A stretch of DNA of 64,000 bases from Sulfurimonas paralvinellae (GTDB lineage: Bacteria > Campylobacterota > Campylobacteria > Campylobacterales > Sulfurimonadaceae): the NCBI RefSeq assembly GCF_014905135.1, contig NZ_CP041406.1:186001-250000 (forward strand), read 5' to 3'. This document shows, one piece after another, positions 1-64,000 of this stretch (its first letter is position 1; the number at the start of each line of letters is the position of its first letter). Under the pieces are notes generated by a model. That model made no database searches. It was not told the DNA's origin and saw only the letters and a program-made list of their open reading frames with translations. The position numbers and the translations under genes were made by a program.

Positions 1-946
1 TTTGTGTATTGAGATAATGAAGCACCTGTGCTATCTCATCTGTAAGCCCCGCATTTTTAAGTCCGTAAACGACAACATACAGACCGAGTGAAAACCAGAC
101 AACCTGCCACGGTGCTTCTTTGATGATTGTCTTTGCGTGAACACTTTTTGTGTACGATGCTATGAGCAAAAAGAGTATGCCGCCGCCAAGTGCAAAGACA
201 GAAACAGGGACATGGTAGATATCTCCGATGAAATAGCCTGCGAGTAAAACAGCCAGAAAAAGCCAAGAAAAGTTAAAAAGTCCGCGGTGCTTGATAACAT
301 CTTCCGGATTGTGAAGCAGTGAGATATCCACCTCTTTTGGAATGTCTTTGTGTAGAAGAGCAAAAAGAACAACCATAGATGCAGCAACACTGACAAGGTA
401 TGGCACGATCATATTGGCGATGAACTCGGTAAAACCTATGCCAAAATAGTCAGCTGTTACAATGTTGGTAAGATTTGAAAAGACAAACGGAAGCGATGCG
501 CTGTCACTGATGAAACCACCTGCTAGCAAAAAGGCAAGAATAGTTTTTGTATTGAGTCTTAAAACTTTCATTTTTGCAAGAAGAATCGGCGTGAGAATGA
601 GTGCCGCGCCGTCATTGGCAAAAAGAGCCGAGACGACAGCACCGAGGATGATGGAGTAGAAGAACATCTTTCGTCCGCTGCCGTTTGAAAATTTTGCCAT
701 CTTAAGTGCTGCCCATTCAAAAAAACCGATCTCATCAAGCACCATAGAGAGGATAATGATACCGATAAAGGCAAGTGTTGCATCCCAAATGATATCAAAA
801 ACAATGACAACATCATGAAAATTCACGACTCCCAAAAGTAAAGCAGTGATGGCGCCAATAACGGCAGTTGTCCCTATCTGCAAGCCGCGCGGCTGCCATA
901 TGACGAAGATGAGTGTGATTAAAAAGATAAGCGATGCTGTGAGCAT
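1..946 (-). CDS. arsB: Arsenite efflux pump ArsB, C-terminus cut by window edge
   Basis: Inner-membrane arsenite/antimonite extrusion protein. About 315 N-terminal residues are present, against roughly 430 for the family, and the frame runs open off the left edge. The product begins MLTASLIFLITLIFVIWQPR and is hydrophobic throughout. It matches remembered ArsB sequences closely, including FFEWAALKMAK, ALFANDGAALILTPI, FISDSASLP and SNLTNIVTADYFG. The ATG at 946 is the first residue that aligns with the family start. The upstream promoter overlaps a perfect palindrome, which suggests control by an ArsR-type repressor, but no arsR gene lies in the window. Confidence 0.93.
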   Translation of the reverse strand, partial: MLTASLIFLITLIFVIWQPRGLQIGTTAVIGAITALLLGVVNFHDVVIVFDIIWDATLAFIGIIILSMVLDEIGFFEWAALKMAKFSNGSGRKMFFYSIILGAVVSALFANDGAALILTPILLAKMKVLRLNTKTILAFLLAGGFISDSASLPFVFSNLTNIVTADYFGIGFTEFIANMIVPYLVSVAASMVVLFALLHKDIPKEVDISLLHNPEDVIKHRGLFNFSWLFLAVLLAGYFIGDIYHVPVSVFALGGGILFLLIASYTKSVHAKTIIKEAPWQVVWFSLGLYVVVYGLKNAGLTDEIAQVLHYLNTQ

Positions 947-974
947 TATAATGAAGTCCTGTTGTTTTTTTGAA

Positions 975-1020
975 AGTATAACGAAATAAATATAATATAT
1001 CAAGATATATTGATATATTA
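975..1020 (-). promoter_or_regulatory. arsB promoter overlapped by a perfect 28-bp palindrome (putative ArsR operator)
   Basis: Leftward reading gives TTGATA (1003-998), a 17-base spacer and TATACT (980-975), a near-consensus sigma-70 promoter for arsB. The -35 box lies inside an inverted repeat with 11-base arms, TAATATATCAA (993-1003) and TTGATATATTA (1010-1020), separated by GATATA. A palindrome over the -35 box of a metalloid pump gene is typical of ArsR/SmtB-family repression. The repressor is inferred, not seen. Confidence 0.7.
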
Positions 1021-1043
1021 ACAATTTGCAAATGCTTTTGAGC

Positions 1044-1049
1044 TATAAT
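1044..1049 (+). promoter_or_regulatory. -10 box of the lipoprotein gene
   Basis: TATAAT lies 27 bases before the ATG at 1077, with an AAGGAG ribosome binding site at 1066-1071. No good -35 hexamer is visible. The arsB palindrome ends 23 bases upstream, so both divergent genes could be affected by a protein bound there. Confidence 0.6.
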
Positions 1050-1076
1050 TGATGCATTTAATGAAAAGGAGCGATT

Positions 1077-1514
1077 ATGAAAAAGTTTTTAACAGCATCC
1101 TCTATAATAGCCATGCTGATTTTAAGCGGATGTGCAACCAATAGCGGACCTGAATATGACGGCAGTTCTTACAGAGAAATAAAAACATATGAGATTGGAA
1201 CAGTGCGTAACGTACGTCCGGTAGTGGTGAGTGACAGCGGTACGGGTACTTTTCTAGGTGCTATTGTCGGTACTGTAATTGGATCGACGATGGGTGGAGG
1301 CAGAGGAACTGCTTTGACAACTCTTGCAGGCGGTCTTGTAGGAGCTTATGCCGGAAATCAAGCAGGAAAAGCCAATGCTTCCGAGTTATCAGTCATGCTC
1401 GATGATGGCCGTGATATTGTTGTAGTTGTTAAGGGAAGCGGCTATAGTATTGGTGACAGAGTCAAAATTATCAAAGACGGAAAGAAGGTTGACCAAGTCT
1501 ATAAAATAGACTAG
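1077..1514 (+). CDS. Glycine-zipper outer-membrane lipoprotein (SlyB/17-kDa antigen-like)
   Basis: A 145-residue protein with a lipoprotein signal peptide and lipobox LSGC, giving a predicted lipidated Cys at residue 19. A glycine-rich zipper follows at about residues 57-100 (repeated GxxxG in GTFLGAIVGTVIGSTMGGG and AGGLVGAYAGNQAGK), then a small beta-rich C-terminal domain. This is the plan of the SlyB/Pcp 17-kDa surface antigen family, thought to stabilise the outer membrane; the exact role is unknown. The gene is divergent from arsB and its stop codon overlaps the nnrS stop tail to tail by four bases. Confidence 0.85.
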   Translation: MKKFLTASSIIAMLILSGCATNSGPEYDGSSYREIKTYEIGTVRNVRPVVVSDSGTGTFLGAIVGTVIGSTMGGGRGTALTTLAGGLVGAYAGNQAGKANASELSVMLDDGRDIVVVVKGSGYSIGDRVKIIKDGKKVDQVYKID

Positions 1515-2689
1515 GTGCTCTTGCCGAAGATGAGTATTTTTCCATAACGACCTGCCCAGATAATGAAGAGCAGAAGCCAGGCAGTAAAGGAGATGTCAAA
1601 CAAAAAGTTTGCACCCCATCCAAAAGCGATATTGAGACTAAAGAGTGTGCGCAGCAGTACAACGAGCTGGATAAAAAGAAAGATAGCTGTGGCAAATCTG
1701 TCTGCGTGAGGCGGCATTCCTGCGTGGCCGAGGGTAACGCGTGTTCCAAAGCCGATGAGTACCGTTGTTAAAAACCCGATGGCAAGCAGGTGGATGTTTA
1801 AAAAGTAAAAAGAGGTGTTAAAGACAAGCTCTGCTGTGAGTGATACTGCCGAGAGTGCAAAGGCTGCAGGCAGCCAGAAGAGTGAGAGATGCAGCACCCA
1901 AAGGATGGAGGGTGAATGAAACGGATGCAAATCCCAACGCAAGAACTCTTTGAGCATATATGATGCGAGTATGATGTCAACAACTATCTCTCCAACTGCA
2001 AAGCCGGCCGATGCAAAGATACTTTTGAAAATAAACAACACAAAGGTGATCTTAATGAAATTTGGATTTTTCTCTGCCCATGAGTGTGAGAAAAATGGAA
2101 TCATACGCTGACCGACACTAAATGCCAGAAAGATAAGATAGAGATAAAAGGTGATGTTTACAGCAGTCGGAATGATTGCAGGGAGTTGAAAAGCGACGGC
2201 GATGAGAAACAAGAGATGTCCGCCTATTCCAAAGTACTGCGCTGTTAAAATCCAAAATGAGTCTGTCTTGTCTGGTGCGCGACCTGCAAGAAAAATAGTT
2301 TGCAGTTTCTTGACGATAAATATCTGCGCGACAAATATTATAAGCATAGCGGCAATGAGCAGATAGAGATTAAAAACTGCACCGATGAGAAAAAGGAGTG
2401 AGCCAATGGCATTGGCATAGAATATTTTTGTATAGTAAGCTTTGTCTATGACCTCTGTTTGGTTAAAGCGCGGGAAAGTTGTAAATAAAAACCCTGTAAA
2501 AACATTTGTAAAGAGTAAAAAGATAAGCGTGTAGACATGAAAAAATGTATTATCAACGGTTAAAGAGAGCACTCCCTTGTAGGCAAGTGCAAAGAGAAGC
2601 ATTATGATGATTGCATTGGCAACTCCGAGGATGAAAAAAGGCTGGTGTGGTTGTGATAAAAAGTAGTTTTGTTTTGTTTGTTTGTTCAT
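1511..2689 (-). CDS. nnrS: NnrS family membrane protein
   Basis: A 392-residue polytopic protein with about 12 membrane segments. Family-like features include the start (QPHQPFFILGVANA), FTGFLFTTFPRF, GQRMIPFF and LGHAGMPP. NnrS proteins are haem- and copper-containing inner-membrane proteins linked to nitric oxide stress, often found with denitrification genes. The gene is the last of a leftward run, 7 bases after the radical SAM gene, and ends tail to tail on the lipoprotein gene. Family assignment is firm; the physiological role here is inferred. Confidence 0.88.
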   Translation of the reverse strand: MNKQTKQNYFLSQPHQPFFILGVANAIIIMLLFALAYKGVLSLTVDNTFFHVYTLIFLLFTNVFTGFLFTTFPRFNQTEVIDKAYYTKIFYANAIGSLLFLIGAVFNLYLLIAAMLIIFVAQIFIVKKLQTIFLAGRAPDKTDSFWILTAQYFGIGGHLLFLIAVAFQLPAIIPTAVNITFYLYLIFLAFSVGQRMIPFFSHSWAEKNPNFIKITFVLFIFKSIFASAGFAVGEIVVDIILASYMLKEFLRWDLHPFHSPSILWVLHLSLFWLPAAFALSAVSLTAELVFNTSFYFLNIHLLAIGFLTTVLIGFGTRVTLGHAGMPPHADRFATAIFLFIQLVVLLRTLFSLNIAFGWGANFLFDISFTAWLLLFIIWAGRYGKILIFGKST

Positions 2690-2696
2690 AATATTC

Positions 2697-3944
2697 CTAG
2701 ATTAAATAGTCTTGTCCGATTTTTTTAGCGTAAGCCTCTAGCATGGCATGCTCAAAATCATTGTTCGTTGCATACTGGTAGCCAAAGGTTTTACTCCAGA
2801 GTTCATGCGATTCCATACAGAGATAGAAAAAGACCTTGGAGTGCCATGGTTTGAAGCTCTCATAGGCATGCTTGAACATCTCTATCTTTGTCGTCTCCGG
2901 ATAGGATGTCTTGCCGCTTGCATCTTCATGCGGAATCTGTGTTATTTTAGAGTGAAATTCACGCTCACGCAGCTGTTTTATAACAGGTTTGATGAACGTC
3001 AATGTTCCAAAGCTAACGAGAGCCACCTCTGACGGGTCGAATTGTAGTATAAGTTTTTCATATACCGCTTGATATTCGTCAAGATAACCGACATACTCGA
3101 CTATAGGGTGAAAATGAAAACCGATTTTTATACCTTTGTCTGCAACGCGTCTTGCTGCACGCAGACGTTTGTCGAGTGAGGCTGTTAGGTGCTCTTCATT
3201 TTCTATGATAGTCGGGGTATTGAGACTCCAGGTGCAGAGTATGTTCTTTGGAACGTCGTTTTCAAGCAGGTAGCTGATATTGTCTGACTTGGTTTTAAAC
3301 TCCAAAATGACATTTGGATATTTTCTTGCAAAGGCAAAAAGTGCATCGAGAACTCCTTCACGGTTGCCAAACATCAGCGAATCAGATGCTTGCCCTGTTC
3401 CAATGTGATAGGTCTTGTTCGGGTCGAGTTCTAAATTGAGCAGTTTGTCTTTAAAGCTGCTGTCAAAGGTTATGGTGTTTTGATTGTAAAAGCTTTGAAT
3501 AGAACAGTATGAACAGTCAAATCCGCATGATTCGACCGCGTCAAGTGTCAAAAGATTACAGCAGCGTGTCTTTTCGCTCGCCACAGGGCACAGACCTAGT
3601 CCAAAACCCTCTTTTGCTTCTGTCTTAAAAGTGTACTTCTGCTCTTGTGGAATGTTTTTGAGTTCAAAATTTTCGTAAGAGTTTGGTGCATTGCGAATAG
3701 CTTCGTACTTCTCTCTGAGTTTTTTAAATGCAACTTTGCGTGAGGGGTGTTCAGGAAAGATCTCACTGATGCCTGCTTCATTCCACATCTCTAAATCACG
3801 GGCGATGTTGATTATTTGAATGAGTTCTTGGTGGGAAAATTTATACTTGAATGCCGCCTCACGGATGAACGATTGTTCATTTTGAGGCAGTTTGGAGAAA
3901 AATGTCTTAGTAATTGTATTGGTAAACTTTTCATTATAATTCAT
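2697..3944 (-). CDS. Radical SAM protein, spore photoproduct lyase (SplB) family
   Basis: A 415-residue protein with a CxxxCxxC [4Fe-4S] motif at C140, C144 and C147 (CGFDCSYC). The layout resembles the SPL family, which in spore formers reverses a thymine dimer by radical chemistry. Two features argue against that exact reaction. The tyrosine that follows the third cluster cysteine in classical SPL is Ser here, and where I place the classical hydrogen-donor cysteine the sequence reads GQASDSL. This is comparison from memory. The organism is not expected to make spores. The gene lies 23 bases after the exported small heat-shock protein gene and 7 before nnrS, suggesting one operon. Confidence 0.8.
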   Translation of the reverse strand: MNYNEKFTNTITKTFFSKLPQNEQSFIREAAFKYKFSHQELIQIINIARDLEMWNEAGISEIFPEHPSRKVAFKKLREKYEAIRNAPNSYENFELKNIPQEQKYTFKTEAKEGFGLGLCPVASEKTRCCNLLTLDAVESCGFDCSYCSIQSFYNQNTITFDSSFKDKLLNLELDPNKTYHIGTGQASDSLMFGNREGVLDALFAFARKYPNVILEFKTKSDNISYLLENDVPKNILCTWSLNTPTIIENEEHLTASLDKRLRAARRVADKGIKIGFHFHPIVEYVGYLDEYQAVYEKLILQFDPSEVALVSFGTLTFIKPVIKQLREREFHSKITQIPHEDASGKTSYPETTKIEMFKHAYESFKPWHSKVFFYLCMESHELWSKTFGYQYATNNDFEHAMLEAYAKKIGQDYLI

Positions 3945-3967
3945 AAGCGAATTTTAGCAAAAAGTTC

Positions 3968-4462
3968 TTATTTTATAGGAATAACTTTCACTTTTGGTTT
4001 TTTGATCTCTGTTTTTGGAATGGTTATGCTTAGGATTCCATTTTCAAATTTTGTACTCAGCTTACTTTCGTCGATATTGTCAGGTAGTTGAATCTGCTTT
4101 TGAAAGCTTCCGTAAAAGATCTCTTTTTTTACATAATCTTTTGATTTTGCCTCTTTGGACTCTCTCTTTTCACCTTGGAGTGTCAAGATTTTGTCATTAT
4201 CAATAGAGAGCTTGATGTTCTCTTTGTTAACGCCGGCAAGGTCAAACTTGATAGTAATCTGTTTAGCAGAATCCACTATGTCCATTCTCGGATAACCGAT
4301 ATTGTTCAACTTGGCACTTGTTAGATGAGATTCTATAAGTGAATTGAAGTATTTGTTCATTTGTGCAAAGTCAGCATCATAGGGATCTGTGACATTGTTT
4401 GCTGCATTGGCTGCACTCCCGAGTAAAGCTGCTGTAAAAAGTGATAGTAAGATTTTTTTCAT
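3968..4462 (-). CDS. Exported small heat-shock protein (Hsp20/alpha-crystallin)
   Basis: A 164-residue Hsp20-family chaperone with a clear Sec signal peptide: MKK, a hydrophobic core and a cleavage site after ANA at residue 20. The alpha-crystallin domain covers about residues 59-155, with family features IKFDLAGVNKENI and FENGILSITIPK, followed by a C-terminal IxI-type tail (VIPIK). Small heat-shock proteins are normally cytoplasmic, so a periplasmic holdase is unusual. The gene is third of three hsp20 genes in tandem (27-base gap) and precedes the radical SAM gene. Confidence 0.88.
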   Translation of the reverse strand: MKKILLSLFTAALLGSAANAANNVTDPYDADFAQMNKYFNSLIESHLTSAKLNNIGYPRMDIVDSAKQITIKFDLAGVNKENIKLSIDNDKILTLQGEKRESKEAKSKDYVKKEIFYGSFQKQIQLPDNIDESKLSTKFENGILSITIPKTEIKKPKVKVIPIK

Positions 4463-4489
4463 AAAAGTGCTCCTTCTTTATCAGCACCT

Positions 4490-4915
4490 TTATTTGATGC
4501 TGATATTTTTAGTTTTTTTGGACTCTACTTTTTCTAATGTAAGGTAAAGTCTGCCATCTTCGAATTTCGCTTCTATCTTGTCTCTATCAATATTGTCAGA
4601 GAGGACAAAGCTGCGTGAGATGACTCCAAAGTTCGATTCGCGGAGGTAATAATCATCCTCTTTAACTTCATTTTTATATCTGCGCACTGCTGTGACAGTC
4701 AAGTAGTCATCTTCAACTTTCAATTCTATATCTTCTTTTTTAACACCAGGTAAATCAACTTCGATAGTGAATTTGTCATTATCGTGTTTTGCCAGGTTTG
4801 CCAGAGGCAAGTGTGAAGCTACATTGTTAAAAGTCTCTTTAACGACCTCCAAGCCTTTTTCAACTTTTTCTTCTGCTTTTTGTGCTACATCTTTTGTTGT
4901 TTTTACAATATCCAT
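4490..4915 (-). CDS. Small heat-shock protein (Hsp20), cytoplasmic
   Basis: A 141-residue ATP-independent holdase. The N-terminal region (MDIVKTTKDVAQKAEEKVEKG) is amphipathic and lysine/glutamate rich. The alpha-crystallin domain follows (FTIEVDLPGVKKEDIELKV, FEDGRLYLTLEK), and the protein ends with an IxI motif (ISIK) used in oligomer assembly. The ATG at 4915 is chosen over an in-frame start at 4945 because AGGAGGT (4927-4921) sits five bases upstream and the longer form would run into the preceding gene. It is the middle gene of a tandem hsp20 trio. Confidence 0.9.
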   Translation of the reverse strand: MDIVKTTKDVAQKAEEKVEKGLEVVKETFNNVASHLPLANLAKHDNDKFTIEVDLPGVKKEDIELKVEDDYLTVTAVRRYKNEVKEDDYYLRESNFGVISRSFVLSDNIDRDKIEAKFEDGRLYLTLEKVESKKTKNISIK

Positions 4916-4931
4916 ACTACACCTCCTAAAA

Positions 4932-5345
4932 TTATTTGATCTCAATTTTTTTCGTAGAATCTTTAACTACTTTGAGTTTTGGAATGACAATTTCAAGTAC
5001 ACCGTCTTCGCTTTTTGCTTCGATGTTCTCTACATCTACCTTTTCAGGCAGTCTGAAGCTGCGTGAGAATGTTCCGTACGCACTCTCAACTCTATAGTAA
5101 TCTTCTTCTTTTACTTCCTCACGTGTTTCACGTTTTCCTTTAATGGTAAGGACATTTTTATCGACATTTATCTCAACGTCCTCTTTTTTTACACCAGGAA
5201 GATCAACGTCGATGTAGTAGGCATCGTCACCTTCACGTGTATTTACATCAGGGGTAAAGTCAAAGACCTCTTTTGGTTCTTCTTGTTCAAACTGTTTGAA
5301 AAATTCGTTAAATAGATCGTATCTTCTGTCTCTTGTTACTAGCAT
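4932..5345 (-). CDS. Small heat-shock protein (Hsp20), cytoplasmic
   Basis: A 137-residue classical Hsp20. A short N-terminal arm (LFNEFFKQFEQEE) leads into the alpha-crystallin domain (YYIDVDLPGVKKEDVEI, SEDGVLEIVIPK) and an IxI tail (IEIK). It is first of the three tandem hsp20 genes, so the promoter probably lies in the 61-base AT-rich gap at 5346-5406. I see no CIRCE repeat there. The likely role is binding unfolded proteins during heat, redox or acid stress. Confidence 0.92.
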   Translation of the reverse strand: MLVTRDRRYDLFNEFFKQFEQEEPKEVFDFTPDVNTREGDDAYYIDVDLPGVKKEDVEINVDKNVLTIKGKRETREEVKEEDYYRVESAYGTFSRSFRLPEKVDVENIEAKSEDGVLEIVIPKLKVVKDSTKKIEIK

Positions 5346-5406
5346 GATAGACTCCTTAAAAATATTTATTTAACGAAATAATAATAAATTTAAAAAAGGA
5401 GTTTTG

Positions 5407-6090
5407 CTACTTAAGTAGCATTTGGGAGGCTTTTTCCTGAAGTTTTTTAAAGTTTGTGATTTTTATGTTGCGTCTGCCGGTTTCGATGAGGTTGTCCGCT
5501 TTTAGCTGTTTAAGACTGCGTTCGATGACGTGACGTACTGTCCCGAGAAGTTTTGCGATCTCTGAGTTTGAGAGATTTTGCAGCAGATGATATTTAAAGG
5601 GTTTGTTTGGATTGAGATTGTCTAAAAGCAGGTTGACGAGTCTGTCCTTTGTATCATAAAGTGCAAGATCAGTTGCAAGTTCTTCCGTGTGACGCATCTG
5701 TGCTGCGAGATAAGGAAAGAACTTCTGGTTGAATGTTCTATCGTTTTCGAGCCAGAAACGGACACGCTCTATGGGAAGTTGAAGAACTTTAGCGTCTTCT
5801 AGCACTTCATAAGCGACATCGTGAGGTTTATGATCTAGCAGTGAGATGACATCGAACATATCCCCGCGTTTATAGATAAAGATGGTCTGCTCTTTTGAAT
5901 TTTCAAAATTGATCTGGTAGGTTTTTATGCGTCCATCGACAACGATGTAAAAATACTCAAGCAGATCATCAGGGAAAAAAGGCGATGCTCCTTTTTCAAA
6001 TTCCAGAGGTTTTGCATATTTGTAAAATTCATCTTCAAAGGTCTGTGTCGTGTTGTTTAAAAGTTCTAATTGTTTTGAGTTGTTTTGCAT
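5407..6090 (-). CDS. Crp/Fnr family transcription regulator without cysteines
   Basis: A 227-residue regulator. The cyclic-nucleotide-binding fold covers about residues 20-135 (YFYIVVDGRIKTYQ, YKRGDMFDVISLL), followed by a dimer helix and a C-terminal helix-turn-helix at about 172-200 (LSNSEIAKLLGTVRHVIERS). There is no cysteine in the protein, so it cannot hold an FNR-type [4Fe-4S] cluster. The recognition helix lacks the E-x-x-S-R pattern of FNR. The ligand is unknown. The gene lies upstream of the hsp20 run in the same direction and is divergent from a small membrane protein gene. Confidence 0.87.
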   Translation of the reverse strand: MQNNSKQLELLNNTTQTFEDEFYKYAKPLEFEKGASPFFPDDLLEYFYIVVDGRIKTYQINFENSKEQTIFIYKRGDMFDVISLLDHKPHDVAYEVLEDAKVLQLPIERVRFWLENDRTFNQKFFPYLAAQMRHTEELATDLALYDTKDRLVNLLLDNLNPNKPFKYHLLQNLSNSEIAKLLGTVRHVIERSLKQLKADNLIETGRRNIKITNFKKLQEKASQMLLK

Positions 6091-6092
6091 GC

Positions 6093-6098
6093 TATAAT
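6093..6098 (+). promoter_or_regulatory. -10 box for the small membrane protein gene
   Basis: TATAAT lies 28 bases before the ATG at 6127, with AAGGA at 6113-6117. The divergent crp/fnr gene starts at 6090, so its promoter must overlap this one. On the minus strand a TATGAT box (6107-6102) lies only 11 bases before that ATG, with no obvious ribosome binding site. Confidence 0.5.
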
Positions 6099-6126
6099 TG
6101 TATCATATAAATAAGGATACACTAAA

Positions 6127-6435
6127 ATGGAAGATGCAGAAAAACTCTTTTTAAATATGCTTTTACTTGTCAGTGCAAGTGCATATTGGTATGTAACAGG
6201 TCATTTTCTTCCTGCGGTGTTAGGTTATTTTGTTCTAGTGCTCTATTTTTACGATGAAACTTTTGCAATGCTGGATCTTGTTTTGAGCATATTGGCATTG
6301 CTGATGATTATCTATTTCTTTGTAGTTGATTATTACATTGATTCAAAGCCGGATGATTTTGCCCAGTATGGTTTCAGCGTTATCTATATGCTTGTCATCT
6401 TTTTTAAATCGCGTAGTATATTCAATGCTGATTGA
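6127..6435 (+). CDS. Small integral membrane protein of unknown function
   Basis: A 102-residue protein with about three hydrophobic segments (residues 9-40, 46-66 and 82-93) and few charged residues. I do not recognise a family. It starts 36 bases from the divergent Crp/Fnr-type regulator gene and its stop abuts the convergent selU stop with no space. The ATG has an AAGGA ribosome binding site and a TATAAT box, so it looks like a real gene. Confidence 0.65.
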   Translation: MEDAEKLFLNMLLLVSASAYWYVTGHFLPAVLGYFVLVLYFYDETFAMLDLVLSILALLMIIYFFVVDYYIDSKPDDFAQYGFSVIYMLVIFFKSRSIFNAD

Positions 6436-7530
6436 TTACTTTTCTTGAGTGTTTATAAATTCTGACACAGCTTCTTCATCCCCTTTAAAAATAATGGGAA
6501 TAGAAGTTGTTTTAATCTGGTAATCATACATAGGATCATAATACTCATTTAATAGTCGCATTATCCACTCTTGATAAAGAGATTTAGCCTGCTTGCTTTC
6601 ATGCTGGGTGTACGCCTTTTCAAACAACTCTTTTAGTTCTCTGTACCGTTGGTTTCCAAGTCGTTTTTTTATTCTGGAGAGTCCGGCATTGACATCTTCT
6701 GCCCATCTTTGTAAGGCTTCGTTGCCATAGACTTTTTCATAATCTTTAAGAGCAGATGTTACATACTCATCATAAGTTATTGCGGCACGTTTTTCAAGTG
6801 ATGTTTCAAGTAGAATCAACTCTCCCTGCATAAAATTATTATAGACAGATTGCGGTATGAAAGCTTTTCCTATATTATGACTTTCATGTTCTATGACAAG
6901 TTTGTTGAAGTTTTTATGATGAAATTGTATAAGCTTATATGCCAGATTGTTTTCAAAATCAATCTGTGAGGGTTGGGCATTTACATAACTGCCAAAAGAA
7001 GAGCCGCGATGGTTCGCAATGCTTTCAAGATCGATAGTATTTCGAAGTTTTTTTAAGAGAATGGTTTTCCCGGAACCTGTTCTCCCGCCTAAGATAAGCG
7101 TAGATGTTTTGGCACTTATCTCTTCACTCTGCTGCATTAAAAAATTACGAAAAGCTTTATAACCGCCTTTGAGTCTTGTGATTGTAATACCGGTTTCATT
7201 CAGCCATTCTTGTGAAATTCCCGAACGCTGACCTCCGCGAAAACAGTAGAGCTTTGCATCGGGATTTTTATGTAAATATTCTTTCCATTGTGCCACTCTC
7301 TTTTCTTTGCCCTCATTTTTTATGAGTGACTCGGCTAATTTAACGGCGGCGGCATTGCCTTCTTCTTTATACTTCGTTCCTACGAGTCTGCGATCTTCAT
7401 CATCGAGTATAGGCAGATTTGTCGCATTGATAAATTTCCCTTTGTTAAATTCAACAGGAGCGCGAACATCGAGCAGAGGTGTTTCATTAAGCACAATAGA
7501 TAAAAAATCATCACTTAAAGGCAGCTGCAA
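6436..7530 (-). CDS. selU: tRNA 2-selenouridine synthase (SelU/MnmH)
   Basis: A 364-residue enzyme that replaces sulfur with selenium in the wobble 2-thiouridine of tRNAs for Lys, Glu and Gln, using selenophosphate. The N-terminal rhodanese domain has its catalytic Cys96 in YCFRGGQRSG. A P-loop ATP/GTPase domain follows (GGRTGSGKT, 148-156). It starts one base after selD, so the two are co-transcribed; SelD supplies the selenium donor. Length and motif order fit the YbbB family. Confidence 0.93.
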   Translation of the reverse strand: MQLPLSDDFLSIVLNETPLLDVRAPVEFNKGKFINATNLPILDDEDRRLVGTKYKEEGNAAAVKLAESLIKNEGKEKRVAQWKEYLHKNPDAKLYCFRGGQRSGISQEWLNETGITITRLKGGYKAFRNFLMQQSEEISAKTSTLILGGRTGSGKTILLKKLRNTIDLESIANHRGSSFGSYVNAQPSQIDFENNLAYKLIQFHHKNFNKLVIEHESHNIGKAFIPQSVYNNFMQGELILLETSLEKRAAITYDEYVTSALKDYEKVYGNEALQRWAEDVNAGLSRIKKRLGNQRYRELKELFEKAYTQHESKQAKSLYQEWIMRLLNEYYDPMYDYQIKTTSIPIIFKGDEEAVSEFINTQEK

Positions 7531-7531
7531 A

Positions 7532-8563
7532 CTATACGACCTCGATTAAATGTTTTGAACGTGGGGTGGTTCTTCCAATCGGGCTTAAATCAAGTCTCGC
7601 ATTTTTTGTAATTTTTAAAAAGTCATCAACAGCATCTTTTCGCACGGCACACAGCAGTCCGCCGGAAGTCTGGGCATCACATAATATATCTTGCTGCTCA
7701 GGTGTCATCGGAGAGATCTTTTCGCCGTAACTTTCAAAGTTTCTACGTGTACCGCCGGGAACACAGCCCATTTGCAGGTACTTTTTAATATTTTTGAGTG
7801 TCGGTACTTTATCAAACTCTACAACTGCACTGATATTACTCCCTTCACATATCTCGCTTAAATGTCCAAGCAGACCGAAGCCGGTTACATCTGTGATGGC
7901 AGTTACACCCTCAAGCTGAGAAATCTCTGCGCCGATTTTGTTTAGCGTACACATGGCTTCAACGGCGACATCAATATCTCCATCAGCTATTTTTCCCTGC
8001 TTTTGCGCAGTTGTAAGAATTCCTATACCCAATGGTTTTGTCAAAAAGAGCTCACATTCACTCTCTGCTGTATCATTACGTTTGAGATGTTCGTTTTTTG
8101 CTATACCTGTAACGGCAAGTCCGAAAATAGGCTCAGGCGAATCTATGCTGTGCCCTCCGGCTAAAGGAATGCCGGCATCTTCACAAACTGAGCGACCGCC
8201 GTCAATCACTTCACGGGCCACATCGGCATCAAGCTTGTTGATGGGCCAGCCAAAGATGGCAATAGCCATGACAGGTTTGCCACCCATGGCATAAATGTCA
8301 CTGATGGCATTGGTTGCAGCGATGCGTCCGAAAGTAAAAGGGTCATCTACGATTGGCATAAAAAAGTCGGTTGTACTTAGAACAGAAGTGCCGTTGCCTA
8401 AATCAAGCGCCGCGGCATCATCTTTTGTACTGTTACCGACTAAAAGCTCAGGGTAAACAATAGTTTCACGTGAGCTTTTTAAAATAGAATCAAGTAGTTT
8501 TGGAGAAATTTTACAGCCGCATCCTGCACCGTGGCTGTACTGTGTGAGTTTTATATCTTTCAT
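7532..8563 (-). CDS. selD: Selenide, water dikinase (selenophosphate synthase SelD)
   Basis: A 343-residue enzyme making selenophosphate from selenide and ATP. The N-terminal motif [16 protein letters not shown] matches the family, with catalytic Cys15 (Cys rather than selenocysteine) and Lys18. Further family features are [35 protein letters not shown] and DAQTSGGLL. It is in operon with selU. No selA, selB or Sec tRNA is in the window, so the visible use of selenium is tRNA modification. Confidence 0.95.
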
Positions 8564-8637
8564 AATGTATAATATCCTGAATTTAAGTTTTATATACTAG
8601 TCTTCTTTGTCTAAGAAGAAGATTAACAGGAGAGAAG

Positions 8638-9114
8638 ATGCAGTCAAATATCATAGAAATACCAAATTATAAAAGAATAAATCTCAAGCATATAGTTTTA
8701 GACTACAACGGCACGATAGCCAAAGACGGTGTTTTAAAAGAAGAGATCAAAGAACTCCTAGTTACTTTGGCTCAGCACTATACATTACATGTGATTACGG
8801 CAGATACTTTTGGCAGTGTAAACAAAGAACTGCAGGATTTAGACTTGCATATTAAGATCTTACGCAGTCAAAATCACACCTTGGAAAAAGAGGACTATAT
8901 TATTGAACTCAATGAAAGTCAATGTGCAGCTATCGGCAACGGCAATAATGATGCCAAAATGCTACAAAGTGCAGAAATAGGTATTTGTGTAATTGGCGAT
9001 GAAGGGTGCAGCACAAAAAGTCTGCTTGCTTCAGACATAGCATGTAGGTCTATATCTGAGGCGCTTGAACTCTTTGTGTATCCTAAAAGATTAATCGCTA
9101 CGCTTAGGGTATAA
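8638..9114 (+). CDS. HAD-superfamily protein, soluble P-type ATPase-like
   Basis: A 158-residue single-domain HAD protein. Motif I reads LDYNGTIAKDG, with predicted nucleophile Asp22 and Asn where phosphatases have the second Asp. The C-terminal part (IGNGNNDAKML, then IGICVIGDEG) resembles the P domain of metal-transporting ATPases (GDGxNDxxxL). This is the pattern of the soluble P-type ATPase-like group. The substrate is unknown. It is divergent from selD and overlaps the convergent nitroreductase gene by 11 bases. AGGAGAG precedes the ATG. Confidence 0.75.
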   Translation: MQSNIIEIPNYKRINLKHIVLDYNGTIAKDGVLKEEIKELLVTLAQHYTLHVITADTFGSVNKELQDLDLHIKILRSQNHTLEKEDYIIELNESQCAAIGNGNNDAKMLQSAEIGICVIGDEGCSTKSLLASDIACRSISEALELFVYPKRLIATLRV

Positions 9115-9733
9115 ACTCCACGACTTCATCAAACGGCAGTCTGAGTTGTTTAGATTGTGGATTGAGTCTGTATCCAAATGGTAAGATGAGTGCCACTTGA
9201 AACTTTGTTGTGTCCAAATCCAATATCTCTTCAACTTTTTCTTTTTCAAAGCCTTCTATCGGGCAGGAGTCGATGCCAATAAAGGCAGCACCCGTCATCA
9301 TGTTTGCTACGGCAATATAGGTCTGTCTCGTACTCCAGCAGTAGATATTTTCATCACTACTGAGTGTATTTGCCAAATGGCTTGCATAAAGACCCATGTA
9401 CATATCAAGAGATTCCTGTGGCATCTCACGTCTTCTAAATCTTTTTTCAACCTCACCGGATTCTACTTTCAGGCTCTCAATGCCGGCAAGAACGATTACA
9501 AGATGGGAACATGAAGTGATCTGTACCTGATTCCAACACACCGGCCTGAGCTTGGCTTTGAGCTCTTCATTTGTTATCACTAAAAATTTCCATGCTTCCA
9601 TACCGAATGACGATGGCGATTTCCTGCCGCACTCTAAAATAAAGTGCATATCCTCGTCACTTATCTTCTTTGTCTCATCAAAGATCTTACACGCATGGCG
9701 AAAGTTCATCGCATCCATAAATTTATTTTGCAT
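9104..9733 (-). CDS. Nitroreductase family FMN-dependent oxidoreductase
   Basis: A 209-residue flavoprotein of the NfsB/nitroreductase fold. Family features are the N-terminal RHACKIFD (usual R-x-S-x-R-x-F region), ILECGRKSPSSFGMEAWKFLVI, and the C-terminal GFEKEKVEEILDLD and VALILPFGYR. These enzymes reduce nitro compounds, quinones or flavins with NAD(P)H. The ATG at 9733 is chosen over a GTG at 9739 because the AAAGGGG ribosome binding site sits 5-6 bases before the ATG and overlaps the GTG. Confidence 0.88.
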   Translation of the reverse strand: MQNKFMDAMNFRHACKIFDETKKISDEDMHFILECGRKSPSSFGMEAWKFLVITNEELKAKLRPVCWNQVQITSCSHLVIVLAGIESLKVESGEVEKRFRRREMPQESLDMYMGLYASHLANTLSSDENIYCWSTRQTYIAVANMMTGAAFIGIDSCPIEGFEKEKVEEILDLDTTKFQVALILPFGYRLNPQSKQLRLPFDEVVEFIP

Positions 9734-9791
9734 TTTCACCCCTTTAATATGTCAATTTGCCATAAATTTCAAGACAGTTTCGTAAATGTTT

Positions 9792-9797
9792 TATAAT
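9792..9797 (+). promoter_or_regulatory. -10 box of the zinc-ribbon protein gene
   Basis: TATAAT lies 24 bases before the ATG at 9822, with an AGGAG ribosome binding site at 9810-9814. This supports starting the gene at 9822 rather than at the longer in-frame start at 9786, which lies upstream of the promoter. Confidence 0.55.
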
Positions 9798-9821
9798 CAT
9801 AGCACAAACAGGAGTAGAGAG

Positions 9822-10166
9822 ATGATTTTAGGAAAATGTCCCTATTGTGATGATGGTCAGATAGAGGTGCGTGATAAAGAGGTGCGAGGGAAGAAGGTAA
9901 AACTTTATGCCTGTTCCAACGCTCACTGGATGAGTGAAGACGGTGAGATGTACGAGCTGCGTGAGGACGCGACCTGCGGCTTTCGCATCTGGCAGAACTC
10001 TCTTGCAAAATACGGCAAATGGCTTTCATACAAAGAGGTGCGTGAGCTTTTGAGCGAAGGCGAGCTTGAGGTAGAACTGCTGAGTAAAAAATACGGTAAG
10101 AAAATCTACTATACCAAAACAATAATTCTTAATGAAGAGTACGGCGTAAGTGTACTTTGGGATTAA
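9822..10166 (+). CDS. Zinc-ribbon protein resembling topoisomerase C-terminal domains
   Basis: A 114-residue protein starting MILGKCPYCDDGQ. A CPYC pair is followed by a second cysteine region (ACSNAHW) and later by CGFRIWQNSLAKYGKWLSYKEVRELL. This resembles the short C-terminal modules of type IA topoisomerases. It is a stand-alone small protein, so a DNA- or protein-binding role is possible but unproven. It ends 12 bases from the convergent hypothetical gene. Confidence 0.65.
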   Translation: MILGKCPYCDDGQIEVRDKEVRGKKVKLYACSNAHWMSEDGEMYELREDATCGFRIWQNSLAKYGKWLSYKEVRELLSEGELEVELLSKKYGKKIYYTKTIILNEEYGVSVLWD

Positions 10167-10178
10167 TCAAGGCTTCCT

Positions 10179-11219
10179 TCATTTCTTATTCTTTGTTTGG
10201 TTGAGTTGGTCAATTTTTTGAACTACTTGAGTGATTTCTGGTTGGAGGTTTGGACACCTGTATTGTAAAAGTTTCATAATTACAGGAAAATTTGAAGTAT
10301 CTTTAAAAAAACGCTCTTCTAAATATCTTGCTTGATAATTTGTATTGTTAATAATATGATTAAATATTTTATTTGAATTGTCTATCATAAAATATACATT
10401 TTTAGAATTGCATATTTCGACAGGAAGTTTTTGAATATTGTTTACAAAAGTATAATGTGCTAAAAAAGTTGTTTCTATAGCTATGACATCTGAGGTGTAT
10501 TCAATATCCATAAATTTTCTGTCTTTTACTTGATTTATATATTTATTATATGCTAAATGATACTTGTCCAGCACTTGCTGTAAATTTTTTAAAACATTAT
10601 GGTCAATAGCATATATTTCTGCTCGATCTTTATCTGTATTACCTATATATCTATCTGAATATTCTCCATAATAAAACCCAACCAAAATAGCCATAACTTT
10701 AAATCTAAAAGTTTTTCTCTCAGGAATATCGAAATAGACCTTCCCTTCCGGATAACGCATTATCATTCGGTAGATTGCATCATGCACTTTTGTAAACTCT
10801 TTTGGCGGTAGGTTTTCATAGGCCATAGAGTTGTCGTTTCTTGGAGGCACAAGCAGTCCGTAAATCTCTTTATAAAAAAGTGTCCACCATACTATGTCTT
10901 CCACACTGTCTTTTGGAAGAAGTGCGACACCTTTTTTAAAGTGATAGTTCATTTTCATCAGTAAAGGAGCCATTACAAAACTGTTGTAATCAAAATAGGG
11001 ATGTAACTCTTTTATGTAGATACGATACTCCATCGCTTTTAAAAACTCTTCACTCGCTTTCGGGTTTTTGGACTTTTCAAGTGGGTACATTGTATGCACC
11101 TCTTTGTAAGTTCTTTCCTGCCATGTTGTAAAGAAGATGTAAACGCTCATAAGCAGTAAGCCCATCAGTGCTAGAATAATTTTATTTTTATGTTTTTTTA
11201 TCATCTTATGTAACTTCAC
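10179..11219 (-). CDS. Hypothetical single-pass membrane protein
   Basis: A 346-residue protein I do not recognise. It has a basic N-terminus (MKLHKMIKKHKNK) and one transmembrane helix at about residues 13-31, then a large, mostly helical, aromatic-rich domain predicted outside the cytoplasm. The part of the gene coding for the C-terminal half (about 10200-10700) is visibly richer in A and T than the neighbours and uses more AAT/ATA/TTA codons, which may indicate a different origin. No ribosome binding site is obvious. Confidence 0.7.
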   Translation of the reverse strand: MKLHKMIKKHKNKIILALMGLLLMSVYIFFTTWQERTYKEVHTMYPLEKSKNPKASEEFLKAMEYRIYIKELHPYFDYNSFVMAPLLMKMNYHFKKGVALLPKDSVEDIVWWTLFYKEIYGLLVPPRNDNSMAYENLPPKEFTKVHDAIYRMIMRYPEGKVYFDIPERKTFRFKVMAILVGFYYGEYSDRYIGNTDKDRAEIYAIDHNVLKNLQQVLDKYHLAYNKYINQVKDRKFMDIEYTSDVIAIETTFLAHYTFVNNIQKLPVEICNSKNVYFMIDNSNKIFNHIINNTNYQARYLEERFFKDTSNFPVIMKLLQYRCPNLQPEITQVVQKIDQLNQTKNKK

Positions 11220-11316
11220 TGAAAAGAAAAATTATTATATCTTGTTTGTTGATATTTTAAAAGCAATTTAGATAACACGGCATAATACTGTAAGAATGAT
11301 TTTGGATGAATTTCGC

Positions 11317-11322
11317 TAAAAT
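11317..11322 (+). promoter_or_regulatory. -10 box giving a probably leaderless histidine kinase mRNA
   Basis: TAAAAT ends six bases before the ATG at 11329, so transcription should start at or next to the start codon. No ribosome binding site is present between them, consistent with a leaderless transcript. Confidence 0.4.
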
Positions 11323-11328
11323 TAATCT

Positions 11329-12543
11329 ATGTTACAGCAGTATCAAGAAGCGATTGAAAACAGCAATATTGTCTCTAAAACCGATGTAAACGGCATCATT
11401 ACTTTTGTGAATGATGAGTTTTGCAAGATATCGGGTTACTCCAAAGAGGAGCTGCTTGGGAAAAATCATAATATTGTCAGACATCCTGATGTTCCCGCTT
11501 CAAAATTCAAACTCCTTTGGCAGACCATAAAAGCTAAAAAGATCTACAAAGCTACTGTAAAAAACCGTGCCAAAGACGGCTCTACATTTTATGTCAACAC
11601 GACAGTCATTCCCATTTTAGATGAAAAAGATATGATCCAGGAGTTCATAGCGATCCGTTATGATGTGACCAAAGAGGTATTTTACCGGGAGTCTTTGGAA
11701 AAAAAAGAGCTCGAACTCGAAGAGCTGAACCGCGGACTTGAAAAAAGAGTCGAAGAAAAAACAAAGGAGTTAAAAGAGCTTAATGAGACACTTGAAAGGC
11801 GTGTCAAAAAGGAGATAGCAAAGAACGAGGAGAAGCAGAAGGTCATGTTCTGGCAGTCACGATTTGCGTCCATGGGAGAGATGATTGCCAACATTGCCCA
11901 TCAGTGGCGACAACCGCTGACAGAGTTGAATCTAACACTCTTTTCTCTGAAAAAAGCGGCTTTGGATGGAGATAAGGAAGCGGTAGATGCACTTTATAAT
12001 GATGGCAAAGTGCTTATAAAAAATATGTCCAATACCATAGAAGACTTCTCGAATTTTTTTAAGCCTGAAAAAGAGAAACAGCCTTTCTTGTTGCGTGAGA
12101 GTATTGAAGAGGCACTTCATATCTTAAAACGAGTACTTAAACGCGATATGATACAGGTAAAAACAAGCTATGAAGATGTGCAGATTCTTGGTATTTCAAA
12201 CGAGTTCACGCAGGTCATTGTCAATCTTTTGAAAAACTCCCGTGATGCTTTTGTGGAGAAAAGTATTCTGATCCGTGAGATAGACATCCAGATAAAAAGC
12301 GATAACGGGTTTGCTTATGTGTGGATCACGGATAATGCCGGCGGCATCAAAGAAAAAGAGCGCTATAAGATATTTGAGCCTTATTTCACAACCAAGCATG
12401 CGTCTCAGGGAACGGGGCTTGGTCTTTTTATGTCAAAGATGATCTGTGAAAAAGGGTTTAACGCTTCACTCGATGTCAGCTCAAAAAAAGGTATGACGAC
12501 TTTTAAGATAAAAATCCCTCTGGAGACAAAAAATGCGCAGTAA
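11329..12543 (+). CDS. PAS-domain sensor histidine kinase
   Basis: A 404-residue cytoplasmic kinase with no membrane segment. An Aer-like PAS domain covers about residues 10-114 (SKTDVNGIITFVNDEF, RHPDVPASKFKLLW), then a long coiled coil at about 118-175. The dimerisation helix carries phospho-acceptor His191 (IANIAHQWRQPL), and the ATP-binding domain has VIVNLLKNSRDAF, ITDNAGGI and GTGLGLFMSKMI. It overlaps its response regulator by 11 bases, so they form a two-component pair. A redox or FAD/haem-type cue is suggested by the PAS type but is not proven. Confidence 0.9.
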   Translation: MLQQYQEAIENSNIVSKTDVNGIITFVNDEFCKISGYSKEELLGKNHNIVRHPDVPASKFKLLWQTIKAKKIYKATVKNRAKDGSTFYVNTTVIPILDEKDMIQEFIAIRYDVTKEVFYRESLEKKELELEELNRGLEKRVEEKTKELKELNETLERRVKKEIAKNEEKQKVMFWQSRFASMGEMIANIAHQWRQPLTELNLTLFSLKKAALDGDKEAVDALYNDGKVLIKNMSNTIEDFSNFFKPEKEKQPFLLRESIEEALHILKRVLKRDMIQVKTSYEDVQILGISNEFTQVIVNLLKNSRDAFVEKSILIREIDIQIKSDNGFAYVWITDNAGGIKEKERYKIFEPYFTTKHASQGTGLGLFMSKMICEKGFNASLDVSSKKGMTTFKIKIPLETKNAQ

Positions 12544-13213
12544 ATTTTTAAAAACACTCAGGGTGCTTCTTGTCGAGGATGAAGAGAAACTCTCACAACT
12601 GCTAAAAAATGCCATTGGTGATAGTTTTTACAAGTTTAGTGTCGCGCATGACGGAGAAGAGGGTTTGGAGCTTTTTGAAAAGATAGAGCCTGATATTGTC
12701 ATTACCGATATCATGATGCCAAAAATTACAGGACTTGAGATGGCTAAGAAGATAAAAGCCATAGATAGAAATGTTCCCATCATCATATTGAGTGCTTTTA
12801 GTGATACGGAGAAGTTTTTGGATGCCATTGATGTAGGTGTCGTGAAGTATTTTATAAAACCTTTTGACCCTGATGAACTTTTGGATTACATCAAGTCTTT
12901 GGAAGGTTTTTTCGGGGAACGTTCACTCTCATTACATGGAGAGTTTACCTACAATAAAAGTAAAAGAACACTCTACAAAAAGGGTAGATACATTGCTTTG
13001 ACAAAGAAAGAAAAAGAGTTTTTGCAACTGTTGATTGAGAATCATAGTGAGGGCGTATTGATTGTCGATGATGCAAAGATAAAAGAGTTGTTATGGGATA
13101 GCGATGCCACTGATGCGAGGCTGCGGACTTTCGTTCGGCGTCTGCGTGAGAAGACCTCAAAAGATCTTGTTAAAAATGTCAAAGGAGAGGGCTACCAGAT
13201 AGTGGTAGCCTGA
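12533..13213 (+). CDS. OmpR-type response regulator
   Basis: A 226-residue two-domain regulator. The receiver covers residues 8-120 with acidic E15/D16, phospho-acceptor Asp59 (VITDIMMP) and Lys109 (YFIKPF). A winged-helix DNA-binding domain of the OmpR/PhoB class follows (LTKKEKEFLQLLIEN, DARLRTFVRRLREK, VKGEGYQIV). It is translationally coupled to the PAS kinase through an 11-base overlap. Targets are unknown; the secreted-peptide gene lies convergent, 8 bases beyond its stop. Confidence 0.92.
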   Translation: MRSKFLKTLRVLLVEDEEKLSQLLKNAIGDSFYKFSVAHDGEEGLELFEKIEPDIVITDIMMPKITGLEMAKKIKAIDRNVPIIILSAFSDTEKFLDAIDVGVVKYFIKPFDPDELLDYIKSLEGFFGERSLSLHGEFTYNKSKRTLYKKGRYIALTKKEKEFLQLLIENHSEGVLIVDDAKIKELLWDSDATDARLRTFVRRLREKTSKDLVKNVKGEGYQIVVA

Positions 13214-13221
13214 GATATGAA

Positions 13222-13362
13222 TTATTTTGTATAAAGATCTGTACTTGGATGGTATGGTTTTGTGATGGATGGTTTTTTTACCGTTTTTGTATCGTAGTGA
13301 ACGATATTTTCTGCCTGTGCGGCAACGAATGCAAATGTTAGTGCTAATACGATTTTTGTCAT
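13222..13362 (-). CDS. Small secreted peptide of unknown function
   Basis: A 46-residue ORF starting MTKIVLALTFAFVAAQA, which reads as a complete Sec signal peptide with cleavage after AQA at residue 17. The mature product would be only 29 residues, basic and rich in Lys, Thr, Tyr and Pro, with no cysteine. The ATG at 13362 has AAGGA 8 bases upstream; the longer in-frame start at 13449 has no ribosome binding site. An FNR-type box and -10 element lie upstream, giving a leader of about 70 bases. I recognise no family. Confidence 0.65.
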   Translation of the reverse strand: MTKIVLALTFAFVAAQAENIVHYDTKTVKKPSITKPYHPSTDLYTK

Positions 13363-13439
13363 ATTTTTTCCTTTATATGGTAAGTTTTTTTGATATTTTT
13401 TAAATAAGACAATTTTTGTCCGATTTAAAACTTGGCAGA

Positions 13440-13481
13440 ATGATATCAAGTTATTTTTGTAAAAAAGTTGATATATATCAA
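13440..13481 (-). promoter_or_regulatory. FNR-type box with class II spacing to a -10 element
   Basis: TTGATATATATCAA (13468-13481) is a perfect TTGAT-N4-ATCAA site. Leftward, TATCAT (13445-13440) is centred 32 bases from the box centre. That is the spacing expected when an FNR/CRP-family activator binds at -41.5. Transcription would start near 13433 and read into the small secreted peptide gene. Which regulator binds is not known; the cysteine-free Crp/Fnr protein at 5407-6090 has a different recognition helix. Confidence 0.6.
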
Positions 13482-13491
13482 GAAATTGATT

Positions 13492-14193
13492 TTATCGCCA
13501 AATGATATTTTTGGCTTCTAACAGCAGTGATTTATCAAAATTTTTTTTAGCTTGTTTGAGGTCGCCGATGTTGTTTTGGGTCTCGCGAAAATCTTGAATG
13601 AAGTATGGCTGTTCATATCCTCTTGAGTGTAAATCTTTTATGATGGAATTGATGTCATGCTCATCCAAAAGATCTGCATGCAGAGTGGTGCGTACCTCAA
13701 ACTTTACATCCGATGCCATAAGCAGGTCAAGTGTTTGAGAAAACTCTCTGTATTTTCTAGAATGGGTTATTTGCTCAAATTTGTCTGCAGGTGCTTTGTA
13801 ATCAAGGGCTATATAATCTATGAGTTTGGCTTCAAGCAGTTTTTGCATCATTTGAGGATTGGTGCCGTTGGTGTCGAGTTTGATTAAAAATCCAAGTGCT
13901 TTGATAGCTTGGCAAAAGGGCTGGAGTTGATGAAGTGTTGCTTCACCTCCGGAGAGAACGACGCCTTCTAGCAGATTGACTCTGCTGCGTAGAAAGTCCA
14001 GTGCATCTTCAAATGTGTAATTACCGCTCTTTGCAAAGACAATATCTTTGTTATAGCAGTAATCACACCGCATATTGCATCCGCTGAACCAAAAAATAGC
14101 AGCGAGATGGTTAGGATAATCGAGATGCGTGAACTTCGTTATATCATAGATGACTTTATCGTTCTTTGAATTGAACCCGCTGTCTGTGTTCAC
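13492..14193 (-). CDS. nrdG: Anaerobic ribonucleotide reductase activating enzyme (NrdG-type radical SAM)
   Basis: A 233-residue radical SAM protein with CxxxCxxC at C39, C43 and C46 (CNMRCDYC) and VVLSGGEATLH downstream. These enzymes generate the glycyl radical on class III ribonucleotide reductase. It starts with GTG at 14193 after an AGGG, overlapping the glycyl-radical peptide ORF by 38 bases. No later ATG precedes the conserved region. It lies immediately downstream of nrdD and the peptide gene, forming a three-gene unit. Confidence 0.85.
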   Translation of the reverse strand: MNTDSGFNSKNDKVIYDITKFTHLDYPNHLAAIFWFSGCNMRCDYCYNKDIVFAKSGNYTFEDALDFLRSRVNLLEGVVLSGGEATLHQLQPFCQAIKALGFLIKLDTNGTNPQMMQKLLEAKLIDYIALDYKAPADKFEQITHSRKYREFSQTLDLLMASDVKFEVRTTLHADLLDEHDINSIIKDLHSRGYEQPYFIQDFRETQNNIGDLKQAKKNFDKSLLLEAKNIIWR

Positions 14194-14308
14194 CTGTTTT
14201 CCCTATGTTAAAGCTCTCAACAGGTCTATGGTAACCCATAACTCTTGTGTAGACAATACACTTTTGACGTTTACTCTCTAAAAGCATTAAAATATCTTCT
14301 TTACTCAT
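14156..14308 (-). CDS. Detached glycyl-radical loop of class III ribonucleotide reductase (50 residues)
   Basis: The product starts MSKEDILMLLESKRQK and contains YTRVMGYHRPVESFNIGK, then a basic tail. R-V-x-G-Y followed by F-N-x-G-K and E-x-x-x-R is the C-terminal glycyl-radical signature of NrdD; E. coli NrdD has RRVCGYLGS, PFNAGKQEE. Gly25 is the predicted radical site. The ATG at 14308 overlaps the nrdD stop as ATGA, and AAGGAG lies 7 bases upstream inside nrdD, so translation looks coupled. NrdD itself lacks this segment. The simplest reading is a split enzyme; a sequence error that split one gene is the main alternative. Confidence 0.75.
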   Translation of the reverse strand: MSKEDILMLLESKRQKCIVYTRVMGYHRPVESFNIGKTGEHRQRVQFKER

Positions 14309-16416
14309 GATACACTCCTTAAATCTAGGTTTTCGTACTTCGCAAACAACTCTTCGTCGCATTTTGGACAGTATTCATGCTCTCCTGCAATGTAACCGTG
14401 CTTCGGACAGACGGAGAAGAGCGGTGTCACTGTGATGTATGGAAGCTGAAAGTTTGAGATGACATTTTTGACAAGTTTTCGGCAGGCCTCGGTTGAGCTG
14501 ACTTTTTCCTGCATATAAAGATGCAGAACTGTTCCCCCTGTGTACTTTGTTTGCAGTTCATCTTGAAGTTCTAATGCTTCAAATGGATCATCGGTATAGT
14601 CAACCGGAATCTGTGAGGAGTTTGTGTAGTAGATGTTCTCTCCTGCACCTGCCTGAATTATCTTGTCACCAAAGCGTTTTTTATCCTCTTTTGCAAATCT
14701 GTATGTCGTTCCCTCGGCAGGAGTTGCTTCAAGGTTATAGAGATTGCCAGTCTCTTCTTGAAATGCTACCATACGCTCACGCATATGATCGAGCACATCA
14801 ACGGCGAGTTCTTTTCCTGGTTCTGTTGTGATATCTTCCCATTTATCGGTGAAGTTTAAAATCATCTCATTGATACCGTTGACACCGATGGTTGAAAAAT
14901 GGTTTTTAAATCCGGGAAGGTATCTTTTCGTATAAGGAAAAAGTCCTCTGTCATACATCTCCTGAATGAAGACGCGTTTTTTCTCGAGTGTCGATTTTGC
15001 ATGTTCCATCAGTTCATCGAGCCTCTGAAGAAGTCCTTCTTTGTCCTTTTTATACAAAAACCCAAGCCGTGCCATATTGATGGTGACAACACCGATGCTT
15101 CCTGTCATCTCTGCAGAGCCAAATAGGCCACCGCCTCGTTTAAGCAGTTCTCTTAAATCAAGCTGTAGTCTACAACACATACTGCGGACATGTCCGGGTT
15201 TGTATGCTTCTTCATTGGGTATTAAATGACCGTTTTCATCGCGTTTAAATTGGCTCCCTATGAAATTTTGAAAGTAGGAAGAGCCAATTTTTGCCGTATT
15301 TTCAAACAGCAGGTCTGTATTTTCGCCGTACCAGTCAAAATCTTCTGTGATATTGACGGTAGGTATAGGAAATGTAAAGGGTTGGCCGGTTTTATCCCCC
15401 TCTGTCATAACCTCATAGTAAGCTTTGTTAATCATGTTCATCTCTTCTTGAAAATGTTTGTATGTCATATCTGTGAGAGAAGCTACGCCTCGCTCTTGTG
15501 CTTTGAATCTTAGATCGGCATCATCTATATCCTCAAAGAGATGTCTTTGCTTACTTGTTGGAATCTGGTCTCTCAAATCTTGAGGGACGTTCCAATCGAT
15601 TGTGATGTTTGTAAAAGGTGATTGTCCCCATCGTGCAGGAACGTTAAGGTTATATATGAAACTTCGAACAGTTTTCTTTACCTCCTTATAGTCAAGTTGG
15701 TCTTTAAATAGATAAGGTGCCAGATAGGTGTCAAAAGAGGAAAAAGCCTGTGCTCCCGCCCATTCGCTTTGCAAAATTCCCAAGAAATTCGCCATTTGTC
15801 CAAGAGCTTCCCGAAAGTGTTTGGGTGCACTGCTTTCTACTCTTCCTCGCACACCGTTAAATCCTTCATCCAGAAGAACACGAAGACTCCAGCCGGCACA
15901 GTAGCCGGTCAAGCAGTCAAGGTCATGTATGTGATAGTCCCCATTTCTATGTGCATACCCTTCTTCTTTTGAGTAGATTTTATCCAGCCAATAATTTGCG
16001 ATCACTTTTCCTGCAGTATTGTTTACAAGTCCTGCATTGGAGTAGCCCGTGTTAGAGTTTGCTTTGATTCTCCAGTCACTGCCATTTATATACTCCTCAA
16101 TGGTCTGTGTAGAGTTGATGTAGGTTGTATCTTCATCAAGCAGATTGTCTCTTTGCATCTTATGCATATGACGATAGAGTATAAAAGAACGCATAACATC
16201 AAAGTATCTGTTCTTGTATAGCTCATATTCGATCATATCCTGAACGTCTTCAACAGCAACAGCACGCTTATGGTCGAGTTTTTCTAAAACATTGATATAG
16301 ACAGCTTCATCATAAGCAACATTTTCACTCTCAAATGCTTTTTTAATGGCATCTTCGATTTTGTATGAAAGAAATTGCTTGTATGTTCCATCGCGTTTTA
16401 AGATATACTCAACCAT
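14305..16416 (-). CDS. nrdD: Anaerobic (class III) ribonucleoside-triphosphate reductase, lacking its glycyl-radical C-terminus
   Basis: A 703-residue catalytic chain that reduces ribonucleotides to deoxyribonucleotides without oxygen. It has an N-terminal ATP-cone (residues 1-90), the catalytic barrel with a candidate thiyl-radical cysteine in RSMCCRLQLDLREL, and a C-terminal zinc-binding motif (CPKHGYIAGEHEYCPKC). It ends 17 residues after that motif, before the glycyl-radical loop that normally follows. That loop is encoded by the next, overlapping ORF. Two 11-base direct repeats lie upstream. A TAGGAG ribosome binding site precedes the ATG. Confidence 0.92.
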   Translation of the reverse strand: MVEYILKRDGTYKQFLSYKIEDAIKKAFESENVAYDEAVYINVLEKLDHKRAVAVEDVQDMIEYELYKNRYFDVMRSFILYRHMHKMQRDNLLDEDTTYINSTQTIEEYINGSDWRIKANSNTGYSNAGLVNNTAGKVIANYWLDKIYSKEEGYAHRNGDYHIHDLDCLTGYCAGWSLRVLLDEGFNGVRGRVESSAPKHFREALGQMANFLGILQSEWAGAQAFSSFDTYLAPYLFKDQLDYKEVKKTVRSFIYNLNVPARWGQSPFTNITIDWNVPQDLRDQIPTSKQRHLFEDIDDADLRFKAQERGVASLTDMTYKHFQEEMNMINKAYYEVMTEGDKTGQPFTFPIPTVNITEDFDWYGENTDLLFENTAKIGSSYFQNFIGSQFKRDENGHLIPNEEAYKPGHVRSMCCRLQLDLRELLKRGGGLFGSAEMTGSIGVVTINMARLGFLYKKDKEGLLQRLDELMEHAKSTLEKKRVFIQEMYDRGLFPYTKRYLPGFKNHFSTIGVNGINEMILNFTDKWEDITTEPGKELAVDVLDHMRERMVAFQEETGNLYNLEATPAEGTTYRFAKEDKKRFGDKIIQAGAGENIYYTNSSQIPVDYTDDPFEALELQDELQTKYTGGTVLHLYMQEKVSSTEACRKLVKNVISNFQLPYITVTPLFSVCPKHGYIAGEHEYCPKCDEELFAKYENLDLRSVS

Positions 16417-16480
16417 AAACTACTCCTAAAGTGATGTCAGCAGTTTATAGCATCTCGCGTTAAAGAGCCATAATAATTTC

Positions 16481-16502
16481 TGTCACTTTTGTGTCACTTT
16501 TG
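16481..16502. repeat. Two tandem 11-base direct repeats upstream of nrdD
   Basis: TGTCACTTTTG occurs twice back to back (16481-16491 and 16492-16502), one helical turn apart and about 65 bases upstream of the nrdD start. Read towards nrdD it is CAAAAGTGACA. Tandem sites in phase could bind a regulator. They do not look like NrdR boxes. Confidence 0.6.
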
Positions 16503-16524
16503 CTGTTGCGAGAGCGGATATTTA

Positions 16525-17466
16525 TTAGTACTGTACGCAGATATTTTTTTTCTTTCCTTTTGCCTGATAGAGAGCTTTGTCTGCATTTTCAATCAACTCT
16601 TGAATAGTTGAGTTGCTAGTTATATTAAGCGTGGCTACACCTACACTGATTGTTACAACCGGCGTGTTAGAGACAGGATGAGGTAAAGCAAGAGTCTGGA
16701 TATTTGTGACAATATTTTGTCCAAGTTGAAGAGCCTCTTCTTTGTCTGCATAAACGATAACCGCAAACTCTTCCCCGCCGTATCTGCATGGGATGTCACT
16801 CAATCGGCTGCATGAGTTTTTAATAGCTTTTGCTACTTGTCGAAGACATTCATCTCCTGCATAGTGCCCAAGTGAGTCATTGTAGGCTTTGAAATTGTCT
16901 ATATCACACATAATGAGAGATAAAGGATGCTTCTCACGCAGTGCCAGATTAAATAAAAATTTTAATTGTGTATCAAATTCTCTGCGATTGTTTAAGTCGG
17001 TTAAAAAATCGGTTTTCGCTATTTTCAGTAATTCTTTACTGACTATTTTCGGTTCGATAAGGCCAAATAGAAGTGCTGCTTTCTCCTCCGTATCTTTAAG
17101 CAATATCTTTGCACGGCTTGAATAGTAGAGTGTCTCTTGTGAATCAGGATTATAATAGGGAAATGTATTTGAATACTCTTCCACTTTTCCTTCACGCAGT
17201 GCTTTGTATTCATCAAATATCTGTTTTGCCGCAGCATCATCCTTAATGGCTATATATTTGTTGTAGTCACCTGCAATGGGACATGTTTCATTGACGGAGT
17301 GTTGTATACGGTCGGGATCAAGTGAAAATGTTTGAGACATTACGTCATTACAGTAAAAAATATCGGGATCGTCTTCAAGATCAATTAACCACCATGAAAG
17401 GTCTGAAAAGTTTAGAAGTTGTTGATAAAGTGTATAAAACTCTTCTACTCGTTTGTTTGGGAACAT
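16525..17466 (-). CDS. Diguanylate cyclase with N-terminal PAS-like domain
   Basis: A 313-residue protein. The N-terminal region (about 1-145) looks PAS-like, and the GGDEF domain covers about 150-313 (TDFLTDLNNRREFD, CDIDNFKAYND). The active-site motif is GGEEF within CRYGGEEFAVIVY, a functional variant of GGDEF. An inhibitory site R-x-x-D (RLSD) lies five residues before it, so feedback inhibition by cyclic di-GMP is likely. No membrane segment is seen. No good ribosome binding site is visible before the ATG. Confidence 0.9.
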   Translation of the reverse strand: MFPNKRVEEFYTLYQQLLNFSDLSWWLIDLEDDPDIFYCNDVMSQTFSLDPDRIQHSVNETCPIAGDYNKYIAIKDDAAAKQIFDEYKALREGKVEEYSNTFPYYNPDSQETLYYSSRAKILLKDTEEKAALLFGLIEPKIVSKELLKIAKTDFLTDLNNRREFDTQLKFLFNLALREKHPLSLIMCDIDNFKAYNDSLGHYAGDECLRQVAKAIKNSCSRLSDIPCRYGGEEFAVIVYADKEEALQLGQNIVTNIQTLALPHPVSNTPVVTISVGVATLNITSNSTIQELIENADKALYQAKGKKKNICVQY

Positions 17467-17577
17467 GCTTTTACTTTATAATATTATTGCATTTTTTATT
17501 TATCTCTGAATTATAGCACTTAATAGATAAATAGTACTTCAGGGTAATGCTTAATAAAATTTTTACATTTGTTTTGG

Positions 17578-17583
17578 TATAAT
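17578..17583 (+). promoter_or_regulatory. -10 box of the rpmJ-rpsM-rpsK-rpsD-rpoA-rplQ operon
   Basis: TATAAT lies 136 bases upstream of rpmJ and just before a structured leader. In the same region TTTACA (17561-17566) could be a weak -35. The operon therefore begins at rpmJ here rather than continuing from the spc operon; the gene upstream is on the other strand. Confidence 0.6.
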
Positions 17584-17592
17584 TCCAATCCG

Positions 17593-17696
17593 CTTTACTG
17601 TTTTAACAGAGAAAAAGAGTATTTCTATCTTTATATATAATGTATAGATAAAAGTATTGGCAGGGGTTTGAGAGCCTGTGCCTGAAAACAGTAAAG
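17593..17696 (+). promoter_or_regulatory. Structured 5' leader of the rpmJ operon, closed by a perfect 12-bp stem
   Basis: CTTTACTGTTTT (17593-17604) pairs perfectly with AAAACAGTAAAG (17685-17696). The enclosed 80 bases contain at least two smaller hairpins, TATCT/AGATA (17626-17630 with 17646-17650) and CAGG/CCTG (17661-17664 with 17675-17678). The closing stem ends 11 bases before the rpmJ ribosome binding site (AAGGA, 17708-17712). A ribosomal-protein autoregulatory leader is the natural guess, with S4 as one candidate because its gene is in the operon, but this is inference. Confidence 0.6.
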
Positions 17697-17718
17697 ACAA
17701 TATAGACAAGGACTTACG

Positions 17719-17832
17719 ATGAAAGTAAGAGCTTCAGTAAAGAAAATGTGTGATGACTGTAAAGTTATCAAAAGAAGAGGGATTGTAAGAGTAATCTGCA
17801 AAAACCCTAAACATAAACAGAGACAAGGATAA
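17719..17832 (+). CDS. rpmJ: 50S ribosomal protein L36
   Basis: A 37-residue zinc-ribbon ribosomal protein: [20 protein letters not shown], then a second Cys/His pair (CKNPKH). The CxxC...CxxxxH zinc ligands are complete. AAGGA lies 6 bases before the ATG. It is the first gene of the operon, 2 bases before rpsM. Confidence 0.97.
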
Positions 17833-17834
17833 TC

Positions 17835-18197
17835 ATGGCTCGTATAGCTGGTGTTGATTTACCTAAGAAAAAAAGAATAGAGTATGGTCTAACATACGTC
17901 TATGGGATCGGTCTTCATACTGCTCGTCAAATATTAGACGCAACAGGTATTGACTATAACAAAAGAGTTTTTGAATTAAGTGAAGAAGATGTAGCTGCAA
18001 TTACAAAAGAGATCCGTGAAAACCATATGGTTGAAGGTGATTTACGTAAAAAAGTTGCAATGGATATTAAAGCACTTATGGATTTAGGATCATACAGAGG
18101 TCTTCGTCACCGTCGTGGTCTTCCATGTCGTGGTCAAAAAACTAAGACAAATGCGCGTACTCGTAAGGGTAAACGTAAAACTGTCGGCGCAGCGTAA
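17835..18197 (+). CDS. rpsM: 30S ribosomal protein S13
   Basis: A 120-residue head protein of the small subunit that contacts the large subunit and P-site tRNA. It starts [20 protein letters not shown] and contains [20 protein letters not shown] near the basic C-terminus, as usual for S13. Order rpmJ-rpsM-rpsK-rpsD-rpoA-rplQ is the standard bacterial arrangement. Confidence 0.98.
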
Positions 18198-18208
18198 GGA
18201 ATTAGATT

Positions 18209-18601
18209 ATGGCAAAAAGAAAAGCTGTTAGAAAAAAAGTAGTAAAGAAGAATGTATCTCGCGGGATCATTCATATTGCAGCGTCATTTAACAATACATT
18301 GGTAACTATTACTGATGAAATGGGAAATATGATCGCTTGGAGTTCTGCTGGTAGCCTTGGTTTCAAAGGTTCTAAAAAATCTACGCCGTTTGCAGCGCAA
18401 GCAGCAGTTGAAGATGCAGTAGAAAAAGCAAAAGTACATGGTATCAAAGAACTTGGTATTAAAGTACAAGGTCCTGGTTCTGGTCGTGAGACAGCAGTTA
18501 AATCTGTTGGCGCTATCGAAGGAATCCGTGTTACATTCATGAAAGATGTTACACCATTACCACACAACGGTTGTCGCGCACCTAAGCGCCGTAGAGTTTA
18601 A
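18209..18601 (+). CDS. rpsK: 30S ribosomal protein S11
   Basis: A 130-residue platform protein of the small subunit. Family features are [39 protein letters not shown] and the C-terminal [18 protein letters not shown]. It lies 11 bases after rpsM. Confidence 0.98.
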
Positions 18602-18612
18602 GGAGATTACTG

Positions 18613-19239
18613 ATGGCAAGATATAGAGGTCCAGTAGAAAAAATCGAAAGAAGATTTGGAGTAAGCCTTAACTTAAAAGGTGAGCGTCGTTTAGCAGGAA
18701 AAGCTGCTTTAGAAAAACGTCCATATGGCCCAGGTCAACATGGTCAGCGTCGTAAAAAAGTTTCTGAGTATGGTTTACAACTTAATGAGAAACAAAAAGC
18801 AAAATTCATGTATGGTATTTCTGAAAAGCAATTCCATGCACTATTTGTTGAAGCAAAACGCCGTGATGGAAATACAGGTACAAACCTTATTACACTTATC
18901 GAGCAAAGATTAGACAATGTTGTTTACAGAATGGGATTCGCATCTACTCGTAGATTCGCTCGCCAACTTGTAACACATGGTCACATCCTTGTAGATGGTA
19001 AAAAAGTAGATATCCCTTCTTACCGTGTTAAACCGGGTCAAAAAATAGAAGTAAAAGAGTCTAGTAAAACAAACAACCAAATTCAACGTGCTATTGAGCT
19101 TACAAACCAAACAGGTTTAGCTCCATGGGTTGACATCGATGCTGAGAAAGTTTTTGGTATCTTTACTCGTCTTCCAGAGCGTGAAGAAGTTGTTATTCCA
19201 GTTGAAGAACGTTTAATCGTTGAGCTTTACTCGAAATAA
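18613..19239 (+). CDS. rpsD: 30S ribosomal protein S4
   Basis: A 208-residue primary 16S rRNA-binding protein. It has the N-terminal [16 protein letters not shown] and an S4 RNA-binding domain ([31 protein letters not shown]). In other bacteria S4 represses its own operon, which makes it a candidate ligand for the leader before rpmJ. The spacing to neighbours is typical of an operon. Confidence 0.98.
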
Positions 19240-19264
19240 TAATTAATAAAAAGGGCGTAAAAGT

Positions 19265-20263
19265 ATGAAAAAAATTAAAACTACTCCACTTGCTCCTCAA
19301 GAGTTTGAGGTAGAACAAATTAGTGAGAATGAAGCTAACATTATGGCATATCCGTTTGAAACGGGTTATGCTATCTCTTTAGCTCATCCACTTCGCCGTT
19401 TTCTATTAAGCAGCTCAGTTGGTTATGCACCGATCGCTATCAAAATCGAAGGTGCAAAACATGAGTTTGACTCAGTTCGTGGTATGCTCGAAGATATTTC
19501 TGATTTTATTTTAAATCTTAAAGAGATTCGTTTTAAACTAAACAATGATGCAACAGAGGCAGAGATAAACTACAGCTTTGCAGGTCCATGTACAATCACT
19601 GGAGCTGATCTTAGTAATGATGAGGTTGAAGTTGTGACTCCAGAAGCACACCTTGCAACTTTAAATGAAGATTCTACATTGAACTTCAGCATCAAAATCG
19701 CTCAGGGTATCGGATATGTTGCAAGTGAAGATACAGCTGCAGAAATCGCTGATGATGATTACATTGCACTTGATGCATATTTTACACCTGTAAGAAGTGC
19801 AACATATAAGATTGAAAATGTACTTGTAGAGGACAATCCTAACTTTGAAAGAGTTGTTCTGAACATCAAAACTGATGGTCAAATCTCTCCTGTTGATGCA
19901 TTTAGAAACTCTTTAGAAGTTATGTACGCACAATTAGCTGTATTTAATTCAGAGATCAGTATCAAAGCACCAAGTACAATTGAGAGAGTTGAAGAGTCGC
20001 CGGATCTTAAAAAACTAACGACTAACATTGATAGTTTGGGATTGAGTGCTCGTAGTTTTAACTGCCTTGACCGCTCAAATATTAAACTCATTGGAGAGAT
20101 CGTACTTATGAGTACAAATGATCTTAAAAATGTAAAAAATCTTGGTAAAAAATCTTACGATGAGATCGTAGAGAAAGTTCAAGAGTTCGGTTTTACAGTT
20201 GGTGCTGATCTAGAAGATGATGTAGCAACTGCACTAAAAAAGAAAATTGAAGCAGCTTCTTAA
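19265..20263 (+). CDS. rpoA: RNA polymerase alpha subunit
   Basis: A 332-residue subunit with the N-terminal assembly domain ([17 protein letters not shown]) and the C-terminal helix-hairpin-helix domain ([37 protein letters not shown]) that binds activators and UP elements. Length is normal. It lies between rpsD and rplQ. Confidence 0.98.
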
Positions 20264-20290
20264 GAAGCGCTAATTAAAGAGGAATAAGAT

Positions 20291-20641
20291 ATGAGACACC
20301 GTCATGGATATCGTAAACTAGGTCGTACAAGTGCACATAGAAAAGCACTTTTAGCAAATCTTAGTATTTCGTTAATTGAACATGGTAAAATTGAAACTAC
20401 TGCTGTAAAAGCTAAAGAGCTTCGCTCTTACGTTGAGAAGTTGATCACTACTGCTAGTAAAGGTGATTCAAACTCTCACAGAGCAGTATTCGCTGCGCTT
20501 CAAAATAAAGAAGCAACAAAAAAATTAGTAAACGAATTAGCACCTCAATATGTTGAGCGTGCTGGTGGTTACACTAGAATCACTAGAACTCGTATTCGTC
20601 GTGGTGACGCTACACCAATGGCATTTATAGAATTAGTATAA
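20291..20641 (+). CDS. rplQ: 50S ribosomal protein L17
   Basis: A 116-residue protein near the polypeptide exit region. It starts [20 protein letters not shown] and ends with [17 protein letters not shown], as in the family. It is the last gene of the operon and is followed by an intrinsic terminator. Confidence 0.98.
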
Positions 20642-20663
20642 TCAGTTTACTTATTCTATGAAG

Positions 20664-20688
20664 TTGGGGCTTTTGCCTCAATTTTTTT
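20664..20688 (+). terminator. Intrinsic terminator after rplQ
   Basis: TTGGGGC (20664-20670) pairs with GCCTCAA (20675-20681), with one G-T pair and a TTTT loop, followed by seven T residues (20682-20688). Confidence 0.85.
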
Positions 20689-20738
20689 ACTCTCCACTTT
20701 CCACATTCTAAACTACTTTACAACAGAGGACTTAGATT

Positions 20739-21806
20739 ATGAGTACTTTCGCATTTGGAACCTACAGAGTAAATGATGAAAATCTATTACACATTGAAGC
20801 ACTGAAAGAAGCCATTGATCTTGGCGTACGAGTGATCGAAACAGCCCCTTATTATACAGACGGCGGCGCACAAAGGGCTGTTAAAAAAGTTATGCAGCTT
20901 TTTGAAGACAAGATTCGTGATGAGATAGAGATCATCTCAAAATGTCTCTTGCCAAAAGAGAATGATCAAGATATAAAAGCTCTTATCCATGAGCAAATAG
21001 ATGCATCATTGGAAAATCTCCAGCTCTTAAAGATTGAAAGCTGTTTGATCGAAGATTGTGCTGAATCATCTCTTTTGGAAGTTTTTACGGCTTTTGAAAA
21101 GGCTGTAAGAGAGGGTAAAATCCAGAGTTACGGTATGAGTGCAGACAGCATCAAAGATATTGAGAGTGTGCTGAGCACTGCTAAAGAAGCAGCGCAAAAA
21201 ACGGGTAATGAAGAGCACTCTTTTACGACTTTGGAACTGCCTGTCAATATGTTGGAACAAGAGAATCTGAAAACAGCAAAAGAGGCAAAGAAACATGGTT
21301 TAAGAGTGCTCTCAAACAGACCTTTAAATGCCCAAAAAGACGGACTCATGTACAGACTTGCAGAGTATGATGAACCGCAAGAGTACTACCATACGCTCAA
21401 TGAGCTTTTGGAGATATGTGATAATGATGATCTGCGGGTTTTGTATAACCTCATAGAGCAAATGGATGCAAATAAGCATAAGTTCGGTTTCATCGGAGAG
21501 TATGACACCTTTCTTAGCCTGCAGATACTGCCGCATATCAAAAAAGCGATTGAAAATATACATGAAGATGTTTTGGATGTTCTTCTTGAATACATCGAGC
21601 GTTTTTTACGAAATTATCGAGAGATGGTAGCTTATGAATCAGCAAAGATGACACGAACGACACTCAAAGAGTATTTTAGCGATTGCAATGCAAAAATGCA
21701 AGAGTGTGCACTTCGGTTTTTACTTCAAAATGATGGTATTGACAATATTGTCATTTCAATGCGTCAGCCACGTTATGTGCAAGAGGTTATGGCTTTAAAA
21801 GCGTAG
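20739..21806 (+). CDS. Aldo/keto reductase-like protein with altered active site and helical insert
   Basis: A 355-residue protein. The N-terminal part follows the aldo/keto reductase barrel (FGTYRVN, LKEAIDLGVRVIETAPYYTDGGAQRAV, IISKCLL, the C-terminal ALRFLLQNDGIDNIVISMRQPRYV). The usual catalytic Asp appears as Glu (ETA), the Lys is kept (ISKC), and the usual His region (LxxIHxP) reads LIEDCAE. About 100 residues in the C-terminal half form an acidic helical insert not normal for the fold. It may not be a standard NAD(P)H reductase. It has its own AGAGGA ribosome binding site. Confidence 0.7.
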   Translation: MSTFAFGTYRVNDENLLHIEALKEAIDLGVRVIETAPYYTDGGAQRAVKKVMQLFEDKIRDEIEIISKCLLPKENDQDIKALIHEQIDASLENLQLLKIESCLIEDCAESSLLEVFTAFEKAVREGKIQSYGMSADSIKDIESVLSTAKEAAQKTGNEEHSFTTLELPVNMLEQENLKTAKEAKKHGLRVLSNRPLNAQKDGLMYRLAEYDEPQEYYHTLNELLEICDNDDLRVLYNLIEQMDANKHKFGFIGEYDTFLSLQILPHIKKAIENIHEDVLDVLLEYIERFLRNYREMVAYESAKMTRTTLKEYFSDCNAKMQECALRFLLQNDGIDNIVISMRQPRYVQEVMALKA

Positions 21807-21890
21807 TTAATTAAATAATTTATAGCTTATTAAGCGATTTTGTCATATTTTATGATATAAATATAAGATTGCAACAGAAAAAGGAAAACT

Positions 21891-22166
21891 ATGATCCCGT
21901 TTAGTGATGAAGAACTTATGGAGCCGGTAAGGCATGTAATAGATAAAGTACGTCCCTCATTAGCACTTGATGGTGGAGACATTGATTTTGTAACGGTCAA
22001 GAACGGCAATGTGTATGTACAGCTTAAAGGTGCATGCATAGGCTGTTCAAGCAGTGGTTCTACGCTGAAATACGGTGTGGAGAGACAGTTGAGAATGGAT
22101 ATTCATCCTGAGATATGTGTGGTTAATGTACCAATGGGTATGGAAAACGATATAGATAATTTATAA
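21891..22166 (+). CDS. NifU-like iron-sulfur scaffold/carrier (Nfu domain)
   Basis: A 91-residue single-domain protein. The Nfu motif is GACIGCSSSGSTLKYGVERQL, with CxxC ligands that bridge a [4Fe-4S] cluster between two subunits. The preceding stretch (VIDKVRPSLALDGGDIDFV) is also typical. It probably carries clusters to target enzymes. It starts a run with the TPR-like gene and murE. Confidence 0.92.
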   Translation: MIPFSDEELMEPVRHVIDKVRPSLALDGGDIDFVTVKNGNVYVQLKGACIGCSSSGSTLKYGVERQLRMDIHPEICVVNVPMGMENDIDNL

Positions 22167-22173
22167 GAGAAAA

Positions 22174-22767
22174 ATGAGCACAATTAGTAAATATAAGATT
22201 TTATCACAAGCAAAAGAGAGTTTTTCAAGAGCGGAGTATGAAAAAGCGTTGGAAAAATTCGCCGAAGTTTTGCAGAACTATCCAAACTCGAAAGAGGCGT
22301 ATAACGGAGTCATTCTTTCTGAAATGGCAATGAGTGGTGAAATGGGTGCAGAAGCACTGTTTGACTATTATGAGATATTGCGTGAGGAAGATAAAGAAGA
22401 AGCAGATGCCGTTATGACAGAGATACTGCAAAATATGGACGGAAGTCTTGAAAAGCTTGGAGAAGCTTTCACGCAGCCTCTGCGTGATCGTATAGAATTT
22501 GAAGACGGTATTTTGTACAGCGATTTTAAAAAGCTACTCGACAAAGGTGCTGATTTTAAAGAGACTTTTGAAAATATAATGTTCTCAACGCGTGTTATCA
22601 TTACAGAAAAAGAGGATTTTTTAGATTTTTTAGATAAATTGATCGAACACGGTTTTACAGAGATGGCTTTGACATATCTTGAAAATGCACTGAGCGTCTA
22701 TCCTTCCGATAAACTGCTAACAAAACTACTCAAAAAACTTGCACAGGGGAAAAATATTGAAAATTGA
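22174..22767 (+). CDS. TPR-like helical protein of unknown function
   Basis: A 197-residue, acidic, all-helical protein. The N-terminal region (LSQAKESFSRAEYEKALEKFAEVLQNYPNSKEAYNG) reads as one or two tetratricopeptide repeats, and a TPR-like hairpin recurs near the C-terminus (MALTYLENALSVYPSDKLLTKLLKKL). No signal peptide is present. It sits 7 bases after the nfu gene and overlaps murE by 11 bases. A scaffold role is possible; no specific function is recognised. Confidence 0.7.
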   Translation: MSTISKYKILSQAKESFSRAEYEKALEKFAEVLQNYPNSKEAYNGVILSEMAMSGEMGAEALFDYYEILREEDKEEADAVMTEILQNMDGSLEKLGEAFTQPLRDRIEFEDGILYSDFKKLLDKGADFKETFENIMFSTRVIITEKEDFLDFLDKLIEHGFTEMALTYLENALSVYPSDKLLTKLLKKLAQGKNIEN

Positions 22768-24049
22768 GCTTCCCGACCAACCTTACAGATATGTTACTGA
22801 AAACTCTCAGGAGTGTGACAGTGAGACAGCTTTTGTTCTCACAACACAAAATGAAAAATATTTAGACGATGCAAAAGCAAAAGGTGCTCATTCTGTCATA
22901 AAGATTCAGGATATCGCTTCGCTTTTTGGTGTTGACAAGATTAAAATCGTCGGCATCACGGGTACGAACGGCAAAACGACAACGGCGAGTGCCATCTACT
23001 CCTTTTTACTTGATCTTGGCTATAAAGCGGCAATGCAGGGAACACGTGGTCTTTTTATGAACGATGAAGCAGTGGAAGGCAAGACACTGACAACCCCTTC
23101 TGTTTTAAATACATACAGACATATCTATCAGGCGGTTGAAGCGGGATGTGAGTATTTCATTATGGAAGTGAGTTCTCACGCAATAGCGCAAAAGAGAATC
23201 GAAGGCCTGCCGTTTGAGCTGAAAATTTTAACAAACATCACACAGGACCATCTTGATTATCATAAGAGTATAGAAGAGTATATTAACATCAAAAACTCTT
23301 TCTTTAAAGATGAGGGTAAAAAACTCATCAACAAAGATGAACCAAAAGCAAAGTTCAACTTTAAAAATGCCTATACATACGGCATAGAAAATCCTGCGAC
23401 ATACAGATTGATGGCATATTCTTTGAATGACGGCAGCAGCGGCATTATTCAACATTTCCAAGAGATCGTGCCGTTTACCGCTTCACTGCATGGTTTTTTC
23501 AATCTTTACAATCTCATGGCGGCTATTTCGGCAACCCATCTCATTACGGACAAATCACTCCAAGAAGTGGCTGATGTTGTTGATAATTTTGCAGGGGTGA
23601 GCGGTAGAATGGAGCAGGTGTGTGCAGCGCCGAATGTTATCGTTGATTTTGCACATACGCCTGACGGTATGGCGCAGGTGCTCAATGCACTCAAAGAGAA
23701 AGAACTGCTTGTCGTTTTTGGTGCGGGCGGGGACAGAGACAAGAGCAAACGTCCTCTTATGGGTCGTGTTGCTGCATCTTTGGCTAAAAAAGTTTATGTA
23801 ACGAGTGATAATCCTCGTCATGAAGATCCCGATGCGATTGTTGATGGTATTCTCAGCGGCATAGAGGACAAAAGTAATGTCGTGGTTGAGCTCAATCGTA
23901 AAAAGGCCATAGAGATGGCACTTGATGAACAAGAAGGCGAAGAGGTGGTTGTCATCCTTGGAAAAGGGGATGAGAACTATCAGATCATTTATGATGAAAA
24001 GCTACCTTTTGATGACAGAGAAGTTGTCAGAGAACTTCTGAATATCTAA
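22757..24049 (+). CDS. murE: UDP-MurNAc-L-Ala-D-Glu:meso-diaminopimelate ligase
   Basis: A 430-residue Mur ligase adding meso-diaminopimelate to the cell-wall precursor. It has the P-loop GITGTNGKTTTASAIY, the middle domain (NITQDHLDYHKSIEEYINIK) and the DNPRHEDP motif that marks diaminopimelate rather than lysine specificity. The start is taken as TTG at 22757: AGGGGA (22745-22750) is 6 bases upstream and the residues KIELPDQPYRYV follow. The reading overlaps the TPR gene by 11 bases. Confidence 0.94.
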   Translation: MKIELPDQPYRYVTENSQECDSETAFVLTTQNEKYLDDAKAKGAHSVIKIQDIASLFGVDKIKIVGITGTNGKTTTASAIYSFLLDLGYKAAMQGTRGLFMNDEAVEGKTLTTPSVLNTYRHIYQAVEAGCEYFIMEVSSHAIAQKRIEGLPFELKILTNITQDHLDYHKSIEEYINIKNSFFKDEGKKLINKDEPKAKFNFKNAYTYGIENPATYRLMAYSLNDGSSGIIQHFQEIVPFTASLHGFFNLYNLMAAISATHLITDKSLQEVADVVDNFAGVSGRMEQVCAAPNVIVDFAHTPDGMAQVLNALKEKELLVVFGAGGDRDKSKRPLMGRVAASLAKKVYVTSDNPRHEDPDAIVDGILSGIEDKSNVVVELNRKKAIEMALDEQEGEEVVVILGKGDENYQIIYDEKLPFDDREVVRELLNI

Positions 24050-24059
24050 GCTCATCAGC

Positions 24060-25088
24060 ATGAAAACACTACTGTTTCTACTGCTGCTTGTAAATTCTCT
24101 TTTTGGTTTTGAGTATTGGCAGTATGTAGATAAACATTATAAGTTTACAACGCAAAAAGAGTTACAAAAAAAATATAAAACAGTTATCTCTCCTTACTTT
24201 CAGAGCCATAAACTTCACTTTTTCAGCACTCCCGAAAATATAAAAATAGCCTATAAGATCTTTAAGGTAAAGCATGCAAAAGCTGTTATCGTTATCTCAA
24301 GCGGACGCAGTGAAGGAATGGTCAAATACCAGGAACTCATTTATGATCTCAATCGTAACGGCTACTCTGTCTATATTTTAGATCATCGAGGGCAAGGGTA
24401 TTCACAAAGATTGTTACCAGATACAAAAATAGGGTATGTGGAAAGTTTTTTCCATTATGTCGATGATCTGAAGTTTTTTGTAGAAAATTATGTTCCTAAA
24501 GACAAAAAGAGAGTATTGTTAGGCCACTCAATGGGCGGAACAATCGCATCGCTTTATGCCGAAGTCTATCCTCATGATTTTTCTGCATTAATTCTCTATT
24601 CTCCTATGCATCAACCCAATTTAATTTTACCTGTCATGAGTACACTGCTATGTGATCTTATGGAAAAAAAGAAGAGAAATCTAAGCAATTATATAGTTGG
24701 AACTGCTTCTTACGATATTACAAAACAAAACTTTGATGAGAACGATCTGACACATTCAAAAATACGATACGAAATTATGCAGCAGGCATATAGAGATGAG
24801 CCTCAAACCAAGATTGGCGGACCGAGCGTCAAATGGGTGCAGGAAGCTTGTAAATGGAGTAAAATAGCAGTTGAGAATGCCTCTTTGATACAGATTCCAA
24901 CACTGCTGCTGCAAGGAGAAAAAGATCAGGTTGTCAATGCGGATGCTCAGGAAGAATTTTGTAAGAATGCTCATTCACATTGCCATGGGTATACAATAAA
25001 AGGGGCATACCATGAACTCTATATCGAAAAAGACGGTATGCGTCAAAAAGCCTTGAGCGCTATTTTAGATTTTATCTCTAAAATCTGA
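24060..25088 (+). CDS. Secreted or membrane-anchored alpha/beta hydrolase, lysophospholipase-like
   Basis: A 342-residue protein with an N-terminal signal (MKTLLFLLLLVNSLFG). The hydrolase fold has ILDHRGQGYSQR, the nucleophile elbow GHSMGG and the C-terminal acid and base regions (LLQGEKDQVVN, GAYHELYIEKDGMR). This is the pattern of the PldB/monoacylglycerol lipase-like hydrolases. The likely substrate is a lysophospholipid or other ester in the envelope. It overlaps the convergent outer-membrane protein gene by 11 bases. Confidence 0.85.
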   Translation: MKTLLFLLLLVNSLFGFEYWQYVDKHYKFTTQKELQKKYKTVISPYFQSHKLHFFSTPENIKIAYKIFKVKHAKAVIVISSGRSEGMVKYQELIYDLNRNGYSVYILDHRGQGYSQRLLPDTKIGYVESFFHYVDDLKFFVENYVPKDKKRVLLGHSMGGTIASLYAEVYPHDFSALILYSPMHQPNLILPVMSTLLCDLMEKKKRNLSNYIVGTASYDITKQNFDENDLTHSKIRYEIMQQAYRDEPQTKIGGPSVKWVQEACKWSKIAVENASLIQIPTLLLQGEKDQVVNADAQEEFCKNAHSHCHGYTIKGAYHELYIEKDGMRQKALSAILDFISKI

Positions 25089-25626
25089 AGTTCACACCGA
25101 CATAGCCTATATGAAGCGTTGAATCGGGACTGTTCGTTGAGTTATTGTCAAGTTTTTGATACGAAACACCTTTGTATTCGTATGCGAGTTCGATATCAAA
25201 ATGTTCACCCATCGGAATAAAAAGACCGGCTCCGAGATTAAAGCTTCCATAGGTAAGCGATCCGTTATTCAGATCAGCGGGAGTGTCCATGTAGCCTGCA
25301 CCAAATCCGGCTTTTAAGAATGGATTGACATAGATGCCGAAGTCGAATGCCTTTAGAAGTTCTACATTGAATCCGTATTTTTTACCGTCGTTGGCATCGA
25401 AGACCTCTTTGTTGTTATCGACATAATCGAGTGAGAACTCTACGGCATATGCTTCTCTGTCTCCATAGCCAAGCTTCAGGCGAGCTGCATTGTTACTGAT
25501 TGTTTTGTCATTGCCGTTGTAAGATACAGTTTCGTTGTTGTAAGCGTAGCCTGTACCGAGATAGATTTTTGATTCGCCAAAAAGGAGTGAAGATAAGAGA
25601 AGTAAAAGGAGTGTGATTTTTTTCAA
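25078..25626 (-). CDS. Outer-membrane beta-barrel protein
   Basis: A 182-residue protein with a signal peptide (LKKITLLLLLLSSLLFG) and alternating amphipathic strands, ending YVGVNFRF with the C-terminal Phe typical of outer-membrane barrels. It resembles small OmpA/OmpW-like eight-stranded barrels. The start is taken as TTG at 25626 with AGGA seven bases upstream; the longer frame begins with another TTG at 25650 and would add residues before the signal peptide. Confidence 0.78.
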   Translation of the reverse strand: MKKITLLLLLLSSLLFGESKIYLGTGYAYNNETVSYNGNDKTISNNAARLKLGYGDREAYAVEFSLDYVDNNKEVFDANDGKKYGFNVELLKAFDFGIYVNPFLKAGFGAGYMDTPADLNNGSLTYGSFNLGAGLFIPMGEHFDIELAYEYKGVSYQKLDNNSTNSPDSTLHIGYVGVNFRF

Positions 25627-25730
25627 GTGACTGTCCTGATTTTTTAGCAAAATTATATCTAAAAAGTTGCATGCTAACTTAAAAATATAAACTTATTTGC
25701 GTGCATTAGAATTTTGCTGAAGAATTTTGC

Positions 25731-25736
25731 TATAAT
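25731..25736 (+). promoter_or_regulatory. -10 box of the ferredoxin gene
   Basis: TATAAT lies 27 bases before the ATG at 25764, preceded by TTTTGC. AAGGA (25752-25756) is the ribosome binding site. The genes from here to the prenyl transferase run on closely, so this may drive the whole set. Confidence 0.55.
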
Positions 25737-25763
25737 TGCACAAAAATTTTAAGGACTATTTCT

Positions 25764-26138
25764 ATGGGAATTCCACAACCGGCATTTTATATCTTCAAGT
25801 GTGAGCAGTCTGCTCCTCCGGGTATGCCAAAACCATCATGTGTCACACCGCAAACACAGGATCTTTTCCAATATCTTGCACAATCTTTGATGAAAGAGGG
25901 CATTATGGGAACGGTACAGCCAATTCGTACTTCATGCATGAATCGCTGTCAAATGGGCCCTGTAATGCTTGTTGAGCCGGGTCATACAATGTACGCAGGT
26001 TTAACTAAAGAAAAAATTGATAAAATTGTACAAGAACATATCATTGGCGGTAACGTAGTTGAAGAGTATGTTATCGATAAAGAGATGTGGGACGAGCCAA
26101 TCAGCCCTGCTGATATGAAAAAACAGATGGGAATGTAG
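25764..26138 (+). CDS. Thioredoxin-like [2Fe-2S] ferredoxin
   Basis: A 124-residue protein with four cysteines placed as in thioredoxin-fold ferredoxins: Cys13, Cys26, then Cys58 and Cys62 ([11 protein letters not shown]). The C-terminal half ([24 protein letters not shown]) matches the family pattern. It is a small electron carrier; its partner is unknown. It is followed 8 bases later by panD. Confidence 0.88.
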
Positions 26139-26146
26139 GAAAAGTA

Positions 26147-26512
26147 ATGACAATAGAGATGTTGTACAGTAAAATCCATCGCGCTACCGTAACAGATGCC
26201 AACTTAAACTATGTCGGCTCTATCACGATAGATGAAGAACTTTTAGAAGCTTCGAAGATGCGTGTTGGACAAAAAGTAGAGATACTCAACATAAACAACG
26301 GTGAGCGTTTCTCTACTTACATTATCCTCGGTGAACGCGGTAAACGTGATATCTGTCTCAATGGTGCAGCAGCGCGTAAAGTTCATAAAGGTGACAAGAT
26401 CATCATCGTTGCGTATGCGACCTATGATGAAAAAGAGTTGGCGGATTATAAGCCAAAAGTCGTTCTTTTGAACGATGACAACAATATAGACGCAATCCAC
26501 GACGAGATCTAA
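26147..26512 (+). CDS. panD: Aspartate 1-decarboxylase
   Basis: A 121-residue pyruvoyl enzyme making beta-alanine for pantothenate. The self-processing site YVGSIT is intact, with cleavage between Gly24 and Ser25, and NGAAARKV is the conserved downstream motif. It is separated from panC, which is 30 kb away in this window. Confidence 0.96.
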
Positions 26513-26514
26513 TC

Positions 26515-26817
26515 ATGTTTGAAAATATGGGTGATTTAGGTAAAATGCTTCAGGGATTTGAAGCCAATGCCCAAAAACTCAAAGATGAACTTGCCAACAA
26601 AACCTTCTCCGTCAAAAGCGGCGGCGGTATGGTTGAGTTGACACTCAACGGAAACGGCGAAGTGATCGACTTGAACATTGATGATGAACTGCTTGAGGAT
26701 AAAGAGTCACTGCAGATTCTTCTCATCGGTGCCATCAACGATGCCAATAAAATGGTTCAGCAGAACCAGCAGCAGAGCGCTTTAGGGATGCTCGGCGGTA
26801 TGGGCGGAGTGAAGTAG
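26515..26817 (+). CDS. YbaB/EbfC nucleoid-associated protein
   Basis: A 100-residue DNA-binding protein of the YbaB/EbfC family: SGGGMVELTLNGNGEVIDLNID and the C-terminal AINDANKMVQQNQQ are typical. It forms tweezer-like dimers on DNA. It follows panD by 2 bases and is directly followed by the PDZ-protein gene. Confidence 0.92.
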   Translation: MFENMGDLGKMLQGFEANAQKLKDELANKTFSVKSGGGMVELTLNGNGEVIDLNIDDELLEDKESLQILLIGAINDANKMVQQNQQQSALGMLGGMGGVK

Positions 26818-27801
26818 GTGTTTGCACGCCTGCTACTCCTCGGCTCTCTTCTTTTTATAAACCTCTACGCCTGCAAAGGCGGCTATGCATCCTGTGTAGC
26901 AAAAGTCAAAGACTCTCACGCAATACAAAACAATTCTCTTTCTATTCCCGTTTCAAAAACAGAGCGACTCGTCTACTCACGCAATATACCCAATGCAAAA
27001 ATTATAAAACAGGACCCTTTTTTATCTCTGTATCTTATAGAAGAGAGCAAACCTTTTGCCTATCCGTTTGATATTAACATGCGTCTGCAGTTAGGCACTG
27101 CCATCGTAACAGATAAAAAAGCTTATGAAGGAAAGTTCCTGCATAATCAGATAGGACTAAACACTTTGGCAAGTTATAGTGAGACACTTGTCTATCCCGC
27201 TTTAGTGACAAGTTCCTGCTGTTCACTTGAAGGAGTAGTAACGCCAAGAGGTATTATTCAAAGAGAATATCTGAACCATTTCGTTACAACAAAAAACAAT
27301 CTCTATGGAGATATAGGCATCCGTGTTAAGAATGAAAAGGGTTCTGTCATCGTAAAAGCAAGTGATCCGTTTATGAAAAACAACCCTTTTTTACAAGGTG
27401 ACTGTATTGTAGGTTTTGACGGTAAAAAGATAGATGCCGCGTCTGTGTTGATGTGTAAGATTCTCTTTTCAAAAGTCGGTTCAAAACATAGAGTAAAAGT
27501 AAAACGCGGCTCAAAACTGTACACATTTACAGTAATGGTTCAGCAACGATATGGCGGCGGTGAATTGAGTGATACTTTTTTGGAATCACGCGGACTTTAT
27601 TTCGATGCAAAACTGCATTTGACAAAAATAGGCAATGCATTTCAGAAATATGGACTACACATCGGTGACAGACTGATTCAAGTCGATGGCGTAAAAGTTG
27701 AGAATGAAGCAGCATTGCGTGAGTATCTGCAAAAGACAAAACATTACAAATCTCTCTTGTTTGAGCGTAATGGCTTCCAGTTTTTTGTAAACATTAAGTA
27801 G
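26818..27801 (+). CDS. Secreted PDZ-domain protein
   Basis: A 327-residue protein with a signal peptide (FARLLLLGSLLFINLYA) and several cysteines near the mature N-terminus. Two PDZ-like segments are seen: LQGDCIVGFDGKKIDAAS at about residue 195 and GLHIGDRLIQVDGVKVENEAAL at about 280. No protease triad is visible, so it is probably a periplasmic binding or adaptor protein. It starts with GTG immediately after the ybaB stop; GGAG lies upstream inside ybaB. Confidence 0.8.
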   Translation: MFARLLLLGSLLFINLYACKGGYASCVAKVKDSHAIQNNSLSIPVSKTERLVYSRNIPNAKIIKQDPFLSLYLIEESKPFAYPFDINMRLQLGTAIVTDKKAYEGKFLHNQIGLNTLASYSETLVYPALVTSSCCSLEGVVTPRGIIQREYLNHFVTTKNNLYGDIGIRVKNEKGSVIVKASDPFMKNNPFLQGDCIVGFDGKKIDAASVLMCKILFSKVGSKHRVKVKRGSKLYTFTVMVQQRYGGGELSDTFLESRGLYFDAKLHLTKIGNAFQKYGLHIGDRLIQVDGVKVENEAALREYLQKTKHYKSLLFERNGFQFFVNIK

Positions 27802-27820
27802 AAAAAAAGTACAATTTCAA

Positions 27821-28675
27821 ATGCAAAAATTCGAGCAGTTCTTATTAGATAATTTACCGCAATCACAAAGCATTCACCCGCACTATGAAGCAGCACTGCA
27901 CAACATGCTCAAAGCAGGTGGTAAGCGCTTTCGTCCTGCTCTTTTACTCGGTGTTGTGAAGGCTTATAATCCTTTGATGAGTGAGTCTGCTTATCATGCG
28001 GCTTACGCCATTGAACTGCTGCACACTTACTCGCTTATCCATGATGACCTGCCGGCAATGGATGACTCACCGCTTCGCCGTGGTAATCCTACGCTGCATG
28101 TTGTTTATGACGAGGTAACGGCGATACTTGTCGGTGATGCACTCAATACCTATGCTTTTGAGATCCTTTCTACAGCACCTTTTTCGGATGAAACAAAAGT
28201 AAAACTCGTTCGAGAACTTGCCCAAAATGGCGGGCTTAACGGAATGGTCCTCGGACAGGCGATAGACTGCTATTTTGAAAACAAACCGCTTGCAATCGAA
28301 GATATCAAGATCCTTCACACAAACAAAACGGCAAAGCTCATAGCGGCATCTCTGAAGATGGGTGCGATCATTGTCGGGCGTGAGGATATGGCACAGGAGC
28401 TGTATGATTTTGGTATCAAACTTGGTCTGCTATTTCAGATTCAGGATGATATCTTAGATGTCACGCAGTCAAGTGAAGAAGCAGGAAAACTGACGAATAA
28501 TGATGAAGCAAAAAATAGTTTTGTAACTATTTTAGGGCTTGATGAAGCTCTACGTGAGGCAAATATTCTAGCAGATGAGCTGACACAGCAGATGGAAAGC
28601 TTTGATGAGAGCCTGCAGCGTGAGCTCTCACCAATACTTACGAAATACATAAACAGACATAAATCGACTTCTTAG
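27821..28675 (+). CDS. ispA: Polyprenyl synthetase, farnesyl/geranylgeranyl diphosphate synthase type
   Basis: A 284-residue prenyl transferase. It has GGKRFRP, the first aspartate-rich motif DDLPAMD, and the second in FQIQDDILDVT. It condenses isopentenyl diphosphate with allylic diphosphates to give C15 or C20 chains. The exact chain length cannot be set from motifs. Its stop codon lies inside a long hairpin that precedes tkt. Confidence 0.9.
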   Translation: MQKFEQFLLDNLPQSQSIHPHYEAALHNMLKAGGKRFRPALLLGVVKAYNPLMSESAYHAAYAIELLHTYSLIHDDLPAMDDSPLRRGNPTLHVVYDEVTAILVGDALNTYAFEILSTAPFSDETKVKLVRELAQNGGLNGMVLGQAIDCYFENKPLAIEDIKILHTNKTAKLIAASLKMGAIIVGREDMAQELYDFGIKLGLLFQIQDDILDVTQSSEEAGKLTNNDEAKNSFVTILGLDEALREANILADELTQQMESFDESLQRELSPILTKYINRHKSTS

Positions 28676-28709
28676 AAAACTCTTTTTTTAAAAAGCTTTC
28701 TAAGAAGTC
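28666..28709 (+). other. Long hairpin spanning the prenyl transferase stop codon, upstream of tkt
   Basis: GACTTCTTAGAAA (28666-28678) pairs perfectly with TTTCTAAGAAGTC (28697-28709), and the loop can add CTTTT/AAAAG. The prenyl transferase stop TAG is in the 5' arm. No T-run follows, so it is not a normal terminator. It ends about 10 bases before the tkt ribosome binding site. Confidence 0.75.
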
Positions 28710-28730
28710 TAATATATAAGGAATAAAAAC

Positions 28731-30653
28731 ATGAATGACAATACAATGCGTCAAAAGATGGCAAACACAATACGATTTTTAGCAGCTGATATGGTTCAAA
28801 AAGCAAACTCAGGCCACCCGGGTGCACCGATGGGACTTGCTGATATTGCTGTAGTTTTAAGTGAACACCTAAAGCACAATCCAAAAAATCCTTCATGGTT
28901 GAATCGTGACAGACTTGTCTTTTCAGGCGGTCACGCAACAGGGCTTATTTATTCGCTTTACTATTTGTGGGGATACGGCTTGGAGATAGAAGATCTCAAA
29001 GAATTTCGTCAGCTCGATTCGAAAACTCCTGGACATCCTGAATATGGGCATACAGCCGGTGTAGAGATCACTACAGGACCGCTTGGACAGGGTATCGCAA
29101 ATGCTGTTGGTTTCTCTATGGCTTCGAAATTCATGGGTGCTCAGGTTAATTCTGAGACTGCAAAACTCATCGATCACAATGTTTACTGCCTGTGTGGTGA
29201 CGGTGACCTCGAAGAGGGTATCTCTTATGAAGCATGTTCTATCGCAGGACATAATAAACTGGATAATCTCATTCTCATTTATGACTCTAACCGTATTACT
29301 ATCGAGGGAAATACCGATCTTTCCATCTCAGAAGATATACGCGCGCGTTTTGAATCACAGGGTTGGGAAGTATTAGAGTGCAACGGACATGATTATGTTG
29401 AGATAGATGCAACGATAACTCAGGCAAAAAAAGCTGACCGTCCGGTCATCATCATTGCAAACACAATCATTGCCAAAGGTGCAGGACCGCTTGAAGGTTC
29501 ACACCATGCTCACGGTGCACCGCTTGGAGAAGATGTCATTGCTGATGCAAAACGCGGTGCGGGATTTGATCCTGAGAAAAAATTCTTTGTTGATGATGAT
29601 GTACTGGTACGTTTTCGATGCGCCATAGAAGAGGGTGATCTTGCAGAGCGTGAATGGATCCATTCACTTAAAACGGCACCGCTGATGGAGCAAAACGAAG
29701 CGCTTGATGCACTTTTAAACCATGATTTTTCAAGAATTGAGTGGCCGACTTTTGAAAAAGCCGATGCGACAAGAAATACAAACGGTAAGGTGCTTAATGC
29801 CATTGCCAAAGCGATTCCTGCTTTTATCGGCGGTTCTGCTGACCTCAGTCCTTCTAACAAAACATACCTAAACGATATGGGAACATTTCCAAAAGGAAAA
29901 AATATCTACTTCGGTATTCGTGAGCATGCTATGGCTTCCATTGCCAATGCTATGGCGCTTTATGGACCTATTATGCCGTTTACTTCGACATTCTTCGTTT
30001 TTTCAGACTACCTTAAACCGGCAGCGCGTATTGCAGCACTTACGGGTATTCAACAGTTCTTTATATGGACGCATGACAGTATCGGTGTAGGTGAAGACGG
30101 ACCGACTCACCAGCCGATAGAGCATCTTTCTCAGTTCCGTGCACTGCCAAACTTCTACGTTTGGCGTCCGGCTGACGGCGCAGAGAATGTTGCAGCATGG
30201 AAAACAGCACTGCAGATGAAAAAATCTCCATCTGCTTTTGTCTGCTCACGCCAGTCGTTAGCACTGCTTCCAAAAGCTGTTAAAGGAGAAGCTGCACGCG
30301 GTGGTTATCTGCTTGCAAGTGACAATGATGCGGTTATCACATTAATGGCAAGTGGAAGTGAAGTAGAACTTGCTCTAAATACAAAAGAGGCACTCAATGA
30401 AAAAGGTGTCCCTGCAAATGTTGTCTCTGTGCCGTGTTATGACCTCTTTATAGAACAAGAACAGTCTTACATCAATGAGATCATCGTACCGGGAACAAAA
30501 CGCGTTGCCATTGAAGCGGCTCGCGGACTTGAGTGGTATAAACTTGCCGATGAGGTCATCGGTATGGACACTTTCGGCGCTTCAGCACCTGCCGGTCAGC
30601 TTTTTGAGAAGTTTGGCTTTACGGTCGATGCTCTTTTAGAAAAAATAAAATAA
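28731..30653 (+). CDS. tkt: Transketolase
   Basis: A 640-residue thiamine-diphosphate enzyme of the pentose phosphate and carbon-fixation sugar rearrangements. Family features include SGHPGAPMGLADI, the cofactor motif GDGDLEEGISYEACSIAGH, the C-terminal half FGIREHAMASIANAMAL, and THDSIGVGEDGPTHQP. Length is normal. An AAGGA ribosome binding site precedes the ATG. Confidence 0.97.
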   Translation: MNDNTMRQKMANTIRFLAADMVQKANSGHPGAPMGLADIAVVLSEHLKHNPKNPSWLNRDRLVFSGGHATGLIYSLYYLWGYGLEIEDLKEFRQLDSKTPGHPEYGHTAGVEITTGPLGQGIANAVGFSMASKFMGAQVNSETAKLIDHNVYCLCGDGDLEEGISYEACSIAGHNKLDNLILIYDSNRITIEGNTDLSISEDIRARFESQGWEVLECNGHDYVEIDATITQAKKADRPVIIIANTIIAKGAGPLEGSHHAHGAPLGEDVIADAKRGAGFDPEKKFFVDDDVLVRFRCAIEEGDLAEREWIHSLKTAPLMEQNEALDALLNHDFSRIEWPTFEKADATRNTNGKVLNAIAKAIPAFIGGSADLSPSNKTYLNDMGTFPKGKNIYFGIREHAMASIANAMALYGPIMPFTSTFFVFSDYLKPAARIAALTGIQQFFIWTHDSIGVGEDGPTHQPIEHLSQFRALPNFYVWRPADGAENVAAWKTALQMKKSPSAFVCSRQSLALLPKAVKGEAARGGYLLASDNDAVITLMASGSEVELALNTKEALNEKGVPANVVSVPCYDLFIEQEQSYINEIIVPGTKRVAIEAARGLEWYKLADEVIGMDTFGASAPAGQLFEKFGFTVDALLEKIK

Positions 30654-30673
30654 GCTGATAGTTTTTATTTGAA

Positions 30674-31582
30674 TTAGAGGTAGGTTAAAACTTTAACACC
30701 GGCAAAGATAATACCTAAGAAGATGACGGAAGTGATGAGCACGAGTGCCGTAACGATTTTTGGCTCGCAGTCATAGAGCGATGCGAGATTGACATTGGCA
30801 ACGGCAAGCGGCATCATCAACTCTATGAAGATGATGCCTTTTATCATGGAGTCGAGTTCTATAAAGTACAAGACACTAAAAGCTATGAGCGGCAGAATAA
30901 GAAACTTAAATCCGACAACCCATGCAATAAGCATCCTGTTAATCTCCCGTATTTTTGTACCGTAGAGATAGATACCGAACAAAAAAAGCTGCATGGTCAT
31001 GGAAGCATACGCACCCATCATCAGCATATTCATGATAGTCTCACTCGGTCGGTAGCCCTTTGCACTTAAGATGATGGCTATGATGGCAGCCCAGAGTATA
31101 GGCAGTTTTATGATGTTTTTCAATGAAGTCTTTACATCAAAACTGCCGCGTGAGTAGAAATAGACGCCGATAGTATAGACAACGAATACATTGACGAGAT
31201 TGACAACGGTCGTGTAGGGTATGGAAGCCTCTCCGAAGATAGCGATGTTAAGCGGGATGCCGAGGTTTCCTGTGTTGCCTATGATGGCAGCGACCATAGC
31301 GATGGAGTACTCTTTCTTGCGTGAGAAGAGCCGATGGGCAAAAAAAGCCAGAAGCATCAATGCAGCCAGAACGATAAGTAGGTAGATACTCGGTGCATAT
31401 AAAAGGGTGATGTCCACCGGATGCAGCAGCAGTCCCCAAAATGTCAAAAAGACCTGTAGGAAGTAGACATTTAAAAGAGTGATAGTCCTGTCGTCTATCT
31501 GCTCTTTAAAGCTGCGTTTTGCGAGATAGCCCATGATAATGAAGATATAGATACTCAGGATTGAAAAAATTATTGAACTCAT
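30674..31582 (-). CDS. AEC (auxin efflux carrier) family transporter
   Basis: A 302-residue membrane protein with about 10 hydrophobic segments. GNTGNLGIPLNIAIFGE is the characteristic first-half motif and MPLAVANVNLASLYDCEP the second-half counterpart. Bacterial members export small carboxylates or amino acids; the substrate here is unknown. It is divergent from the thioredoxin gene by 25 bases. Confidence 0.88.
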   Translation of the reverse strand: MSSIIFSILSIYIFIIMGYLAKRSFKEQIDDRTITLLNVYFLQVFLTFWGLLLHPVDITLLYAPSIYLLIVLAALMLLAFFAHRLFSRKKEYSIAMVAAIIGNTGNLGIPLNIAIFGEASIPYTTVVNLVNVFVVYTIGVYFYSRGSFDVKTSLKNIIKLPILWAAIIAIILSAKGYRPSETIMNMLMMGAYASMTMQLFLFGIYLYGTKIREINRMLIAWVVGFKFLILPLIAFSVLYFIELDSMIKGIIFIELMMPLAVANVNLASLYDCEPKIVTALVLITSVIFLGIIFAGVKVLTYL

Positions 31583-31595
31583 ACAGGAATTCTAC

Positions 31596-31601
31596 TATAA
31601 T
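31596..31601 (+). promoter_or_regulatory. -10 box giving a probably leaderless thioredoxin mRNA
   Basis: TATAAT ends six bases before the ATG at 31608, with no ribosome binding site between, so the transcript should begin at or next to the start codon. Confidence 0.5.
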
Positions 31602-31607
31602 TACCCT

Positions 31608-31928
31608 ATGCAAACAATAGAAGAAATAGAAAAAATAATAGAGGAGAATATGGCAGTGATGCTTTACTTCTCAGCACCGACATGTAATGTCTGTCATGCA
31701 CTCAAGCCAAAACTGCTCGATGCCATTACGACGAACTTCAAAGAGTTTAAAATCACCAGTATCGATGTCTCGATTGAACAGGAGACTGCGGCTCACTTTA
31801 ATGTTTTTGCCATTCCTACACTTTTAATATTTTTAGACGGCAGAGAGTTCATACGAAAATCGCGCCATATGTCCGTCGATGAAGTCGTGCGTGAGATAGA
31901 ACGTCCTTATAATATCATGATATCTTAA
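31608..31928 (+). CDS. Thioredoxin-family protein
   Basis: A 106-residue cytoplasmic thioredoxin-fold protein. The redox motif is CNVC in YFSAPTCNVCHALKPKL, not the usual CGPC, and the cis-proline is in FAIPTLLIF. It has no signal peptide. A general disulfide reductase or a dedicated reductant for a partner is possible. Confidence 0.88.
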   Translation: MQTIEEIEKIIEENMAVMLYFSAPTCNVCHALKPKLLDAITTNFKEFKITSIDVSIEQETAAHFNVFAIPTLLIFLDGREFIRKSRHMSVDEVVREIERPYNIMIS

Positions 31929-31952
31929 ACAGTAAATAATAGAGTTTTTAAG

Positions 31953-31980
31953 TTACAATTTAAAAGGCATGGACTATAAT
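31953..31980 (+). promoter_or_regulatory. Promoter of the PAS/chemoreceptor pair
   Basis: TTACAA (31953-31958), a 16-base spacer and TATAAT (31975-31980). A 7-bp inverted repeat, TCTCACA (31984-31990) and TGTGAGA (31995-32001), follows at the start region and runs into the GAGAGGA ribosome binding site; it may be an operator. Confidence 0.55.
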
Positions 31981-32011
31981 GCTTCTCACAACTTTGTGAG
32001 AGGACGAGAAT

Positions 32012-32521
32012 ATGCCAAAACCAACACCAACCTCCAATGAAAAAAGACTTTCGGATGATGAATTTATCGTATCAAAAACAGATACAAAAGGTAAGATAAT
32101 CTACGGAAACAAGATCTTCATTAAAATTTCCGGATATGAAGAGTCTGAACTCCTTGGTGCGCCGCACTCTATTTTGCGTCACCCAGATATGCCAAAAGCC
32201 GTTTTCAAACTCTTATGGGACAGAATACAGAATAACGAGGAGATCTTTGCCTATGTAAAAAATATGTGCAAAGACGGTTCTTATTACTGGGTACTTGCTA
32301 ATGTTACTGTTACTTTGGATAAGAATGGAGGTGTAAGAGATTATCACTCCGTTCGTAGGAAACCTTCACCGAAATCGATGGAAGTTATACCGGGACTTTA
32401 CCAAAAACTTCTTGAGGAAGAGAAGCGTTCAGGTATGGAAGGTTCAATGCAACTATTAAATACTATCTTAGATGAACAGGGGGTGGATTATGACACTTTT
32501 ATCTTCAATTTACAGCACTAA
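32012..32521 (+). CDS. PAS-domain signalling protein, CetB/Aer-like
   Basis: A 169-residue cytoplasmic protein made of one Aer-type PAS domain (about residues 15-125: [33 protein letters not shown] and [14 protein letters not shown] are its hallmarks, read here in two pieces) and a helical tail. It overlaps the chemoreceptor gene by 32 bases. Separate PAS and receptor proteins form the CetA/CetB energy-taxis system of Campylobacter jejuni, and this pair has that arrangement. The FAD cofactor is inferred from the PAS type. Confidence 0.82.
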
Positions 32522-33959
32522 GCAGACACTTGCTCTTTACCTTTTGATGCTTGGCATCGTTATCTATCTCTTTATTGTCGGCCAAGCTGTTGCAGCCGGT
32601 ATTATTTTGGTTGTTGCCCTTGGAACGATTTTCATGGGCAGCAGTACCGGCGGTGATGCCTGTAATAAGATCTTTAACGATCCACTCATTCAACAAGTGC
32701 GAGATGTGCTTATAAAAGCTGGTAATGGAGAACTTTCGTATAGAATTACCAATATTCCCGATACACATGTTATGCAGGGCGTTGCATGGGGTGTGAACAA
32801 TCTGCTCGATCAGACAGAACAACTGATGCGTGATATCAATACTTCTGTCGCAGCAGCGAATGATGGTAAAAGCAACAGACTAATCTTTGAAGCGGGATAC
32901 CGCGGGGACTTTCGAAGTGCTCTTCCTGATCTCAATCTTGCAATTCAATCAATAAGTGAATCTTACAAGTCGGCACAGCGTAGTGAAATGGGGCGTGATT
33001 TTGACATCAATTCACAAGGAGGGGTTTCAAAAGGTCTCTCTATCATTCAAGAAGATATTTCATCAAATCTTGGAGCTGTTGAGAAGATTGCAAATTCGAC
33101 GGCTGCAACGGCAAAAGAGGCTGAAGATGCACAGGATGTCGTTAACAAGATCACAAATAACCTTGAAGAACTTACACAGCTCATTACAAATTCAAATGAT
33201 GCTATCAGTTCTCTAAACGAGAGAACGACAGAGATCAGTGATGTGGTCAACCTTATTAAAGATATTGCCGAACAGACAAACTTGCTTGCACTCAACGCTG
33301 CCATTGAAGCGGCTCGTGCGGGTGAACACGGACGTGGTTTTGCCGTTGTTGCCGATGAGGTAAGAAAGCTGGCGGAACGTACACAAAAAGCAACGCAGGA
33401 GATTGCCATAACGACGCAGACACTGCAGCAAGAAGCTACTGAGATACAATCAAACTCAGAGCAGGTTACAGAGATAGCCGTCTCTTCACAGGGAGATGTC
33501 AATAACTTCCACGAAACACTGAGTAACTTTGCGGTAACAGCGGATATGTCGGCGAAAGAGGGAAAATACATTCATGATTCACTCCATTCGTCTCTTATTA
33601 AAGTGGACCATATTATCTTTAAACATAAAGCGTACAGAGCTATTTTAGAAGAGAATGAAGAAGCGGCATCACAGTTTACAGATCATCACGGCTGTAGAAT
33701 GGGGAAATGGTATGATGGCATAGGCAGAGAGATGTTTGGAAAAACAACTGCCTTTAAAACATTAGATGCCCCTCATGCTAAAGTTCATGCAAAAGTGCTG
33801 GAAACATTGAAGTGTACAAAAATGAAAAATTGTATTTCCAGAGACAATAGAGATTTTATTGTCAATAATATGAAAGAAGCTGAAGAGGCGAGTTTTGTAC
33901 TGTTTGACCTCTTTAAAGAGATGGTGAAAGAGGGAAATCCGGAAGTAAATATTGCGTAA
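32490..33959 (+). CDS. Methyl-accepting chemotaxis protein with zinc-binding CZB domain
   Basis: A 489-residue receptor. Two adjacent N-terminal membrane segments (about residues 13-53) have almost no periplasmic loop. A HAMP-like region follows, then the conserved signalling tip ([38 protein letters not shown] in two halves). A C-terminal chemoreceptor zinc-binding domain has [18 protein letters not shown] and HAKVHAKV. Without an outside sensor it probably relays the PAS partner's redox signal. The ATG at 32490 is chosen because of AGGGGGTGG upstream. Confidence 0.88.
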
Positions 33960-33969
33960 CTGCTTCGCT

Positions 33970-34728
33970 TTACTTCATAAAAGCGAGTAAAGCGGCTGTA
34001 ACGGCTACATTTAAAGACTCTACACCCCGGTTCATGGGAATAATAAGCTTTTTGTTGCAAAGCTTTGCAACATCAGGGCTTATGCCTTCACTCTCATTCC
34101 CCAAAACAAATATTGTTTTTTCAGAAGTTTGTATATCATAGAGACTCTCTTTTGCATCAAGAGAGAGTGCATATATATCTGCACCGTTTAGCTCACGCAA
34201 GGTGTCTTCGAGTTTCTCACAAAAATAGATCGGTAGTTTGAAAAGTGTCCCGGCACTCGCTTTGACGACAAGCGGTGAGATCTTCGCTGAATTTTTCTTT
34301 GGAAGGATGATGCCATCAATATTGCCCGCCGCGCAACTGCGTATGATCATACCGAGATTTTGAGGATTGTGAATACCTTCAAGTGCAATAAGCCTGTATG
34401 AGGTGAGTTTTTGCAGTTCACTTGCGTGAGCATAGCTCTTGGAGATGATGTCAATAGCAACGCCCTGATCCTGCTTGGCATTTTTAGAGATGCGTGAGAG
34501 GGCATTTTTATCATGATGTGTTATTGCAACACCACGCTCTTTTGCAAGCAGTAAAATCTTCTTTATAGCACCGTCGGGTTTGTTTGAGTTTGCCATATGA
34601 AGTTTATGGATCTCGATACTCTTGTCTTGCAACATCTCTATGACAACATTTCTGCCATAGAGAGTGATAATCTTTTCAAAGAAGGCTTTTTTCTCTCTGT
34701 ATGCTTTTGAATCTTCGTTCATACTCAC
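33970..34728 (-). CDS. RNA 2'-O-methyltransferase, SpoU/TrmH family
   Basis: A 252-residue SPOUT-class enzyme. The three family motifs are GIHNPQNLGMIIRSCAA, FVLGNESEGISPDVAKLC and MNRGVESLNVAVTAALLAF. An N-terminal substrate-binding domain precedes them. Target rRNA or tRNA is unknown. Its start overlaps the yaaA stop by four bases (ATGA), so the two are coupled. Confidence 0.92.
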   Translation of the reverse strand: MSMNEDSKAYREKKAFFEKIITLYGRNVVIEMLQDKSIEIHKLHMANSNKPDGAIKKILLLAKERGVAITHHDKNALSRISKNAKQDQGVAIDIISKSYAHASELQKLTSYRLIALEGIHNPQNLGMIIRSCAAGNIDGIILPKKNSAKISPLVVKASAGTLFKLPIYFCEKLEDTLRELNGADIYALSLDAKESLYDIQTSEKTIFVLGNESEGISPDVAKLCNKKLIIPMNRGVESLNVAVTAALLAFMK

Positions 34729-35453
34729 TCCACTATATTGTAAACTATTTCAGTTTTGTTTTTTGTCTGTTTGATCTCATGTACCAAAAGATTCTCAATC
34801 TCTAATTTCATAAACTCATCAAGACTCTCTATCTTGTTTTTTGCTACCTCACGCAGTACAATGCCTCTGTAGGCTTTTGCCCAATGTGAAACTGTTTTGC
34901 CGTTTTTTAAGAACTTGAGCGTTGTAAAAGGTTTGTTGGCTTTATAGAACTTGTCATAGTAACCCGCACGCAGATCTAAAATATCATGTTCACCGAGATA
35001 GAGATCAAGCTGGTAGGAAAAGCACTCTTTATAGAATTTGTCAGGAGCGATATCTCCTATGGAATTTCCCTGTTTGACTTTGTAGTTGGCAATGGTATCG
35101 CCGCCGAGAATCGGTCCGTAGAGATTTGAAAAGATAAGTGTATGCTCACGCAGATAGGCTTGCGTGAGCGTGTCCTGTTCTTTATACTGCAGGTAATCAT
35201 AAGCCACACCGTCATAACGTTCGATGGCATGCATAAGAGGAGAGTTGAATATATCAACAATATAGGGTGTGCACTCACTGAACTTCTTAAAGCCAAAAAG
35301 TGCTTTGATTGACTCTTCATTACTGCTGAGAATGATATCTCTGTAGGTACTCAGTATTTCATCCCTTGCGTGAGGTGCACCAAAAAGTTTTTCTTCTCTC
35401 TCTTCGCCGCCGGTAATTTTACCTTCTGATGGTGAAAATAGTATTTTTAACAT
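34725..35453 (-). CDS. YaaA-family protein (peroxide stress, DUF328)
   Basis: A 242-residue protein of the YaaA family: MLKILFSPSEGK at the N-terminus, ALFGFKKF, YDGVAYDYL, LIFSNLYGPILGGD and LRAGYYDKFY are typical. E. coli YaaA lowers intracellular free iron damage during peroxide stress and the fold binds DNA. It is the first gene of a two-gene unit with the RNA methyltransferase. Confidence 0.88.
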   Translation of the reverse strand: MLKILFSPSEGKITGGEEREEKLFGAPHARDEILSTYRDIILSSNEESIKALFGFKKFSECTPYIVDIFNSPLMHAIERYDGVAYDYLQYKEQDTLTQAYLREHTLIFSNLYGPILGGDTIANYKVKQGNSIGDIAPDKFYKECFSYQLDLYLGEHDILDLRAGYYDKFYKANKPFTTLKFLKNGKTVSHWAKAYRGIVLREVAKNKIESLDEFMKLEIENLLVHEIKQTKNKTEIVYNIVE

Positions 35454-35534
35454 AAGAATTTCAATCCTGATAAATTTTTATCTAATTATATCTACTTAAT
35501 GGTATAATATTCGCAAATCATTGAAGAAGAGCCT

Positions 35535-36332
35535 ATGGAAGATGTGAAAAGACAGCACAGTATCAGAGTACTAGGAGCCTTTGGAACAAAGGCAAAAGGC
35601 TTTGGAACGACATCTTTTATGCTTAATCCCACAACGACGGTTGACGCAGGGAATCTGCTTGATGCTTTGGAAAAAGAGTCCATAGAGGTAGAAAACATCT
35701 GGCTCACACATTCTCATCTCGATCATATCGTAGACATCGCCTATATCTTAGACAACTATTTCAGCCAAAGAACAAAAACACTCAACATTATGGGTTTGCC
35801 TGAAACGATCAAAGCAGTCAAAGAAAATTTCTTAAATGACACTGTCTGGCCGGATTTTTCCACTATAAAGCTTTACGGTAAAGATGCAATGGTTGTCAAA
35901 TATATAGAGATAGAAGCAAATAAGAGCTATCAAATCTCTGAAAATGAAACAATCAGGCCTTTCTTGACAGACCATACAGTTGCAAGCTGCGGTTATGTCT
36001 ATACGATCGATAATGCATCAGTTATGATAACGGCAGATACATACTCTTTGGATAATGTAAAAAATATCCTGGAAACTAACCCGGATATAAAGAGTGTCAT
36101 TATAGAGTGTTCTTTTTCAAACAACATGAAAACTTTGGCGCTAGAGAGTAAACACCTGACGTCAGAATTGCTTTTTGCACAACTTAACAGCTTCAAAAGA
36201 GATGATTTTTCACTCTATATTAATCATATAAAACCGACATACAGACAAAAAATTGTGGAAGAAATAGAAGCGTTCAGGGGAAAATGGAAGCCAATTATAT
36301 TAAAAGATGAAGATTTTGTATATTTTCGCTAA
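35535..36332 (+). CDS. Metallo-beta-lactamase fold protein, class II cyclic-nucleotide phosphodiesterase-like
   Basis: A 265-residue metallohydrolase. The metal site motif is THSHLDHI, with VDAGNLLDAL before it and a Thr/Asp-His motif later (LTDHTVASCGYVY, ITADTY, YINHIKPTY). The THxHLDH pattern and the start region are those of class II 3',5'-cyclic nucleotide phosphodiesterases. cAMP hydrolysis is possible but unproven. A TATAAT box and a GAAGAG precede the start. Confidence 0.75.
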   Translation: MEDVKRQHSIRVLGAFGTKAKGFGTTSFMLNPTTTVDAGNLLDALEKESIEVENIWLTHSHLDHIVDIAYILDNYFSQRTKTLNIMGLPETIKAVKENFLNDTVWPDFSTIKLYGKDAMVVKYIEIEANKSYQISENETIRPFLTDHTVASCGYVYTIDNASVMITADTYSLDNVKNILETNPDIKSVIIECSFSNNMKTLALESKHLTSELLFAQLNSFKRDDFSLYINHIKPTYRQKIVEEIEAFRGKWKPIILKDEDFVYFR

Positions 36333-36338
36333 AAACCC

Positions 36339-36367
36339 TTGACATTGAATTTATTTTGCACTATAAT
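36339..36367 (+). promoter_or_regulatory. Strong consensus promoter of the tRNA-tuf operon
   Basis: TTGACA (36339-36344), a 17-base spacer and TATAAT (36362-36367), a perfect sigma-70 consensus, 17 bases before tRNA-Thr. Confidence 0.9.
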
Positions 36368-36384
36368 TCTGGCTCAAATTCGAT

Positions 36385-36461
36385 GCCGACATAGCTCAGT
36401 TGGCTAGAGCAGCTGATTTGTAATCAGCAGGCCCGGGGTTCAAATCCTCGTGTCGGCACCA
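36385..36461 (+). tRNA. tRNA-Thr (anticodon TGT)
   Basis: Cloverleaf of 77 bases. The acceptor stem is GCCGACA with TGTCGGC, the anticodon arm is GCTGA-TTTGTAA-TCAGC, the T arm contains GGTTCAAATCC, and CCA is encoded (36459-36461). Order Thr(TGT)-Tyr-Gly-Thr(GGT)-tuf matches the classical bacterial tRNA-tuf operon. Confidence 0.97.
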
Positions 36462-36522
36462 TTGAATTTTGAATATTAGAAACAGTGTTAGACCAGAATT
36501 AGATATTAGAAAATATCACGAT

Positions 36523-36607
36523 GGTGGGATAGTCAAGTGGCCAACGACGGCAGACTGTAAATCTGCTCCCTATGGGTTCAGAGGTTCGACTCCTCTTCCC
36601 ACCACCA
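36523..36607 (+). tRNA. tRNA-Tyr (anticodon GTA)
   Basis: 85 bases with a long variable arm, as expected for tRNA-Tyr. The acceptor is GGTGGGA with TCCCACC, the anticodon arm is GCAGA-CTGTAAA-TCTGC, and CCA is encoded at 36605-36607. Confidence 0.97.
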
Positions 36608-36616
36608 CTCAAACAC

Positions 36617-36692
<76 letters not shown>

Positions 36693-36861
36693 TTGAGATT
36701 CTGGAAGCTGAAGTACAATTTCACCTTACTTCATATGACTATATATTATTTTTATATAAATATCTATATAGTAAAATCTAATCACAATTACTAATATAAT
36801 TTAAAAAGAATCATGCAGTGATTTCTTAAATTAAAACTATAACTATACAGCAAGGTATTAT

Positions 36862-36960
36862 TGCAAGTATAGAACGTGTGAGATACAAGGCGAAAATATA
36901 AGGCGTACGAAAGTACTCCGAATATTTTTAACGCAGCAGATTACATGTTATATACTGGCA
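36862..36960. repeat. About 99-nt imperfect palindrome (hairpin-forming intergenic element)
   Basis: The two halves fold back with about 34 pairs: TGC/GCA outside, AGTATA (36866-36871) with TATACT (36951-36956), AACGTGTGA with TTACATGTT allowing two G-T pairs, GCG/CGC, AAAATAT (36893-36899) with ATATTTT (36922-36928), and GTAC-GAAA-GTAC (36905-36916) at the tip, a GNRA-type tetraloop. It ends 3 bases before tRNA-Thr(GGT) and lies in the 271-base gap that breaks an otherwise tight tRNA run. The rest of the gap is AT-rich without features. Confidence 0.8.
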
Positions 36961-36963
36961 GAT

Positions 36964-37038
<75 letters not shown>

Positions 37039-37085
37039 TCATAGAGTTTTTACAAAGTTTAAGAAATAATTGAATGATTTTTGGG

Positions 37086-37091
37086 TATAAT
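37086..37091 (+). promoter_or_regulatory. Possible internal -10 box before tuf
   Basis: TGGGTATAAT ends 36 bases before the tuf ATG. With no clear -35 it could act as a second promoter, so that tuf is expressed beyond the tRNA transcript. Confidence 0.45.
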
Positions 37092-37127
37092 TCCATTTCA
37101 ATTCACAAATTAAGGTCGGAGGACACT

Positions 37128-38327
37128 ATGGCAAAAGAAAAGTTTGAACGTAATAAACCGCATGTTAACATCGGTACAATTGGTCACGTTGACCACGGTA
37201 AAACAACACTAACGGCAGCAATTACAGCAGTACTTGCAGTTAAAAACGAAGCGGAATTCATGGATTATGATCAAATCGATAATGCTCCAGAAGAGAGAGA
37301 GCGTGGTATTACTATCGCTACTTCACACGTAGAGTACGAAACTGATACTCGTCACTATGCACACGTTGACTGTCCAGGTCACGCGGATTATGTTAAGAAT
37401 ATGATTACTGGTGCTGCACAAATGGATGGTGCTATTCTTGTTGTTTCTGCAGCGGATGGCCCAATGCCACAAACTCGTGAGCACATCCTTCTTTCTAAAC
37501 AAGTTGGTGTACCATACATCGTTGTTTTCATGAACAAAGAAGATATGGTTGATGACGAAGAGTTATTAGAACTAGTTGAGATGGAAATTCGTGAACTTTT
37601 AGATATGTATGAATTCCCAGGTGATGATACACCAATCACTGCAGGTTCTGCATTAAAAGCTCTTGAAGAAGCTAAAACTGGTACTTTAGGTGAGTGGTCT
37701 GAAAAAATCATCGCACTTATGAATACAGTTGATGAGTATATTCCTGAGCCAGAGCGTGAAACTGATAAAGATTTCTTAATGCCTGTTGAAGACGTGTTCT
37801 CAATTTCTGGTCGTGGTACTGTTGTAACAGGACGTATCGAGCGTGGTGTTGTTAAAGTAGGTGACGAAGTTGAAATTGTTGGTATCAAAGATACACAAAA
37901 AACTACTGTAACTGGTGTTGAAATGTTCCGTAAAGAGATGGAACAAGGTGAAGCTGGTGACAACTGTGGTATTCTTATCCGTGGTATTGGTAAAGATGAA
38001 GTTGAGCGTGGACAAGTTCTTTGTAAGCCAGGTTCAATTACACCGCACACTAAATTTACTGCTGAGATCTATGTACTAAGTAAAGACGAAGGTGGTCGTC
38101 ATACTCCATTCTTTAATGGTTACCGTCCACAATTCTACGTACGTACAACAGACGTAACAGGTGCAATCACTCTACCAGAAGGTACTGAGATGGTTATGCC
38201 AGGTGATAACGTAAGTATTACTGCTGAGTTAATTCACCCAATTGCAATGGAACAAGGTACTAAGTTCGCTATCCGTGAAGGTGGTAGAACAGTTGGTGCT
38301 GGTGTTGTTGCTGAGATTCTTGCATAA
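37128..38327 (+). CDS. tuf: Translation elongation factor Tu
   Basis: A 399-residue GTPase delivering aminoacyl-tRNA to the ribosome. It starts [21 protein letters not shown] motifs [16 protein letters not shown] and MNKEDMVD are intact. The ATG at 37128 follows GGAGG, so the in-frame ATG at 37074 is rejected. It lies in the tRNA-tuf transcript and is followed by rpmG. Confidence 0.99.
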
Positions 38328-38371
38328 TTAGCCTCTGGCTAATATGCAAAATCCTTTTATAAGGTAAGATA

Positions 38372-38524
38372 ATGAGAGAAGCAATTCACTTAGGTTGTGA
38401 GAAATGTACAAGACGTAACTATCACACAACTAAAAATAAAAAGACTCACACTGAGAAATTTTCAGTACGTAAATACTGCAAATGGTGTAAAGAGCACACA
38501 GAACACAAAGAGATGAAACTGTAA
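38372..38524 (+). CDS. rpmG: 50S ribosomal protein L33
   Basis: A 50-residue protein starting MREAIHLGCEKCTRRNYHTT, with the second cysteine pair in YCKWCKEH. The four-cysteine zinc-binding form is intact. It lies between tuf and tRNA-Trp, the usual tuf-rpmG-trp-secE-nusG order. Confidence 0.97.
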   Translation: MREAIHLGCEKCTRRNYHTTKNKKTHTEKFSVRKYCKWCKEHTEHKEMKL

Positions 38525-38549
38525 TAACAGTTTTTCTCTTTTTTATTTT

Positions 38550-38625
38550 AGGCGTATAGCTCCAATGGTAGAGCACCGGATTCCAAATCCGGGTGTTGGG
38601 AGTTCGAGTCTCTCTACGCCTGCCA
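38550..38625 (+). tRNA. tRNA-Trp (anticodon CCA)
   Basis: 76 bases. The acceptor is AGGCGTA with TACGCCT, the anticodon arm is CCGGA-TTCCAAA-TCCGG, and CCA is encoded at 38623-38625. It lies 25 bases after rpmG. Confidence 0.97.
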
Positions 38626-38681
38626 CCCATTTATTATTAGTAGAGCTTTCGAGCTTTATTTATAATAAATGACATTTTAAG

Positions 38682-38687
38682 TATAAT
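38682..38687 (+). promoter_or_regulatory. -10 box immediately upstream of secE
   Basis: TATAAT ends 11 bases before the secE ATG. Upstream at 38643-38655, GAGCT-TTCG-AGCTT can form a small UUCG hairpin after tRNA-Trp. Confidence 0.45.
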
Positions 38688-38698
38688 GGAAAGAATTC

Positions 38699-38878
38699 AT
38701 GGAATTAAGTAAACACATTCGCAATGCAAAACTGGAACTGAGTAAAGTTATCTTTCCTACAAAAGGTCAGGTAAAACAAGCATATATTGCTGTTATTATT
38801 GTAGTTTCTGCAGTAGCAGCGTTTTTAGCATTGGTTGATCTTTTAATGTCATCAATTATGTCGGCAATTTTAGGTTAA
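38699..38878 (+). CDS. secE: Preprotein translocase subunit SecE
   Basis: A 59-residue single-span SecE. A short cytoplasmic amphipathic helix (ELSKVIFPTKGQVKQ) leads into one membrane segment (AYIAVIIVVSAVAAFLALVD). Length and position before nusG are standard. GGAAAG precedes the ATG. Confidence 0.95.
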   Translation: MELSKHIRNAKLELSKVIFPTKGQVKQAYIAVIIVVSAVAAFLALVDLLMSSIMSAILG

Positions 38879-38888
38879 GGAGAAAGTT

Positions 38889-39416
38889 ATGGCACATCAA
38901 TGGTACTCGATCCAAACCTACGGCAGTGACAGAGCAGTTAGAGATGCAATCTTTAATATGATTGAAGAGTTTGGGCTTCAAGATCAGATAACAGATGTTA
39001 TCGTTCCAACTGAAGATGTTATCGAAGTAAAAGACGGTAAGAAAAAAGTAAGTGAGCGTTCACTTTATTCCGGTTATGTATTTGCAAGAATTGACTTAAA
39101 TACTGAAATCCAGCATATGATCCAATCAATCCCGAAAGTATCTGGATTTATCGGTGAAGCAAATGTTCCGACACCTCTAAGCGAGCATGACATCAATGTT
39201 ATCTTGGATCGTGTAAATAACCGTGCAGCTCCAAAACCAAAAGTATTTTTTGATAATGGTGAGACTGTTCGTATTATTGACGGACCGTTTGCAAACTTTA
39301 CGGCAACTGTAGATGAGTATGATCTAGAGCATGGTACTCTCAAACTTAATGTTTCAATTTTCGGAAGAGCTACTCCTGTAGATATCTCTTATACGCAAGT
39401 TGAGAAAATCATATAA
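38889..39416 (+). CDS. nusG: Transcription termination/antitermination factor NusG
   Basis: A 175-residue factor that couples RNA polymerase to the ribosome or Rho. The N-terminal NGN domain starts MAHQWYSIQTYGSDRAVRDA, and the C-terminal KOW domain has GETVRIIDGPFANFTATVDE. It lies 10 bases after secE and before rplK. Confidence 0.98.
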   Translation: MAHQWYSIQTYGSDRAVRDAIFNMIEEFGLQDQITDVIVPTEDVIEVKDGKKKVSERSLYSGYVFARIDLNTEIQHMIQSIPKVSGFIGEANVPTPLSEHDINVILDRVNNRAAPKPKVFFDNGETVRIIDGPFANFTATVDEYDLEHGTLKLNVSIFGRATPVDISYTQVEKII

Positions 39417-39441
39417 TTTAAATTCATAAAAAGGAAACAAA

Positions 39442-39867
39442 ATGGCAAAAAAAGTCATGGACTATATCAAGCTACAAATTGAAGCTGGTAAAGCTAACCC
39501 GGCTCCACCAGTAGGACCAGCACTAGGACAACGTGGTGTTAACATCATGGAATTCTGTAAAGCGTTTAATGAAAAAACAAAAGATAAAATGGGGTATAAA
39601 ATTCCTGTTGTTATCACTGTTTACAATGACAGAAGTTTTTCATTTGTTACAAAACAACCACCGGCATCTGAACTTTTAATGAAAGCTGCAGGTCTTAAAA
39701 AAGGTACGGATAATCCACTTAAAAACAAAGTCGGATCAATCACTCGTGCTCAATTAATGGAAGTTGTTGAAGCAAAAATCGAAGATTTAAACACTGATGA
39801 CAAAGAAATGGCTGCTAATACATTAGCTGGTTCAGCTCGTTCAATCGGTATTGAAATCAAAGACTAG
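39442..39867 (+). CDS. rplK: 50S ribosomal protein L11
   Basis: A 141-residue protein of the GTPase-associated centre. It has [39 protein letters not shown] and the C-terminal [13 protein letters not shown], all typical. Confidence 0.98.
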
Positions 39868-39935
39868 TTTTAGTCTAAAATCATCGACCACAATGATTTA
39901 AAACTTTGTGGCAGAATTATTACGGAGAATTTGTT

Positions 39936-40628
39936 ATGAGCAAAAGATATAAACAATTATTAGAAAAAGTTGATAATACTAAATCTTACAGTATAGAAGA
40001 AGCTTCTACAACTGTAAAAGATTTAAAAAGTGCAAAATTTGACGAGACTGTTGAAATTGCTATGAATTTAAATGTTGACCCGCGTCACGCAGACCAAATG
40101 GTTCGTGGTGCAGTGGTTCTTCCACACGGAACAGGGAAAACTGTTCGTGTTGCTGTATTTGCTAAAGGTGCAAAAGCTGATGAAGCAAAAGCTGCCGGTG
40201 CTGACATTGTTGGTACTGATGATTTAGTTGCACAGATCAAAGAAGGGATCTTTAACTTTGATGTTGTTGTTGCAGCACCAGATTGTATGGGACTTGTTGG
40301 TCAAATCGGTCGTATTTTAGGGCCAAAAGGTTTAATGCCTAACCCTAAAACCGGTACAGTTACTCCAGATGTTGCTACTGCTGTTAACAATGTTAAAGGC
40401 GGTCAGGTTAACTTTAGAGTTGACAAAAAAGGTAACATCCATGCTGGTATCGGAAAAGCTAGTTTTGATGCTGCTAAGATCAAAGAGAATCTTGAGAGCT
40501 TTATTGTTGCAATCAACAAACAAAAACCAGCATCTGCAAAAGGTCGTTATATCAAAAACGCTGCACTTTCATTAACAATGAGTCCAGCTGTTAAACTTGA
40601 TCTTGTCGAGTTAGCTGATATCAAATAG
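39936..40628 (+). CDS. rplA: 50S ribosomal protein L1
   Basis: A 230-residue L1-stalk protein. It has [39 protein letters not shown] and [14 protein letters not shown]. The ATG at 39936 follows CGGAGA; an in-frame ATG at 39906 lacks a site. L1 represses the rplK-rplA transcript in other bacteria. Confidence 0.98.
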
Positions 40629-40817
40629 TATTCATCTCCCTCTAGGGAGTTTGAAACTCTTTATTTTGAGATAGTCGTATCTTAGAGTAAAGATTTTCAT
40701 TTTGTGGGAATCTGGATTACTTGGACTAAAGATAGATGGGGGCATCTACCGAGTTGGTAGTGAGCTTAATCGTTACCTTTCACCCCTCTTGAAGTTATGT
40801 CTGGAAAGGAGAACTAT
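40629..40817 (+). promoter_or_regulatory. Putative L10 leader upstream of rplJ
   Basis: A 189-base gap before rplJ in the position of the ribosomal protein L10(L12) leader. TAGATG (40733-40738) pairs with CATCTA (40743-40748) around GGGG, and CTACC (40746-40750) pairs with GGTAG (40756-40760). The two stems share CTA, so they exclude each other. This fits an autoregulated leader, but the family fold was not tested. Confidence 0.55.
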
Positions 40818-41303
40818 ATGCTTAAGTCAAAAAAAGCGGAAGTGATCGCACAATTAACGAACTCTTTCGAAAATACGACAGCAGTTGTTATCTGTGACTA
40901 CAAAGGTATGACAGTAAGTCAACTTGAAGAGTTACGTAAAGCTGCTCGTGCAAAAGACACAAGTGTTCAGGTTGTTAAAAACTCTTTAGCAACAATCGCA
41001 CTCAACAATGCAGGTATGAGCGGTGTAGAGATCAAAGATACAAACATTTTTGTTTGGTCTGATGATGTTATCGCCGCTTCTAAAATAGCTGCAGATTTTG
41101 CAAAAACAAATGACAAATTTGTTATTAAAGCCGGTTATTTAGATAAAGAACCTGCAGACGTAGCTAAAATCGAAGCATTTGCTAAACTTCCTGGCCGCGA
41201 AGAGCTACTTGGTATGCTTGCAGCAACTTGGATGGCTCCAATTACAAACCTTGCAATTGGAATCGATGCTTTACGCAAAAAGAAAGAAGAAGAGGAAGCA
41301 TAG
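40818..41303 (+). CDS. rplJ: 50S ribosomal protein L10
   Basis: A 161-residue stalk base that carries L7/L12 dimers on its C-terminal helix. It has NTTAVVICDYKGMTVSQLEELRK and VVKNSLATIAL. The ATG at 40818 follows AAAGGAG; the in-frame ATG at 40797 is rejected. Confidence 0.97.
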   Translation: MLKSKKAEVIAQLTNSFENTTAVVICDYKGMTVSQLEELRKAARAKDTSVQVVKNSLATIALNNAGMSGVEIKDTNIFVWSDDVIAASKIAADFAKTNDKFVIKAGYLDKEPADVAKIEAFAKLPGREELLGMLAATWMAPITNLAIGIDALRKKKEEEEA

Positions 41304-41372
41304 TCTTCTCTTCTAAATTAGTGGCTTAAATGTCACAAAACAAAAAAATTAAAAAAATTAAGGAGCTATAAT

Positions 41373-41747
41373 ATGGCTGTAACTAAAGAAGACGTATTAG
41401 AATTTATTTCTGGTTTATCTGTTCTTGAGCTTTCTGAGCTTGTAAAAGAATTCGAAGAAAAATTTGGTGTATCTGCACAACCTGTTGCTGTTGCTGGTGT
41501 TGCTGGTGGTGACGCTGGTGCAGCTGCTGCTGAAAAAACTGAGTTTGATGTAGTACTTACTGACGCTGGTGCTAAGAAAATCGGTGTTATTAAAGCTGTT
41601 CGTGCGCTTACTGGTCTTGGACTTAAAGAAGCAAAAGAAGCATGTGAAGCATTACCATCTACTATCAAAGAAGGTGTAGATAAAGAAGCTGCTGAAGAAG
41701 CAAAAGCTGCTCTAGAAGAAGCTGGTGCTACAGTAGAAGTTAAGTAA
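41373..41747 (+). CDS. rplL: 50S ribosomal protein L7/L12
   Basis: A 124-residue stalk protein that recruits translational GTPases. The N-terminal dimer domain ([20 protein letters not shown]), Ala/Gly-rich hinge and C-terminal domain ([20 protein letters not shown]) are all present. An attenuator-like terminator and a long hairpin follow before rpoB. Confidence 0.98.
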
Positions 41748-41764
41748 GTTTTACTTAACAGATT

Positions 41765-41789
41765 TGAGGGCTTTTGCCCCTCATTTTTT
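41765..41789 (+). terminator. Attenuator-like terminator between rplL and rpoB
   Basis: TGAGGG (41765-41770) pairs with CCCTCA (41778-41783), followed by six T residues (41784-41789). As in E. coli, partial termination here would lower rpoBC expression relative to rplJL. Confidence 0.75.
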
Positions 41790-41833
41790 GGGCGCTTTAG
41801 CGAAGAGATAGAAGTCTCTTCGCTAAAGTGCCC
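41790..41833 (+). other. 19-bp hairpin between rplL and rpoB (possible RNase III site)
   Basis: GGGC, one G-T pair, CTTTAGCG and AAGAGA (41790-41808) pair with TCTCTT, CGCTAAAG and GCCC (41815-41833) around TAGAAG. The stem is uninterrupted for 19 pairs. E. coli has an RNase III cleavage site in the same gap, so processing is plausible here. Confidence 0.75.
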
Positions 41834-41960
41834 TTATGTCGTTTATAAGCACTGTAAAAAATCTCTTGATTTGCAAGAGTACTTAAATCTATCTAGAGAC
41901 GTCTAGATACGATCTGCTTGAAAAAAGTTCAAGCTCCTAATTAACAACTTATCGAGGTAG

Positions 41961-50622
<8,662 letters not shown>

Positions 50623-50751
50623 ACTTCTTTTTCTTTCATAGAGTGAAGCAGAAATGCTTTGCTCAACACTTCTTCACAAACACTATCCATTTCTTTAATT
50701 TCTTCTTAAAATAAGCTTACTTTAAATAGAATTTTTGTATTATTCCGTGTC

Positions 50752-50757
50752 TATAAT
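50752..50757 (+). promoter_or_regulatory. -10 box of the rpsL-rpsG-fusA operon
   Basis: TATAAT (50752-50757) lies 66 bases before the rpsL ATG. The upstream part of the 201-base gap holds a small AAGCA-GAAA-TGCTT hairpin after rpoC and nothing else recognisable. Confidence 0.5.
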
Positions 50758-50823
50758 TCTCTAAAATTTATAATGAATTTTGGGAATTAAATTCTACTGG
50801 AAAAAATTAAGTAAAGGAATTGT

Positions 50824-51198
50824 ATGCCTACAATCAATCAATTGATTCGTAAAGAGCGTAAAAAAGTAGTAAAGAAATCAAAATCTGCTGCTTTAAATGC
50901 TTGTCCACAGCGTCGTGGTGTATGTACTCGTGTTTACACAACTACACCTAAAAAACCTAACTCGGCTTTAAGAAAAGTTGCAAAAGTTAGATTAACTTCA
51001 GGTTTTGAAGTAATTTCATATATCGGTGGTGAGGGTCATAACCTTCAAGAACACTCAATCGTACTTGTACGTGGCGGTAGGGTAAAAGATTTACCTGGTG
51101 TTAAATATCACATCGTTCGTGGTGCACTTGATACTGCTGGTGTTGCTAACCGTATGGTTGCTCGTTCTAAATATGGAACTAAAAAACCTAAAAAATAG
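50824..51198 (+). CDS. rpsL: 30S ribosomal protein S12
   Basis: A 124-residue decoding-centre protein. It has [14 protein letters not shown], the streptomycin-related loop [18 protein letters not shown], and [16 protein letters not shown]. Lys is present at the usual streptomycin-sensitive positions, as far as read. Confidence 0.98.
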
Positions 51199-51236
51199 TC
51201 AAAACTATTTTAAACTAAGAATTCAATAGCTACAGG

Positions 51237-51282
51237 ATTAACCTTTAGTGGTTAATTTTGAGTAAATTTGAATAAACAAATT
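51237..51282 (+). other. Two hairpins between rpsL and rpsG
   Basis: ATTAACC (51237-51243) pairs with GGTTAAT (51250-51256), followed by TTT, and AATTTG (51265-51270) pairs with CAAATT (51277-51282). In E. coli S7 binds this interval to repress its own synthesis, so a similar site is possible. Confidence 0.5.
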
Positions 51283-51289
51283 GAAGTAA

Positions 51290-51769
<480 letters not shown>

Positions 51770-51781
51770 CAGGAAACTAAA

Positions 51782-53872
51782 ATGGCAAGAAGTCACAAAC
51801 TAGAAGATGTAAGAAACATCGGTATTGCTGCTCACATTGATGCAGGGAAAACAACAACAACAGAGAGAATTCTTTTCTATACTGGTGTTGAACACAAAAT
51901 CGGTGAGGTTCATGATGGTGCTGCTACTATGGACTGGATGGAGCAAGAGCAAGAACGTGGTATTACAATTACTTCTGCTGCGACAACGTGTGAATGGCAA
52001 GGGAAACAGATTAACATTATCGATACTCCGGGCCACGTTGACTTCACAATTGAAGTTGAGCGTTCAATGCGTGTACTTGATGGTGCTGTTTCAGTATTCT
52101 GTGCTGTTGGTGGTGTTCAACCACAATCAGAAACAGTATGGAGACAACGTAACCGTTATAAAGTTCCTTCAATTGTTTTCGTTAACAAAATGGACAGAAC
52201 AGGTGCAGATTTCTATGAAGTAGAAAATCAGATCCGTGAGCGTCTTAACGGTAACCCAATGCCTTTCCAACTTCCTATTGGTGCTGAAGATAAATTTGAA
52301 GGTGTTATCGATCTTGTTAAAATGAAAGAGATCGTATGGGATGAAGATGCAGCAATGGGTTCTGCATATCATGAACAGGATATCCGTCCTGAACTTCAAG
52401 ATAAAGCTGATGAGTATAGAGAAAAAATGCTTGAAACTTTATCTGAGGTTGAAGGTAACGATGACTTTGCTATGAAATTCCTTGAGGGTGAAGAGATCAC
52501 TGAAGAAGAGATCAAAGCAGCGATCAAATCTGCTACTTTAGGTATGGCAATTGTACCGATGACTCCGGGTACTGCATTTAAAAACAAAGGTGTTCAGACT
52601 CTACTTGACGCTGTTGTTGATTATCTACCTTCACCGGTTGAAGCTGAGCCTATTCGTGGTACTATGATGGATAACCCTGATGAAGAGGTTATTGTTGAGT
52701 CTACTGATGACGGTGCATTTGCGTCTTTGGCATTCAAAATCATGACTGACCCATTTGTTGGACAACTTACATTTATTCGTGTATACCGTGGTTCTTTAGA
52801 ATCTGGTTCTTATGTTCACAACTCTACAAAAGATAAAAAAGAGCGTATTGGCCGTATCATGAAAATGCATGCTATCAAACGTGAAGAAGTCAAAGAGATC
52901 TACGCTGGTGAAATCGGTGCAGTTGTTGGACTTAAATATACAACTACTGGTGACACTCTCTGTGCTCCTGAAGAAAAAGTTGTCTTAGAGAGAATGGAAT
53001 TCCCAGATCCTGTTATCTCTGTTGCAGTTGAGCCTAAAACAAAAGCTGACCAGGAAAAAATGGGTATCGCACTTGGTAAACTTGCTGCAGAAGATCCATC
53101 TTTCCGTGTTAACACTGATGAAGAGACTGGTCAGACTATTATCTCCGGTATGGGTGAGTTACACCTTGAGATTCTTGTTGACCGTATGAAACGTGAGTTT
53201 AATGTTGAGGCTGAAGTTGGTGCTCCACAGGTATCTTACCGTGAAGCAATCAAAAAAGAAGTTGATGAAAACTACAAATACGCGAAACAATCTGGTGGTC
53301 GTGGACAATATGGTCATGTTGTATTTAAAATGAGACCTGCAGAAGCTGGTGCCGGCCTTGTTTTCAAAAATGAGATCAAAGGTGGATCAATTCCAAGAGA
53401 ATATATTCCTGCAGTTGAAAAAGGTATGGAAGAAGCTATGCAGGGCGGTGTACTTGCCGGTTATCCTATTGAAGATGTTGAAATTGAACTTTATGATGGT
53501 TCTTACCATGATGTCGATTCAAATGAGATGGCATTTAAACTTGCTGCATCTATGGGATTCAAAGAAGCTGCGCGTAAAGCAGATGCCGCTATCTTAGAGC
53601 CTATCATGAAAGTTGAAGTTGAAGTTCCTGAAGAGTACATGGGTGATGTGATCGGTGACCTTAATCGTCGTCGTGGACAAGTTAATAACATGGGTGACCG
53701 TGCTGGTAACAAAATTGTTGATGCATTCGTACCGCTTTCAGAAATGTTCGGTTATTCAACTGACCTTCGTTCTAACACGCAGGGACGTGCAACATATGCT
53801 ATGGAATTCGATCACTATGAAGAAGTTCCAAGAAATGTTTCTGAAGAGATTATCAAAAAACGTAACGGATAA
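51782..53872 (+). CDS. fusA: Translation elongation factor G
   Basis: A 696-residue GTPase driving translocation. It has [29 protein letters not shown] and [12 protein letters not shown], and the C-terminal [11 protein letters not shown]-type domain IV motif ([12 protein letters not shown]). Length is normal. It is the last gene of the rpsL operon. Confidence 0.99.
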
Positions 53873-53881
53873 TTTCCACTC

Positions 53882-53912
53882 TTACAACACTTTTTATATA
53901 AAAGTGTTGTAA
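53882..53912 (+). other. 13-bp perfect hairpin after fusA
   Basis: TTACAACACTTTT (53882-53894) pairs with AAAAGTGTTGTAA (53900-53912) around a TATAT loop. CCCTTCTCC follows rather than a T-run, so it may block 3' decay or be a Rho-independent terminator with an unusual end. Confidence 0.65.
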
Positions 53913-53982
53913 CCCTTCTCCACCTATTTAATAAACTCCTAAAAATTCTGTTATAATTTCTCCAAAAAATCAAGGTAATTAT

Positions 53983-54657
53983 ATGCGTAACTTTTTTCTA
54001 GCAGCTTTACTATTTTCTACGATTTTATTTGCACAAAATCCGATTGCATTTGCTGCTTTAGGCGATGTTATTTATAATAATGTCGATAAGATTGCAAAAC
54101 TGAAAAATATCGATGAATATAAAATATATGATAAAAAGATAGAGAAGTATGTTAGCGATGTGAAAAATGCCAAAAAAGAGGGCTTTGCACTTGAAAACGG
54201 CTCGACTGCAGTAACGCGTAAAGCATATCTGAACAAATTACGAAATCTTGCAAAAACAAATGATTTTTTTGTCCATTCGGTTGAGAGCTCTTATGAAGCG
54301 GCAAAGAAAAATCAAAACAGCAGACTCTATTCACAGATTATCAATACGGGACTTCTTGATACGAATGAACGTAAAAAAGAGATAATTGACTACTATTTTG
54401 CACATCAAGAAGATATGAACGTTACAGGACTTATTCAGTCTTATCTTGATGAAGATGCAAAGCTCCGTGCTAAGAAAGAGGCGCAGCAAAAGCGTATCAA
54501 GTCAAAAAAAGAGCGTGAAGCAGAGCGTATAAGAGAGATCAGAGAAAATGATAGACGCCAACAGGAGCTTTTAGAGAAAAAACTTCAAAAAGAGTTAGAA
54601 GAGAAGAAGTTAGAGATTCGAGAGTATCAAAAAGAAGAGCTTAAGAAAACCATCTAA
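53983..54657 (+). CDS. Secreted coiled-coil protein of unknown function
   Basis: A 224-residue protein with a signal peptide (RNFFLAALLFSTILFA). A central helical domain is followed by a highly charged coiled coil (about 155-224) rich in Lys, Glu, Arg and Gln, such as KKEREAERIREIRENDRRQQ. No family is recognised. A TATAAT box lies upstream at 53952-53957. It overlaps the convergent bpt gene by 17 bases. Confidence 0.75.
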   Translation: MRNFFLAALLFSTILFAQNPIAFAALGDVIYNNVDKIAKLKNIDEYKIYDKKIEKYVSDVKNAKKEGFALENGSTAVTRKAYLNKLRNLAKTNDFFVHSVESSYEAAKKNQNSRLYSQIINTGLLDTNERKKEIIDYYFAHQEDMNVTGLIQSYLDEDAKLRAKKEAQQKRIKSKKEREAERIREIRENDRRQQELLEKKLQKELEEKKLEIREYQKEELKKTI

Positions 54658-55357
54658 ACGCTTCATCCTCTGTTGGTCTGCCATCGAGAGTTAAATAAGG
54701 CTGATATTGAGCTTTATAGGCTAGTGACGGACAATCCTTTACATAGTATCCCAAATAGATCCATTTCTTACCTGAATTTTTTGCATATTTTATTTGATTG
54801 TAAAGAGAAAGTTTTCCCAAAGAGTATTTTGCAAAATCAGGATCGTAGTAGAAATATATGGAAGATATACCATCCGCGAGTACATCTATAAGATCTACTG
54901 CAATAAGTTTCTCTTCAAAGAAGTAGAGCACTTCGTAACCAAAATCTTCATGCCCGTTTACAAAAGAGTTGTAATAGTGCTCTGGAGATGTTTGGTTATA
55001 CTCCCATCCTTTTTTTTCATGCATTGCAAGATGATACTTTTCGAAAATTTCTAAATGCTCACGTGAAAGTGTAGGCCGCTGAATATATGATCGTAAATCT
55101 TTGGTTTTTCGCATAATACGTCTTGCAGATTTTGAAAAAGTATAATTCTCTACATCAATTTTTATACTTTTACACTCGTCACATCCTTCACAGATCGGAC
55201 GGAAGTACATTTTTCCAAAACGTCTGAATCCACGTTCAATCAAATCTTGGCAAGAAGCGGCAGAGCAGCTCTCAATGACCTTATAATGCATTGTCTGTTC
55301 TTTGTTATCGAGGTAGGAGCACTTGTCACTGAGTAAAAATTCTTTAAGTAGATTCAT
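54641..55357 (-). CDS. bpt: Aspartate/glutamate leucyltransferase (arginyltransferase family)
   Basis: A 238-residue aminoacyl-tRNA-protein transferase of the Bpt/Ate1 type, which adds Leu to N-terminal Asp or Glu and so marks proteins for N-degron proteolysis. It has the N-terminal LIERGFRRFGKMYFRPICEGCDECKS (C-x-x-C pair, read in two pieces) and the C-terminal SIYFYYDPDFAKYSLGK and YLGYYVKDCPSLAYKAQYQP. Bpt is chosen over arginyl transfer on bacterial family grounds. Confidence 0.9.
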   Translation of the reverse strand: MNLLKEFLLSDKCSYLDNKEQTMHYKVIESCSAASCQDLIERGFRRFGKMYFRPICEGCDECKSIKIDVENYTFSKSARRIMRKTKDLRSYIQRPTLSREHLEIFEKYHLAMHEKKGWEYNQTSPEHYYNSFVNGHEDFGYEVLYFFEEKLIAVDLIDVLADGISSIYFYYDPDFAKYSLGKLSLYNQIKYAKNSGKKWIYLGYYVKDCPSLAYKAQYQPYLTLDGRPTEDEAFRWFS

Positions 55358-55407
55358 ACGCTTATTCTGACATAATAATTATTATATTATGCCTAAGGGA
55401 TATTGAT

Positions 55408-55731
55408 TTGGAATTTTTCTTGAAACATCAAAAAGTTATTATGCGCAGTGTAGGAGCATTCTTGCTTGTAGTCGGTTTTGTTATCAACTTTTGGGTAACA
55501 CCACAAAAAGCGGTTAGCGCCAATGCATTGGCACAGGCTAATTTAGAAAGAATGGAGGCAAGTGTGCAAGGCTCTTCAGGAGGCAGACAAGCTGTAAAAA
55601 AACCCGACACGTCTCATATATCAAAAGCGCTCAAAGCTACACGAGAAAAACAGATAAAATACATGACCATCATAGCGATGGCTCTGGGTGCACTTTTTCT
55701 TGGATATAGTTTTATAAAAAAAGAAGAATAA
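55408..55731 (+). CDS. Two-span membrane protein of unknown function
   Basis: A 107-residue protein with membrane segments at about residues 12-30 and 84-102, and a Gly/Ser-rich middle region predicted outside (residues 31-80). The start is taken as TTG at 55408, with AAGGGA upstream; the alternative ATG at 55441 lacks a ribosome binding site. No family is recognised. Confidence 0.6.
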   Translation: MEFFLKHQKVIMRSVGAFLLVVGFVINFWVTPQKAVSANALAQANLERMEASVQGSSGGRQAVKKPDTSHISKALKATREKQIKYMTIIAMALGALFLGYSFIKKEE

Positions 55732-55746
55732 AGAGCAGTTTTAAAG

Positions 55747-56844
55747 TTATTGTTTATTCTGTGCGATTAGAACACCCTCTATCATCTTGTCCAAATCTCC
55801 ATCCAAAATAGCGGAGACATTTGAGTAGGCCTCATTGCTTCTTGTGTCTTTGACCTGTTGATAAGGCTGCATAACATATGAGCGAATTTGATGTCCCCAT
55901 CCTATGTCACTTTTAGCTATACCTGCTTCTTTTGCTTTTTGTTCTTCGAGTTCAAGCTCATAAAGGCGAGACTTTAACATCTTCATGGCAGTCGCTTTGT
56001 TTTTATGCTGGCTTCTATCATTTTGACACTGTACCACAACACCTGTCGGGATATGCGTTATACGAATGGCTGATTCTGTTTTATTGACATGCTGTCCGCC
56101 GGCACCGCTTGCTCTGTAGGTATCTATACGGATATCTTTGTCTTCTATGACGATATCAATATCGTCATCAATCTCAGGAGAGACCATAACGGAAGAGAAA
56201 GAGGTATGACGCTTCGCATTGGAGTCAAACGGAGAGATGCGAACAAGTCTGTGTATGCCGTTTTCGACTTTGAGGTATCCGTAGGCATTGTCACCTTTTA
56301 TGAGTATGGTGGCATCTTTAATGCCCGCTTCTTCTCCTGTTTGATAATCAAGAACTTCTACTTTAAAATCGTGTCGCTCCGCCCATCGTTTATACATTCG
56401 CAGCAGCATCTCCGCCCAATCCTGAGACTCTGTTCCTCCGGCACCTGGATGGATTGAGAGAATGGCATTGCTGCTATCGCTTTCGCCGCTGAGCAGTACT
56501 TCTATCTCCATAGCACGAATCTGTTCCTCAAGCTGTGGGGCATCTTCATAAAGTGAGAGAAGTGACTCTTCATCATTTTCCTCTTTAGCCATTTCGTAAA
56601 GGTCTTTGGCATCTTCTACGGCAGACTTGGCAATGTTGTACTTTTCAAGCTTGCGTGAGAGCTGGGTTTTTTCTTTTTGAATTTTGGCGGCATTTGCAGC
56701 ATCGTTCCAAAACTCAGGATCATTTTCAAGATCTTCTATCTCACGCAGCCGTGCTTCTATCTTTTGCGGTTCGACAACGCCGGTAATGTTATGCATCTTC
56801 GTTGTGATGTTTTTTAAAAGTTCTGTGTATTCGTAGTTATCCAT
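55747..56844 (-). CDS. prfB: Peptide chain release factor 2, in one continuous frame
   Basis: A 365-residue release factor reading UGA and UAA. It has the SPF anticodon motif (204-206) and the GGQ motif (249-251, [18 protein letters not shown]). The gene reads through in one frame, so it lacks the programmed +1 frameshift used by many bacterial prfB genes, and with it the usual UGA autoregulation. The C-terminal end is complete. Confidence 0.96.
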
Positions 56845-56902
56845 TTTAGAGGTGCCCTAGAGTTTGGTATAATTGCGAAAGTATAACACATCAAGGTATA
56901 AA

Positions 56903-57724
56903 ATGAAGATTATTTCCTCTGCATTAGAATTAAAACAATATCTGCGTGAGCAAAACGGCACGATTGGCTATGTACCGACGATGGGTGCTCTGCATGAAGG
57001 GCATATTACGCTCATAAAAGAGGCGCGAAAGAGTGATGAGATAGTTGTTGTTTCCATCTTTGTGAATCCTACACAGTTTTTAGAGGGTGAAGATCTTGAC
57101 AAATATCCGCGCCGTGATGAAGCCGATAAAAAGATATGCGAATTAGCGGGTGTGGATGTGCTTTTTATGCCTCACGCAAAGGAACTTTATTTTGATGACG
57201 AAGTGAAGGTCTGTGCACCAAATGTTCGTGGTTATGTTCTTGAAGGTGCTACGCGTCCCGGACACTTTTCGGGAGTCCTTCGTGTTGTGATGAAACTCTT
57301 AAATATTGTCAATCCTACAAATGCCTACTTTGGTAAAAAAGATGCTCAGCAGCTTCATCTTATTGAACTAATGGTAAAGCACTACTTTTTAAATGTCAAC
57401 ATTGTTCCTGTCGATACGGTACGTGACAGTGATGGTTTGGCTCTAAGCAGTCGTAATGTTTATCTCTCAAAAGAGCAGCGTGAGGAAGCGCTGAAAATTC
57501 CAAAGTCTCTCTATAAGGCATCTTCATTGGTCTCTCAGGGTGTTTTGGATGTTGAGGAGATAAAAGAAGAGATGCTGCAGATTTTAAAGCCGCTTGAAAT
57601 AGGATATGTCGCAATTCTCAGTCGTGAGTTTAACGTGCTGCAAAGGGTTGAAATCGGCAATACGGTCATCTTGGTCGAAGCGCTTGTCGGTAAAACAAGA
57701 TTACTGGACAATGTCTGGCTTTAA
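56903..57724 (+). CDS. panC: Pantothenate synthetase
   Basis: A 273-residue ligase joining pantoate and beta-alanine. It has GYVPTMGALHEGHITLI, VVVSIFVNPTQF, KKDAQQLHLI and SSRNVYLS. The ATG at 56903 follows AAGG; an in-frame start at 56873 is rejected. It overlaps the convergent ftsI gene by 24 bases. Confidence 0.97.
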   Translation: MKIISSALELKQYLREQNGTIGYVPTMGALHEGHITLIKEARKSDEIVVVSIFVNPTQFLEGEDLDKYPRRDEADKKICELAGVDVLFMPHAKELYFDDEVKVCAPNVRGYVLEGATRPGHFSGVLRVVMKLLNIVNPTNAYFGKKDAQQLHLIELMVKHYFLNVNIVPVDTVRDSDGLALSSRNVYLSKEQREEALKIPKSLYKASSLVSQGVLDVEEIKEEMLQILKPLEIGYVAILSREFNVLQRVEIGNTVILVEALVGKTRLLDNVWL

Positions 57725-59461
57725 ATATCCCTCTTCAATCATAATATCGATCGCTTTTTTAAAGACAGGAACGGCAGTCTGTGCGGCAAAGTGACTTTTT
57801 TTAGGCTGTATGACTATGACGCCAATGGTATATTTGTGCTGCTTGTCATTGGCAAAACCCATAAAAGCAGTGTTGTATTTATGGATATATTTTCCTTTTT
57901 CAACAATATGAGCCGTTCCGGTTTTACCGCCAATGATAAGACCTGGCGTGATAGCTTTTTTCCCTGTTCCTTTATTGACGGTTTTAATGAGTATCTTTTT
58001 GACACGTGCAGCCGTTGCACTGCGCAGGACAGTTTGTGCCTCAACGGGGTCGATCTTTTTCTCCTGATGATACTCATCTATGAAGCCTGCTACAATCTGT
58101 GGAGTAACCATTTTTCCGTTGTTGTTAAAGACAGAATAGGCGCGCATCAACTGCATAAGATTAGCCCGAATTCCGTAGCCGTAGGCACAGGTTGCTTTGT
58201 ATATCTCATTTTCAAGGCGTTTTGAAGATGGGATGGAACCAACTTTTTCATAGATCAGATCAGGTGTGGATTTCTGAGCAAAACCGAAACGTTTGAGTCC
58301 ATTGTTAAACTCATAACCTGAGAGCTTCTGTGCAAGTTGCGCGATACCGATGTTGGATGAGTAGACAATGACGTTCTCGGCACTTAACCAGTCAAATTTA
58401 TGCTCATCGGTGATAACTTTACGCCCCATCTTAAAACGTCCGTTATGACCATTGACAAGATCATACGGATTGACAAGTTTATGTTCAAGCAGCAGTGAAA
58501 AAGTGATGGGTTTTAAAACACTTCCCGGCTCAAAACTGTACTCTATCATACCAGAATTGAGTGAAGGGTAATCACTCTTGTGAATTGATTTTGGCAGGTA
58601 TCTGTTCGAGCTTGCCATAGCGTAGACCTTTCCTGTAGAAGAGTCCATAATTGCAAGCATAATCTGTTTTGCTTCGAGTTCTGTTTTAGCATTGTCAAGC
58701 AGTTTTTCCATACGAATTTGCAGTGAGACAGGAATAGTAAGTTTGATGTCAAGACCGTTGATTTTAGGTTTTGTAAAACTCTCTTTGTTGAGAATGATGT
58801 AACTGTTAACATCTCTTTTACCTCGAGAAAATCCATCTTGTCTGGCTGCTAGATCGGCATCAAATCTTCTCTCCAAGCCTTTAACACCACGGATGGATGT
58901 ATAGCCGTTATCTTCAATTTTATGTGGATAGCCGATGATTGGCGTGAGGAGTCTGCCGTAAGGATACTCTCTGCTCTCACCACTTTCAATGACACTGAGA
59001 CCATGGACAGAACGCAGACCTGTTCGCGGATTTTTGAGTGCCAAGAAAACTTTGAAACGACGCAGTTCATAAGAGAGTTTTTTAAGATACTGTGCCTGAA
59101 TCTGTGGAACGTTATAGCTAAGAACGACAACACCTTTTCTGCGTGAGAGACGTTTTTTGATCGCTTTTGGACTCATACCGGAGTAGATACTGAAGAGCTT
59201 TATGAAAAGCTCTCTTTTTTGAGGGTCGATGTAGCGCGTGTCGACAACGGCTTTGTAGAGTTTTTTTGTCGTAGCTATATGAAAACCGTCAGCGGAAATG
59301 ATGTTGCCGCGTTGGGCACGTGAGCTCTCTTTTGCATAGATGGAGGGCATATGACGCTGCTTGATGACAGTAAGCAGCATCACACTTAAAAATACTAAAA
59401 ATGCGAGAGAAATGAGTACGTAAAGAAGGAGTATCTTCTTGCTTTTATTGCGCTCAGTCAT
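57701..59461 (-). CDS. ftsI: Penicillin-binding protein, FtsI-type transpeptidase
   Basis: A 586-residue cell-division transpeptidase. One N-terminal membrane helix covers about residues 10-33, with a pedestal domain (SRAQRGNIISADGFHIATT). The active site is Ser314 in SVLK (314-317), SSN at 368-370, and KTG at 513-515. It makes septal peptidoglycan cross-links. It is downstream of the flagellar rod genes in the same direction, an arrangement known in related bacteria. Confidence 0.93.
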   Translation of the reverse strand: MTERNKSKKILLLYVLISLAFLVFLSVMLLTVIKQRHMPSIYAKESSRAQRGNIISADGFHIATTKKLYKAVVDTRYIDPQKRELFIKLFSIYSGMSPKAIKKRLSRRKGVVVLSYNVPQIQAQYLKKLSYELRRFKVFLALKNPRTGLRSVHGLSVIESGESREYPYGRLLTPIIGYPHKIEDNGYTSIRGVKGLERRFDADLAARQDGFSRGKRDVNSYIILNKESFTKPKINGLDIKLTIPVSLQIRMEKLLDNAKTELEAKQIMLAIMDSSTGKVYAMASSNRYLPKSIHKSDYPSLNSGMIEYSFEPGSVLKPITFSLLLEHKLVNPYDLVNGHNGRFKMGRKVITDEHKFDWLSAENVIVYSSNIGIAQLAQKLSGYEFNNGLKRFGFAQKSTPDLIYEKVGSIPSSKRLENEIYKATCAYGYGIRANLMQLMRAYSVFNNNGKMVTPQIVAGFIDEYHQEKKIDPVEAQTVLRSATAARVKKILIKTVNKGTGKKAITPGLIIGGKTGTAHIVEKGKYIHKYNTAFMGFANDKQHKYTIGVIVIQPKKSHFAAQTAVPVFKKAIDIMIEEGYLKPDIVQ

Positions 59462-59465
59462 CCTG

Positions 59466-59771
59466 TTAGAGTTGAGTTCTACTTACTTCTTTGTAGGCGT
59501 TGAGTGCTTTGTTGCGAATTTCAAGCATGAGTTTCATACTGGTTTCAGCTTTATTGATCGCTAAAGCTGCCTGATGAAGGTCTTTCACCTGTCCGGTTGC
59601 AAGATCTGCTATGGCCTGCTCACTTGTCTTTTGCATATCATTGACTTCGTTGATGGCAGATTTGAGATGCTTTGCAAACTCTTCTCCTCCGCTTGTCGGT
59701 TGAGAAAGTGCATCTTTTTGTTTGAGCAGCTCTGCTGTTGACGGTGAGGCTATTTTACTGATATCACTCAT
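59466..59771 (-). CDS. fliE: Flagellar hook-basal body protein FliE
   Basis: A 101-residue protein joining the MS ring to the rod. It has FAKHLKSAINEVNDMQ, ATGQVKDLHQAALAINKAETSMKLMLEIRNKAL and the typical C-terminal VSRTQL (IxRMQ-type). It is last in the flgB-flgC-fliE order, 4 bases upstream of ftsI. Confidence 0.96.
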   Translation of the reverse strand: MSDISKIASPSTAELLKQKDALSQPTSGGEEFAKHLKSAINEVNDMQKTSEQAIADLATGQVKDLHQAALAINKAETSMKLMLEIRNKALNAYKEVSRTQL

Positions 59772-59784
59772 AAATCACTCTCTT

Positions 59785-60279
59785 TTATTGTAATAACGAT
59801 ATAGCGGAACTCGCCATATCTTTTGCACTTTGAAATGCAGCAACATTTGCCTGATAGGAGCGTGTCGCCTCTACTAGATCGGCCATTTCCACAACAGGAT
59901 TAATGTTAGGATAGGCTACGTAACCGTTTGCATCGGCATCGGGATGATTCGGCTCGTATTTCATAAGCGGTTTGGAATCATCACGCACGACCTTATCAAC
60001 TATTACGCTCATTATAGCAGGATTTACCTTTTTGCCAAATTGATTTTCATCCAAAGGATCTTCATAGCCTGCCTTGTTTGTTTCATCGGCTATCATGTCA
60101 TTATAGACATCATTGAAATTCACGGCTTTAAAGACAACCTCTTTACGTCGGTAAGGTCCGCCTTCATCCGTTCGTGTCGTCTGCGCATTTGCTATATTGC
60201 TTGAGATGGTATTGACACGGACTCGTTGTGCGGAGAGTCCATAGCCGCTGATGTCAAAGCTGTTGAGAAAGTTGCTCAT
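59785..60279 (-). CDS. flgC: Flagellar rod protein FlgC
   Basis: A 164-residue proximal rod protein. It has FDISGYGLSAQRVRVNTISSNIANAQTTRT and the C-terminal VEMADLVEATRSYQANVAAFQSAKDM heptad region. Start and stop fit between flgB and fliE. Confidence 0.97.
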   Translation of the reverse strand: MSNFLNSFDISGYGLSAQRVRVNTISSNIANAQTTRTDEGGPYRRKEVVFKAVNFNDVYNDMIADETNKAGYEDPLDENQFGKKVNPAIMSVIVDKVVRDDSKPLMKYEPNHPDADANGYVAYPNINPVVEMADLVEATRSYQANVAAFQSAKDMASSAISLLQ

Positions 60280-60288
60280 TTCCTATCC

Positions 60289-60720
60289 TTAGTTTATTTT
60301 TGCCGAAGCATCGATGACACTTCGAAAGATTGCCGTATCTTTTTTGTTTGCCATGACAAGTGCATTGAACATAACAGAGTTTTTACTCATTTCTGTCGTT
60401 TCTACATCCAAATCAACAGAATTGCCGTCATTGCGTGCCATATGACCGTCTCGAAAGTAGAGAGAGGGTTTTACTGAACTTTTCTCTTCTTGTGGCGTTA
60501 AATGTCTGCCGTTCGTGCGTGCCATTTGCAGTTCATTTGTATGGTTTTTGTAGAGTTCATTTTTTTGAGCCATAAGCGCTTCTTCAAAACGAATGTCACG
60601 CGGTCTGTAATTCGGTGTATCAACATTGGCGATATTGGAAGATATCATATCTTGACGAGCTGCTCGAAAGTCCATTGCACGTGCCAAAAGTGAATGTGTT
60701 TTAGAGATCTCTATGCTCAT
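60289..60720 (-). CDS. flgB: Flagellar rod protein FlgB
   Basis: A 143-residue proximal rod protein. It has ISSNIANVDTPNYRPRDIRFEEAL. It is first gene of the rod cluster, behind a sigma-54-type promoter. AAGGAAG precedes the ATG. Confidence 0.96.
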   Translation of the reverse strand: MSIEISKTHSLLARAMDFRAARQDMISSNIANVDTPNYRPRDIRFEEALMAQKNELYKNHTNELQMARTNGRHLTPQEEKSSVKPSLYFRDGHMARNDGNSVDLDVETTEMSKNSVMFNALVMANKKDTAIFRSVIDASAKIN

Positions 60721-60752
60721 TGTATCTTCCTTTATGTGTATTTGTAAATTAT

Positions 60753-60770
60753 AAGCAATTTTAGTTCCAA
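60753..60770 (-). promoter_or_regulatory. Sigma-54-type promoter of flgB
   Basis: Leftward it reads TTGGAACTAAAATTGCTT. GG (60768-60767) and GC (60756-60755) are separated by ten bases, the strict -24/-12 spacing of RpoN promoters. The start would be near 60743, about 22 bases before the flgB ATG. RpoN control of rod and hook genes is known in Campylobacter and Helicobacter. Confidence 0.75.
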
Positions 60771-60794
60771 AAATATAGAAACATGAATAATAAA

Positions 60795-60822
60795 ATATGT
60801 GATAAAAAATTATATCACATAT
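60795..60822. promoter_or_regulatory. Perfect inverted repeat between flgB and the pilin gene
   Basis: ATATGTGATA (60795-60804) and TATCACATAT (60813-60822), ten-base perfect arms separated by eight bases. It lies upstream of both divergent genes: 52 bases before the sigma-54 promoter start and about 112 before the pilin ATG. It could bind an activator or repressor. Confidence 0.6.
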
Positions 60823-60933
60823 ACTATTTTTTGAAGAGAAAGTATTGGTTTTAAGTATACTTTAAACAAAATAACTTCATAATGGTTTCTAAGATTACAA
60901 GAGTAGTCCAATTTTTACAATTAAGGAGTTCTT

Positions 60934-61404
60934 ATGAAAAGAGCTGGTTTTACAATGATCGAATTGATCTTCGTTATCGTTATTTTAGGTATTTTAGCAG
61001 CAGTTGCTATTCCAAAACTTGCAGCAACACGTGATGATGCGAAAATTGCATCAATGGCTACAAATGTTAACCAAATTGTTAGTGATGCAACAGCACACTA
61101 TACAGGTACAGGTGATTTGAATGTATCGAATACGACACAGTGGAAAGCTGTTACTAATGTTGAACAGAACAGTGGAGACTATGTGTTTACTGCAAATAAA
61201 GTAACATATAATAATAAAGCAAATGGTACTTTATGTGGTCAAATTGACTACACGCCACCAGTAGGCGGAACACCTGCTAGCTTAACTGTAACAGCTAAGA
61301 ATGTTACGGATCCTATTTGTGCAGGTGTAAACAACAGACTTGGTTTAACTGCTGTTGATGCAAATAATTCAGTAACTCTTGGTGGTTCGTCTGTAACTTT
61401 CTAA
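60934..61404 (+). CDS. Type IV pilin-like or pseudopilin protein
   Basis: A 156-residue protein with a class III signal: MKRAG, then FTMIELIFVIVILGILAAVA. Cleavage after Gly5 leaves F1 and Glu5. The C-terminal globular part is Thr- and Asn-rich and has two cysteines (LCGQIDYT, DPICAGVN), which could form a loop. AAGGAG precedes the ATG. It is the first of two prepilin-like genes. Confidence 0.88.
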   Translation: MKRAGFTMIELIFVIVILGILAAVAIPKLAATRDDAKIASMATNVNQIVSDATAHYTGTGDLNVSNTTQWKAVTNVEQNSGDYVFTANKVTYNNKANGTLCGQIDYTPPVGGTPASLTVTAKNVTDPICAGVNNRLGLTAVDANNSVTLGGSSVTF

Positions 61405-61412
61405 TTTACTTA

Positions 61413-61436
61413 ATTCTCAAGCTCCCGCTTGGGAAT
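61413..61436 (+). terminator. Hairpin after the first pilin gene
   Basis: ATTCTCAAGC (61413-61422) pairs with GCTTGGGAAT (61427-61436), with one T-G pair, around TCCC. The next bases are ATATATA rather than a T-run, so termination may be partial. Confidence 0.6.
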
Positions 61437-61530
61437 ATATATAAAACAACGTCCTCAATTAAGCAAAATTTAAATTTAAATAATCAAAAAAATGTTATCA
61501 TATACAATATATAACAGAAGAGGAATCTAC

Positions 61531-62007
61531 ATGCAAAAATCAAAAAATGTACCCATGGGGTACTCGTTACACAGTGCTTTTACTATGATAGAACTAGTCT
61601 TTGTCATCGTAGTTTTAGGAATCTTAGCAGCGATTGCTATTCCAAAATTTGCTGCGACAAGAACGGATGCACAGATTAGTAAAGGTCGTGCCGATATAGC
61701 ATCTATTCGTTCTGCAATCATGACAGAACGTCAAACAAGGCTTATTAAAGGTGATTCCTCTTGGATACCAAAGCTGAGTCAAAATGGTACAACACTTTTT
61801 ACAGGAAGTGATAATAATCATACACTTTTACTCTATGGTATATCTTCAGGAACAACAGATGGACACTGGAGTTCTACTAATGCTGATTATAAGCATTATC
61901 GCTATAAGGTAGATGGTTTCAATTGTAATTTTACTTATGACAGCGCTACCGGAAAGTTCACACTCAATGCGGCACAACCAGCTATTTGTGATAATTTAGT
62001 GAAATAA
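61531..62007 (+). CDS. Second type IV pilin-like protein, Ala at the cleavage site
   Basis: A 158-residue protein with an N-terminal segment AFTMIELVFVIVVLGILAAI like a prepilin, but Ala rather than Gly precedes the cleavage Phe. The leader is 16 residues, against 5 in its neighbour. The globular part has two cysteines (GFNCNFT, AICDN). The ATG at 61531 follows AGAGGA; the in-frame start at 61492 has none. A minor pilin or pseudopilin is likely. Confidence 0.82.
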   Translation: MQKSKNVPMGYSLHSAFTMIELVFVIVVLGILAAIAIPKFAATRTDAQISKGRADIASIRSAIMTERQTRLIKGDSSWIPKLSQNGTTLFTGSDNNHTLLLYGISSGTTDGHWSSTNADYKHYRYKVDGFNCNFTYDSATGKFTLNAAQPAICDNLVK

Positions 62008-62019
62008 TTTTTACAAAAA

Positions 62020-63870
62020 TTGTACTACTATAAACTTTCCATTATAGGCTCCCCTCTGGAGCCTTTTACCTATCATTCATCAAAAATTTTACAAAGAGGG
62101 GCAGAAGTATCTGTCGAATTTAATAAACGTATAAAGAGAACTGTCGTACTTGAAACATGCATAAAGCCTGAATTTGATACATCTGAGATTATAGAAGTTC
62201 ATGAGGAATACTATAGTGAAAAGCAGTTTGCTCTTGCTCAGTTTATTTCCTCGTATTATATCTGCTCACTTGGCGATGTCTTAGCCTTGATGACACCTTT
62301 TTCTACTTCTGTTAGTGATGAAAATTCTGTAGATTGGGAGTGTGGAAAGCAGTTCTCAATTGAACTCTCACGCAAGCAAAACCAAGCACTTAATTTTTTA
62401 AAACAGCACAAAGTCTCCCTTCTCTTTGGTGATACCGGAAGCGGCAAGACTGAAGTCTATATGAAGTATTTTGAAGAGATCTTAGCCATGGGAAAAAGAG
62501 CTCTTTTCCTTATGCCTGAGATATCACTCACGCCGCAGATGTCAGAGCGCCTTAAAGTACATTTTGGAGATTTATTCGTCATATGGCACTCGAAACTCAC
62601 ACCTTTACAGAAAAAAAAGGCCCTACAGAAAATTTACAGCGGTGAAGCAAAAATCATTGCCGGAGCGCGTTCTTGCCTCTTTTTACCTGTGAAGAATTTA
62701 GGGCTTATTGTCGTTGATGAAGAGCATGATGAGAGTTACAAATCATCTTCACGCCCGCGTTACAACGCCCGTGATATAGCTATCTATATGGGAAAACTGT
62801 ATGATATTCCTGTTGCGCTTGGCTCGGCGACACCTTCACTGAGTTCCTATGTAAAGTTTCCTCACGCGAGGCTTAAAGGTGGGCATTTTGTATCACAAAA
62901 AGAGTTTGTGTACGAAAAGGCTCCCGAGTCTTTGACGCCGCTTATTGAGAACAGTCTGCGTGAGACCTTGGAAAAAGAGGAACAGTCCATTGTCTTTCTG
63001 CCGACCCGGGCAAATTTCAAGTATCTAGTCTGCGGCGATTGCGGCCATGCTTTTAAATGTGCTTTTTGCAGTGTTGGCATGAGTCTGCATCAGCACTCTC
63101 GGGCGTTGAAGTGCCACTACTGTAACTTCACGCAGGCGATTCCGCAGGTCTGTCCCCAGTGCCAGAGCTCACACTTGGTGAGTTCGCGACTTGGAACGGC
63201 TGAAGCTGTCAAGAACATTCAAGAGTTTCTACCTCACGCAAGAATAGAACAGTTTGATAGAGATACCATTACAACAGCGAACAAACTCAAAAAGGCACTC
63301 AAGCGCTTTAATGACAAAGAGAGTGATATCTTAGTGGGAACGCAGATGCTCTCTAAAGGACATGATTATCATGATGTTACACTTGCAGTTGTCTTGGGAA
63401 TGGATAATATGCTTAACATGGGAGATTATCGTGCCCGTGAAAAAGCACTCTCATCCCTCATTCAGGTTGCCGGACGCAGTGGACGTGCCAAAGATGCTCA
63501 TGTTATTGTGCAGACCTTCAATGAAGATTTTTTTAAAAGTTATATTGAAAATTATGAACTATTTTTGGAAGATGAAAAAGTTTTTCGTGAGGAGTTATAT
63601 CCGCCGTTTAAAAAGTTATGCCGCATATTGTTTGCTCATAAAAACGGTGCAAAGGCACAGGAAGCTATGCGTGAGATGGAAGCCAATCTACGTGCATTCT
63701 CAAATGTGGAAATAGTCGGGGCTAAAAAATGTGCCATAGAGAAAGTGGCCAATAAATACCGCTTTGAGATACTGCTGCGAGCCGATAAAAGTACCGATAT
63801 CATCAAGGCTGTCAAAACATCAAAGGTAGCTTTAGCCGAAGTGGATATGGACCCTATAGAATTTGGTTGA
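62020..63870 (+). CDS. priA: Primosomal replication helicase PriA
   Basis: A 616-residue helicase that restarts stalled forks. P-loop GDTGSGKT (137-144), DEEH box (VVDEEHDESYK), and the zinc domain with paired cysteines (CGDCGHAFKCAFC and CHYCNFTQ, CPQCQSSH). Length is short relative to E. coli, but usual for this phylum. The start is taken as TTG at 62020 without a clear ribosome binding site. It overlaps the convergent NUDIX gene by 17 bases. Confidence 0.92.
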   Translation: MYYYKLSIIGSPLEPFTYHSSKILQRGAEVSVEFNKRIKRTVVLETCIKPEFDTSEIIEVHEEYYSEKQFALAQFISSYYICSLGDVLALMTPFSTSVSDENSVDWECGKQFSIELSRKQNQALNFLKQHKVSLLFGDTGSGKTEVYMKYFEEILAMGKRALFLMPEISLTPQMSERLKVHFGDLFVIWHSKLTPLQKKKALQKIYSGEAKIIAGARSCLFLPVKNLGLIVVDEEHDESYKSSSRPRYNARDIAIYMGKLYDIPVALGSATPSLSSYVKFPHARLKGGHFVSQKEFVYEKAPESLTPLIENSLRETLEKEEQSIVFLPTRANFKYLVCGDCGHAFKCAFCSVGMSLHQHSRALKCHYCNFTQAIPQVCPQCQSSHLVSSRLGTAEAVKNIQEFLPHARIEQFDRDTITTANKLKKALKRFNDKESDILVGTQMLSKGHDYHDVTLAVVLGMDNMLNMGDYRAREKALSSLIQVAGRSGRAKDAHVIVQTFNEDFFKSYIENYELFLEDEKVFREELYPPFKKLCRILFAHKNGAKAQEAMREMEANLRAFSNVEIVGAKKCAIEKVANKYRFEILLRADKSTDIIKAVKTSKVALAEVDMDPIEFG

Positions 63871-64000
63871 GTTTTGTGTTGAAAAACCAGTAAAATGCGA
63901 GTGATACACCTGTCGTTTTTTGATATGTTTCATCGAACATAAATTTCTTTGCTTCATTCAGGGGAATAGTGATAACCTCTATCTCCTCTTCTTCAAGCCC
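63854..64000 (-). CDS. NUDIX hydrolase, C-terminus only (cut by window edge)
   Basis: The last 48 residues of a leftward gene running off the right edge. The sequence LEEEEIEVITIPLNEAKKFM then FDETYQKTTGVSLAFYWFF matches the C-terminal part of ADP-sugar pyrophosphatase-type NUDIX enzymes. The NUDIX box itself lies outside the window. Confidence 0.65.
   Translation of the reverse strand, partial: GLEEEEIEVITIPLNEAKKFMFDETYQKTTGVSLAFYWFFNTKLNQIL

Follow-up and report, generated by a model that had tools for sequence, protein, structure and literature searches.

What does a short reading frame behind an FNR-type palindrome encode in Sulfurimonas paralvinellae, which regulators read its promoter, and when would the gene be switched on? 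The locus lies in a window of 64,000 nucleotides (the whole stretch of DNA analysed, G000:C1:186001-250000) from a genome of 2.08 Mb in 2 contigs. The regulation of respiration in free-living Campylobacterota has been described as an enigma (review, PMC6682613). Protein names used below come from family profiles, except norC/norB, nirJ, nirF and cobA, which were assigned by reading the sequences.

A small secreted peptide conserved in Sulfurimonas and Sulfuricurvum

The features of the locus are collected in Table 1. The gene unit is probably monocistronic, consisting of the peptide gene alone, and its product is predicted to be a small Sec-exported peptide of 46 residues, of which 29 would be left after cleavage. 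Both the sequence and the alignments revealed a lysine in the n-region, a hydrophobic core and a small residue at position −1; cleavage is predicted after AQA, and Q16-A17 is invariant in the family alignments.

Table 1 Features of the peptide locus (positions are those of the window).
Feature	Position	Strand	Evidence
Secreted peptide gene, 46 aa (46 codons; start ATG 13362, stop 13222)	13222..13362, stop included	minus	ORF, Shine-Dalgarno sequence, homologues with pN/pS ~0.15
Predicted signal peptide, codons 1-17, MTKIVLALTFAFVAAQA	13312..13362	minus	sequence, alignments; helix 2-19 in structure model
Predicted mature part, 29 aa, ENIVHYDTKTVKKPSITKPYHPSTDLYTK	13225..13311	minus	alignments; conserved VHYD and KPxHPxxDxY; unstructured in model
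Ribosome-binding site AAAGGA	13369..13374	minus	sequence; kept in relatives
FNR/DNR-type palindrome TTGATATATATCAA, at about −41.5 (class II)	13468-13481		exact match, conservation, spacing
−10 hexamer TATCAT	13440-13445	minus	TATYAT or similar kept 32 bp from the FNR-type centre
Predicted transcription start	13433	minus	placed from the −10
23-bp dyad AATCGGACAAAAATTGTCTTATT, about +8 to +30	13403..13425	minus	before almost every copy; predicted Rrf2/IscR-like operator

We searched genome contigs with a profile built from a closer subset of the alignment. The family was found in Sulfurimonas, Sulfuricurvum and some unclassified relatives, at 52 contig loci, with several copies in some genomes; it is present in about half of the same-genus genomes, at up to four copies each, and the 39 same-order genomes outside the genus gave weak matches only. 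Among the eight closest 46-residue copies pN/pS was 0.146, and in their mature part about 60% of synonymous sites have changed versus 7% of non-synonymous sites (pS 0.60, pN 0.074). These low values make it very likely that the peptide is translated and under purifying selection. An initial annotation of the window had proposed a secreted 46-residue peptide with a 29-residue mature part, and had set a homologue search as a test; the reading frame, its Shine-Dalgarno sequence, its signal peptide and its conservation in Sulfurimonas and Sulfuricurvum relatives all bear this out. The same annotation had called the mature peptide basic, which applies mildly to the window copy (5 K vs 3 D/E) and not to the family, whose composition (K+R 11%, D+E 15%) shows that basicity is no family trait.

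Neither Pfam nor NCBIfam gave a match for the peptide, and the PDB gave no meaningful one. It resembles other small Sec-exported bacterial peptides in general kind only. In the predicted structure (pTM 0.27) the signal peptide forms a helix and the mature part is an unstructured tail. The peptide thus appears to represent a previously undescribed and unstudied family without known relatives. In four copies (L110, L133, L135 and L138) the KPxHP unit is duplicated.

Co-occurrence with cd1 nitrite reductase

PF02239, which covers cd1 nitrite reductase as well as NirF-type proteins so that the cd1 count is one of NirS/NirF-type proteins, was found in 39 of 60 genomes. The peptide and a cd1 protein occurred together in 28 genomes, a cd1 protein alone in 11, neither in 21, and the peptide alone in none (Fisher p = 3e-8, from a test that treats genomes as independent and ignores shared ancestry, on a set in which some genomes are incomplete). 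Two genomes were counted as peptide-positive despite first-pass E-values of 0.03 (G012) and 0.1 (G016), the former because it keeps the family motif and has an exact dyad, and the latter for its profile match. On a rough Rrf2 tree the peptide-bearing genomes fall in several places, which removes shared ancestry from the co-occurrence only in part. Because 11 cd1-positive genomes have no detected peptide, the peptide is apparently not required for nitrite reduction.

Longer variants of the peptide (67 and 61 aa) were observed in G016 and G030 at the end of a nor-nirS-nirJ-nirF-cobA cluster, convergent to the cluster, and each stands behind its own FNR-type site; by inspection, a TATAAT lies 32 bp from that site in G030.

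Since the conserved motifs (VHYD, KPNHPxxDxY) are rich in His, Tyr and Asp, metal binding is the most concrete guess for a function; these residues might hold a metal ion, possibly iron that NO has set free. We offer this metal-handling role as speculative, a doubtful possibility. Its main alternative is that the peptide works directly with nitrite or NO reductase, as a small accessory of either enzyme (a chaperone, inhibitor or assembly factor) and not as a metal binder. The restriction of the peptide to genomes with cd1 proteins and its position beside the nor-nir cluster in two genomes agree with an accessory; however, the peptide is usually unlinked to nir, several paralogues occur per genome, the 11 cd1-positive genomes do without it, and the Fe-S operator predicted below would be left unexplained. 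We judge an accessory role conceivable, and well short of likely.

The FNR-type promoter and its candidate activator

The initial annotation had reported an exact FNR-consensus palindrome with a TATCAT −10 at the class II spacing, and both parts withstood scrutiny. With one mismatch allowed, the window held 7 palindromes vs 6.95 expected from shuffles, and therefore the window alone could not decide whether the site is due to chance. Genome-wide, the exact palindrome occurs at 9 places vs 1 for the reversed control. Upstream of homologous genes it was present in exact form in 15 of 53 regions, vs 0.02 expected from dinucleotide shuffles, and with at most one mismatch in 28 of 53, vs 1.3 expected.

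Those 28 regions were scanned for a −10 hexamer with at least 4/6 matches to TATAAT. Such a hexamer lay exactly 32 bp from the site in 79% of the regions, compared with 4% at 31 bp and 14% at 33 bp, and 32 bp was the best of all spacings tested. The spacing is kept in two promoter layouts: in the window type TATYAT stands upstream of the dyad, and in the other TAAAAT lies within it. A distance of 32 bp from palindrome centre to −10 is the class II activation spacing of CRP/FNR promoters; in the window it measures exactly 32.0 bp between centres, and the palindrome is centred near −41.5. A chance palindrome was rejected, since site and spacing are both conserved in the homologous upstream regions.

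A near FNR-type site is missing from about half of the peptide copies, many of which carry an alternative conserved upstream element. This element, CTTAAAAC...GTAATTAAAAAGcGATAAGAA, stands just upstream of the dyad in the site-less loci L100, L105, L112, L116, L119, L121, L123 and L127. Elsewhere in the genome, a second exact TTGATATATATCAA is located at G000:C1:49967-49980, between a nitrite/sulfite reductase gene and an apparent TonB-receptor-like gene. Within one ORF of the window TTGAY-N4-RTCAA is also matched twice, at a distance of 80 bp (2989-3002 and 3069-3082), probably by chance.

Three CRP/FNR proteins were found in the genome, and the N-terminal FNR cysteines are absent in all three. 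The CRP/FNR protein at G000:C1:645831-646475 has an E-T-L-S-R recognition helix, as expected for TTGAT, and this helix together with the absence of FNR cysteines is common to the 12 orthologues inspected, its own sequence included. With its CRP/FNR domains, E..SR helix and missing FNR cysteines, this protein resembles DNR and NnrR, which likewise are without these cysteines; the DNR consensus is the same TTGAT-type site (PMC1274295).

The looser pattern TTGAY-N4-RTCAA occurs at 18 places genome-wide, vs 4 in the control, with intergenic sites before napA, the norC-norB operon, ccoN, a nitrite/sulfite reductase gene and an operon that encodes a MIP18 Fe-S assembly protein. Two features are shared with DNR/NnrR regulons: TTGAT-N4-ATCAA sites in front of nor, nap and related genes, and a regulator that has the E..SR helix and no FNR cysteines. 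Unlike those regulons, the host here belongs to the Campylobacterota, a secreted peptide is among the predicted targets, and NO sensing is putative.

The initial annotation had named low oxygen as the inducing signal. An oxygen-sensing FNR with a labile Fe-S cluster would turn the gene on at low oxygen, and the exact consensus, the class II spacing and the same type of site before ccoN would all suit it; its cysteines, however, are missing from the three proteins found, and no FNR orthologue is known in Campylobacterota (review, PMC6682613). We regard oxygen sensing by such a protein as unlikely, and low oxygen as inducer is not upheld: the sites mark genes of nitrate, nitric oxide and microaerobic respiration, and the peptide gene tracks cd1. 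Because the FNR cysteines are lacking and sites precede napA, norC-norB and ccoN, a DNR/NnrR-like activator that responds to nitrogen oxides is more likely than one that senses oxygen.

The MIP18 operon (G000:C1:646488-648477; L052 3489-5477) stands behind the DNR-like regulator gene and an FNR-type site, and encodes a 115-aa protein, a 411-aa membrane protein and the MIP18 protein; Pfam gave no match for the first two. An Rrf2-type dyad also stands upstream of a relative of the 115-aa gene in G012 (L142).

Genomic neighbourhood of the peptide genes

The small size, secretion and multiple copies of the peptide would also fit a signal, a bacteriocin or a modified (RiPP) peptide, and a radical-SAM gene adjoins about 10 copies. 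That gene, however, is missing here, and many genomes without the peptide have it; the neighbours of the peptide genes are varied and unrelated, and no immunity or export genes were seen. A RiPP precursor acted on by the neighbouring radical-SAM protein was rejected for want of co-occurrence, and we consider this whole class of functions very unlikely.

The 23-bp dyad and the Rrf2 regulator

Alignment of the upstream regions revealed a dyad, missed by the initial annotation, with the consensus AATCGGAYAAAATTnnTCYGATT, which is more conserved before peptide copies than the FNR-type site. Only three close matches (at most 2 mismatches) occur in this genome, upstream of tpx (thiol peroxidase), mrp/apbC (Fe-S carrier) and the peptide gene, which would link the peptide to Fe-S homeostasis. 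Matches were found in 52 of 60 same-genus genomes, the reversed control giving 3 in all, and the recurrent other targets in relatives are mrp, tpx and nifS (NifS cysteine desulfurase).

The AAT, GA, TC and ATT positions are near-invariant, while other facing positions are often unpaired: positions 5/19 pair in 25 of 54 copies and 8/16 in 11 of 54. Such a pattern, with the outer and GA/TC positions fixed and others often unpaired, suits a protein dimer, not an RNA stem. That it is instead an RNA hairpin in the 5' leader is highly improbable: it does fall within the predicted leader of the window copy, but it covers the −10 in other copies, the same motif precedes mrp, tpx and nifS, and its inner positions often fail to pair.

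The genome encodes a single Rrf2 protein (G000:C1:595891-596292; PF02082, 97 bits), with orthologues in 39 of 39 good-quality genomes and three cysteines invariant in 29 of 29 orthologues; these cysteines are predicted to bind an Fe-S cluster. The protein resembles the SUF regulator and IscR, yet scores far below the curated equivalog cut-offs (IscR 52.7 vs 207.55; SUF regulator 64.2 vs 110.65), and we therefore call it IscR-like, not IscR. Considering the target genes and the fact that this is the sole Rrf2 protein here, the dyad looks like the operator of this regulator.

The Rrf2 fold and the three invariant cysteines are points of likeness to IscR/SufR; control of Fe-S biogenesis genes may be another, as the dyad precedes nifS and mrp. 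Unlike IscR/SufR, the protein falls below the NCBIfam cut-offs and is encoded outside an isc/suf operon (none of the neighbouring ORFs looks like isc/suf genes), and no dyad lies upstream of its own gene. The core geometry of the dyad is like that of the type 1 IscR box of E. coli (GAC-N7-GTC), which we take as a lead only. The dyad here is 23 bp long, vs 25 bp for the type 1 IscR box (PMC4169559). NsrR is an Rrf2 repressor that acts together with an FNR-type site at nitrogen-oxide genes (PMC1274295), and the combination of a predicted Rrf2-type operator with an FNR-type site is shared with it; unlike NsrR, the protein found here gives a weak score (32 vs 182 bits), and the dyad targets are Fe-S and peroxide genes, with no hmp or ytfE seen among them. 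A literature search on Rrf2 or small proteins in Sulfurimonas found no papers.

The order is different in L134, L135, L136 and L138 (Sulfuricurvum and some relatives), where a dyad stands upstream of the FNR-type site; three of the four also have a second dyad-like repeat that overlaps the downstream side of that site. In these few copies the dyad could act differently.

Proposed mechanism

The overall best explanation, to which we assign a probability of about 0.6, is that a DNR-like activator and an IscR-like repressor control a periplasmic peptide. The family, the conserved sites, their spacing, the motif before mrp, nifS and tpx, and the cd1 co-occurrence are read from sequence; the assignment of regulators to these sites, the repression and the signals are inferred. 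The DNR/NnrR-like protein would bind the palindrome at −41.5 and recruit polymerase to the TATCAT −10 in class II fashion, and the IscR-like Rrf2 protein, sitting on the dyad from about +8 to +30, would keep transcription shut off as long as Fe-S clusters abound. Expression would then be expected in cells that respire nitrogen oxides and whose Fe-S clusters are damaged or in short supply. NO would produce both inputs at once, nitrogen-oxide respiration and a low Fe-S status, and the peptide would act in the periplasm, the compartment of cd1 nitrite reductase. The fullest version, in which the family binds iron or iron-nitrosyl freed by NO during denitrification and is made only when the nitrogen-oxide activator and loss of the Fe-S repressor coincide, is tentative and rather unlikely as a whole.

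The locus offers two testable candidate regulons, one DNR-like and one of an Fe-S Rrf2 protein, each with sites and a candidate protein. It also ties an unstudied peptide family to the step of denitrification that yields NO, in bacteria often found in sulfidic redox zones.

A split anaerobic ribonucleotide reductase nearby

Our literature search on a split class III NrdD found no paper. In the window, the glycyl-radical C-terminus (RVMGYHRP...) of the anaerobic ribonucleotide reductase is a separate 50-aa ORF (14156-14308, minus strand), whose ATG overlaps the nrdD stop (ATGA) and whose ribosome site lies inside the end of nrdD. As read from these ORFs, class III NrdD is split here, an arrangement that recalls the idea of GrcA/YfiD, and four relatives likewise have the 50-aa ORF as a frame of its own.
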